From positions 1-34,041 of IMG/VR virus record IMGVR_UViG_3300019754_000012: 34,041 nucleotides of DNA; one strand, given 5' to 3'. The translations under genes were made by a program, and so were the position numbers. Below the pieces are notes generated by a model. That model had not been told where the DNA came from and ran no database searches. It was given only the letters and a program-made list of their open reading frames with translations. Shown piece after piece: positions 1-34,041 of this stretch. This DNA comes from a virus. Every line of letters begins with the position of its first letter. The stretch's first letter is position 1.

Positions 1-205
1 ATACGCCGAAAATGGTGCAAGTGCAGGATTATTAAACGGAACACTACAAAGAAACTTCACTCGAGATGGCGAGGACTTTGTTGAATCGTATGATTTAAGC
101 GGTGGTACTATTACTACAAAGCCTGACAATACAATCAATACACAAGATGGGGAAGAAGTGTTAGTTTATAACATTAGATTCGCATTCGCTAAAAGGGTTA
201 TTTAA
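1..205 (+). CDS. Phage tail structural protein, C-terminal fragment
   Basis: The frame is open from the first bases to a TAA at 203-205, giving about 67 C-terminal residues; the start lies outside the window. The fragment is Gly/Thr/Asn-rich and ends with a beta-type run (EVLVYNIRFAFAKRVI), as expected of a tail tube or sheath subunit. Its stop overlaps the ATG of the tail assembly chaperone by one base (TAATG), so the two are translationally coupled. In Mu-like and E217-like myophages the tube gene sits directly before the chaperones and tape measure, which supports a tube or sheath assignment from position rather than from a diagnostic motif. Confidence 0.65.
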   Translation, partial: YAENGASAGLLNGTLQRNFTRDGEDFVESYDLSGGTITTKPDNTINTQDGEEVLVYNIRFAFAKRVI

Positions 206-606
206 TGAATGAAGAACAAAAAATGCAATTATTAAAAGAAATTCAAATAGCACAAAAAACAAAATTACAAGAGATTAAAGCTGTAGCTGATGATGATAAC
301 AAGGCTGATATAAATGGTAGAACATATCAGCTATCTAAAATGACACACAAGCAAAGATTACCATTTATACAATACTTTAATGATGTACAACCAAATCCAA
401 TTACTGGTTTATCTATCAGAAAAGATGATTTGAGCGTGAAAGAAGATATGTTAGCACCTTATGTTTTATTTGAGAATGCAACATTAAAAAACTTGCCTAA
501 CCATTTTGACAAATACCCTGATGACTATCTAACATATATTGATACTATGTTTATGGTGGTTTGTTTTCCAGTTTTGAAAGAAAGGCTACTCGGTACACAA
601 GGGTAG
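205..606 (+). CDS. Tail assembly chaperone (gpG-like)
   Basis: 133 aa, soluble, charged N-terminal helix (MNEEQKMQLLKEIQIAQ), then a region with INGRTYQLSKMTHKQRLPF. It lies between a tail tube/sheath gene and the tape measure gene, the position held by the first tail assembly chaperone in long-tailed phages. These proteins coat the tape measure while the tail is built. The ATG overlaps the previous stop. A second frame (to 806) overlaps its last 45-60 bases, the usual gpG/gpGT arrangement. Function is inferred from position, size and the overlapping frame. Confidence 0.7.
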   Translation: MNEEQKMQLLKEIQIAQKTKLQEIKAVADDDNKADINGRTYQLSKMTHKQRLPFIQYFNDVQPNPITGLSIRKDDLSVKEDMLAPYVLFENATLKNLPNHFDKYPDDYLTYIDTMFMVVCFPVLKERLLGTQG

Positions 607-806
607 TCAAAGAACAGAATTATAACTATTTACAGTACACGAACTTAGATGATTATTCTATGTCGTGTATGTCTTTAGTAAAAGCAGGATATGGTAGTTT
701 AAAAGAGATTCAAGAATTAGACACAAAAGAGTTTTTAGACTGTATTGAATATGAGAATATTAACAACACTATACAAAACTTTATTTATGAGGACGCTAGA
801 AATTAG
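561..806 (+). CDS. Tail assembly chaperone extension (gpT-like, probable -1 frameshift product)
   Basis: This frame is -1 relative to the upstream chaperone and is open from 543 (after a TGA at 540-542) to TAG-type termination at 804-806. The only local start is a TTG at 561 with no Shine-Dalgarno sequence, so it is more likely read as a C-terminal extension of the chaperone by -1 frameshifting between 543 and 606. I see no canonical X XXY YYZ heptamer in frame; the best local sequence is TTTTGAAAGAAAGG at 572-585, whose AAAGG could act as a stimulatory Shine-Dalgarno-like element. The encoded part has the mixed Leu/Gly pattern (SLVKAGYGSLKEIQEL) typical of chaperone C-terminal domains. The stop lies inside the hairpin of the terminator at 792-820 and overlaps the end of the opposing minus-strand gene. 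Confidence 0.6.
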   Translation: MFSSFERKATRYTRVVKEQNYNYLQYTNLDDYSMSCMSLVKAGYGSLKEIQELDTKEFLDCIEYENINNTIQNFIYEDARN

Positions 807-820
807 CGTCTTTTATTTTT
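792..820. terminator. Bidirectional intrinsic terminator between convergent genes
   Basis: GACGCTA (792-798) and TAGCGTC (804-810) form a perfect 7-bp stem with a 5-nt loop, followed by TTTTATTTTT (811-820) on the + strand. Both converging genes end inside it: the + chaperone frame at 806 and the minus-strand gene at 796. It should stop late transcription before the inverted accessory gene. The minus-strand side has a poorer U tract. Confidence 0.85.
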
Positions 821-1500
821 AAACTATCTATCTCTTCATTAGTTGCTGGTCTATAAACTTCCCAATTGATTCCCATATTTTCTTTTACAATTCTAATATC
901 ATTATGATTCATCTTGTCTACTATAACGCAAGGGAAATTACTCTCATCTCTATACCATTCTTTTTTTTCTTGGTAAGGGGTTAGGTTGTATTTTTCATCT
1001 TCTCTACAAATTCCTGTATCCATATCCCATCTACATAATTTAATATCATAAGGAAGTCTTACTTTTCCTAAAATATATGTTCTGTCCCTATGCCATAACT
1101 CACACTCAAACTCAGGCTTTATAAACTTAATATCACTGTTTGGTGCTTGGATTGTTTCAACACCATTTCCAATAACTTCATTAATTAATTGTTCTTCAAA
1201 TGAATGCTTTAATCTGTATTCGTTATTTTCATCATAGAATCTAATAAAAGCATCATAGTATGGATTTATATTTATTTCATACCAGTCCCCATTACTACAC
1301 TGCTCAATCTCAACATCATTATCTAACAAATAAGAATCTAAAATATCTTCGTGATTTTTGTGGATAAAAAAATATTCAAACTCTCTTTCTAGCCAATAAT
1401 TATCATCATTATCTAATTTTTCAAATGGAATATTGTTAAATGTTCTACTTTTTGCAACTCTTATATATTTTCCAGTTTCAAATTTTTCTTTTTGTGTCAT
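796..1500 (-). CDS. Accessory (moron) protein of unknown function, 234 aa
   Basis: A minus-strand gene inserted among + strand tail genes. An ATG at 1542 would give 248 aa, but its first 14 codons are read through the promoter and leader. The ATG at 1500 has AAAAGGAT 6-13 bases upstream, so I start there. The protein is acidic, rich in Tyr, Trp and Asn, without signal peptide or TM segment. C-terminal motifs WYRDESNFPCVIVDKM and NWEVYRPATNEEID give it a compact folded look. I do not recognise the family. Its own TTGATT-17-TATTAT promoter and inversion relative to the operon mark it as a moron; host take-over or anti-defence would be the usual roles, but nothing in the sequence proves this. 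Confidence 0.8.
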   Translation of the reverse strand: MTQKEKFETGKYIRVAKSRTFNNIPFEKLDNDDNYWLEREFEYFFIHKNHEDILDSYLLDNDVEIEQCSNGDWYEININPYYDAFIRFYDENNEYRLKHSFEEQLINEVIGNGVETIQAPNSDIKFIKPEFECELWHRDRTYILGKVRLPYDIKLCRWDMDTGICREDEKYNLTPYQEKKEWYRDESNFPCVIVDKMNHNDIRIVKENMGINWEVYRPATNEEIDSLKIKDANF

Positions 1501-1620
1501 AGTATCATCCTTTTTATTTATACAACAATAATACACTGTCAAAAATCATAAATCAAGTATTATGCTATAATTTAAAATAAAATTTACCTTAGTATTACAA
1601 AAGGTAACAAAAGGGTATTT
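1501..1620. promoter_or_regulatory. Divergent promoter region A (moron / tape measure)
   Basis: Minus strand: -35 TTGATT (complement of 1551-1556), exactly 17 bp, -10 TATTAT (complement of 1528-1533), then an AAAAGGAT leader for the gene ending at 796. Plus strand: extended -10 TGC-TATAAT (TATAAT at 1566-1571) without a clear -35, leading to the tape measure gene. A box TATTACAAAAGGTAACA at 1593-1609 recurs in regions B and C. The element spacing and much of the sequence match those regions, so this looks like a reusable cassette. Confidence 0.75.
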
Positions 1621-3024
1621 ATGGCAAGTGTTTCCAATTCTTTAACGACCGATTTTGTGTTTAATGGATCGATTTCTCCGCTTAATCAGTATAATAAATC
1701 ATATTCAAGTTCACTCGGATTAATGGCTAAAGGGGTTGGCTTAGCTGCCGCTGCTACTGGTGCTATGTTCGCTCTTGCAACTTCACAATTATCGGTTATA
1801 GATACAATGGGGCAACTATCAAGAGAAACTGGTACAAGCGTAGAGTTTTTACAAGAACTTGGATATACCGCTTCCGTTAATGGCGGGAGTATAGAATCAT
1901 TACAAAACTCAGTTAGAGGACTTTCTGAAAAAATAGGAGAAGCTTCAATTAACGGAAGTGATGATTTTAATAGATTAGGTATCTCAGTACGAAAAGCCAA
2001 TGGAGATGTTAAGAATACAGAAGAGGTTTTAGGAGAGGTTAGAAATTCTTTTAGAGGATTATCTAAAGAGCAACAAGTATCATTCGCACAAAAGTTGGGA
2101 ATAGACAAAGGACTTCTGCAAACTCTTAATTTAACAAATGCAGAACTAGAAAAAACTCGAAAGATAAGACAAGCTTTTGGGACAGCAAGTCAAAAAGATA
2201 CAGACGCAGTTATTAAATATAATGATAGCCTTACTACTTCTAAGATGGCTTTAAGTTCTTTGGGGCAACAGATATCATTGCAAATGCTCCCATCTATGCA
2301 AAATCTAGTTACTGGATTTAATGACCTATTATTTGGAAATGTAGACTTAATAAAAAATGGTTTATCTTCCACTTTCTTTTGGTTGGGTAGTGTAAGTAAT
2401 GCCGTAGCGAATACAGGTCGTGCGATTTATGAGGGGCTAGATTATTTCTATGGGTTTGAAAATGCATTAATGGCAACCGGTGCAGCAATTCTTTATTTCA
2501 ACAGATCATTACTTTTAAATCCAGTCGGATTATTTATTGCTGGACTAGCGGGTGCTATTCTTATTGTTGATGATTTATACAATGCTTTTAATGGAGGTCA
2601 ATCAGTCATTAAAGACTTTTTCGCAAGTTTCAATATAGATATAGTTAATACATTATCATCTGTTTTTGATGGGATGAAGATAACTTTAAATAGTTTACTT
2701 ATAGGATTGTTAGCAGTTGGTGAAGCATTAACTACAGTAGTTCTTTTAGGTGCTAAAGCTGGAAATGTTATCGGTTTAGATATTGATACTAAAGGAATTG
2801 AAGAATTTAAGAAGATTCAAAATAGTAAAAGACTTTCCTTGTCTTCAGAGAATCAAAGACTATCAAACGATATAGGAAGTAGAAATTATACAACAGCCCA
2901 AAATGTTACAGTAACTCAAAATATAAGCGGTACAGACCCTCAAAGAGTAGCAGAGCTAAGTGGTCAAAACATAGAGGGTGCAATAACTTCTGCAAATGCA
3001 CAAATAGGGAAAGGTGGTAGATAA
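1621..3024 (+). CDS. Tail tape measure protein
   Basis: 467 aa. Sets tail length and travels with the DNA during ejection. The N-terminal part is Ser/Gly/Ala-rich with a hydrophobic stretch (residues about 37-55, AAAATGAMFALATSQ), followed by the tape-measure-typical segment around QLSRETGTSVEFLQELG and predicted helical regions. Two further hydrophobic blocks (about 285-315 and 355-380) fit membrane-active segments. It is short for a tape measure; at roughly 1.5 angstrom per residue it would predict a tail near 70 nm. It lies after the chaperones and before the Dit/hub genes. The ATG has AAAGGG 6 bases upstream within the repeated TATTACAAAAGGTAACA leader. Confidence 0.88.
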   Translation: MASVSNSLTTDFVFNGSISPLNQYNKSYSSSLGLMAKGVGLAAAATGAMFALATSQLSVIDTMGQLSRETGTSVEFLQELGYTASVNGGSIESLQNSVRGLSEKIGEASINGSDDFNRLGISVRKANGDVKNTEEVLGEVRNSFRGLSKEQQVSFAQKLGIDKGLLQTLNLTNAELEKTRKIRQAFGTASQKDTDAVIKYNDSLTTSKMALSSLGQQISLQMLPSMQNLVTGFNDLLFGNVDLIKNGLSSTFFWLGSVSNAVANTGRAIYEGLDYFYGFENALMATGAAILYFNRSLLLNPVGLFIAGLAGAILIVDDLYNAFNGGQSVIKDFFASFNIDIVNTLSSVFDGMKITLNSLLIGLLAVGEALTTVVLLGAKAGNVIGLDIDTKGIEEFKKIQNSKRLSLSSENQRLSNDIGSRNYTTAQNVTVTQNISGTDPQRVAELSGQNIEGAITSANAQIGKGGR

Positions 3025-3026
3025 TA

Positions 3027-3764
3027 TTAAAAGTCGAACTCTTGACCATTAAAAATTATGTCTTTTAATGCTTTAGATTCTTCTTTTTCTTCTTCTTTTA
3101 TAATATCTTTAAAATGAACTATTTCTTTCTTTTTTATTTTTTTATCAATAGTATTACTCTTTAATGTATATGTAAGAAGTTTAACTTTTCCATCTTGATT
3201 CAATATATCTTTATTTAAAATATCCATTTTGTAGTAAGTAATCATTTCTGTTTTTCCTGAAATTGCTACTCCGTGTTTTACAAAACTTCCATAAAATGAA
3301 TATTCTATTATCCCATTTGGAGAGTAAAACTTAGTTCCTTCATATTTTCCAATTATTTGCTTTTCTTTATTTATATCTATATGCTTATTATAGTGCGATT
3401 TACTCCTTTTTTGTATACTTTCAGATATTGAGTAAACTCTAGTATCATCTTCTATCTTCTTAACTTTATTATTTCTTTTAAATTCTTCTATCATTTCTTC
3501 AGGAGTCTTTTTAATAGTATCTTCTTTGTACTCTATTTCTTCAATAATAAAACCATTATAAGCACTGCTGTACATTTTTCCATCCAATGCCATTGCATTT
3601 TTCAATTTATAGAACTGTACATTTTCTAATTTTTTATTAACCTTTAATATTTTAAAAGCTCTTCTTGTTTTATTATTTTTCCTAACACATTCCACCAAAG
3701 AGTCTTTAAATTTTTCTATATATTTTTTTGGCTCACTAATATAAATTTCTTTTATTTGTCTCAT
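3027..3764 (-). CDS. Accessory (moron) protein of unknown function, 245 aa
   Basis: A minus-strand gene between the tape measure and Dit-like genes, ending 2 bp from the tape measure stop. Very Lys-rich and basic/acidic mixed, no TM segment or signal peptide. The N-terminal part contains a helical basic region (CVRKNNKTRRAFKILKVNKK), the middle has Tyr-rich strands (GKYEGTKFYSPNG), and the C-terminus ends in charged helices (EEEKEESKALKDIIF). I do not recognise a family. The ATG at 3764 follows AAAGGATAAGAAA, and the gene has its own TTGACT-17-TATAGT promoter. Architecture is that of a moron. Confidence 0.78.
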   Translation of the reverse strand: MRQIKEIYISEPKKYIEKFKDSLVECVRKNNKTRRAFKILKVNKKLENVQFYKLKNAMALDGKMYSSAYNGFIIEEIEYKEDTIKKTPEEMIEEFKRNNKVKKIEDDTRVYSISESIQKRSKSHYNKHIDINKEKQIIGKYEGTKFYSPNGIIEYSFYGSFVKHGVAISGKTEMITYYKMDILNKDILNQDGKVKLLTYTLKSNTIDKKIKKKEIVHFKDIIKEEEKEESKALKDIIFNGQEFDF

Positions 3765-3878
3765 TTTCTTATCCTTTAATTTTATATATGAAAACTATAC
3801 ACTTACTAAAATACAAAGTCAAGTATTATGATAAAATAAACAAATAAAAAGAAAACAATATTACAAAAGGTAACATTA
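3765..3878. promoter_or_regulatory. Divergent promoter region B (moron / Dit-like gene)
   Basis: Minus strand: -35 TTGACT (complement of 3817-3822), 17 bp, -10 TATAGT (complement of 3794-3799), leader AAAGGATAAGAAA before the moron. Plus strand: AGTATTATGATAAAAT aligns with the AGTATTATGCTATAAT of region A, placing a weaker -10 at 3832-3837 (TAAAAT). The box TATTACAAAAGGTAACA is at 3859-3875, identical to region A, and supplies the ribosome site of the Dit-like gene. Confidence 0.72.
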
Positions 3879-4703
3879 ATGCTAGAAGAAGCAAAAAATA
3901 AAATAGCACAAACTTACGGATTACTAAATAAAACAAGTGATAGCGATTATCTTGGTTTTGATGGTCGCTTTACTTTAGATGCTCGAATAGATGAAAAACT
4001 ATCTCAAGCTTCAACAGTAACAAAATTCTATTTAGAAGATGGAAGCAATGCTGGAGATCACATCATAGTTGATCCTGTAATGCTATCTATAACTGGAGAA
4101 GTTGGAAAAGTAACATATCAACAAAGCTACTTAATGCAAGGGTATTTAAAAGCTCGTAGTCAGCTTGGTAGCATAGGAATATATTTACCAAATAGAACAT
4201 TGTCGCAAATAAGCAAGATAGGTAAGACTGTAAATCAAGCCACTAATGGATTAAGAAAAGCAGAAGATGTAATAAATAAAATAGGAAGTTTGGGAGCTTA
4301 CGGAGAGGATGATTTAGGATTAAAAGGACTTAAACAATATACAGATATTAACTCTCTTTTAGGTGGTAAGAAAACTAAAAATTTAGAATCTGATTTTTTA
4401 GCATTTGTAAAAGATTATGTGACTAATAGAAAAACTTTAAAAGTAGACACTGCAAAATTTGGAAGATTAGAAAATATGGTTATAACTAACTATTCCCTAA
4501 GTACTAATAATGTAGATGATTCAACTTCTTATACAATCGACTTACAAGAACTAAGAACTGTTAAATCAGTATCAACACCAGTTAAAGCAATATCTAAAAA
4601 TACTAGCGGTGACGCTTCTTTACAAACAAAAGATAAAACTGATAAGGGTGTCGTACAAGGTACAAAAAAATCACTATTTACAAAAATAACAGATTTATTT
4701 TAA
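3879..4703 (+). CDS. Dit-like tail/baseplate protein
   Basis: 274 aa. The segment at about residues 48-75 (VTKFYLEDGSNAGDHIIVDP then MLSITGEVG) matches the hallmark of Dit-like phage tail proteins, in which a 'DGxxxxDHxxxxPxxxxxxG' strand pattern is conserved. These proteins form the ring joining tail tube and baseplate hub. The C-terminal half carries VITNYSLSTNNVDDSTSYTIDLQELRTV, a second strand-rich domain seen in this family. It lies between tape measure and baseplate plug, the Mu gpN / E217-like slot. The ATG is preceded by the shared ACAAAAGGTAACATTA leader. Confidence 0.75.
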   Translation: MLEEAKNKIAQTYGLLNKTSDSDYLGFDGRFTLDARIDEKLSQASTVTKFYLEDGSNAGDHIIVDPVMLSITGEVGKVTYQQSYLMQGYLKARSQLGSIGIYLPNRTLSQISKIGKTVNQATNGLRKAEDVINKIGSLGAYGEDDLGLKGLKQYTDINSLLGGKKTKNLESDFLAFVKDYVTNRKTLKVDTAKFGRLENMVITNYSLSTNNVDDSTSYTIDLQELRTVKSVSTPVKAISKNTSGDASLQTKDKTDKGVVQGTKKSLFTKITDLF

Positions 4704-4713
4704 GGAAATAACA

Positions 4714-5046
4714 ATGCTAGAATATACAATAACGAATGAACCAAATCAAAGCTTTGTAATCTCTTATGAAGATGAACAGATCGAAGTTAGTTTAGAATTT
4801 ATAACTACTAAAAGCTTTTGGATAATGTCAATTATTTACAAAGGTAAGGAATACAACGGTATACGATTAAATAGTGCTGTAACTGCTTTTGATACTTATA
4901 ATTTACCGTTTGATGTATTTATTAATGATGTTAATAATATCGGATTTGATGCCTTTGATATAAACAACTTTAAGAGTGGCTTCTACACATTCAATTTAAT
5001 TGAAAGAGAAGAACTTGCAGAAGCTCGTGGGTATGAAGTAGAGTAG
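4714..5046 (+). CDS. Baseplate plug protein (Pam3 gp18-like)
   Basis: 110 aa. The N-terminal pattern NQSFVISYEDEQIEVSLEF, then FWIMSIIYKGKEYNGIRL, fits the small beta-barrel family of the cyanophage Pam3 baseplate plug (gp18), with the conserved 'NQ.F', central 'W...I' and 'G..L' positions. In that phage class it closes the tube lumen above the hub. It starts 10 bp after the Dit-like gene behind AAGGAAATAACA. Its 3' end meets a minus-strand gene with 1 bp between stops. Assignment is from sequence pattern plus position. Confidence 0.7.
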   Translation: MLEYTITNEPNQSFVISYEDEQIEVSLEFITTKSFWIMSIIYKGKEYNGIRLNSAVTAFDTYNLPFDVFINDVNNIGFDAFDINNFKSGFYTFNLIEREELAEARGYEVE

Positions 5047-5047
5047 T

Positions 5048-5287
5048 TTATTTACTTTCCCATTCTATACATCCAAAATCACTAGAACAGTAAACAGTAT
5101 CGAATCCTATTGCTATATCCCCACATCCACTAATACAGGTATTTTCATTATTATTGAATTTATCTTTTATAAAGTGTATGCAATTCTCACAAATTCTACT
5201 TTCAAAATCATCATAAATTTTATCAACAATTTTATCATTGTTTGTTAACTCATCACTTAAGCATTTCTTTGCTATTTCTCTTGTCAT
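5048..5287 (-). CDS. Small Cys-rich (putative zinc-binding) protein, DFGCxxWE type
   Basis: 79 aa, last gene of the minus-strand unit 6223-5048. Cysteines: CENC at 33-36, CISGC around 51-55, C67 and C73, the last in DFGCIEWE. The same C-terminal DFGCxEWES ending occurs in the 83-aa protein at 27364, so the two are relatives. The pattern suggests one or two zinc sites in a nucleic-acid or protein-binding mini-domain, function unknown. ATG with AAAAGGAGAAAG just upstream. Confidence 0.75.
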   Translation of the reverse strand: MTREIAKKCLSDELTNNDKIVDKIYDDFESRICENCIHFIKDKFNNNENTCISGCGDIAIGFDTVYCSSDFGCIEWESK

Positions 5288-5319
5288 TTCTTTCTCCTTT
5301 TATTTATTATATACTACTA

Positions 5320-6009
5320 TTAGAATAAACTACCTTGTACTTGTTTTAATCTTTTTTGTATGATTTCATAATAATCTTTGTCTAATTCGCAACCTACATA
5401 ATCTAATCCTAAAGATTTACAAGCCAATGCAGTTGTTCCACTCCCCATAAATGGATCGAATACTATTTCCTTGTCATTTCTACTTTTACTAAGCAAGAAT
5501 TCAAATAATTTTTCAGGTTTTTGTGTTGGGTGGAATTCGTTACCACTTCTAAAAGAATTTAATATGTTTTTACTTCTTCCGCCATTTAGCACTCTTTGGT
5601 TTGAATTTTTATCTAGTTTTATTCCGTAAAGAATCATCTCATAGCTTCCTGCATAGTCTGTTTTTATATCTCCCATACCCATCCCACCTTTATCCCATAT
5701 TATTATGTTTTTTAAATGAAAGTTTTTCTGAAATTCTTGTTTGAAAATATCTATATTGTGCCAACTACAAAAAATATATAAATGTGAGTTTGGTTTAGTT
5801 ATCCTTTTAAATTCACTAAACATTAATGGTAACCAATCTAAATTATTATCATTCTTTATTTTGTTGTGTTTTTTATTTTTAATATGTCTTTCATAATTCA
5901 TCCCATAAGGAGGGTCAGTCAATACCAAATCAAAAAAGTTATCAGGTACAGTTCTCATATATTCTAAGCAATCCATATTATGAACTTTGTTTAATTCTAT
6001 CTTTTTCAT
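5320..6009 (-). CDS. DNA methyltransferase, beta class (N6-adenine or N4-cytosine)
   Basis: 229 aa. Motif IV TDPPYG at residues 31-36 precedes motif I DPFMGSGTT at 185-193, the order of beta-class amino-methyltransferases (N6-A or N4-C). HPTQKP at 160-165 and GCELD after motif I are also typical. It uses S-adenosylmethionine to modify DNA. No partner nuclease lies nearby, so it is an orphan, probably protecting phage DNA from host restriction. It sits in the middle of a three-gene minus-strand unit inside the late tail operon, 28 bp after the TM protein and 32 bp before the Cys-rich protein. The target cannot be deduced here. ATG follows AAAGGAAATAGAA. Confidence 0.93.
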   Translation of the reverse strand: MKKIELNKVHNMDCLEYMRTVPDNFFDLVLTDPPYGMNYERHIKNKKHNKIKNDNNLDWLPLMFSEFKRITKPNSHLYIFCSWHNIDIFKQEFQKNFHLKNIIIWDKGGMGMGDIKTDYAGSYEMILYGIKLDKNSNQRVLNGGRSKNILNSFRSGNEFHPTQKPEKLFEFLLSKSRNDKEIVFDPFMGSGTTALACKSLGLDYVGCELDKDYYEIIQKRLKQVQGSLF

Positions 6010-6037
6010 TTCTATTTCCTTTTAAATTATCTTTGTA

Positions 6038-6223
6038 TTATTTTATAAACCATTCTTTTATACAATATTCTGCTGCCATTGAAAACAATGGTATCATAAT
6101 GAATAAGAAAATAAAAACTACTGTATTGTTTTCTATATCCTTTTTATTTATTATTAATTTTATAACAGGTTGAAAAATAATACTCCAATAAACTATTGTA
6201 AATAATAAACTATATTTAAACAT
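6038..6223 (-). CDS. Small membrane protein of unknown function, 61 aa
   Basis: Two hydrophobic segments: residues about 4-21 (YSLLFTIVYWSIIFQPVI) and 30-47 (NTVVFIFLFIMIPLFSMA). An ATG at 6265 would add 14 residues, but those are translated promoter and leader sequence; the ATG at 6223 has AAAAGGATATAGAA ahead of it. First gene of the minus-strand unit that continues into the methyltransferase. Small membrane morons may alter the host envelope (for example superinfection exclusion), which is only a guess here. Confidence 0.7.
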   Translation of the reverse strand: MFKYSLLFTIVYWSIIFQPVIKLIINKKDIENNTVVFIFLFIMIPLFSMAAEYCIKEWFIK

Positions 6224-6333
6224 TTCTATATCCTTTTTATTTATATAACAATCATACACTATCAAAAATCATAAGTAAAGAATTTAGATATAATTTAATA
6301 TAAAATTTCACACGATATTACGAAAGGTAACAG
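6224..6333. promoter_or_regulatory. Divergent promoter region C (methyltransferase unit / baseplate hub)
   Basis: Minus strand: -35 TTTACT (complement of 6274-6279), 17 bp, -10 TATGAT (complement of 6251-6256), leader AAAAGGATATAGAA. The whole promoter is nearly the same as in region A (TATGATTTTTGA(C/T)AGTGTAT). Plus strand: TTTAGATATAAT with TATAAT at 6289-6294, a sequence seen again before the portal gene (31939-31950). The box TATTACGAAAGGTAACA at 6316-6332 differs by one base from regions A and B. Confidence 0.75.
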
Positions 6334-7146
6334 TTGAACAGATTTATAAAAGATTATAAGCTAGTAATAACAACAAGCACAAAAGCTATAACGATAACAC
6401 CACCTTTAAATATAGAATTCAATGCTGAAAAATCGGCTTTATCGTATGGGCTTAATCGACTTAATTTAAAAGTATTCAATCTTAGTGAAGCAAATCGTAA
6501 TTTAATCGTAAAAGATAAAGAGGGTAATAATTACATAGGTGTTGAGCTATCTGTTGGTTATGTGAATAATATGAAGCAAGTTTTTAAAGGTAATGTTTCA
6601 AGAGCATATCCTGAAAAAAATGGTACTGAGATAGTATCGGTAATAGAATGTATGGACGGCTTATTTGATGTGAAAGAAAGCTTTACAAGTGCAACAGCTT
6701 CAACTAAATTACAAGCGGTTGAGATAATCGTAGGTAATATGATGAACACTGAAATAGGTAAAATTTCACGACAAAATACAATATATCGAGATAAGGTTAT
6801 AATGGGAAACAGCTATGAAGAGTTAAAAAAACTATTACAACCAGATGAACTTATGTATATAGAAGATGAAAAGCTTTATATCATCAAAGAGAATGAATCA
6901 GCAGAAAATTATGTAACTCTTATAAGTGCAGAAACTGGATTGATGAACACACCTAAAAGAGAAAATAAAATCGTGGAATTAGATACACGAATGAATCCGG
7001 CTATAAAAATTGGTGGTCAAGCTAAACTAGAAAGTATATACGCACCTTATTTAAATGGAGTGTATAGAATAGATACAGCTCGATTTGTAGGCTCGTATGA
7101 TGGCGATGCGTGGGATATGACAATAAAAATGAGACAAGGAGCATAA
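6334..7146 (+). CDS. Baseplate hub protein (gpP / Mu gp44-like)
   Basis: 270 aa. Starts at TTG 6334, which is 8 bases after GAAAGG; no in-frame ATG is available near the leader. Beta-rich N-terminal half (KDYKLVITTSTKAITITPPLNIEF) and a central segment with AVEIIVGNM and LLQPDELMYIEDEKLYII, typical of tail hub proteins in the gp27/VgrG-like class that form the ring on which the spike sits. The C-terminal GVYRIDTARFVGSYDGDAWDM resembles the 'G.Y.v....H.gD..g..W' ending of this family. Directly followed (0 bp) by the spike gene. Confidence 0.75.
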   Translation: MNRFIKDYKLVITTSTKAITITPPLNIEFNAEKSALSYGLNRLNLKVFNLSEANRNLIVKDKEGNNYIGVELSVGYVNNMKQVFKGNVSRAYPEKNGTEIVSVIECMDGLFDVKESFTSATASTKLQAVEIIVGNMMNTEIGKISRQNTIYRDKVIMGNSYEELKKLLQPDELMYIEDEKLYIIKENESAENYVTLISAETGLMNTPKRENKIVELDTRMNPAIKIGGQAKLESIYAPYLNGVYRIDTARFVGSYDGDAWDMTIKMRQGA

Positions 7147-7803
7147 ATGGCAAGTTCTAACGACTTAGTAGACTTAATAGAAAATACGATACTTAAATAT
7201 CTATCTAATACACATACGCATATAGTAGCAAAAATAACAAAAATAAACGATACTACAGTTGATGTAAAACCAGTTGATAAAGCTAAAAAGACAGATGGTA
7301 TTGAGGTAGAATATCCAGTATTTCCAAAAGTACCACCTTTCTTTTTATATGGTGGTGTTAATAATATTACATTTCCTTTAGCAGTTGGGGATGATGTACT
7401 ATTAATGATAAATGAAAGAAGTTTAGATAATTGGTATAATGGTTTAGATAATAAAGCACCTTTAGAATATAGAATGTTTGATTTTTCAGATAGTTTTGCA
7501 TTGGTTGGTATTAAACCAAAGAAAAAAGCTTTTACTATCCCAAAAGATGGAAGAACACATCAAACTGGTGACACTTTGGCTACGGGCAATTATGAACAAA
7601 TCGGGGACTATACTCGTGTAGGAAATATGACAATGACCGGTAACTTCACGCTAAATGGTAACCTTATAGTAAACGGTAATATAAATGTAGTAGGTGGGGA
7701 TTTAACAGTCGAGGGTATATCTTTTTTAAATCATACACATCCACAAAACAACGGAAACGATGCAGGTGGTGGAGTTAATACTTCAAAACCATCTGCACCA
7801 TAA
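7147..7803 (+). CDS. Baseplate spike / puncturing protein (gpV-like, Gp138-type)
   Basis: 218 aa. N-terminal OB-like domain with IVAKITKINDTTVDVKPV and PLAVGDDVLLMINERSLDNW, as in Gp138/gp45 spikes. Residues about 145-195 form short beta repeats (GNYEQIGDYTRVGNMTMTGN, GNLIVNGNINVVGG), consistent with a triple-stranded beta-helix. The tip carries NHTHPQ, the HxH metal site common at spike tips, followed by a disordered Gly/Asn tail. Pierces the outer membrane on tail contraction. ATG lies directly after the hub TAA. Confidence 0.88.
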   Translation: MASSNDLVDLIENTILKYLSNTHTHIVAKITKINDTTVDVKPVDKAKKTDGIEVEYPVFPKVPPFFLYGGVNNITFPLAVGDDVLLMINERSLDNWYNGLDNKAPLEYRMFDFSDSFALVGIKPKKKAFTIPKDGRTHQTGDTLATGNYEQIGDYTRVGNMTMTGNFTLNGNLIVNGNINVVGGDLTVEGISFLNHTHPQNNGNDAGGGVNTSKPSAP

Positions 7804-7812
7804 GGAATTACA

Positions 7813-8172
7813 ATGGCAATTAAAGTAAGAGGACTTGATAAAAACGGAGATTTTAGTTTTGGCAATGGTCTTGCTAATTACAAGATAAATGATGATGCAA
7901 TTTTGCAAAATGTACAGACACGGCTAAAGAGTTTAAAAAATGACTTCTTTTTAGATACAGAACATAACATTGATTGGTTTGGAATTTTAGGAGAGATAAA
8001 TAATCAAGATTTTGTTTTGAATGAAATCTACAGAGTTACACTTGCAACTGATGGCGTGATAAGTGTAGAAGATGTAAATGTAACAACTGTAGACAGCAGG
8101 AAAGCAACAATAGAAGTGAAATTCATATCGGAAAATAATACAGAAATATTAACAAGTTTGGGGATTATATAA
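7813..8172 (+). CDS. Baseplate wedge protein (phage GP46 / gpW-like)
   Basis: 119 aa. The pattern TRLKSLKNDFFLDTEHNIDWFGILG at about residues 36-60 is the family signature of gp46-type proteins ('vr.RL...kGEWFLD...GiPWf.ilG'). C-terminal half is strand-rich. Homologous in role to T4 gp25, it starts sheath assembly at the baseplate. RBS AAGGAATTACA; its stop overlaps the ATG of the J-like gene (TAATG). Confidence 0.83.
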   Translation: MAIKVRGLDKNGDFSFGNGLANYKINDDAILQNVQTRLKSLKNDFFLDTEHNIDWFGILGEINNQDFVLNEIYRVTLATDGVISVEDVNVTTVDSRKATIEVKFISENNTEILTSLGII

Positions 8173-9341
8173 TGGCAAAAATTGACGGAACAGGAATAAG
8201 TATAGATAGCTTTAACGATCTATTTGATGCAATAGCAAGTGAGTATAAGGGTATATATGGGGAGGATATAAATCTTGACGCTTCAACTCCTGACGCTCAA
8301 AAACTTTCTATATTTGTAAAAGCATATAGAGATATGCAGGAGTTGGGTGTAGATATGTATAACTCATTCGACCCTGACACGGCTATAGGAAATCAACTTA
8401 ATAAACTGATTAAATTATGCGGTATAGATAGAATACCTGCTACTAAATCAACTGTACAAATAGAGGTAACAACAAGTGCTACAGTATCACTAACAGCTGA
8501 TTATGTGGTTAAAGATATCTTAGGTCAATTTTGGCAAATAGCAAACACACAGACGCTAACAACTGGAACTACAACAGTATCTTTCAAAGCACAAGATTAT
8601 GGAATGATTGAAGCACAAGCCAATACTATCACAGAATTTGAAACAATAGTTTTAGGTGTTGAAAGTATTACTAATCCTAATAGTGCTACGGCTGGGCGTG
8701 ATGAGGAAAGTGACACAGCATTAAAGATTAGAAGAAAAAAGAGCGTTGCTTTGCCTAGCAGGAATACTGTAGAGGGGCTAAATGCGAAACTTTTAAATGT
8801 AAACGGTGTTGTAGATGCGATTGTATATGAAAACGATGAAGATGTTTATAATGCAGAAAAAGATTTAAACGCTCATTCTATTTGGTGTGTTGTAGATGGT
8901 GGTATTCATCAAGATATTGTTAATATAATCGGACTTGATAAAGGTAGTGGTGCTGGAATGAAAGGTACTGAAGCTGGAATATATGCTGGGCAAATTCCAC
9001 GACAAGATGGAACGACTAGAAATATACAAGTGCCAGTTAATTATGACCGTCCAACCGAAGTAGAAATATTTATAACATTAGATATAAAAGCAAAAATAAG
9101 TGGTGCTACTTTAGACCCTCAAGCAATAAAAAACGCCTTAATCGAAAAGACTTTTTTCATAAATGAGGATGCAATCGTAACAGAGCTTTACTCTTATGTG
9201 TATCAAGCAAATACAAACTTTATAGCTACTAACTTACAGTTCAGTAAAGACGATATTACTTATGTTGGAGATGAATTAACAGCAGATTTTAGCGAAAAGT
9301 TTATGATAATAGATGCAAATATTACAATAACGGAGATTTAA
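8172..9341 (+). CDS. Baseplate assembly protein, gpJ / Mu gp47-like
   Basis: 389 aa, normal length for the Baseplate_J family. N-terminal IDSFNDLFDAIASEYKGIYG and LDASTPDAQKLSIF match the opening helix pattern. The central AGRDEESDTALKIRRKKSVA matches the hallmark 'GxdeEsDeaLr.R...s', and GLNAKLLNVNGVVDAIVYEND follows. Forms the wedge ring with the gp46-like partner encoded immediately upstream. ATG overlaps the upstream stop; the next gene starts 0 bp after its stop. Confidence 0.93.
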   Translation: MAKIDGTGISIDSFNDLFDAIASEYKGIYGEDINLDASTPDAQKLSIFVKAYRDMQELGVDMYNSFDPDTAIGNQLNKLIKLCGIDRIPATKSTVQIEVTTSATVSLTADYVVKDILGQFWQIANTQTLTTGTTTVSFKAQDYGMIEAQANTITEFETIVLGVESITNPNSATAGRDEESDTALKIRRKKSVALPSRNTVEGLNAKLLNVNGVVDAIVYENDEDVYNAEKDLNAHSIWCVVDGGIHQDIVNIIGLDKGSGAGMKGTEAGIYAGQIPRQDGTTRNIQVPVNYDRPTEVEIFITLDIKAKISGATLDPQAIKNALIEKTFFINEDAIVTELYSYVYQANTNFIATNLQFSKDDITYVGDELTADFSEKFMIIDANITITEI

Positions 9342-10046
9342 ATGGATGATTTTATACAAGCTTATTTAAATTTATTAATTTACCAATATCGAGGAAAGCC
9401 AAAAGCAAGTGCTGAAATATCAACCATTGTAAAAGAGTTTGGAAGCATCTTTGAGCTCTACAATAGTTTTGAAACTGAATTTAACTTAGATACAGCACGA
9501 GGTAAGCAACTTGACATTATAGGTCGAATTGTTGGACTAAGCAGAACTGTACCGTTAGCAGTGCCTAAAAAGTATTTTGGCTTTGAAGATGATTCAACAG
9601 CCTATCCATTTAGTGATTTATTTGAAAGTGTTGTAACTTATCCTTTTAAAGAATTAGATGAACAAGAATATACAGACTTACAATTAAATGATGAAGATTA
9701 TCGACAATTTTTAAAAGCTAAAATAAGTAAGAATTTCGCAGAAAGTGACATTATCTCAATTAATACAATAGTTATGTTTTTATTTGATGATTTAGCAGAA
9801 GTAGTTGATAATCAAAATATGACTTTAGATTTATATATAGATGCAACTATTGATGTAGACCAAGTTAGAACTATCAAACAACTCGACTTACTTCCTAAGC
9901 CTCAAGGAGTTAGATATAATAATGTTATATATAAATATTACAATCAAGAAACTTTCGGGTTTAGTGACGATGCAGACGCCTTAGGATTTAGCGATTTATT
10001 CGACACTAATATCAAAGGTGGACGATTTGCAGAAATTTTATTTTAA
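9342..10046 (+). CDS. DUF2612 tail protein (baseplate wedge, gpI-position)
   Basis: 234 aa. The N-terminal signature LLIYQYRGKPKASAEISTIV and DTARGKQLDIIGRIVGLSR ('akG.qLD.iG.ivG..R') is diagnostic of DUF2612-type tail proteins. A short internal duplication is visible: FGFEDDSTAYPFSDLFES and FGFSDDADALGFSDLFDT. Lies in the Mu gp48/P2 gpI slot between the J-like protein and the fibre and probably links wedge to fibre. ATG immediately after the J-like TAA. Confidence 0.85.
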   Translation: MDDFIQAYLNLLIYQYRGKPKASAEISTIVKEFGSIFELYNSFETEFNLDTARGKQLDIIGRIVGLSRTVPLAVPKKYFGFEDDSTAYPFSDLFESVVTYPFKELDEQEYTDLQLNDEDYRQFLKAKISKNFAESDIISINTIVMFLFDDLAEVVDNQNMTLDLYIDATIDVDQVRTIKQLDLLPKPQGVRYNNVIYKYYNQETFGFSDDADALGFSDLFDTNIKGGRFAEILF

Positions 10047-10062
10047 AAAAGAAAGGAATTAA

Positions 10063-11223
10063 ATGCCAAAAATTACAAGACCTGACACGAATGTTCAAGG
10101 TTTCGGAACAACTACTGACGGAACTGGTAGAACGATATACGGAAGCGAAACTCAAAGCGATGATTTAACAGCTAACTTATCAGCAGAGTATCTTAAAGGG
10201 TGGAATGTTTTAGGGCAAAAGCCACCTAGACAATGGTTTAATGGTGCATTATTTACTAACTCTCAATTAGTATCGTACTTATTTCAAATGGGAATCCCTG
10301 AATGGAACGCTAATCAAGAGTACTACACAAATAGTAAATGTACTTCTCCGATAAACGGATTTACTTATGTATCAAAAACTGGTACAGCTCCGAGTACTCC
10401 GAATCCAGGTACGACCGACCCTAGCCTTGATAGTACTAATTGGAGAATTGAAACTATGCAAACTATTGGTGACCAAACAATAGATGGTTCTAAAACATTT
10501 ACATCTAATCCATTAAGTACAGCAACTCAAAGCACGAATGCAAATGCATTAACAAAATATAGTGCAGTCGTTAAAAATACAGGCAATGAAACAATAGGTG
10601 GCGTTAAAACATTTACATCAATCCCTATTGCACCAACACCATCAGCAGGAGATAATAGTACAAAGGTAGCAACTACGGCTTTTGTAGTAGCTAATGCAGG
10701 TGGTTTTGACACAGCAGGAACTGGTTTAAGTTCTAGTGGTAATACTCTTAATTTTTATCCGTATAGTTTAGGGACGGTAACAACTACTTTAAGAGGTAGC
10801 GATTTTGTAGTAGTTTCAGATAGTACAGTTCCTAAAAAAATCACACTTGATAATTTCGGTAGAGAGATAATGAACGCAAGCGGTTCAGCACCGATATATG
10901 CTTGTAGAGCTTGGGTAAATTTTAACGGTACTGGAACAGTAGCTATTAGAGCAAGTGGAAATGTTAGTAGCATTACTGATAATGGAGCTGGTAATTATAC
11001 GGTTAATTTTACTACTCCTATGTCAGATAACAATTATTGTTTATCAGGAGTTGCTATTTGTTATACTACTGCTAATACAAACCCTATTCCAGTTTGTTTA
11101 TTCGGTGAAAGTAGCACGGGAGCTACAGAGAAGACAATAACCTCTTGTAGAATTGTTACCACTTTGGGGAATGGACTTGCCCCTTTAGATAATGCAGATG
11201 TATCAGTATCGTTTAACAGGTAA
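10063..11223 (+). CDS. Tail fibre / receptor-binding protein
   Basis: 386 aa, poor in charged residues and rich in Thr, Ser, Asn and Gly. An N-terminal baseplate-attachment region (to about 90) is followed by WNANQEYYTNSKCTSPINGF, a carbohydrate-binding-like module. Two fibre repeats are seen: TIDGSKTFTSNP and TIGGVKTFTSIP, the second followed by APTPSAGDNSTKVATTAFV, a common fibre linker. The C-terminal 110 residues (YACRAWVNFNGTGTVAIRAS onward) resemble the receptor-binding heads of many myophage fibres. No intramolecular chaperone is evident. RBS AAAGGAATTAA. Confidence 0.87.
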   Translation: MPKITRPDTNVQGFGTTTDGTGRTIYGSETQSDDLTANLSAEYLKGWNVLGQKPPRQWFNGALFTNSQLVSYLFQMGIPEWNANQEYYTNSKCTSPINGFTYVSKTGTAPSTPNPGTTDPSLDSTNWRIETMQTIGDQTIDGSKTFTSNPLSTATQSTNANALTKYSAVVKNTGNETIGGVKTFTSIPIAPTPSAGDNSTKVATTAFVVANAGGFDTAGTGLSSSGNTLNFYPYSLGTVTTTLRGSDFVVVSDSTVPKKITLDNFGREIMNASGSAPIYACRAWVNFNGTGTVAIRASGNVSSITDNGAGNYTVNFTTPMSDNNYCLSGVAICYTTANTNPIPVCLFGESSTGATEKTITSCRIVTTLGNGLAPLDNADVSVSFNR

Positions 11224-11235
11224 AAAGGAAATAAA

Positions 11236-11319
11236 ATGAGAATAAAAACAGACGATATGAAAGCATATATGAAAGAATATAATAATCAATATAAGGAGAT
11301 TTTATGTCAAATCGCATAA
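11236..11319 (+). CDS. Tiny ORF (27 aa) coupled to the next gene
   Basis: ATG 11236 follows AAAAAGGAAATAAA, a strong ribosome site, 12 bp after the fibre stop. It encodes a charged helix (MRIKTDDMKAYMKEYNNQYK). It overlaps the following ATG (11304) by 16 bases and contains that gene's AAGGAG site. It may be a real small protein or a translational entry point. Confidence 0.45.
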   Translation: MRIKTDDMKAYMKEYNNQYKEILCQIA

Positions 11320-11594
11320 TATATAAGAATACGGATGGAAGTGTAGGAGTTTTAATCCCTACACAAGAAGCTTTACAATATTTTAGTCTAGAATCTATTG
11401 CTGAAAAAGATGTACCAAAAGACTTACCATACAAGATAGTTGAGGACACAGATATTCCAAATGATAGGGAGTTTCGTGACGCTTGGGAATGGGATAATTC
11501 AATAGAACCAGATGGCTTCGGTGGTGAAAGCAATGAGTTCGATGCAGAACTGTTAGCTAATTACAATGGAGTAAATAATGATAGTAATAAATAA
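11304..11594 (+). CDS. Tail-fibre-adjacent phage protein, 96 aa
   Basis: Contains MSNRIIYKNTDGSVGVLIPT and then DREFRDAWEWDNSI, a combination often found in small proteins encoded just after tail fibre genes. The family's role is uncertain; fibre assembly or tail accessory is likely from position. RBS AAGGAGATTTT. Its end overlaps the next gene by 17 bases. Confidence 0.7.
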   Translation: MSNRIIYKNTDGSVGVLIPTQEALQYFSLESIAEKDVPKDLPYKIVEDTDIPNDREFRDAWEWDNSIEPDGFGGESNEFDAELLANYNGVNNDSNK

Positions 11595-11814
11595 CGAAAA
11601 AGCAATAGAAATAGTTAAAGATAAAATAAGAGCGTGGAGAGAAGCAGAGTTTAAGAAGAATGATGTAGCTATTCAAAATGCTTTAGTAGATGGCGACGAA
11701 ACTGCAAGGCAAGAAGCAGTTGAGTATAGAGATTATTTAAGAGATTTACCAGCTCAATGCGAGGGAAAATCTCTTGATGAGTTAAAAATGATTTTGAGTT
11801 CTTTAGATGAATGA
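11578..11814 (+). CDS. Small helical protein after the fibre, 78 aa
   Basis: Highly charged, probably all-helical: IVKDKIRAWREAEFKKNDVA and EAVEYRDYLRDLPAQCEGKS. The last motif resembles the 'YR..LRDiP' helix found in short phage tail assembly chaperone-like proteins near fibres. Overlaps its neighbours on both sides, so it is translated as part of one polycistronic run. Function is inferred only from position. Confidence 0.65.
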   Translation: MIVINNEKAIEIVKDKIRAWREAEFKKNDVAIQNALVDGDETARQEAVEYRDYLRDLPAQCEGKSLDELKMILSSLDE

Positions 11815-11920
11815 AGATGTGGTTTTGGAAAATATTACAAAAGCTGATTTACAAGCTATTTTAAAAGATGCAGGTACTCAACAAGCTGTTATTTGGGTAT
11901 CTGATAGACCAGAGGTATAA
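11807..11920 (+). CDS. Tiny ORF, 37 aa
   Basis: ATG 11807 overlaps the previous stop region; product MNEDVVLENITKADLQAILK plus 17 residues, ending WVSDRPEV. Acidic helical character and tight overlap suggest a real small gene, but there is no recognisable family. Confidence 0.4.
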   Translation: MNEDVVLENITKADLQAILKDAGTQQAVIWVSDRPEV

Positions 11921-11921
11921 A

Positions 11922-11993
11922 ATGTTAGAACCAATAGGGAGTAAATACAGACTAATAAGACCAGTAAAATATAAAAAGTTTAAAGGTTATTAA
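11922..11993 (+). CDS. Tiny basic ORF, 23 aa
   Basis: ATG one base after the preceding stop; AGAGG lies 8-12 bases upstream. The product is very basic (KYRLIRPVKYKKFKGY). It could be a real micro-protein or chance. Confidence 0.3.
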   Translation: MLEPIGSKYRLIRPVKYKKFKGY

Positions 11994-11997
11994 TATA

Positions 11998-12102
11998 ATG
12001 GGTAGTAAATACAATGACTTCAAAAGAGATTTAGACACTCTGTTTAAAATTACAAGAGATAACGAAAATAAATGCAGAACCAAAAGAAGAGGTAGAAGAT
12101 AA
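11998..12102 (+). CDS. Small basic ORF, 34 aa
   Basis: ATG 11998 after AAAGGTTATTAATATA. Product MGSKYNDFKRDLDTLFKITR, ending in CRTKRRGRR. The stop abuts the ATG of the next gene (0 bp), supporting coupled translation. No family recognised. Confidence 0.4.
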   Translation: MGSKYNDFKRDLDTLFKITRDNENKCRTKRRGRR

Positions 12103-12501
12103 ATGAAACTAGATAAAGCAGATGAAGTGATAAAGCCACCAAACATTCCAACCAAAGAACAAGAAGAAATTAACACTATAGTAAACGGTGCTTTTGAAGA
12201 CTACAAACAACAAGAGCGTAGACAAGTCGGAAACGATAAAGTCTATGAAGTTGCATTAGAAAATAAAAATGAAATGCTAAGAATAATAAAAGCACTTTTA
12301 AAAATAAGAGAAGAGCAAAGAAAAACAAATACTTTATTTGATGGATTTTTTAAGAAGACTTGGAAGTTAGCAATTTCAATATTTTTTATATCTTTATTGT
12401 CGGGATATTCTATTGCTGTATTCCATCATAACAGCATAAAGCCATTTTTTAAAGACATAGTAAAGGAAGTGTTTAAAACAGTAGTAAAGGTAGATTCATA
12501 A
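12103..12501 (+). CDS. Single-TM protein at head of lysis cassette, 132 aa
   Basis: Cytoplasmic charged N-terminal 80 residues with coiled-coil character (NKNEMLRIIKALLKIREEQR), one TM helix at about 89-107 (WKLAISIFFISLLSGYSIAV) and a short tail. It overlaps the inner spanin start by one base. It could be a holin/antiholin component or a regulator of lysis; sequence alone does not decide. Earlier signals give no signal peptide. Confidence 0.65.
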   Translation: MKLDKADEVIKPPNIPTKEQEEINTIVNGAFEDYKQQERRQVGNDKVYEVALENKNEMLRIIKALLKIREEQRKTNTLFDGFFKKTWKLAISIFFISLLSGYSIAVFHHNSIKPFFKDIVKEVFKTVVKVDS

Positions 12502-12872
12502 TGCCTTTGCTAAGCTTTTTAGGAACTAAAGCTTTTAAGTATATTTCGGGTGGGTTGGCACTAGTTTTATGCTTATACTTTGTTTACTCTAAATTAGAAA
12601 CTGTACTTACAAATAATACTGTACTAAGAGAAAATTTAAATGAGAAAGAAAAACAAATCTCTATTTTAAAAAGTAACAATATAGAAGAGAAACTAAAACA
12701 CAAAGAAGAGTTAAAAGTTTTAGAGTTCAATATAAAATCTCAAACACAAAAAGAAGTTATACAGAAAACAGTTGATTCTTTTAAAAAAGTAGATCCGTTT
12801 AAACCAGTTATTAAAAGGGGGATAAAAGAATATGAAAATGTTGATCATACTCCTGTTAGCTTTAGTCTTTAG
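12501..12872 (+). CDS. Inner-membrane spanin subunit (Rz-like)
   Basis: 123 aa. N-terminal TM at about residues 12-29 (YISGGLALVLCLYFVYSK), then a periplasmic coiled coil (about 30-95, LRENLNEKEKQISILKSNN) as in i-spanins. The gene for a lipoprotein with a lipobox overlaps its last 41 bases in another frame, the classical Rz/Rz1 nesting. The pair fuses inner and outer membrane at the last step of lysis, implying a Gram-negative host. Confidence 0.8.
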   Translation: MPLLSFLGTKAFKYISGGLALVLCLYFVYSKLETVLTNNTVLRENLNEKEKQISILKSNNIEEKLKHKEELKVLEFNIKSQTQKEVIQKTVDSFKKVDPFKPVIKRGIKEYENVDHTPVSFSL

Positions 12873-13200
12873 TGGTTGTGCAAACAAAGAAAAAGAGATT
12901 GAGTTACAAATAAAAGATAGACTCATAAAAACAAAAGTCTATGAGTTCAAAACGGTTGATATAAATGGTGCTAAAATATCAATATATACGGCGTATGTTT
13001 CAAGTCCTACAGTAAGGGTTGGAGTAAACGCTTATAAAGAGAATGTACCAAATTATGAGATTATGTTAGCACCAGCGGATGTACATAATGTTTGTAAACC
13101 GTATTTGAATAAAGCTAAAGGTTTCTATAGGGGCGTAACAGATTTTTACGAGTTCCAGATAGATGAATACAATAAAATAACAAAGGAAGAAAATGAGTAA
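12832..13200 (+). CDS. Outer-membrane spanin lipoprotein (Rz1-like)
   Basis: 122 aa. Signal peptide MKMLIILLLALVFSGC with a lipobox (FSG-C16), so it should be lipidated and sorted to the outer membrane. It starts inside the i-spanin gene (41-bp overlap), with GGGGG about 12 bases upstream. At over 100 mature residues it is longer than typical Rz1 proteins, with a folded rather than Pro-rich body (TAYVSSPTVRVGVNAYKENV, Cys at about 87). An alternative is an unrelated lysis or exclusion lipoprotein. Confidence 0.72.
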   Translation: MKMLIILLLALVFSGCANKEKEIELQIKDRLIKTKVYEFKTVDINGAKISIYTAYVSSPTVRVGVNAYKENVPNYEIMLAPADVHNVCKPYLNKAKGFYRGVTDFYEFQIDEYNKITKEENE

Positions 13201-13486
13201 ATTTTTAGACAATTTAAAAAGAGTATGGGTGGAAACAGTAGTTTCTATAGTTTTAGTAGCAGTTTTATTTATGGGTTTATATAGCTTTTTACCAAATCCA
13301 TTACAGCTTTTAGTATTGAAAGCAACATACATAAGCGTTGGTATATTACACGCTCACTTAATCGGTAAATTGATTATCCCTACAAAAGTAGAATGGGGTT
13401 TCAAAATTCACAATCAAAGCGGTGCGTTTTGTGTAAGACTAGCTTTATATGTAATCGTGCCTTTATGCTACGCAATGGGAGCATAG
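13193..13486 (+). CDS. Putative holin, 97 aa
   Basis: Three hydrophobic segments: about 14-33 (ETVVSIVLVAVLFMGLYSFL), 38-60 (LLVLKATYISVGILHAHLIG) and 77-96 (AFCVRLALYVIVPLCYAMGA). Short, membrane-embedded and directly upstream of the muralytic enzyme, so a class I-like holin is the natural reading. It overlaps the o-spanin gene by 8 bases; RBS AAGGAAGAAA. Family not identified with certainty. Confidence 0.7.
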   Translation: MSKFLDNLKRVWVETVVSIVLVAVLFMGLYSFLPNPLQLLVLKATYISVGILHAHLIGKLIIPTKVEWGFKIHNQSGAFCVRLALYVIVPLCYAMGA

Positions 13487-13492
13487 AACAAG

Positions 13493-14068
13493 ATGAAATT
13501 AACTTTATTAGCATTTGCATTCGTATCGGTTGTAAGTGCTAATAGTTGCGATAGATATGTACACGATGTTAGAAAAGCTCATTACCAAGTGTTTGGACTA
13601 GACTTCCCTTATCATTATGGAGTGGCTCAACTACAAAAAGAAAGTGATTGTAGAGATGTAATTTCAGGGGATGGTATAGGTAGTCAAGGGATGGCTCAAA
13701 TTACTTATAGATGGTGGAAAAAGTTTCTTGATAGTAAGGGTATAGATGATATACGAAGCGTAAGGAATCAAACTTTAGCACAAGCGTATATTATGAAAAA
13801 CTCTAAAGAACAAGCTTTTAGTAAGAGAATGTACTCGTGGTATATGGTATATAATGGTGGTGGTGGAATAAATACTGAAATTAAAAAAGCTAGAGAAGAT
13901 TTAGGAATAGTTGATATTAAACATCATATAGCTATGAAATACTGTACTAGAAATAAAATCATATATGGCAAAACAGCGTGTGAAATAAATTATGATTATC
14001 CAGTTAAGATTTATGAGTATGCGAAAAGGTGGAAATTATTTGGAGATGGAGGGTATAAGTTTTGGTAG
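13493..14068 (+). CDS. Endolysin: lytic transglycosylase with signal peptide
   Basis: 191 aa. Sec-type signal MKLTLLAFAFVSVVSA with likely cleavage after A16. The SLT/lysozyme-like fold is shown by the catalytic Glu in QLQKESDC (E50), GIGSQGMAQIT (61-71) and MVYNGGGG (118-124), in the order of family 1 transglycosylases. It cleaves the glycan strand of peptidoglycan. Mature Cys residues (19, 53, about 146 and 157) may form disulfides in the periplasm. A secreted endolysin would depend on host Sec and use the holin mainly for timing. Starts 6 bp after the holin stop. Confidence 0.87.
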   Translation: MKLTLLAFAFVSVVSANSCDRYVHDVRKAHYQVFGLDFPYHYGVAQLQKESDCRDVISGDGIGSQGMAQITYRWWKKFLDSKGIDDIRSVRNQTLAQAYIMKNSKEQAFSKRMYSWYMVYNGGGGINTEIKKAREDLGIVDIKHHIAMKYCTRNKIIYGKTACEINYDYPVKIYEYAKRWKLFGDGGYKFW

Positions 14069-14244
14069 AAAAATTAAAAGCGTTTTGGTTAGTATTTAAA
14101 AAGTATTATATTATTATCGTAACATTGTTGGCTTTTGTGTGGAGTCCAATTTTTTATTATAATTTTGATAACGAACCAGCAATAGGAATAGACTTTTTTG
14201 AATATAAAAAAAGCTTTACGATTATAACGAATGGAACTGATTAA
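14062..14244 (+). CDS. Small membrane protein, 60 aa
   Basis: TTG start at 14062 overlaps the endolysin end by 7 bases, with GGAGGGTATAAG just upstream. One TM helix at about 14-31 (KYYIIIVTLLAFVWSPIFYY) and a short C-terminal tail. Last gene of the late block; its stop overlaps the end of the convergent minus-strand ORF at 14241. Possibly a lysis accessory, function unknown. Confidence 0.55.
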   Translation: MVEKLKAFWLVFKKYYIIIVTLLAFVWSPIFYYNFDNEPAIGIDFFEYKKSFTIITNGTD

Positions 14245-14378
14245 AAAGTCCACTCGTTAAAGTATCCGTAAATTAAAAGACAAATCATAACAGCTATTAA
14301 AGCTATATTAGCGACTGTGTATCTATGATCTGTTTCTTTTCTCCAATTTCTTTGATCTCTACTATTGTAATGTTTCAT
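14241..14378 (-). CDS. Small TM protein, 45 aa (end of minus early block)
   Basis: ATG at 14378 behind GAGAGAGGTGAGCGT. Basic N-terminus (MKHYNSRDQRNWRKETDHRY) and one TM helix (VANIALIAVMICLLIYGYF). The stop (14241-14243) overlaps the convergent late gene by 4 bases. Start overlaps the previous stop (ATGA). Confidence 0.6.
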   Translation of the reverse strand: MKHYNSRDQRNWRKETDHRYTVANIALIAVMICLLIYGYFNEWTF

Positions 14379-14479
14379 ACGCTCACCTCTCTCAATTTTG
14401 CATAGTCTTCAAATCTTAAGCCACTTTGAATCCAACCATTACGAATATAATCTATAATTAATTGATCTCTATTATGCAC
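14375..14479 (-). CDS. Small ORF, 34 aa, GTG start
   Basis: GTG at 14479 lies within the last codons of the zinc-type protein gene, with AAGGAAAAGAA upstream. Product MHNRDQLIIDYIRNGWIQSG plus LRFEDYAKLREVSV. ATGA overlaps at its 3' end with the next gene. Tight coupling on both sides supports reality. Confidence 0.5.
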   Translation of the reverse strand: MHNRDQLIIDYIRNGWIQSGLRFEDYAKLREVSV

Positions 14480-14657
14480 TTCTTTTCCTTTTTAAAAATT
14501 CTTTTTGTAACTGTATTTCATCATCAGTTAATTTTCTACTGTGTAAAATTGGACTAACTGTATCAATCGCTTCTTTTAAACCATCTTCATATTTTAAACG
14601 ATGTGCCATTGAACAAAACTTTCCTGTTGATTCTTTTTTACAATATAAACATTTCAT
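14472..14657 (-). CDS. Small putative zinc-finger protein, 61 aa
   Basis: N-terminal MKCLYCKKESTGKFCSMAH has C3, C6, C15 and H19, a zinc-ribbon-like CxxC-x8-CxxxH site, followed by a charged helix (ETDDEI-type, LQKEFLKRKRSA end). Overlaps the YopX gene by 4 bases and the 34-aa ORF by 8. Probably nucleic-acid or protein binding. Confidence 0.65.
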   Translation of the reverse strand: MKCLYCKKESTGKFCSMAHRLKYEDGLKEAIDTVSPILHSRKLTDDEIQLQKEFLKRKRSA

Positions 14658-14983
14658 ACTAACAACTCCTTATTCTCGTGTATATTACCAACCATTATTC
14701 CACCAAGGAAAAGAACTTCTACTAATTTATATTTTTTATAATCCTTTGATAAACAAATCCAACCAGTATCTTGATAATCCCACTCTACTTTTAAAATTCC
14801 AAATTCTATATGCTTTATAATATCGTGTTCATAAACTTCATTTTGATTTAGTTTATCTTTTAATCCAGTATATTGCATAGCTGCATTATAGTCAAATCCA
14901 AAATCTTCAGTTCCTTTATTTAGATTAAAATAAAAAAAACTATTACTTACACTATTAAAACTTCTAAATTTAATATCTCTCAT
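14654..14983 (-). CDS. YopX-family protein (first copy)
   Basis: 109 aa. MRDIKFRSFN at the start, MQYTGLKDKLNQNEVYEHDI at about 36-55 and VGNIHENKELL at the end are the three landmarks of the YopX fold, widespread in phages, function unknown. Coupled by 4-base overlaps to both neighbours. A second YopX protein is encoded at 24899 on the other strand; the copies differ strongly in the middle. Confidence 0.9.
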   Translation of the reverse strand: MRDIKFRSFNSVSNSFFYFNLNKGTEDFGFDYNAAMQYTGLKDKLNQNEVYEHDIIKHIEFGILKVEWDYQDTGWICLSKDYKKYKLVEVLFLGGIMVGNIHENKELLV

Positions 14984-15315
14984 ATTCCTATACCCTTTCT
15001 GGTTACAAGTTCTTTTTCTATATTTTCGACCAATTTTTTAGCTAACTCGTACTTTTTTAAAAGTTCATTCATAGAACAAGTTGTTATATCATCAATTCTT
15101 TTGTCTTTTATGTATTTTTGATTTTCTATGTAATAATTGTATGCAATTAATGATTCTTCTTTTGTTTTATAACCTCTCTCTACAATATCATAAGAGCCTT
15201 TTTCTAATGGTTTTTCATAGTATGTGTATAATATACCAGTAATCATAGGAAAACCATAACTTACATAATCGTATTTAACAGTAAATGTATCTCCAAATCT
15301 TATATCATCTTTCAT
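14980..15315 (-). CDS. Unknown phage protein, 111 aa
   Basis: The frame extends upstream to 15417, but this would lie across the ssb gene; the ATG at 15315 follows TTTAAGGATAATGAT, 11 bp after the ssb stop, and is preferred. Strand-rich N-terminal half (FGDTFTVKYDYVSYGFPMIT) and a C-terminal helix (NELLKKYELAKKLVENIEKE). No family recognised. Confidence 0.65.
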   Translation of the reverse strand: MKDDIRFGDTFTVKYDYVSYGFPMITGILYTYYEKPLEKGSYDIVERGYKTKEESLIAYNYYIENQKYIKDKRIDDITTCSMNELLKKYELAKKLVENIEKELVTRKGIGI

Positions 15316-15325
15316 ATCATTATCC

Positions 15326-15751
15326 TTAAAAAGGAATCTCATCATTATCATATACAGGCATTTGATGATTGTTTTGCACCTGCTGTTGCGGTGCATTGTA
15401 TTGTTGCTGCGGTGCATTGTTATTACTATTTGCTTTATCTATAAATGTAAAACTTTGAAGTTTAATAACTACCTTGCTTCTATTTTGTTGGTTATTATCA
15501 GTCCAAGTTTGCTGTTCAAGCTCACCAGTTATTCCAATCATTGAACCTTTTTTAAAAAACTTATTTACATTTTCCGCTGTTTTCCCAAATGCTGTAATAT
15601 CAAACCACGATGTTTTTTCAACTTTTGTACCATCTTGTTTTTTATAATCTTGATTAACTGCTATACTAAAGTTAGCTATTGCACTCCCTGAAGTTAAAAA
15701 CTTAATTTCTATCTCTTTACCAATTCTTCCAATTACATTAACATTATTCAT
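15326..15751 (-). CDS. ssb: Single-stranded DNA-binding protein
   Basis: 141 aa. Complete OB-fold pattern: MNNVNVIGRIGKEIEIKFLT, AIANFSIAVNQDY, TSWFDITAFGKTAENVNKFF and GSMIGITGELEQQTW. A Gln/Asn-rich linker (APQQQYNAPQQQ) leads to the acidic tip DNDEIPF, which recruits replication and repair partners. Works with the ERF annealase and Gp157-like protein of the same operon. RBS AAAGGAAAATAG, the TAG being the previous gene's stop. Confidence 0.95.
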   Translation of the reverse strand: MNNVNVIGRIGKEIEIKFLTSGSAIANFSIAVNQDYKKQDGTKVEKTSWFDITAFGKTAENVNKFFKKGSMIGITGELEQQTWTDNNQQNRSKVVIKLQSFTFIDKANSNNNAPQQQYNAPQQQVQNNHQMPVYDNDEIPF

Positions 15752-15752
15752 T

Positions 15753-15878
15753 CTATTTTCCTTTATTCATTTTTTCTAATCTAATTAAAAGCTCACTTTT
15801 AAAACCAGTTTCTTTAGCTATTTTTATATCTCTATCGTATTGTTCTTTTGTTTCAGTAAATATACTATTGAATTTCAT
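15753..15878 (-). CDS. Small helical ORF, 41 aa
   Basis: ATG at 15878 after AAGGAATAAAAA. Product MKFNSIFTETKEQYDRDIKI with AKETGFKSELLIRLEKMNKGK, amphipathic and basic. It overlaps the upstream gene by 14 bases, and its last codons supply the ssb ribosome site. Confidence 0.55.
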   Translation of the reverse strand: MKFNSIFTETKEQYDRDIKIAKETGFKSELLIRLEKMNKGK

Positions 15879-16065
15879 TTTTTATTCCTTTGATTTTAAT
15901 TTCACCTATTGAATCATTTAACATCATAATAGCAGTTTCTTCCAGTTCTAACTTTCTAGCTATTTTCATAATAGAATCTACATCATCAGAAACTCTTTTA
16001 AATAGTCCATCCGTAACATCTTCTAAAATATCAATATCTCTTATTAATTGTTCTTCTTTATTCAT
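15865..16065 (-). CDS. Small helical protein, 66 aa
   Basis: Acidic and all-helical in appearance (DIDILEDVTDGLFKRVSDDV, KLELEETAIMMLNDS). First gene after the promoter at 16090-16118, with leader AAAAAGGATAAGCG. No family recognised. Confidence 0.7.
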   Translation of the reverse strand: MNKEEQLIRDIDILEDVTDGLFKRVSDDVDSIMKIARKLELEETAIMMLNDSIGEIKIKGIKNEIQ

Positions 16066-16089
16066 CGCTTATCCTTTTTTTGTAGTAAC

Positions 16090-16118
16090 ATTATCGCATA
16101 CAGTTTAAAATAAATCAA
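16090..16118 (-). promoter_or_regulatory. Sigma70-type promoter for the ssb unit
   Basis: On the minus strand TTGATT (complement of 16113-16118), 17 bp, GATAAT (complement of 16090-16095). Transcription would start near 16083, about 17 bases before the first ATG. Same hexamers and spacing as the moron promoters. Confidence 0.7.
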
Positions 16119-16159
16119 GCTTTTTAAACCATATACGATATTAATTTAAAATCGTGTTA

Positions 16160-16498
16160 CTATTTGTTACTTAAATACTCTTCTAATAAACTACTCGAAT
16201 GAAAAAGCAAATTATCTAAGTCCATAACATTTTCATAGAAGTCTTCTTTACTCATAATATGAATACCGAATTTACTTTCTTTATGATGTGATTTACATAA
16301 TGGAACTACTCTACTATCATCTCTACGCTTACCTTTTATTCTTTTTACATCCGTGATATGATGCACCTCAATATCGTGTCTACCACATACTACGCAAGGG
16401 ATATTGTTAGAATGTATCCATCTTGCATATTCTGTAAAATTAAATTTAGGCTCTTTATGTTTTCTAGTTTGCTGTTCTTTTGTTATTCCTATACGCAT
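16160..16498 (-). CDS. HNH endonuclease (DUF968/Ref-like)
   Basis: 112 aa. CVVC (35-38), EVHHITD (44-50) and VVPLCKSHHKE (64-74) form a beta-beta-alpha metal HNH site with two Cys pairs; FGIHIM follows. The layout 'PC.vCG..d..vHHi...k.RdDs.vvPLC..HH' is that of phage recombination-linked HNH proteins such as Ref/DUF968. Lies among recombination genes, so a role in recombination or resolution is more likely than homing. RBS AAAAAAAGGATTAGAA. Confidence 0.85.
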   Translation of the reverse strand: MRIGITKEQQTRKHKEPKFNFTEYARWIHSNNIPCVVCGRHDIEVHHITDVKRIKGKRRDDSRVVPLCKSHHKESKFGIHIMSKEDFYENVMDLDNLLFHSSSLLEEYLSNK

Positions 16499-16512
16499 TT
16501 CTAATCCTTTTT

Positions 16513-16596
16513 TTAATATTTGTCATATCCTATATGCTTATAGTGCTTCAATTCATAAACTTTTAGATATCTCATTCCGTAATTTTCATAAACCAT
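16513..16596 (-). CDS. Tiny ORF, 27 aa
   Basis: ATG at 16596 after TAAAAGGATAAAAAT. Product MVYENYGMRYLKVYELKHYK plus HIGYDKY, Tyr-rich and basic. The good ribosome site and fit between neighbours support it. Confidence 0.5.
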   Translation of the reverse strand: MVYENYGMRYLKVYELKHYKHIGYDKY

Positions 16597-16612
16597 ATTT
16601 TTATCCTTTTAT

Positions 16613-16852
16613 TTAGTTAAATGTATTTTCTACTGCTTTATTTATATTTTTAGTGTATTCTTTCATATAGTCATCTGCAAAATCTTCATCAAGCGAGCTT
16701 ATAGAAAGCATATCGCACTTAGTTTGATACATACCAGCTATAAAAGCTTTTCTTGTTTCTCTTATTTGTATTTCACTTGCGTCTTTTGGTAGTGTCATGT
16801 CTAAAAATTTGTTTACTTTTTCATTAACATCAATACTTATTATTTCTTTCAT
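16613..16852 (-). CDS. Unknown protein, 79 aa
   Basis: Helical (ASEIQIRETRKAFIAGMYQT, DYMKEYTKNINKAVENTFN). Leader AAAGGATAAGAAG before the ATG. No family recognised. Confidence 0.7.
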   Translation of the reverse strand: MKEIISIDVNEKVNKFLDMTLPKDASEIQIRETRKAFIAGMYQTKCDMLSISSLDEDFADDYMKEYTKNINKAVENTFN

Positions 16853-16863
16853 CTTCTTATCCT

Positions 16864-16947
16864 TTATTTAAATATTTTTATTTTGTACCAACTCGATACA
16901 CCGCTTACTTTAAATCTTGCTATTAAGTTATTTAGTTTCTGCTTCAT
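16864..16947 (-). CDS. Tiny basic ORF, 27 aa
   Basis: ATG overlaps the previous stop (ATGA). Product MKQKLNNLIARFKVSGVSSW plus YKIKIFK, strongly basic. No Shine-Dalgarno site of its own; it would rely on coupling. Confidence 0.4.
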   Translation of the reverse strand: MKQKLNNLIARFKVSGVSSWYKIKIFK

Positions 16948-17141
16948 TTTGAATCGTAATAAAAAGTTATCACAGCAAAATCTTTATTTACTCCATCTAT
17001 TTCGCAAGTTCCGTGTTCTCTCATAAAAAAGTCACATTTATTTTCGTTGATTATTTTTTTTATTTCTGATTCACCTGCTTTTGTATGTTTTGAATACCTA
17101 CTTGATACTATTAACTGCTTGTTTGTATGTTCTTTTTCCAT
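16944..17141 (-). CDS. Unknown protein, 65 aa
   Basis: N-terminal QLIVSSRYSKHTKAGESEIK and a strand-rich end (KDFAVITFYYDSK), Cys at 36 and 46. ATG after AAAAGGAATAGAAG. Small phage early protein of unknown role. Confidence 0.65.
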   Translation of the reverse strand: MEKEHTNKQLIVSSRYSKHTKAGESEIKKIINENKCDFFMREHGTCEIDGVNKDFAVITFYYDSK

Positions 17142-17154
17142 CTTCTATTCCTTT

Positions 17155-17517
17155 TTATCTATTATACATTTCTATCATCAAATCCCACTCTTCTTGCACA
17201 AGTGGAAGAGTGATATCATTTTCGCTACATACTTTCATAACATATTCAATGTGTTGTAAAAGTTCCTTTGTTTCAATGTCTTTAGTAGATATTTTGCAAT
17301 CTCTTTTAACATCAACTCCATAATCTAAATTCATTATCTTGAGTAATTGTTTTAACTCTTCTAAGCTACTATAATCTTCATACTTTACAATCTCAAACAC
17401 TTTATTAGTTCTAGTATCTAAAAGCTCATTAAAGCGAATACTATGCGATTTATTAAACATATCACTTAGTATTCTACTATGATAAAATTTGTTAAAATTA
17501 CTTGATATGAATTTCAT
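17155..17517 (-). CDS. Unknown protein, 120 aa
   Basis: Helical, mixed charge, with FEIVKYEDYSSLEELKQLLK and a C-terminal DLMIEMYNR. Start overlaps the Gp157-like stop by one base. Linkage to Gp157/ERF suggests a recombination accessory, but nothing diagnostic is visible. Confidence 0.65.
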   Translation of the reverse strand: MKFISSNFNKFYHSRILSDMFNKSHSIRFNELLDTRTNKVFEIVKYEDYSSLEELKQLLKIMNLDYGVDVKRDCKISTKDIETKELLQHIEYVMKVCSENDITLPLVQEEWDLMIEMYNR

Positions 17518-18020
17518 TATCTAACTACTAAACTTTTGCTTCTCACTAAGTTTGCACCAAAAAAGCTCTCTCCATTTTTTTCAGCCAACAACATAGCTTC
17601 TTTAACATCTTTAGCAATAATCTTTTTTTCAAATTTACAATACTTGTCTTGTATAGAATCAATATCAATCAAATCAACCTTTACGCTATTTGTAAAGTAA
17701 AAATTGAACTCATCAGTCTTTAGCTTCTCTCCATCCAATAAGCTTAATTGTAACTCTTTTAAATAGTCTTGAAACTTTTCAGTCCTCTTGATATTAGCGT
17801 CCTGCACCGCTTTTTTTTCTTTGAATCGTGCTATTTCATTATTTAAAGATATTTTATAATCTTGTATTGCATTTAGTTTTTCTTCTTTTGTAGCGTTTAT
17901 TTCTGCTTCAACTATCGCTATCTCTTCATCTGTAAAATTAAATTCCCCTGTTACTGGATCAACATCGTTTTTCATTCTCTCTATTAATCTTAATTTTTCT
18001 ACTATTTCATTTGTTGTCAT
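17517..18020 (-). CDS. Gp157-like protein
   Basis: 167 aa. The N-terminal half is a long coiled coil (ARFKEKKAVQDANIKRTEKF), preceded by DPVTGEFNFTDEEI, and the C-terminal half has KLKTDEFNFYFTNSVKVDLID and ends IAKDVKEAM...LVRSKSLVVR. This is the pattern of siphovirus Gp157 (PF05565), typically encoded next to single-strand annealing genes. Probable helper of recombination or helicase loading. Starts 9 bp after the ERF stop with AAGGATAAATA. Confidence 0.85.
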   Translation of the reverse strand: MTTNEIVEKLRLIERMKNDVDPVTGEFNFTDEEIAIVEAEINATKEEKLNAIQDYKISLNNEIARFKEKKAVQDANIKRTEKFQDYLKELQLSLLDGEKLKTDEFNFYFTNSVKVDLIDIDSIQDKYCKFEKKIIAKDVKEAMLLAEKNGESFFGANLVRSKSLVVR

Positions 18021-18029
18021 TATTTATCC

Positions 18030-18557
18030 TTATTTTTTTAATAGTGTTGTATAAGCTGTATTTAGTTGGCTTAATGTGAATTTTTCTAACTTGCACCCAT
18101 ACGCTGTTTCTATTGCTGTTATATCAAAGTTTTTAGTTTCTGCTAATTGTTTAATATCGTTAATTGAATATTGTTTAGTCTTTTGTTGTTGTTTTGGTGC
18201 ATATCCACTAGCGTAATTTCCATCATCGTCAGTTTGTTCTAATCCAAGCATAGTAACTAAAGCATATCTTCTAGCGTAAGTTATCGCACTTCCAAGTTTC
18301 TGCATATCTGAAGCACCTACATAAGATATAAATCCCTCAATAGTATCTTTACCATCTAAATCATAGATAACTGTTTTAAGACCACTTTCTGTTGGTATTT
18401 GAATATATCCTAAACCGCTTTCTATTAAAGGATTTTCTATTGCATCCATAACATCTTCTAATTTTGAATATTTCGATTTATGAAATGGATTTACACCGTT
18501 CTTTTTTACTTTACCAACAATTTTGCTAAATTCATTTAACTTTTTATAAATACTCAT
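18030..18557 (-). CDS. ERF-family single-strand annealing protein
   Basis: 175 aa. NPFHKSKYSKLEDVMDAIEN at about 23-42, ESGLGYIQIP, then a Gly/Ser/Ala strand region with MQKLGSAITYARRYALVTML (85-105), the ERF hallmark 'd.q..gs.iTYarRYaL..ll'. DDDG follows. Anneals complementary DNA strands in phage recombination and replication. Partner genes SSB and Gp157 lie in the same block. RBS AAAGGATAAGAG. Confidence 0.93.
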   Translation of the reverse strand: MSIYKKLNEFSKIVGKVKKNGVNPFHKSKYSKLEDVMDAIENPLIESGLGYIQIPTESGLKTVIYDLDGKDTIEGFISYVGASDMQKLGSAITYARRYALVTMLGLEQTDDDGNYASGYAPKQQQKTKQYSINDIKQLAETKNFDITAIETAYGCKLEKFTLSQLNTAYTTLLKK

Positions 18558-18560
18558 CTC

Positions 18561-18653
18561 TTATCCTTTAACAACTATTTTAATACCATTTTTATAAATA
18601 GTAATACTTTTAAACTTATAATCCGAATCCATTAACCAATCTAATTCTTCCAT
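18561..18653 (-). CDS. Small ORF, 30 aa
   Basis: ATG at 18653 after GAAAAGGGTAAAAA. Product MEELDWLMDSDYKFKSITIY plus KNGIKIVVKG. Its last codons are the AAAGGATAAG leader of the ERF gene. Confidence 0.5.
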   Translation of the reverse strand: MEELDWLMDSDYKFKSITIYKNGIKIVVKG

Positions 18654-18814
18654 TTTTTACCCTTTTCAATATCTCTTAATATTTTTTTAGCTTCTTTCAA
18701 AGTTCCAATTCTCATAATCTCGCTCATTGGAACATCTCCCATCTTAGAAGCCAACTCTATAGTTTGCTTATCATCTATAGTAACTCTTGTTCTTAATATT
18801 TCTTTTTTTTTCAA
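18641..18814 (-). CDS. Putative ribbon-helix-helix protein, 57 aa
   Basis: TTG start at 18814 placed right after AAGGATAAGGAT. Product begins MKKKEILRTRVTIDDKQTIE and continues with two helices (LASKMGDVPMSEIMRIGTLK, EAKKILRDIEKGK). A short basic strand followed by two helices is the RHH (CopG/Arc) layout, so it may be a DNA-binding regulator. No ATG in a good position exists, which lowers certainty. Confidence 0.5.
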   Translation of the reverse strand: MKKKEILRTRVTIDDKQTIELASKMGDVPMSEIMRIGTLKEAKKILRDIEKGKKWKN

Positions 18815-18829
18815 ATCCTTATCCTTTTT

Positions 18830-19012
18830 TTAACTTGCTAATAAATCTAATAGTCTTCCATCAATCTCTAAAACTGTTTGAACTATTATTTTTTCATCAT
18901 TTTTTAATTCCGATTGTAATTTATATTCAAATTTATCTTTATTAAAATTTTCACTATCACTACAAAGAAACCAATCCTTAGCTCCTAAAACTCTTTTTAC
19001 TGTGTATTCCAT
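18830..19012 (-). CDS. Unknown protein, 60 aa, first gene of the minus early block
   Basis: MEYTVKRVLGAKDWFLCSDS then a helical end (EKIIVQTVLEIDGRLLDLLAS). Leader AAAAAAGGATAAGAG. It lies closest to the divergent control region, so would be the earliest minus-strand product. Confidence 0.65.
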   Translation of the reverse strand: MEYTVKRVLGAKDWFLCSDSENFNKDKFEYKLQSELKNDEKIIVQTVLEIDGRLLDLLAS

Positions 19013-19172
19013 CTCTTATCCTTTTTTGTTTGTACTGAAATTGTAGCTACTATTTACTTAAAGAAATATAAAAGTTGATGCAAAATTGTAATTACAAAGA
19101 TAGCTACATTCTTAACCTTTATTTAAGTTAGTTAATGCAATAATTCTTTATCAAAACATAAAGGATAAGTAA
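19013..19172. promoter_or_regulatory. Divergent early control region with palindromes
   Basis: 160 bp between the leftward and rightward early blocks. Contains a perfect 12-bp palindrome TTGTAATTACAA (19086-19097), an 8-bp palindrome GTAGCTAC (19043-19050) and a direct repeat TAGCTAC (19044-19050 and 19101-19107). Each flanking gene has its own AAAGGATAAG leader. Both strands need a promoter here, but I cannot fix the hexamers: a leftward TTGCAT-17-TAAGTA is possible and no rightward pair is convincing. The palindromes look like binding sites for a small regulator. Confidence 0.6.
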
Positions 19173-19808
19173 ATGAACAAATTTAAAAAATACTACACTA
19201 ATGTATTTGTAGCAGAATGTGAGGAAGCAAAAACTAAGGGAGATATAATAGTATTAGAAACTAAATATAGTAAAGAAGTTGAATGTGAAGTTTTTAATTT
19301 GGTATCTACAGCAAACAATAAATACTATTATTCAATAGTACGACTAGAAGATATGAATTATGCTGAAAAAAAAGCTACTAAATATATAAAAAGTGCAAAT
19401 GTGGCTGATAACAATAGTCATAAAGCTTGGGAAGCTTCAAAAGAGGGGGCTGAATTTTTAGTACTTGCAGAACCAATAAAAGTAGGACATCATTCAGAAA
19501 AAAGACATAGAGCGTTAATCGAAAGGAATAATAAAAGAATGTCAAAATGTGTATCAGAATCAGATAGAGCTGATACGCTTAGACAAAAATCGGAATATTG
19601 GGAGAATAAAGCAAAAGAAATAACTCTTTCTATGCCTGAAAGTTTAGAATATTTTACTTTTGAATTAGACAAAGCAAAAGAATATCACAAAGGCTTAAAA
19701 GATGGAACTATTAAAAAAGAACATAGCTATTCAGTAACTTATGCAAATAAAAAAGTAAAAGAACTTACAAAAAAAGTAGAAATAGCAAATATATTATGGG
19801 GTGTGTAA
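19173..19808 (+). CDS. DUF3560-domain protein
   Basis: 211 aa. The core AEPIKVGHHSEKRHRALIER followed by SDRADTLRQKSEYWENKAKE matches DUF3560 (conserved 'vGHHSE.rHr....r' and 'A..YW..kA'). A less conserved N-terminal part precedes it. DUF3560 occurs in phages and mobile elements, no established function. First gene of the rightward early block; RBS AAAGGATAAGTAA. Confidence 0.85.
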   Translation: MNKFKKYYTNVFVAECEEAKTKGDIIVLETKYSKEVECEVFNLVSTANNKYYYSIVRLEDMNYAEKKATKYIKSANVADNNSHKAWEASKEGAEFLVLAEPIKVGHHSEKRHRALIERNNKRMSKCVSESDRADTLRQKSEYWENKAKEITLSMPESLEYFTFELDKAKEYHKGLKDGTIKKEHSYSVTYANKKVKELTKKVEIANILWGV

Positions 19809-19809
19809 A

Positions 19810-20028
19810 ATGTATAAAACATTCAAAACAAACTCACAGAACCACAAAATACTAACTTACTTACAACAAGGTAATTCTCTAACTTGTTTAGAAGCTGTTA
19901 TCAATAACTTTTCACATAACCTTAGAAGTAGAATAGCTGATTTAAAAAGAGCTGGTTATATGATAGATGTAAAGCAAAAGAAAATAAGCGGTGGATATGT
20001 TGCTGTTTATAGTTTGAAAGGGAAGTAA
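19810..20028 (+). CDS. Helix-turn-helix protein (HTH_39-like)
   Basis: 72 aa from the ATG at 19810 (a GTG at 19801 would add three residues inside the upstream gene). NHKILTYLQQGNSLTCLEAV, LRSRIADLKRAGYMI and GYVAVYSL fit the short phage winged-helix family in which 'IL.yL..G..lT..eA' is followed by 'R..dLr..Gy.I'. Likely DNA-binding, perhaps a regulator of early genes or a replication accessory. Stop overlaps the next ATG (TAATG). Confidence 0.8.
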   Translation: MYKTFKTNSQNHKILTYLQQGNSLTCLEAVINNFSHNLRSRIADLKRAGYMIDVKQKKISGGYVAVYSLKGK

Positions 20029-20255
20029 TGAAATTTACAATAGAAGTAAACGCTAAATGCAGAAACTGCAAACATTGGGAGGTTACGACTGATGATGATA
20101 TGTATTTTTTAGAAAATGATGAAACATTTTGTAAATTAGATAATAAAAAAAGAACAGATGCAGAAGATTGTGACAAAATAGATGTCGACATACTTACGCT
20201 CAAAGACAATCTAAAAAGTGCAGGATATGAAAAAATAATATTAGGAAGAATATAA
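20028..20255 (+). CDS. Small Cys-rich (putative zinc-binding) protein, 75 aa
   Basis: CRNCKHWEV at 13-21 plus C37 and C50 gives a likely four-Cys zinc site near the N-terminus ('C.nCkhw' motif is common in small phage proteins). The C-terminal half is helical. Coupled by one-base overlaps on both sides. Function unknown. Confidence 0.7.
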   Translation: MKFTIEVNAKCRNCKHWEVTTDDDMYFLENDETFCKLDNKKRTDAEDCDKIDVDILTLKDNLKSAGYEKIILGRI

Positions 20256-20734
20256 TGAACAAAATTAAAAACAGTCAATTAAATACGATTCTAAGCTGGT
20301 TAAATCATATGTGCTTTGAAGAGATAACAAAGAAGTACAAAGAATGTAACGAAGTAGAGCGGTTAGTATATGATGTAGAAAAATACTATAGCAAAATGAA
20401 GCCAACTCAAATATGTAATAGCGATTTAGACAGAGTTACAAACAAACTTAAAGAAGTACAAACTACATTCGAAAAGGAAGAGACCTTACTTGATGAAAAC
20501 GGTAACCAAATAATGCAGGGCAAGAGTATTCAATGTATCGATTACAGTCCGCAGCTTTTAATGATAACATCTTTAGATCACTTAATCAATGTTGAGCGTG
20601 ATCTATCACTACGGATTAAATTCAGTCATATTAATTTTAATGAGTTATTTGAAGATGTAGAGAAAAAAGACAGTAAGTTGTTTTATAGCACTATGAAAAT
20701 ATATAATAAAATGATAGGGGTAATTAATGGGTAA
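20255..20734 (+). CDS. Unknown protein, 159 aa
   Basis: Predominantly helical, with ECNEVERLVYDVEKYYSKMK and DLDRVTNKLKEVQTTFEKEE. It overlaps the preceding gene by one base and the following by 8. No family recognised. Confidence 0.72.
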   Translation: MNKIKNSQLNTILSWLNHMCFEEITKKYKECNEVERLVYDVEKYYSKMKPTQICNSDLDRVTNKLKEVQTTFEKEETLLDENGNQIMQGKSIQCIDYSPQLLMITSLDHLINVERDLSLRIKFSHINFNELFEDVEKKDSKLFYSTMKIYNKMIGVING

Positions 20735-20969
20735 TAATAATATAGAAAAAGTACCGGTTATATTAACAAAAGAAAACTATAAAAAGCTTTTGGATATTGG
20801 TTATAGTATGGGAGAATTTGACTTAAGTGATGATAATATAATAAATACAGCTCTTGGAGTTTTGTTACAAAAAGATGAAATGAATCTAGCTTCAAATATA
20901 GAGAACTTGGTTTATTGCTTAACTAACAACCATAAAGAAGAAGCAAAAAAGAAATTTAAAATAGTTTAA
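20727..20969 (+). CDS. Unknown protein, 80 aa
   Basis: VPVILTKENYKKLLDIGYSM begins a helical protein with a short acidic middle. ATG lies inside the end of the previous gene behind AGGGGTAATTA. Last gene before the structured leader. The stop is within a run of TTTAAAATAG direct repeats. Confidence 0.65.
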   Translation: MGNNNIEKVPVILTKENYKKLLDIGYSMGEFDLSDDNIINTALGVLLQKDEMNLASNIENLVYCLTNNHKEEAKKKFKIV

Positions 20970-20981
20970 AATAGTTTAAAA
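20955..20981 (+). repeat. AT-rich 10-bp direct repeat TTTAAAATAG
   Basis: TTTAAAATAG at 20955-20964 and 20965-20974, then a partial copy TTTAAAA to 20981. It straddles the stop of the 80-aa gene and lies just before the strong promoter at 20992. It could be an easily melted element; it may also be slippage of low-complexity sequence. Confidence 0.6.
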
Positions 20982-20991
20982 AGCATATCAC

Positions 20992-21020
20992 TTGATAATT
21001 AATTTATCTTGTGGTATAAT
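20992..21020 (+). promoter_or_regulatory. Strong sigma70-type promoter of the structured leader
   Basis: TTGATA (20992-20997), 17 bp, TATAAT (21015-21020). It is the closest match to consensus in the window. Start of transcription is expected near 21027, giving a leader of about 175 nt before the next ATG at 21201. Confidence 0.85.
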
Positions 21021-21050
21021 ACATACATAATATTTTAATAAAAAGTTTTT

Positions 21051-21171
21051 TCTAACCAGAGGGTCGAAGTTCTAGGAACTAAAGCGATTGTCACTCGATA
21101 AGAGCTTTGGTTAGAGTAAATATAATTATTTAAAAATAATCTGATTATGAACTTCGACCCTCATTAATCAG
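21051..21171 (+). ncRNA. Structured leader RNA or small RNA with pseudoknot-like repeats
   Basis: No gene fits 20970-21200. Pairing elements: a TCTAACCA (21051-21058) with a' TGGTTAGA (21108-21115), 8 bp; b GAGGGTCGAAGTTC (21059-21072) with b' GAACTTCGACCCTC (21149-21162), 14 bp perfect; c CTGATTA (21141-21147) with c' TAATCAG (21165-21171), 7 bp, followed by TTTT. Also CTAAAGC (21079-21085) with GCTTTGG (21104-21110), and AGTTC/GAACT around a 3-nt loop (21068-21080). The order a-b-a'-b' gives a pseudoknot if both form, and c/c' encloses b', so b-b' and c-c' pairing compete. This is how attenuators and riboswitches are built. It does not match a tRNA, tmRNA or any RNA family I recognise. No reverse transcriptase is near, which argues against a retron. 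Confidence 0.7.
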
Positions 21172-21200
21172 TTTTACTACTATAGTCGATAGGAATAAAA

Positions 21201-21443
21201 ATGAAAAAAGAAATAAACATGCTTAGTAATTTATTTACTACAGATTACAGACTAAAATTAGTCAAAAATTCAGAATTTAAACTTTACACTAATGGAAAGA
21301 TAAACTTACCACCTGAGGACATTAGACTTTCTTTAATTGTAAATAACAAAAATCTAAACTTTTCAGAAAAAGCTGAAGAATTAAGAAGAGTTAAAAGACA
21401 TATCATTGATACAGATGAGGTATTAACTTATGAAAAGAGATAG
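21201..21443 (+). CDS. Unknown protein, 80 aa, behind the structured leader
   Basis: Charged, with SNLFTTDYRLKLVKNSEFKL and a helical C-terminus (FSEKAEELRRVKRHIIDTDE). ATG after AGGAATAAAA. It overlaps the DUF6291 gene by 14 bases. If the leader is regulatory, this gene and the replication genes behind it are the targets. Confidence 0.7.
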   Translation: MKKEINMLSNLFTTDYRLKLVKNSEFKLYTNGKINLPPEDIRLSLIVNNKNLNFSEKAEELRRVKRHIIDTDEVLTYEKR

Positions 21444-22020
21444 TTTTATATTTTATAGAAGTTTCTATGAAGCTTTAAATGATATGCCTAATGAGTCACA
21501 ATTAAAGATATATCAAGCTATAGCAATGTTTAGTATGGATTTTAAAGATCCTGAACTTACTGGAATAGAAGCAACAATATTTAAACTAATTAAGCCACAA
21601 TTAGAAGCAAATAATAAGCGATATGAGAACGGAAGCAAACCAAAACAGAAGCAAAACAGAAGCAAAACAGAAGCAAAACAGAAGCAAGATGAAAGCAAAA
21701 ATAAAGCAGAAGAAAGCAAAGAGGAAGCTAATAAGAATGATAATGTAAATGAGAATAACAATAACAATAAGAAATTTTCTTTTTCTTTATCTTCTACTAA
21801 ACAGATTTCTAATACAAGTAAAGAGTATCAAGCTAAATTAAAAGAGTATATTCTATCAACTAATTCAAAAATGACTTTTGAAGATTTTTATGATAGTTGT
21901 GAAATGAAAGGGTATAAATATAAAAACTTTAAACTTGCATTTAATAACTGGAATAAGAAAAATGACAATAACGAAAATAAAAACATTAGGGGAATAGGAG
22001 CTAATTACTTAAATGGATAA
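21430..22020 (+). CDS. DUF6291-type replication-associated protein
   Basis: 196 aa. N-terminal RDSFIFYRSFYEALNDMPNE, then LKIYQAIAMFS and FKLIKPQLEANNKRYENGSK, is the DUF6291 signature ('DSFvFYrSF.eai', 'i.P.ie.n..Ry.nG'). A low-complexity Lys/Gln/Asn linker follows (residues about 70-118), encoded by 11-bp iterons, and the C-terminal domain (TFEDFYDSCEMKGYKYKNFK) resembles the small DNA-binding ends of phage replication organisers. It overlaps the DnaB-like gene by 8 bases, so an initiator or helicase-loader role is likely. Confidence 0.8.
   Translation: MKRDSFIFYRSFYEALNDMPNESQLKIYQAIAMFSMDFKDPELTGIEATIFKLIKPQLEANNKRYENGSKPKQKQNRSKTEAKQKQDESKNKAEESKEEANKNDNVNENNNNNKKFSFSLSSTKQISNTSKEYQAKLKEYILSTNSKMTFEDFYDSCEMKGYKYKNFKLAFNNWNKKNDNNENKNIRGIGANYLNG
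21642..21685 (+). repeat. Four tandem 11-bp iterons AAAACAGAAGC
   Basis: Exact copies at 21642-21652, 21653-21663, 21664-21674 and 21675-21685, with further degenerate GAAGCAAA units at about 21632-21640 and 21690-21728. The strand carries no T in this stretch. The unit is not a multiple of three, so the repeat is not simply a protein repeat. Iterons inside an initiator gene recall the lambda O origin. Confidence 0.8.
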
Positions 22021-23239
22021 TACATATACTTTAAACATAGAGAGAGCTATCTTATCAAGCGTTTTATTTGATTATGAGGTAATGACAACATTAACAGAAA
22101 CTTTAAAGCCTAGTGACTTCTATCTACCAGCACACGAAGTAATATTTGAAACTATGATAAAAATGTTCAATGAAAATTTACCATTAGATGAAGATTTTTT
22201 AAGAAAAAGAATTGATCCAAAAGTTGTAAGTGATAATGTATTGATTGAAATATTAACAGCTAATCCGATTTCAAATATAATGGCATATATACAAGATATT
22301 AGAGAGGGTGCAAGACTTAGATATTTAACAAAACTTTCTACTAATATAAAAAAACAAGCATTAGAAAATGAAATATCTTCAAATGAAATATCAGATTTTA
22401 TTAAAAAGAGTATTGATGATATGGATGCAGACATTGACAATATAGAAGATTTTAGTGGTGATGATATTATGAATACACATTTTGAAAAAGTGCCTTTATT
22501 TACGACTGGTATTGATTGTATAGATGATGAAATTGATGGAATAGCAAACGGACAATTAATTTATGTTACTGGACTTGAAGAAACAGGAAAAACACATATC
22601 ACATATAAAATTATGGAAAACATTAGCCAGTCAAGAAAAACTGGAATAATATCTTTAGAATTTGGAAAAGAAAAATTAAAAGATAGATTATCAAATATGA
22701 TTAAAAATAATCATCAGTTAAATCCATCTAATATAAAAGCTTCTTTTAATTGTCATAGCATTACAAAGTTAGAAAAAACTATTAGAAAATGGGCGAATGA
22801 TGGATGCAAATTTGTTGTTGTAGATTCGATAAACTTAATTGAGAACTCTTTAATTAAAGATAGATTTGAGCGTGTTTTAAACATAGGTACAAGACTATTC
22901 AAATTAGTTCAGCAATTAAATATAACAATGTTTGTAATTAGCACAAGTACAAAAGAAGATAATAAAAACGGAAACCCTAGTATATATGGTGGTCAATTAT
23001 TAAATAACTATTGTGACCAAAAGTGGCATATATTTAGAGATTTTGAAACAGAGGGTAGAATGTTATGGATCAATAAAAACAAACAAAATTTTAGATACCC
23101 AAAAATAGAATTAGATTTTTCAAAAGAGGGACATATATATAAAAAAGGTGAATTTTACAGAACTAGAAAAGAACCGGAAATTACTGAATATAAAATGGAT
23201 GAAACAGTAAATGTAGATATTCCTGATATAGATTATTAA
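22013..23239 (+). CDS. Replicative DNA helicase, DnaB-like
   Basis: 408 aa. N-terminal domain starts NIERAILSSVLFDYEVM and ends IMAYIQDIREGARLR, as in DnaB. RecA-type ATPase domain: Walker A GLEETGKT (187-194), EFGKEKLKDRL after it, Walker B KFVVVDSINL (266-275) and a SIYGG-type segment near 330. The second Glu-rich Walker A (GLEE) differs from the usual GRPSMGKT. Unwinds DNA at the phage fork; no primase or polymerase is seen, so it probably recruits host enzymes. Somewhat shorter than cellular DnaB (about 450-480). Confidence 0.92.
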   Translation: MDNTYTLNIERAILSSVLFDYEVMTTLTETLKPSDFYLPAHEVIFETMIKMFNENLPLDEDFLRKRIDPKVVSDNVLIEILTANPISNIMAYIQDIREGARLRYLTKLSTNIKKQALENEISSNEISDFIKKSIDDMDADIDNIEDFSGDDIMNTHFEKVPLFTTGIDCIDDEIDGIANGQLIYVTGLEETGKTHITYKIMENISQSRKTGIISLEFGKEKLKDRLSNMIKNNHQLNPSNIKASFNCHSITKLEKTIRKWANDGCKFVVVDSINLIENSLIKDRFERVLNIGTRLFKLVQQLNITMFVISTSTKEDNKNGNPSIYGGQLLNNYCDQKWHIFRDFETEGRMLWINKNKQNFRYPKIELDFSKEGHIYKKGEFYRTRKEPEITEYKMDETVNVDIPDIDY

Positions 23240-23240
23240 G

Positions 23241-23312
23241 ATGATAGATACAAGATGTAAAAAGTGTAAATGTATTTTAGTAGATTCACTGATAAAAATA
23301 AAAGGATTATAG
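23241..23312 (+). CDS. Tiny Com-like Cys ORF, 23 aa, possibly truncated
   Basis: ATG one base after the helicase stop: MIDTRCKKCKCILVDSLIKI plus KGL, then TAG. The start resembles the first half of Com-type zinc fingers ('IRC..CnklL'), but the second Cys pair is missing because the frame stops. Either a remnant or a chance ORF. Confidence 0.35.
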   Translation: MIDTRCKKCKCILVDSLIKIKGL

Positions 23313-23314
23313 GG

Positions 23315-23518
23315 ATGGATTATTACAATATAAAAGCAAATTACTATATAGATTCAGTTTCTATTGAAGCTGATGATTTTGAATACATAGCAATTTGTAA
23401 AACTCACGACGGTATTCAAATAGATGAAAGTTTAAAAGATAAAGAAGAAATAATTATCAAAAAATGTAGAGAAATAAAAAAACTTATGTTTGAATTACGA
23501 GAGATTGTAGGAAAATAA
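23315..23518 (+). CDS. Unknown protein, 67 aa
   Basis: The frame is open from an ATG at 23270, but the ATG at 23315 follows AAAAGGATTATAGGG and is preferred. Product MDYYNIKANYYIDSVSIEAD with a charged C-terminal helix (EEIIIKKCREIKKLMFELRE). Stop abuts the next ATG. Confidence 0.62.
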   Translation: MDYYNIKANYYIDSVSIEADDFEYIAICKTHDGIQIDESLKDKEEIIIKKCREIKKLMFELREIVGK

Positions 23519-23842
23519 ATGACAAAAGCAAAACAAATAATAAACGGAAAACTAAAGTGCAGCACTTGTAAATATTTGTTACCTTTAGAAGAGTTTGGAA
23601 AGCACAAAAGAACATCTACAGGTTATCGAAGCAACTGTAAAGCGTGTGAGAATTTAAAGCAGCGTAAGAAATATAACAAAGTTCCAACAAATACTGGAAT
23701 AATCGGAATTTATGCAATAGAGTGCGATCATTGTAAAAACACATTTACAACTAAAATTGTTAATCAAGTATTCTGCAGTCAAAAATGTAGAAAAAGAAGT
23801 TGGTACGAAAAAAATGAGATGAAAAAGGATAAGGAAATATGA
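23519..23842 (+). CDS. Zinc-finger protein with two Cys4 sites, 107 aa
   Basis: Site 1: CSTC (14-17) and CKAC (around 39-42), with YLLPLEEFGKHKRTSTGYRS between, the layout found at the start of many phage HNH-type proteins. Site 2: CDHC (about 67-70) and CSQKCRKR (about 84-91). No HNH catalytic His pair is visible, so it is likely a DNA/RNA-binding zinc protein. It overlaps the methyltransferase gene by 4 bases. Confidence 0.72.
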   Translation: MTKAKQIINGKLKCSTCKYLLPLEEFGKHKRTSTGYRSNCKACENLKQRKKYNKVPTNTGIIGIYAIECDHCKNTFTTKIVNQVFCSQKCRKRSWYEKNEMKKDKEI

Positions 23843-24456
23843 AAAAAATAATATTACATTTATGTGCGGATATAGGAAGCGATAGCAGATATTATCAATT
23901 AGATGATAATTATGAAGTTATAAAAGTTGGAAAAGATATAGGAGTTGAAAATTATACACCTCCTAAAAATGTTTATGGCGTAATAGCAAACCCACCTTGT
24001 ACTGAATTTTCAACTGCTAGAACAAATGGAAAAGCAAGAAGTCCTAAAGATGGTATGTTTTTAGTTGAACATTGTTTGCGAATAATAGATGAGTGTAAAC
24101 CTAAATTTTGGGTAATTGAAAACCCTGCAAGAGGTGTACTTAAAAAGTATTTAGGAGAGCCTACATATAAATATGAGCCTTGGTGGTTTGGAAGTCCTTG
24201 GACTAAACAAACAGCTTTATGGGGCGAGTTCAATATCCCTAACAGAAAATATACTAATTGGGAAGATGTTCCAAAAAATGATAAGTTATATATTCGACCA
24301 AATAGACCAAAACCATCATTAGCTTTTATGCACAAAAGTGCAATTAATCTAATACCAGAATTTGAAACATTTAAAAATGATGTTAGTTGTGATATGCACT
24401 TTAGAAGTTTATGCAGCCAAAAGTTTGCAAAAGCTTTTTATGAGGCTAATAGATAA
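23839..24456 (+). CDS. Phage C5-cytosine DNA methyltransferase
   Basis: 205 aa. SAM-binding LHLCADIGSDSRYY at the N-terminus, catalytic NPPCTEFSTA (Cys54) and ENP motif VI (94-96) are in normal order for C5-cytosine methyltransferases. It is much shorter than restriction-linked enzymes (over 300 aa) with a reduced target-recognition region, as in small phage enzymes. WWFGSPWTKQTALWGEFN and FRSLCSQKFAKAF near the end are typical of the phage group. Probably modifies phage DNA early, against restriction. RBS AAAAAGGATAAGGAA. A related activity on a different base (modified nucleotide) is possible. Confidence 0.88.
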   Translation: MKKIILHLCADIGSDSRYYQLDDNYEVIKVGKDIGVENYTPPKNVYGVIANPPCTEFSTARTNGKARSPKDGMFLVEHCLRIIDECKPKFWVIENPARGVLKKYLGEPTYKYEPWWFGSPWTKQTALWGEFNIPNRKYTNWEDVPKNDKLYIRPNRPKPSLAFMHKSAINLIPEFETFKNDVSCDMHFRSLCSQKFAKAFYEANR

Positions 24457-24629
24457 TGGCAATTAAAGGCGATAAACTTCAAGAGTATATATCGAAGCAA
24501 GAAAAGAAAGTTTATAGAAACTCGCAATGTGATGATTGCAATTGTCATTTGTGCGATGTGAAGCTTTATAAAGGGAAAACTGATACTAAGATATTATGCA
24601 AGAAATGTTTTAATAAATACAAATTATAG
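24456..24629 (+). CDS. Small zinc-binding protein, 57 aa
   Basis: Cysteines CDDCNCHLC (25-33) and CKKC (48-51) could bind one or two zinc ions; the N-terminus is a charged helix (MAIKGDKLQEYISKQEKKVY). ATG overlaps the methyltransferase stop by one base (TAATG), suggesting a joint role with it. Too short for automatic calling. Confidence 0.65.
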   Translation: MAIKGDKLQEYISKQEKKVYRNSQCDDCNCHLCDVKLYKGKTDTKILCKKCFNKYKL

Positions 24630-24717
24630 TAATTAGTTATCATAGTGTTATAATTTTAACTTTAAATTAAGTTTTCTAGTGTATACTTCTTATATCAAAA
24701 CAACAAAAGGATAAGAG
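24630..24717 (+). promoter_or_regulatory. Probable promoter(s) before the 59-aa gene
   Basis: TATAAT at 24649-24654 and TAGTGTATACT with TATACT at 24682-24687; the latter resembles the AGTGTAT(A/T/G)(G/A/C)T of the moron promoters. Neither has a clear -35. Leader AAAAGGATAAGAG before ATG 24718. Confidence 0.5.
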
Positions 24718-24897
24718 ATGAATTTATATGAAGTAAAAATGGGAAGAAAATACGAAGTAGTTAAAGCAAGCAACATGATGGAAGTATCTAAGATTTGTGA
24801 AGAAAAAGGTTTTAGTGATTTCAGAAGTTGTGGGATGATGAGTATATCAGAACTTGCATATCATAAAGAATTTGCACCTATATTAAGTGAGGTGTAG
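24718..24897 (+). CDS. Unknown protein, 59 aa
   Basis: MNLYEVKMGRKYEVVKASNM then SKICEEKGFSDFRSCGMMSI. Strong AAAAGGATAAGAG leader. No family recognised. Confidence 0.65.
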   Translation: MNLYEVKMGRKYEVVKASNMMEVSKICEEKGFSDFRSCGMMSISELAYHKEFAPILSEV

Positions 24898-24898
24898 A

Positions 24899-25243
24899 AT
24901 GAGAGAGATTAAATTTGACACTATGGTGTTTATTAGAGGTACTCTAAAAGGAGAGGGCAAATGGTTTCATTATGTTATGACATTAAAAAAAATAACAGAA
25001 ACTAAATTTTTATCAAATTTTGAAGATACTGTTTTTAGGGAATTCACGGGAATTAAAGATAAAAATGGAATAGACATTTATGAAAATGATTTAATAAAGC
25101 ACGAGGATTTTAACGGAATTGGGGAGATTACATTTAGTAGAGGTTGTTTTCGTGCATTTGATTTTACATTGGCTAATTTTGAAGAGATACATCCAATAAG
25201 TAAAATAGAAGTGGTTGGGAATATATATGAAACCAACAGATAG
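24899..25243 (+). CDS. YopX-family protein (second copy)
   Basis: 114 aa from ATG 24899 (an upstream in-frame GTG lies in the preceding gene). MREIKF start, FTGIKDKNGIDIYENDLIKH in the middle and VVGNIYETNR at the end are YopX landmarks. Starts one base after the upstream stop with GAGGTGTAG as ribosome site. Unknown function. Confidence 0.9.
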   Translation: MREIKFDTMVFIRGTLKGEGKWFHYVMTLKKITETKFLSNFEDTVFREFTGIKDKNGIDIYENDLIKHEDFNGIGEITFSRGCFRAFDFTLANFEEIHPISKIEVVGNIYETNR

Positions 25244-25436
25244 AAACATAGCTAAACATTTTGGAACAACAGCACAAACACTTTCAAGATGGAAAACTGA
25301 AAGCATAGAGCTAAATAGAAGATACAAAGCAATGAGAGAATACTACATAAGAAACGAAGTATTGAAAGATGGCGATAGTTATTGTTTTGAACATCAAGTA
25401 AGCGAAGTATTATTAAAAAATAAAAAGGATAAATAA
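25227..25436 (+). CDS. Helix-turn-helix DNA-binding protein, 69 aa
   Basis: DRNIAKHFGTTAQTLSRWKT (about 5-23) is a clear HTH with the recognition helix TLSRWK, similar to small phage Cro/replication proteins. The C-terminal half is helical (RRYKAMREYYIRNEVLKDGD). ATG at 25227 preferred to a TTG 12 bases earlier. Overlaps the YopX gene by 17 bases and the next by one. Confidence 0.72.
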   Translation: MKPTDRNIAKHFGTTAQTLSRWKTESIELNRRYKAMREYYIRNEVLKDGDSYCFEHQVSEVLLKNKKDK

Positions 25437-25753
25437 TGATAATAAGTAAAGAGTTATTGAGTGATGTTTTAGAAGAAAAAGTAGTCCGTGTTCACATAAT
25501 GGAAAATATGACTTATATTTACTTTTTAGATAGTAACCAAGAATATTTTATGAATATTCACGAATTAGCTAATAAGTGTAAAGAGTGGGCATCTATAAAA
25601 GGATTTAGACTTACGAGTTTCCAAGATTTGGAAGATGGATGTTGTGAAGTTTCTGAATCAATTAGTTACCCACCTTGTTTGTTTTCTCAAATTTGCAAAA
25701 CAGAAGCAGAAGCAATATTTGAAGCGTGTCAATGGATTTTAGATAATGGGTAA
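25436..25753 (+). CDS. Conserved phage protein of unknown function, 105 aa
   Basis: The motif FMNIHELANKCKEWASIKGF followed later by EAEAIFEACQWILDN resembles a small family common in phages of Gram-negative bacteria, no role known to me. The central CCEV and CLFSQIC contain four Cys. Overlaps neighbours by 1 and 8 bases. Confidence 0.7.
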   Translation: MIISKELLSDVLEEKVVRVHIMENMTYIYFLDSNQEYFMNIHELANKCKEWASIKGFRLTSFQDLEDGCCEVSESISYPPCLFSQICKTEAEAIFEACQWILDNG

Positions 25754-26054
25754 AAAATTAAAAGAAAAGATGGACTACATTAAGGAGTTAGAAGATTTTT
25801 CTAATAGCCAAACTGAAACAATAATGAAACAACGAAAAGAGATAATAAATAAAAATGAAAAAATAAAAAAATTAGAAGAAAGCATAAGTGAATATATAGA
25901 AGATTTAGAAAAGAGCAATAGAGGATTAGAAGCTTTTATTCAAACACAAGAAAAACATTTAAGAATAGCAGAAAAAGCAATAGAGAGAAAAGACAAACAA
26001 TTTTACGGACTAAGAGCAGCATATCAAGATGAAATAATAAATAGAGGAGAATAA
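25746..26054 (+). CDS. Coiled-coil protein, 102 aa
   Basis: Nearly continuous heptad-type helix (MKQRKEIINKNEKIKKLEES, KSNRGLEAFIQTQEKHLRIA), very charged. No catalytic motif. Possibly a scaffold or partner protein for the neighbours. Confidence 0.65.
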   Translation: MGKKLKEKMDYIKELEDFSNSQTETIMKQRKEIINKNEKIKKLEESISEYIEDLEKSNRGLEAFIQTQEKHLRIAEKAIERKDKQFYGLRAAYQDEIINRGE

Positions 26055-26108
26055 GATGGATAACAATATTAATTTAAGCAATTTAGTGACTATAGAAATA
26101 AAAGAATG
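26055..26108 (+). CDS. Tiny ORF, 17 aa
   Basis: ATG 26055 directly after the previous stop, with GGAGAATAAG as ribosome site; encodes MDNNINLSNLVTIEIKE and its stop overlaps the next ATG (ATGA). It may be a coupling peptide for the resolvase-like gene, which lacks a good ribosome site of its own. Confidence 0.35.
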
Positions 26109-26468
26109 AAAAGTAAAAGTAAGTATGGAAACAAAAAAACATATAGAATAATAAACAATGAAAAGATTAAATTTGATTCATTAAAAGAAGCTAGATACTT
26201 TGATTTACTTTATGCAAGAGCTAATAGGGGGGAGATAGAAGAACTCACTCTACAGCCAAAGTATGAGTTAATACCAACTATAAGATGGGATGGAAAAACA
26301 TTAAGAAAAATTACATACTCTGCAGACTTTAGATATAAAGAAAATGGAAACACTTATGTAATAGATGTAAAATCTTCTGCAACATTTCAAACAGATGTGT
26401 ATAAAATAAAGAAAAGATTGTTTCTTAATAAATATAGAAGTGAAGTAATTTTTAAGGAGGTATATTAA
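26106..26468 (+). CDS. DUF1064 nuclease (Holliday-junction resolvase-like)
   Basis: 120 aa. KYGNKKTYRI, FDSLKEARYFDLLYARANRG, ELTLQPKYELIP, SADFRYKENGNTYVIDVKSS and YKIKKRLF match DUF1064, a PD-(D/E)xK nuclease fold (D...VIDVKS). In phages it often replaces RusA and probably cuts branched DNA before packaging. It complements the ERF/SSB/Gp157 set encoded on the other strand. Confidence 0.9.
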   Translation: MKSKSKYGNKKTYRIINNEKIKFDSLKEARYFDLLYARANRGEIEELTLQPKYELIPTIRWDGKTLRKITYSADFRYKENGNTYVIDVKSSATFQTDVYKIKKRLFLNKYRSEVIFKEVY

Positions 26469-26470
26469 AC

Positions 26471-26499
26471 TAAAGAGTGAGAGAGATAATCACTCTTTA
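26471..26499 (+). terminator. Hairpin terminator candidate
   Basis: TAAAGAGTGA (26471-26480) and TCACTCTTTA (26490-26499) form a perfect 10-bp stem, 9-nt loop, just after the resolvase stop. The downstream sequence ATCTCTAAAA has only a weak U tract, so efficiency is uncertain. Confidence 0.6.
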
Positions 26500-26538
26500 A
26501 TCTCTAAAATGAATTATAAGCTGTACGCTTGTAAAGGA

Positions 26539-26579
26539 TAAGTAAACAAACGAAGTGTAATTATAGCACAGTTTACTTA
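26539..26579. promoter_or_regulatory. Inverted repeat, possible operator or decayed leader
   Basis: TAAGTAAAC (26539-26547) and GTTTACTTA (26571-26579), 9-bp arms 23 bp apart, containing AATTATAGC in between. The 5' arm is part of AAAGGATAAGTAAAC, very like the AAAGGATAAGTAAATG gene starts elsewhere, but without a start codon. No gene lies in 26469-26633. Confidence 0.45.
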
Positions 26580-26633
26580 AATAAAATAAAAGTGTATGAA
26601 AATACAACAACTTAACTATGAGAGGATAGATAA

Positions 26634-27050
26634 ATGATACATGAAATAATAAACCCAAGTGATGAGTATACGATAGAGTGTGACGATATGGAGATACTAA
26701 CTGCTTCAATATTTATATTAGGAGAGGGTTCATATGCAACTGAAAGTAAAGATACCGATTTTAAAGTACCTATTACTATATTTGGTGGAGAAAATGGAGA
26801 GGATTTTTTTAAAAATACTTTTGGTAAAGACCTTGGAGAGTTTGCAAATGCGAATAAGCCTGAAATTGCAGAATGTTTAGAAACAATTTGCATAGGTTCT
26901 ATAGATGACAGAGAGTTGTATATTATGGCATTATCTAAAATTGATGAAGATCAAAAAGAAGATTTTATAAAAGAGTGGTACGACAAAAAACAATCTTCAA
27001 TGAATGGCATAGGTCAAAGAGCATTACTTATAGCAAAAGCAATAAAGTAA
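26634..27050 (+). CDS. Conserved phage protein of unknown function, 138 aa
   Basis: MIHEIINPSDEYTIECDDME then ASIFILGEGSYATE is a beginning I recognise from a group of uncharacterised phage proteins. The C-terminal part is helical (IKEWYDKKQSSMNGIGQRAL). RBS GAGAGGATAGATAA. Weak promoter signals lie in the preceding intergenic stretch. Confidence 0.7.
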   Translation: MIHEIINPSDEYTIECDDMEILTASIFILGEGSYATESKDTDFKVPITIFGGENGEDFFKNTFGKDLGEFANANKPEIAECLETICIGSIDDRELYIMALSKIDEDQKEDFIKEWYDKKQSSMNGIGQRALLIAKAIK

Positions 27051-27073
27051 CACAAAACAAAAAAGGAAAACAA

Positions 27074-27307
27074 ATGAGCGAAACAATAACATTTAAAAAA
27101 GAAGATGTGCAATTTATGCAAGACCAGTTTAAAGCGATGGTTGAAGAACTAAATAAAAAAGATTTACATATAACACATAGCAAAAGAGAGATTGAAGAAT
27201 TAAAAGAAAAAGTTGAAGAGCTTGAAAAAAAGCTAGTACCGTCTGACATAAATGAAATTATTTCTAAAGAAACGCTAGAAGCTATTAATAAAATTCAACA
27301 AAGTTAG
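27074..27307 (+). CDS. Coiled-coil protein, 77 aa
   Basis: Frame is open from 26975, but that part lies in the preceding gene; ATG 27074 follows AAAAGGAAAACAA. Residues about 25-60 form a coiled coil (KREIEELKEKVEELEKKL). Function unknown. Confidence 0.7.
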   Translation: MSETITFKKEDVQFMQDQFKAMVEELNKKDLHITHSKREIEELKEKVEELEKKLVPSDINEIISKETLEAINKIQQS

Positions 27308-27351
27308 TAAAATAATATGCAAACTTATGCTTAGTTTTAATAAAAGATAGG

Positions 27352-27357
27352 TATAAT
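27352..27357 (+). promoter_or_regulatory. -10 element TATAAT, possible leaderless transcript
   Basis: TATAAT ends 6 bases before ATG 27364, in the 56-bp gap after the coiled-coil gene. If used, transcription begins at or next to the start codon, giving a leaderless mRNA. No Shine-Dalgarno sequence precedes that ATG. The -35 is unclear. Confidence 0.5.
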
Positions 27358-27363
27358 TAGTGT

Positions 27364-27615
27364 ATGGATAAAATAAAGTTTCCAAAAGAAGATTTTTTAA
27401 AATATACTGGATTCAAAAAAAGAACTTTTGATTATCAAATTAAGAACCATCCAAAAAGATCACAAACTTTAAGGGTAGGTTTTTTAAGAGAAAATAAGCT
27501 TGATAATTGCGAAACTTGTATTTTTAAAAATAGGTGTAAACTTCAAACAGTCGTAGAGAAGTTTTCAACAAAAGATGATTTCGGTTGCAATGAATGGGAA
27601 TCAAACTATAAGTAA
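27364..27615 (+). CDS. Small Cys-rich protein, DFGCxxWE type (second copy)
   Basis: 83 aa. N-terminal basic part with KFPKEDFLKYTGFKKRTFDY, then CETC (41-44), CKL (about 50) and DFGCNEWES (73-81). The DFGCxEWES end is shared with the 79-aa moron-unit protein at 5048. Four Cys suggest one zinc site. Preceded by TATAAT at 27352-27357. Confidence 0.72.
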   Translation: MDKIKFPKEDFLKYTGFKKRTFDYQIKNHPKRSQTLRVGFLRENKLDNCETCIFKNRCKLQTVVEKFSTKDDFGCNEWESNYK

Positions 27616-27625
27616 AAGGAATACT

Positions 27626-27652
27626 ATGATAAGTATGGGGGCAGAATGTTAA
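27626..27652 (+). CDS. Eight-codon mini-ORF overlapping the next start
   Basis: ATG 27626 sits 7 bases after AAAAGGA, the only good ribosome site here, and encodes MISMGAEC before TAA at 27650-27652, which overlaps the ATG (27646) of the 74-aa gene. Probably a coupling or regulatory minigene. Confidence 0.35.
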   Translation: MISMGAEC

Positions 27653-27870
27653 AAGATACATTAGATGGCTTAGGAATTGAAAGAATTGAAGAACAATCGA
27701 TTGAAACAAAAGAAGTAACAGTTAAATTGAAATTCACTTTTGTAGATGGTGCGATAGAAGATGAAGAACAAGCAGCTATTTATGAAATGATTACGCCTAA
27801 AGATGATATAATTGATGAAGTTAATGAAGATGAGCAATTAGCTGACTTCAATAACGAATTTCAAAACTAA
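27646..27870 (+). CDS. Small acidic protein, 74 aa (paralogue pair)
   Basis: Core KEVTVKLKFTFVDGAIEDEE and then AIYEMI; acidic tail. The next gene encodes a similar core (see 27879), so the two form a tandem pair. Ribosome site GGGGGCAG or coupling from the mini-ORF at 27626. No known family. Confidence 0.65.
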   Translation: MLKDTLDGLGIERIEEQSIETKEVTVKLKFTFVDGAIEDEEQAAIYEMITPKDDIIDEVNEDEQLADFNNEFQN

Positions 27871-27878
27871 GGTAAGTT

Positions 27879-28037
27879 ATGGCAAAAGTAACAGGAGCAG
27901 TAAAAGAGGTAAAAGAAACAGTTAAATTAACAGTATCTTTTGAGTATGAGCTAGTAAACGGAAGTTTTCAAAGCACAGAAGATGAAGCACACTACAACAA
28001 GTATGTGGAATATGTAGAGGATAAAGAGGAGGTTTAA
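27879..28037 (+). CDS. Small protein, 52 aa, paralogue of the upstream gene
   Basis: MAKVTGAVKEVKETVKLTVS then FEYELVNGSFQSTEDEAHYN and an acidic end. It shares the pattern K-x-TVKL-x3-F-x5-G-x2-(E/Q)-x-E(D)E-x-A-x2-Y with the preceding 74-aa protein. ATG 9 bases after that gene's stop region with AAGGTAAGTT. Confidence 0.65.
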   Translation: MAKVTGAVKEVKETVKLTVSFEYELVNGSFQSTEDEAHYNKYVEYVEDKEEV

Positions 28038-28044
28038 TCCTCTT
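28024..28044 (+). promoter_or_regulatory. Hairpin over gene end and ribosome-site-like GAGGAGG
   Basis: AAGAGGA (28024-28030) pairs with TCCTCTT (28038-28044) over a 7-nt loop. There is no U tract, so it is not a standard terminator. The following gene (ATG 28053) has no other Shine-Dalgarno site; the hairpin buries GAGGAGG and could reduce its translation. Confidence 0.45.
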
Positions 28045-28052
28045 CTACCTGA

Positions 28053-28577
28053 ATGAAAAAAATTGATAAATATTACAAATTATTAGAATTGTTTGACGAC
28101 TGTCAAGAAAAAGCAACAATTGCGATCCGTGATCTAGCTGGTTGTAGTTTTAGAACTGCTAAGATTCGTAATATTATCACAAACCCACGATATACGGGTA
28201 TTAATGAGAACTTCAATGAAATAGTAGAGTATATAGATAAGCTACTAAGAATGTATGAGGATGAGCCTGAAAAGATAGAGAACTTCTTAAAAGATAAAGA
28301 TAATATTTTAAGTGATGATTATATCTTTACATTAGAAGAACTTGACACGGATGGATTAAATAAATACAAAGAAGAGATGGGAATACTTGGAATATCAGAT
28401 AAGTTAATGGAATATCTATTTGCAAGAGAGATAACTCTACAAGATAAAGCAAATAAAGCAATAGTTAAAAGAGATGTAACAATAGAAGATCAAAGCAATA
28501 GATTAAAAGCAAAAGACGCTTTAATTAAAAAGCTGAGAAGCGAAAAAGCAACACAAAAAAGATTAAAAATAATATAG
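28053..28577 (+). CDS. Unknown protein, 174 aa
   Basis: Acidic helical protein: MKKIDKYYKLLELFDDCQEK, then FRTAKIRNIITNPRYTGINE and a long C-terminal coiled coil (VTIEDQSNRLKAKDALIKKL). No catalytic motif seen. Precedes a small non-coding gap with TATAAT at 28612-28617. Confidence 0.7.
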   Translation: MKKIDKYYKLLELFDDCQEKATIAIRDLAGCSFRTAKIRNIITNPRYTGINENFNEIVEYIDKLLRMYEDEPEKIENFLKDKDNILSDDYIFTLEELDTDGLNKYKEEMGILGISDKLMEYLFAREITLQDKANKAIVKRDVTIEDQSNRLKAKDALIKKLRSEKATQKRLKII

Positions 28578-28631
28578 TTTTAGTGAATAGAGATAAGATA
28601 TTTACTAAAGTTATAATTTAAAGGATAAAGA

Positions 28632-28868
28632 GTGAAAGTAGGTAAAACATTTCCTATGTATATAGGAGTAACAGAAAAAGAAAAAGATTTTATCGAAGAG
28701 ATAGATATAAAAGAAGATGGGCAAAATGACTTAGAAATATCTTTAAATATTATAAGAGATAATTTAGTGAAAGAGAAAATAAAAGGTATAACTACAAACA
28801 TATCTCAGCTGCCAGACTATAAAAAAAGAGGTTATGTTACGAGATTTATTTTTACAAAAGTATCATAA
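28632..28868 (+). CDS. Unknown protein, 78 aa
   Basis: GTG start at 28632 behind AAAGGATAAAGA. Product MKVGKTFPMYIGVTEKEKDF and strand/helix alternation to RFIFTKVS. Possible promoter TATAAT at 28612-28617. Family unknown. Confidence 0.65.
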   Translation: MKVGKTFPMYIGVTEKEKDFIEEIDIKEDGQNDLEISLNIIRDNLVKEKIKGITTNISQLPDYKKRGYVTRFIFTKVS

Positions 28869-28878
28869 AGGATAAGAA

Positions 28879-29103
28879 ATGAAAACATCAACGATAGAAT
28901 ATTGCAATAGATGCAAGAGAGATACAATACACTACGGAGAGAAACATAAGTTTAGCTGGGTATTACACTTCATTATGTTTATACTAACTGGCTTTATATG
29001 GGTAATTCCTTTTATATTTTACTATATGGCTAAAAAAGATAAGCTTTATAATTTAAAATGTGCTAGTTGTGCTGCAAGAGTAAAGGATGAAAATGAAAGA
29101 TAA
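28879..29103 (+). CDS. Zinc-ribbon protein with membrane segment, 74 aa
   Basis: CNRC (9-12) and CASC (about 61-64) flank a long hydrophobic stretch (about 26-50, WVLHFIMFILTGFIWVIPFI). Two CxxC knuckles around a membrane segment recall LITAF-like and small bacterial zinc-ribbon membrane proteins. Leader AAAGGATAAGAA. Function unknown. Confidence 0.7.
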   Translation: MKTSTIEYCNRCKRDTIHYGEKHKFSWVLHFIMFILTGFIWVIPFIFYYMAKKDKLYNLKCASCAARVKDENER

Positions 29104-29272
29104 ATATATATCACTAAGGTTATTTACTTATGCAAGAGTAAAGGATGTCCGTTACTTAGAGATACTTAATTGTAAAGTATATATACGAGTAGGCGATGAC
29201 ATTCTATTATTTAATCACTTCCATATAAAAGGTAAGCGAAAAGATTTGAAAGGTTTTGGAGATGATGTTTGA
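29093..29272 (+). CDS. Small basic protein, 59 aa
   Basis: Two possible ATGs; 29093 has AAAGG at 6 bases, so I choose it over 29087. Product MKDKYISLRLFTYARVKDVR then strands (VYIRVGDDILLFNHFHIK). Overlaps neighbours on both sides. Confidence 0.6.
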   Translation: MKDKYISLRLFTYARVKDVRYLEILNCKVYIRVGDDILLFNHFHIKGKRKDLKGFGDDV

Positions 29273-29366
29273 TATTTTAATATCGTTAGTAATATTTGCA
29301 CTATGGATAAAGAACAGTTATGTTGAGAATGAATTACAAGAGTTAAAAGATGATTTAGGAGCTTAA
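29262..29366 (+). CDS. Small single-TM protein, 34 aa
   Basis: ATG at 29262 (or 29265, same frame). MMFDILISLVIFALWIKNSY is one TM helix, then an acidic amphipathic tail (VENELQELKDDLGA). Last gene before the packaging genes; resembles tiny phage membrane proteins of unknown role. Confidence 0.5.
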   Translation: MMFDILISLVIFALWIKNSYVENELQELKDDLGA

Positions 29367-29372
29367 GAATAT

Positions 29373-29969
29373 ATGGCTAAATTAACAGATACGCAAAAAG
29401 AAGAACTAAAGCTATTAAGTATTGAAGTAGATGAGAACAATAAAAAGAAATACACACAGCAACAATTAGCAGATAAATTTGGAATATCTAAAGGAATGGT
29501 TAATAGATACATACAACCAAAAGTAAACAAAGTAAACAAAATTATAGACGATGAAGTTAGTATTCATCGTGATTATAAAAAATTACAAGAAGAAAAAAGT
29601 AAACATTTGACAAAAAGTGAACAAATTGAAGTAAACAAACAGGTAGAAAGTAAACTTTATGCAGAAAGGTTAATCAATAGTGTTGTAATTAATTCCCTAG
29701 CTGCAAACAATAATATATTAGAAGAGGGTTATGTTGAAGATAAAATCAATGTAGGAGATGGGATGCAAAAGTTTGAGAAGAGAAAAATTAATACAAGCGA
29801 TACATTGAATATATTAAATGGTACAGACAAAGCTTCAATTACCCTAGGAGTTAATCAAAGACACGCTAACAGTCAAATACAAGTAAATAACTCAAACACC
29901 CAGCAAAGCCTAGAACTTAATCAAGAAATAGTGTCAAACACATTAAAGAACTTTGAAGATGAGTATTAA
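29373..29969 (+). CDS. Terminase small subunit
   Basis: 198 aa. N-terminal HTH YTQQQLADKFGISKGMVNRY (about 27-46) for binding the packaging site, a central coiled coil (HRDYKKLQEEKSKHLTKSEQ) for oligomer formation and a C-terminal SLELNQEIVSNTLKNFEDEY that would contact the large subunit. It overlaps the large-subunit gene by 11 bases. The coding sequence carries five AGTAAAC repeats, a possible packaging-initiation site. Identity rests on HTH plus position upstream of terL. Confidence 0.85.
   Translation: MAKLTDTQKEELKLLSIEVDENNKKKYTQQQLADKFGISKGMVNRYIQPKVNKVNKIIDDEVSIHRDYKKLQEEKSKHLTKSEQIEVNKQVESKLYAERLINSVVINSLAANNNILEEGYVEDKINVGDGMQKFEKRKINTSDTLNILNGTDKASITLGVNQRHANSQIQVNNSNTQQSLELNQEIVSNTLKNFEDEY
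29522..29655 (+). repeat. Cluster of AGTAAAC repeats within the small terminase gene
   Basis: AGTAAAC at 29522, 29531, 29598, 29630 and 29649, with AGTGAAC at 29616. The last four lie within 60 bp. The 7-mer is repeated in the same orientation and fits the 'pac site within terS' pattern of headful-packaging phages. Partly explained by VNK codons. Confidence 0.55.
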
Positions 29970-31368
29970 CCTAACGGCACTTAGGGAGATACTCTTACAA
30001 GATTTCATCCGTTATTTAAGATGGAGCTTTAAAACCAAATACAACTCAAAAGTAATACTAACAGAATCACATATAAGTATATGCAAAAAGCTAATAGAAG
30101 TGTATAGGGGAAATATAAAAAAGCTAGTTATCAATATGCCACCAAGAGCTGGTAAAACTGAAATAGTAAATACTTTCATCGAATGGACCATAACAAAACA
30201 CCCACAAGCTAAATACATAATGACATCATATTCAGACACACTCGTTTCTAATTCATCGCAACAGATAAGAGATATGATGAACTCTCAAGAGCATAAATCA
30301 ATGTTTGGGGTAGATACTAAAAAAGATACTCAATCAAAGAAATTATGGAAAACAAATAAAAACGGTGGAGTATATGCTGTTTCATCTTTTGGGCAGATAA
30401 CAGGACACGGTGCTGGATTAAAGAGTTCTGATGATTGGGGCGGTTGCATTATAGTAGATGATCCACTAAAGCCTGACGATGCCAATTCACTTCTTAAGCT
30501 AGAAAAAGTAAAAGAGTGGTACGAAACAACTTTATCCAATAGGGTAAATAATCCAAATGTACCAATAATAATAATTATGCAGCGACTACACACAGATGAT
30601 CTTGTTGGTTGCATAGAGCAGAACTTATTTAAAGACTTAAAAGAATGGGAATTTTTAAGAGTAAAAGCTTTTGATGAAGATGATAAAATATCTTTTTGGG
30701 AAGAGTTCTATCCTACTGAAAGATTACTACAAATGAGAGATTCTAACAAGTCTTATTTTTATTCACAATTTCAGCAAGAGCCAGTTATTAAAGGTGGTAA
30801 CCTGATGAAGTATGACTGGTTTAAATGGTGGACTGTATTACCAAATTTAACACACTTAATCATAACTGTAGATACAGCACAAAAGACAAAAGAAGTAAAT
30901 GATTATACAGTTATGCAATGCTGGGGTGTTTCTAAGAGTAATGATATTTATTTACTTGATATGATAAGAGATAAATTTGAAGCACCTCAACTAAGGCAAA
31001 CAGCAAAAACCTTTTATAACAAATGGGATAACTACAAACAGGATAATCGAAAAGTATCGTTACGAAAGTTTTACATAGAAGATAAGTCAAGTGGTAGTTC
31101 ACTAATACAAGATTTAAAGCAAGATAAGCTAAAGATAGGGGCTATTCAAAGGAACACGGATAAAATATCAAGAGTAATGGACTTTTCGCCACATATAGAA
31201 GCTGGTAGAGTTTATTTAAATGAAAATATAAACGATATACAAGAACTTATTAATGAGTCATTAGCCTTTCCAAATGGGAAACACGATGACGCAATCGACC
31301 CTATGATGGACGCTATAGAATTAACACAAGTCAAATCACAAGGCTATACATCCTCAATGTTCGACTAG
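29959..31368 (+). CDS. Terminase large subunit
   Basis: 469 aa. ATP motor: Walker A MPPRAGKT (60-67), Walker B CIIVDDP (163-169) and coupling segment SNRVNNPNVPIIIIMQRLHT. RNase-H-like nuclease: IITVDTAQ (first Asp near 305), EDKSSGSSL, and KHDDAIDPMMDAI near the C-terminus. Normal length. It packages DNA into the procapsid and cuts it. The in-frame TTG at 29953 is an alternative start; ATG 29959 is preferred. The type resembles gp17/Terminase_6 nuclease ends. Confidence 0.95.
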   Translation: MSINLTALREILLQDFIRYLRWSFKTKYNSKVILTESHISICKKLIEVYRGNIKKLVINMPPRAGKTEIVNTFIEWTITKHPQAKYIMTSYSDTLVSNSSQQIRDMMNSQEHKSMFGVDTKKDTQSKKLWKTNKNGGVYAVSSFGQITGHGAGLKSSDDWGGCIIVDDPLKPDDANSLLKLEKVKEWYETTLSNRVNNPNVPIIIIMQRLHTDDLVGCIEQNLFKDLKEWEFLRVKAFDEDDKISFWEEFYPTERLLQMRDSNKSYFYSQFQQEPVIKGGNLMKYDWFKWWTVLPNLTHLIITVDTAQKTKEVNDYTVMQCWGVSKSNDIYLLDMIRDKFEAPQLRQTAKTFYNKWDNYKQDNRKVSLRKFYIEDKSSGSSLIQDLKQDKLKIGAIQRNTDKISRVMDFSPHIEAGRVYLNENINDIQELINESLAFPNGKHDDAIDPMMDAIELTQVKSQGYTSSMFD

Positions 31369-31393
31369 TAACAACTAGTAACCACAAGTAACA
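31364..31393 (+). repeat. Three 10-bp direct repeats after the large terminase gene
   Basis: ACTAGTAACA, ACTAGTAACC and ACAAGTAACA in tandem at 31364-31393, beginning at the terL stop codon. Function unknown; it may be a regulatory or packaging-related site. Confidence 0.65.
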
Positions 31394-31429
31394 ACATAAT
31401 AAATTTAAAAGCAAATTTAACTAAAAATA

Positions 31430-31458
31430 TAGACTTATTTTAAATCATATTGTATAGT
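31430..31458 (+). promoter_or_regulatory. Moron promoter TAGACT-17-TATAGT
   Basis: TAGACT (31430-31435), 17 bp, TATAGT (31453-31458). Same -10 as the region B moron promoter. Leader AAAAAGGATAAAAAG before ATG 31478. Confidence 0.65.
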
Positions 31459-31477
31459 AAATAAAAAGGATAAAAAG

Positions 31478-31930
31478 ATGAACAAATCAATAGAATTTAT
31501 ACAATCACAAATAGAAGCATATGAGAATGGGGCTACGATGTTTATGTTTCCTTGTGTTCATTCAAAATTTGAAATGATAGCAATGAACGATAATTTTTAT
31601 GTTGAAAATTACTCTCCACTTCAAATAGGAGATAAAAACATAAAAATTAAAGAAAAGTTTACAATGATAGTAAATGATATTTGTGAAGTTAAAAATTGTG
31701 CTTCTAAAATGACAAAAGAACAAAGCAGATACACTCTAAAAGAAATACTAAATGTAAAGATTGTAAAAGTGCAAGATATATTATATGAAAATAGTGAATG
31801 GATGAAAATTAATCCTCACGGAAGTTGTGGAATGAATGATATGTTTTATAATAAAATACTAAAAGAACAAAATATAAACAGAACATACGAAGATAACGAC
31901 TATTTATTTTTAGTGGAGATTAAAAGATAA
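31478..31930 (+). CDS. Accessory (moron) protein between terminase and portal, 150 aa
   Basis: Own promoter and AAAAAGGATAAAAAG leader. Contains MFMFPCVHSKFEMIAMNDNF, then SPLQIGDKNIKIKEKFT and ILNVKIVKVQDI. The 'GDk..ikE.' strand and flanking order faintly resemble ASCH-domain RNA-binding proteins, but the match is weak. Cys at 26, 73, 78 and 117. Located between terL and portal, where structural genes are normally adjacent, so it is an insertion. Confidence 0.72.
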   Translation: MNKSIEFIQSQIEAYENGATMFMFPCVHSKFEMIAMNDNFYVENYSPLQIGDKNIKIKEKFTMIVNDICEVKNCASKMTKEQSRYTLKEILNVKIVKVQDILYENSEWMKINPHGSCGMNDMFYNKILKEQNINRTYEDNDYLFLVEIKR

Positions 31931-31938
31931 GTCTTAAT

Positions 31939-31957
31939 TTTAGATATAATTAAAATA
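31939..31957 (+). promoter_or_regulatory. Late-type promoter before the portal gene
   Basis: TTTAGATATAATTAA with TATAAT at 31945-31950, nearly the same as TTTAGATATAATTTAA before the hub gene (6284-6297). No clear -35. It restores transcription of head genes after the moron. Confidence 0.55.
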
Positions 31958-31970
31958 AAAAAGGCTATAG

Positions 31971-33293
31971 ATGAGTTTACATAGCAGAATAACAAATAAA
32001 ACAACAGACGGATTTAACAATGTGTTTAAAAGTATCGGTAGTCAAAAAGATGTAACAACCAATACGACCTACTCACGGAATCCGTACATATCATTAGACT
32101 ACAACAAATGTAACGGACTGTATACAAATTCATTAGCTGGTAAAGCGGTTGATATTCCAGTAGAAGACGCTTTTCGTGGTGGGCGTGAGTTAATATGTGA
32201 AGATACCGATACGATTGAAGATTATAATGACTATTTAGATGATATTTGCATTGACGAAAAGCTAATGAATGCGATGAAGTGGTCTAAGATATTTGGTAGT
32301 GCTGTATTGGTTATCGTTAGTGAAGATGATGAAATGGATCAGCCTTTAATTGTAGATAACATCAAGAAAGGCGATGTAAAAAGAATCATCGCATTAGATA
32401 GATGGCAAATGTATAGTACAGATATTAATCGCAATCCTTTAGATGATAGTTTCCTAGAACCATACTACTACTATGCGACAAGAACATCAACAGCAATACA
32501 TCACACAAGAGTAATTAAGCTTGATGGATTAACTACAACTCTATACGATAAAGAAGTACTGAACGGATGGGGTCTGTCTATATATGAAAGATTATACAAA
32601 GATATTATGAACGCCCAAATGTCGCCTGACTTATTAATCAACTTATTAGTTCAATCAAACTTAGATGTTTTTCACTTAGAGAATTTTAACGATACTTTAA
32701 CAAATAATGATGATTTAATTACAAAGCGTTTGCAATATGCTCAAATGGGTAAATCTGTATTTAATGGGTTGATGTTAGATAAAGAAGATAATTATACAAA
32801 CATAGCTAAGAACTTTAGCGGTCTTGATTCTATACACGATATATTTATTAATCTTGTATGTGGAAGTGCTGAAATACCAAAGACTCGTTTTATGGGTGAA
32901 CAATCTGCTGGTTTAGGCAACGAGGGTGCTGGAGATATGAAAATCTACTATGATAGAATCGAAGCTAAAGAGCGTAACCAGTTAAGAAAAGTATATAACT
33001 ATCTTGATCCAATTCTTACTAAGTCAAGATATGGTGATGTGCTAGATTTTGATTTTACATTCGGTTCACTATTCCAAATGACTGACGCCCAAAAATCAGA
33101 GATTAGAAATAAAGACGCACAAACAAATCAAATCTATATGACTAATGGAGTTATAACACCTTTAGAAGCTAAAGAATCATTGATAAAAGATGATTTATAT
33201 TCTACTATTACAAGTGAAAGCGTAAGTGAAGAGAGTGATTTACTTAGAGAGATTAATAGCATAGAAGAACCATTTAATGAATCTAATAAATAA
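31971..33293 (+). CDS. Portal protein (DUF1073 type)
   Basis: 440 aa. N-terminal YNKCNGLYTNSLAGKAVDIP, then EDAFRGGREL, WSKIFGSAVLVIV and IIALDRWQMY, all typical of DUF1073 portals. C-terminal VCGSAEIPKTRFMGEQSAGL and GNEGAGDMKIYYDRIEAKER are the family hallmark ('lcgs.eIP.TrLfG.sp.Gl.stGe.d...Yyd.i'). Forms the 12-subunit vertex through which DNA passes. NCBI names for this family may mention anti-CBASS Acb1; there is no such extra domain here, as the protein ends soon after the portal core. Confidence 0.92.
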   Translation: MSLHSRITNKTTDGFNNVFKSIGSQKDVTTNTTYSRNPYISLDYNKCNGLYTNSLAGKAVDIPVEDAFRGGRELICEDTDTIEDYNDYLDDICIDEKLMNAMKWSKIFGSAVLVIVSEDDEMDQPLIVDNIKKGDVKRIIALDRWQMYSTDINRNPLDDSFLEPYYYYATRTSTAIHHTRVIKLDGLTTTLYDKEVLNGWGLSIYERLYKDIMNAQMSPDLLINLLVQSNLDVFHLENFNDTLTNNDDLITKRLQYAQMGKSVFNGLMLDKEDNYTNIAKNFSGLDSIHDIFINLVCGSAEIPKTRFMGEQSAGLGNEGAGDMKIYYDRIEAKERNQLRKVYNYLDPILTKSRYGDVLDFDFTFGSLFQMTDAQKSEIRNKDAQTNQIYMTNGVITPLEAKESLIKDDLYSTITSESVSEESDLLREINSIEEPFNESNK

Positions 33294-34041
33294 CATAGTA
33301 GAAAACAAAAAACTAACAGCAAAACAAGCTGACAAAGTAACACTAGAAATTAAAGAGCCTAGTGTTATATCTGCACAGTATTTAAAAGAGTTAAAAAAGC
33401 TATCTAAAAGCCTAAAGAATGATATTAGAAATATATTACTACCAGCTATCAAAGAAACTCCAACAATCGGAAGTAATGATAGTGTATTTCAAATAATGTC
33501 TGCTATGGCTTTGTTACAATCTAAATATTCGAATATATTAGCGTTTTCTTTACCAGTCGCAAATAGTGTCGTTAAGTCAGTAGAAGCTTATAATAAAAAC
33601 GCTTTTACTAAGAAGAGTGAATCTCAACTAGGTGTTAATTTAGAGAGCGTGTTAAATCAAAACAATTTAGGCGAAATAATAAACCTACAAACACAAAAGC
33701 AAGTCGGATTAATACGATCTATTCCCGAAGAGTTTTTAAAGAATATTGAGGTTATCGTAACTAACGGAGTGAGTGAGGGTTTAAGTTACAAAGAGATCGA
33801 AAGACAGATAAAAGGGATTAAAAATATTAGTTCAGTTTTTGGTAAGTTAGACTCAAGAATAAAAACAATAGCAAGAAGTGAGATAGGGACCATTAACGGA
33901 ACTATGAATAAACAGCGACAACAAAGTGCAGGAATATCTATTTATAAATGGAGTACATCAGGTGATGAAAAGGTAAGGACAAGTCACAAAGTATTAGATA
34001 ACAAGTATTGCAGCTGGAATGACGCTACAGTATATGCAGAT
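33277..34041 (+). CDS. MuF-type head morphogenesis protein (SPP1 gp7-like), partial
   Basis: ATG 33277 overlaps the portal end by 17 bases; 255 codons are open to the window end, C-terminus missing. The N-terminal half is helical (QYLKELKKLSKSLKNDIRNI). The MuF core is recognisable at the end: IKTIARSEIGTINGTMNKQR, ISIYKWSTSGDEKVRTSHKV and NKYCSWNDA ('tiaRtE....n', 'y.W.ts.DerVR..H'). Minor head protein that stays with the portal and may be ejected. Confidence 0.9.
   Translation, partial: MNLINNIVENKKLTAKQADKVTLEIKEPSVISAQYLKELKKLSKSLKNDIRNILLPAIKETPTIGSNDSVFQIMSAMALLQSKYSNILAFSLPVANSVVKSVEAYNKNAFTKKSESQLGVNLESVLNQNNLGEIINLQTQKQVGLIRSIPEEFLKNIEVIVTNGVSEGLSYKEIERQIKGIKNISSVFGKLDSRIKTIARSEIGTINGTMNKQRQQSAGISIYKWSTSGDEKVRTSHKVLDNKYCSWNDATVYAD

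Follow-up and report, generated by a model that had tools for sequence, protein, structure and literature searches.

Replication operon and promoter

The window, i.e. the whole stretch of 34,041 nt that was analysed (IMGVR_UViG_3300019754_000012), comes, by gene content, from a tailed phage whose baseplate is of the contractile type. It is a permuted portion of a 42,828-bp circle, of which it lacks an 8.8-kb part with head and tail genes. The entire circle is contained in contig G001 with a 123-bp end repeat; since this contig is identical to the window over the 11.2 kb that were compared first, it adds no evolutionary information. No tRNA or tmRNA was found. The replication operon and the region preceding it comprise the following features:

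20986–21016, no strand: imperfect dyad spanning the promoter, TATCACTTGATAA-TTAATT-TATCTTGTGGTA, near-identical in G008 and G009
20992–21020, plus strand: promoter with extended −10 (sequence match)
21027–21200, plus strand: untranslated leader (fold z −4.8, best two-hairpin score of the genome)
21201–21443, plus strand: ORF of 80 aa that opens the operon, without family assignment (ORF list, family search)
21430–22020, plus strand: DUF6291 protein (family search)
21641–21687, plus strand: 11-bp repeat CAAAACAGAAG in 4.3 perfect copies, candidate iterons of an origin inside the DUF6291 gene (repeat search)
22013–23239, plus strand: DnaB-like replicative helicase (family search)

Judging from its position and the iterons, the DUF6291 protein is likely the replication initiator, and as in lambda O the candidate iteron origin lies inside the gene. 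For the helicase, the best model (NCBIfam PRK08506) and a best phage match from Sulfurimonas hint at a host in the Campylobacterota. Relatives searched via DnaB or the 80-aa protein were contigs of the same phage only, no GTDB relative was found via DnaB, and BLAST of the leader against phages and plasmids gave no match.

The near-consensus promoter reported in the first-pass annotation is present on the plus strand as TTGATA-17-TATAAT, with 11 of 12 matches and a TG ahead of the −10, and from its position we infer a leader 5' end at 21027. On the minus strand of the locus only a weak 9/12 promoter match was detected. The conserved motif, TTGATAANNNANNTATCTTNTGGTATAAT, was encountered in three viral contigs only, as a single copy each and always heading a replication operon. 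The dyad over −35 to −10 (TACCACTTGATAA..TTATC..GTGGTA; window 20986–21016, L157 2710–2740, L156 12937–12967) occurs once per genome, is kept including its spacer in the three phages and is a possible to likely operator of some regulator. A small HTH_39 winged-helix protein is encoded 5' of the conserved promoter in the window (19801–20028) and in L156 (12690–12953), and is a candidate ligand of the dyad.

Anatomy of the leader

About 175 nt downstream of the promoter had been described as free of ORFs, and no credible ORF was found there: the leader has no plus-strand ORF of at least 50 aa, and its reading frames comprise just 6–8 codons without a good Shine-Dalgarno sequence. Its structural elements are:

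21050–21061, plus strand: 5' arm of hairpin 1 (stem b; chance p = 0.0045 for an equally good hairpin around the P1 arm)
21059–21072, plus strand: 5' arm of P1, GAGGGTCGAAGTTC, inside hairpin 1 (inverted-repeat search, fold prediction)
21077–21112, plus strand: P2 hairpin with a tandem G-A internal loop and two G-U pairs, rival of stem b (z −4.9)
21105–21116, plus strand: 3' arm of hairpin 1 (b'), common to P2 (inverted repeat, fold prediction)
21141–21171, plus strand: hairpin 2, with stem c (21141–21147/21165–21171) and the 3' arm of P1 as its loop (inverted repeat, shuffles with P1 fixed)
21149–21162, plus strand: 3' arm of P1, GAACTTCGACCCTC (inverted-repeat search)

All three inverted repeats of the first-pass annotation were recovered, namely the perfect 14-bp repeat (P1, 21059–21072/21149–21162), the 8-bp repeat (21051–21058/21108–21115), which lengthens to 12 pairs once G-U is allowed, and stem c followed by TTTT; the first two cross in pseudoknot order, as had been reported. 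P1 is the longest perfect inverted repeat in the whole 42.8-kb genome, and no third copy of its arm was found elsewhere in the genome with up to 2 mismatches allowed. Whole-window shuffles yielded a mean of 0.1 such 14-bp repeats within 200 nt, and local-region shuffles reached 14 bp in 4 of 3000 cases. An additional hairpin, P2, was absent from the earlier annotation (21077–21085/21104–21112 and 21088–21092/21097–21101). Read from its sequence, the leader is an arrangement of two predicted hairpins, each enclosing one of two complementary 14-nt segments.

The terminator hinted at by the TTTT was not borne out, as no terminator-like site was found at 20000–22500; where an intrinsic-terminator attenuator would have a GC-rich stem with a U run before the first gene, the leader offers stem c with its 2 G-C pairs, followed by UUUU. 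P1 does not overlap the Shine-Dalgarno sequence, and complementarity between leader segments and a ribosome-binding site (RBS) in the window was not above chance (p 0.37–0.57). The RBS was likewise rejected as a target of the leaders in the two related phages, G008 and G009, where complementarity remained within chance.

Predicted folding

The leader is predicted to fold at −43.7 kcal/mol compared with −26.9 for shuffled sequences. P2 reaches a predicted −15.9 kcal/mol as the plus strand versus −4.6 as the minus strand and is stable only as plus-strand RNA because of its G-U pairs and tandem G-A. The strand GCUUUGGUUAGA (3') has two partners, either UCUAACCAGAG, giving stem b of hairpin 1, or AACUAAAGC, giving P2. 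When successive prefixes were folded, stem b was predicted to form first (−23.9 kcal/mol) and to be displaced by P1 and P2 (−42.4) when the 3' arm is made, so that in the final predicted fold P1 and P2 stand together and the 8-bp stem b and stem c are unformed. There, P2 and a weak AU hairpin lie within P1, likewise in G008 and not in G009. The predicted probability of P1 in cis exceeds 0.99, which leaves little free loop for action in trans, unless the RNA is cut.

This order of events is what a folding switch acting solely in cis would display, in which hairpin 1 forms first and its refolding to P1 and P2 times or gates how the operon is transcribed or translated. The predicted intermediate giving way to the final fold and the competition between P2 and stem b speak for it; the window, however, is without a terminator or a buried Shine-Dalgarno sequence to control, and the complete difference of loop letters between phages described below is not explained by such a switch itself. 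We regard it as rather unlikely.

Leaders of two further phages under the same promoter

G008 (IMGVR_UViG_3300019762_000018) was reached via the gene just upstream of the promoter (20255–20734) and shares 87% identity over 61 nt in the promoter region, and G009 (IMGVR_UViG_3300019766_000014) was found by a promoter-motif scan. The promoter is nearly identical in the three phages, which are otherwise mosaic and encode different proteins, initiator-like and DnaB-like, in the operon behind it. Their leaders cannot be aligned past the promoter, yet they have the same layout, with a complement shared between hairpin 1 and hairpin 2 of 14 nt in the window, 15 nt in G008 and 8 nt in G009. In G008 the 15-nt P1 is GCGUCCUAGUUCAGC/GCUGAAUUAGGACGC with one G-U pair, the stem of hairpin 1 UUUGUUG/CAACAAA, P2 GUCCAUAUC/GAUAUGGGC and the stem of hairpin 2 UUAGAUUA/UAAUCUAA. 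In G009, hairpin 1 has 16 pairs and the loop UGGCGGGU, and hairpin 2 (AAGAAU/AUUCUU) contains AUCCGCCA. A near copy of the dyad half-site lies inside the P2 hairpin of G008 (L157 2868). As to whether the arms are conserved in related phages, layout and complementarity recur, but the sequence itself is not conserved.

A score for a complement held in two hairpins, devised once the layout was known from the three phages and before the results on P4 and the DUF6291 relatives, exceeded that of all 400 shuffles for both the window and G008 and gave p = 0.0025 in G009. A blind scan of 3094 windows on both strands, covering the whole of the first phage, 15 kb of G008 and 20 kb of G009, placed the leader first in the searched sequence of each, with the plus strand best. 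With P1 held fixed, both enclosing hairpins arose jointly in 0 of 2000 shuffles in each of the three phages. Fold z values were −4.8 (window), −4.4 (G008) and −3.1 (G009). A pattern search with 10-bp arms returned two matches, both rejected as chance in GC-rich contigs.

These data bear on whether the repeats act as DNA, i.e. as a protein-binding dyad, a cruciform or a single-strand initiation site. Replication genes and iterons are close by, the promoter dyad is conserved, and the minus strand of G008 folds as well as its plus strand; nevertheless, P2 is stable solely as plus-strand RNA, the plus strand is top-scoring in each phage and a strong conserved promoter precedes the element, so that a DNA element is very improbable. 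An RNase III processing site or a 5' stabilising structure, whose helices would be read by shape and at which the mRNA would be trimmed without any switch, agrees with the continuous 14–16 bp helix in all three leaders, with the lack of a fixed sequence motif and with a window without terminator or RBS target; recognition by shape alone would let the sequence drift while pairing is kept. Such a site does not predict a second hairpin wrapping each P1 arm, and it leaves unexplained the compensated 8-nt loops of the DUF6291 relatives (see below), one set of which matches the RBS. We therefore assign it a low probability.

Comparison with known RNAs

The Rfam search that the first-pass annotation had suggested assigned the leader to no family: the window at gathering score and the leader at E ≤ 5 gave only a chance plastid match. 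The statement that no phage RNA family has this layout was mistaken, as the CI/C4 immunity RNA of phage P4 is built in this way. By pairing with seqA and seqC, the CI RNA shuts off P4's own replication genes (PMC4825925). As a positive control, the same scanner ranked the CI leader first in all of P4 and detected GGCAGCCUCC at 8487 and GGAGGCUGCC at 8377, the latter being the Shine-Dalgarno sequence of the following gene; Rfam placed C4 at 8420–8507 (score 74.9) and isrK upstream in the seqA region (score 60.8). Since the scanner recovers this known locus, it might serve to find further leaders.

Like P4 CI/C4 (RF01695), the leader of the window is untranslated, heads a replication operon and holds complementary segments in hairpins of one transcript, and the long closing helix with two inner hairpins of the C4 consensus has a possible counterpart in P1 with P2 and a weak third hairpin. 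Unlike C4, it is without an Rfam match and without the C4 conserved sequence; the C4 gathering score was reached neither by the window, nor by its leader (E ≤ 5), nor by 12 related loci. Where CI has one antisense segment with seqA- and seqC-like targets, the window has a single complement, none at the RBS, and no integrase was found. The IsrK leader of prophage Gifsy-1 is both a small RNA and a part of the mRNA and adopts alternative structures (PMC4825925). It resembles our leader in the latter respect, but has its own terminator, activates translation and belongs to a family (RF01394) whose gathering score was not attained by the window or the related loci. On this sequence evidence, the leader appears to be a real, undescribed RNA whose layout and position are those of the P4-CI/C4 kind, and by test not a member of C4 or isrK. 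In plasmid leaders controlled by antisense RNA, the antisense RNA arises from the opposite strand with its own promoter, unlike in the window with its weak match only. Two reports describe stem-loop RNAs, pIP501 RNAIII and pMV158 RNAII, which control replication initiator genes (PMC4981023, PMC4485353), and in its place ahead of such a gene the leader is similar to them.

Kissing hairpins upstream of homologous DUF6291 genes

Nine kissing hairpins with a score ≤ −38, several of them from near-identical contigs, lie directly ahead of DUF6291 homologues, compared with 0.7 expected and 0 of 129 in a coding control. Loci L013, L014, L016 and L017 have the loops AGGUUCAA and UUGAACCU; the RBS and start codon of DUF6291 are a third copy, AGGUUCAAUG. 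In L028, which is alignable with this group on both sides, the corresponding elements are GGACUGAU, AUCAGUCC and, at the RBS, GGACUGAUG, so that compensatory changes extend across three elements including the RBS; an antisense segment with upstream and downstream targets, as in P4, is thus present in these relatives. A further compensatory loop change leads from CAUUCGAC/GUCGAAUG in L020 and L022 to UAUCUGAC/GUCAGAUA in L029. Computed loop pairing averaged −17.0 kcal/mol for cognate and −4.1 for non-cognate loops. In L099 and in L038/L039 the hairpin that carries the second loop is followed by a U run. For the loop of L099, AAGUUGCUAAAAG, a strong intrinsic terminator (AAUGCCCUU..AAAAGGGCAUUUUUUUU) carries a 13-nt complement in its own loop, and this element looks like an attenuator. 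Rfam gave no match at the 12 related loci. These hairpins share layout and gene context with the leader of the window; homology is not claimed.

Proposed control of replication

The structured leader with mutually exclusive stems proposed earlier is well supported, since its layout recurs in G008 and G009 and before DUF6291 genes. Of its possible functions, that of an attenuator or an RNA of antisense type fits best; an origin RNA found no support, and the candidate origin is situated inside the DUF6291 gene. On balance, and with moderate confidence, we favour a leader that would regulate the replication operon via loop-loop pairing in the manner of P4 CI (C4-type). The 21027–21200 transcript would be made as the regulatory leader RNA of the operon, one hairpin holding a specificity sequence and the second its complement, and their pairing would decide expression of the downstream replication genes: hairpin 1 would be displaced by P1 and P2 during transcription, and pairing would reduce operon expression. 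Against this reading stand the absence of an RBS complement and of a terminator and the predicted near-constant formation of P1 in cis, as do the equally good minus-strand fold of G008, the restriction of the promoter to three phages and the pairing of only 8 nt in G009. In the least certain step, one hairpin would be cut out and act in trans with phage-specific letters, conferring superinfection immunity or copy control; such phage-specific trans action is possible, though doubtful. Integrase families (tyrosine or serine) were not found in this phage, G008 or G009, and all HTH_3 repressor matches in the three stayed below cut-off, which gives lysogeny no support.

Only tentatively do we suggest that an undescribed class of RNA-based replication control or superinfection immunity is widespread among phages whose replication modules are of the DUF6291 type. 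Paired hairpins, their loops changing fast and specific to the phage, would there act in trans as substitutes for a protein repressor, and each set of loops would delimit a separate immunity group. If true, RNA immunity of the P4/P1 kind would extend beyond enterobacterial satellites and P1-like phages and would be found, written in many letter codes, at the replication operons of tailed phages that are unrelated and without recognisable repressors, and the compensated loops provide directly testable predictions of specificity.

Further repeats

In Sulfurimonas phage SNW-1, a distant prophage reported to be likely extrachromosomal (PMC11290706), the hairpin loop UUCCUAUUACA before dnaB (L010 3781–3860) complements UGUAAUAGGAA at the Shine-Dalgarno sequence of a small ORF, and a second 9-nt complement follows; as an example these repeats were discarded, being unremarkable in their own genome by the same score. 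The window also contains intergenic elements of about 105 bp at 1504–1617, 3743–3875 and 6229–6332, with two others in the rest of G001. They are 72–83% identical, end with TTACAAAAGGTAAC ahead of late genes, each adjoin a reversed small gene and are probably copies of a two-way promoter element that belongs to moron insertions.
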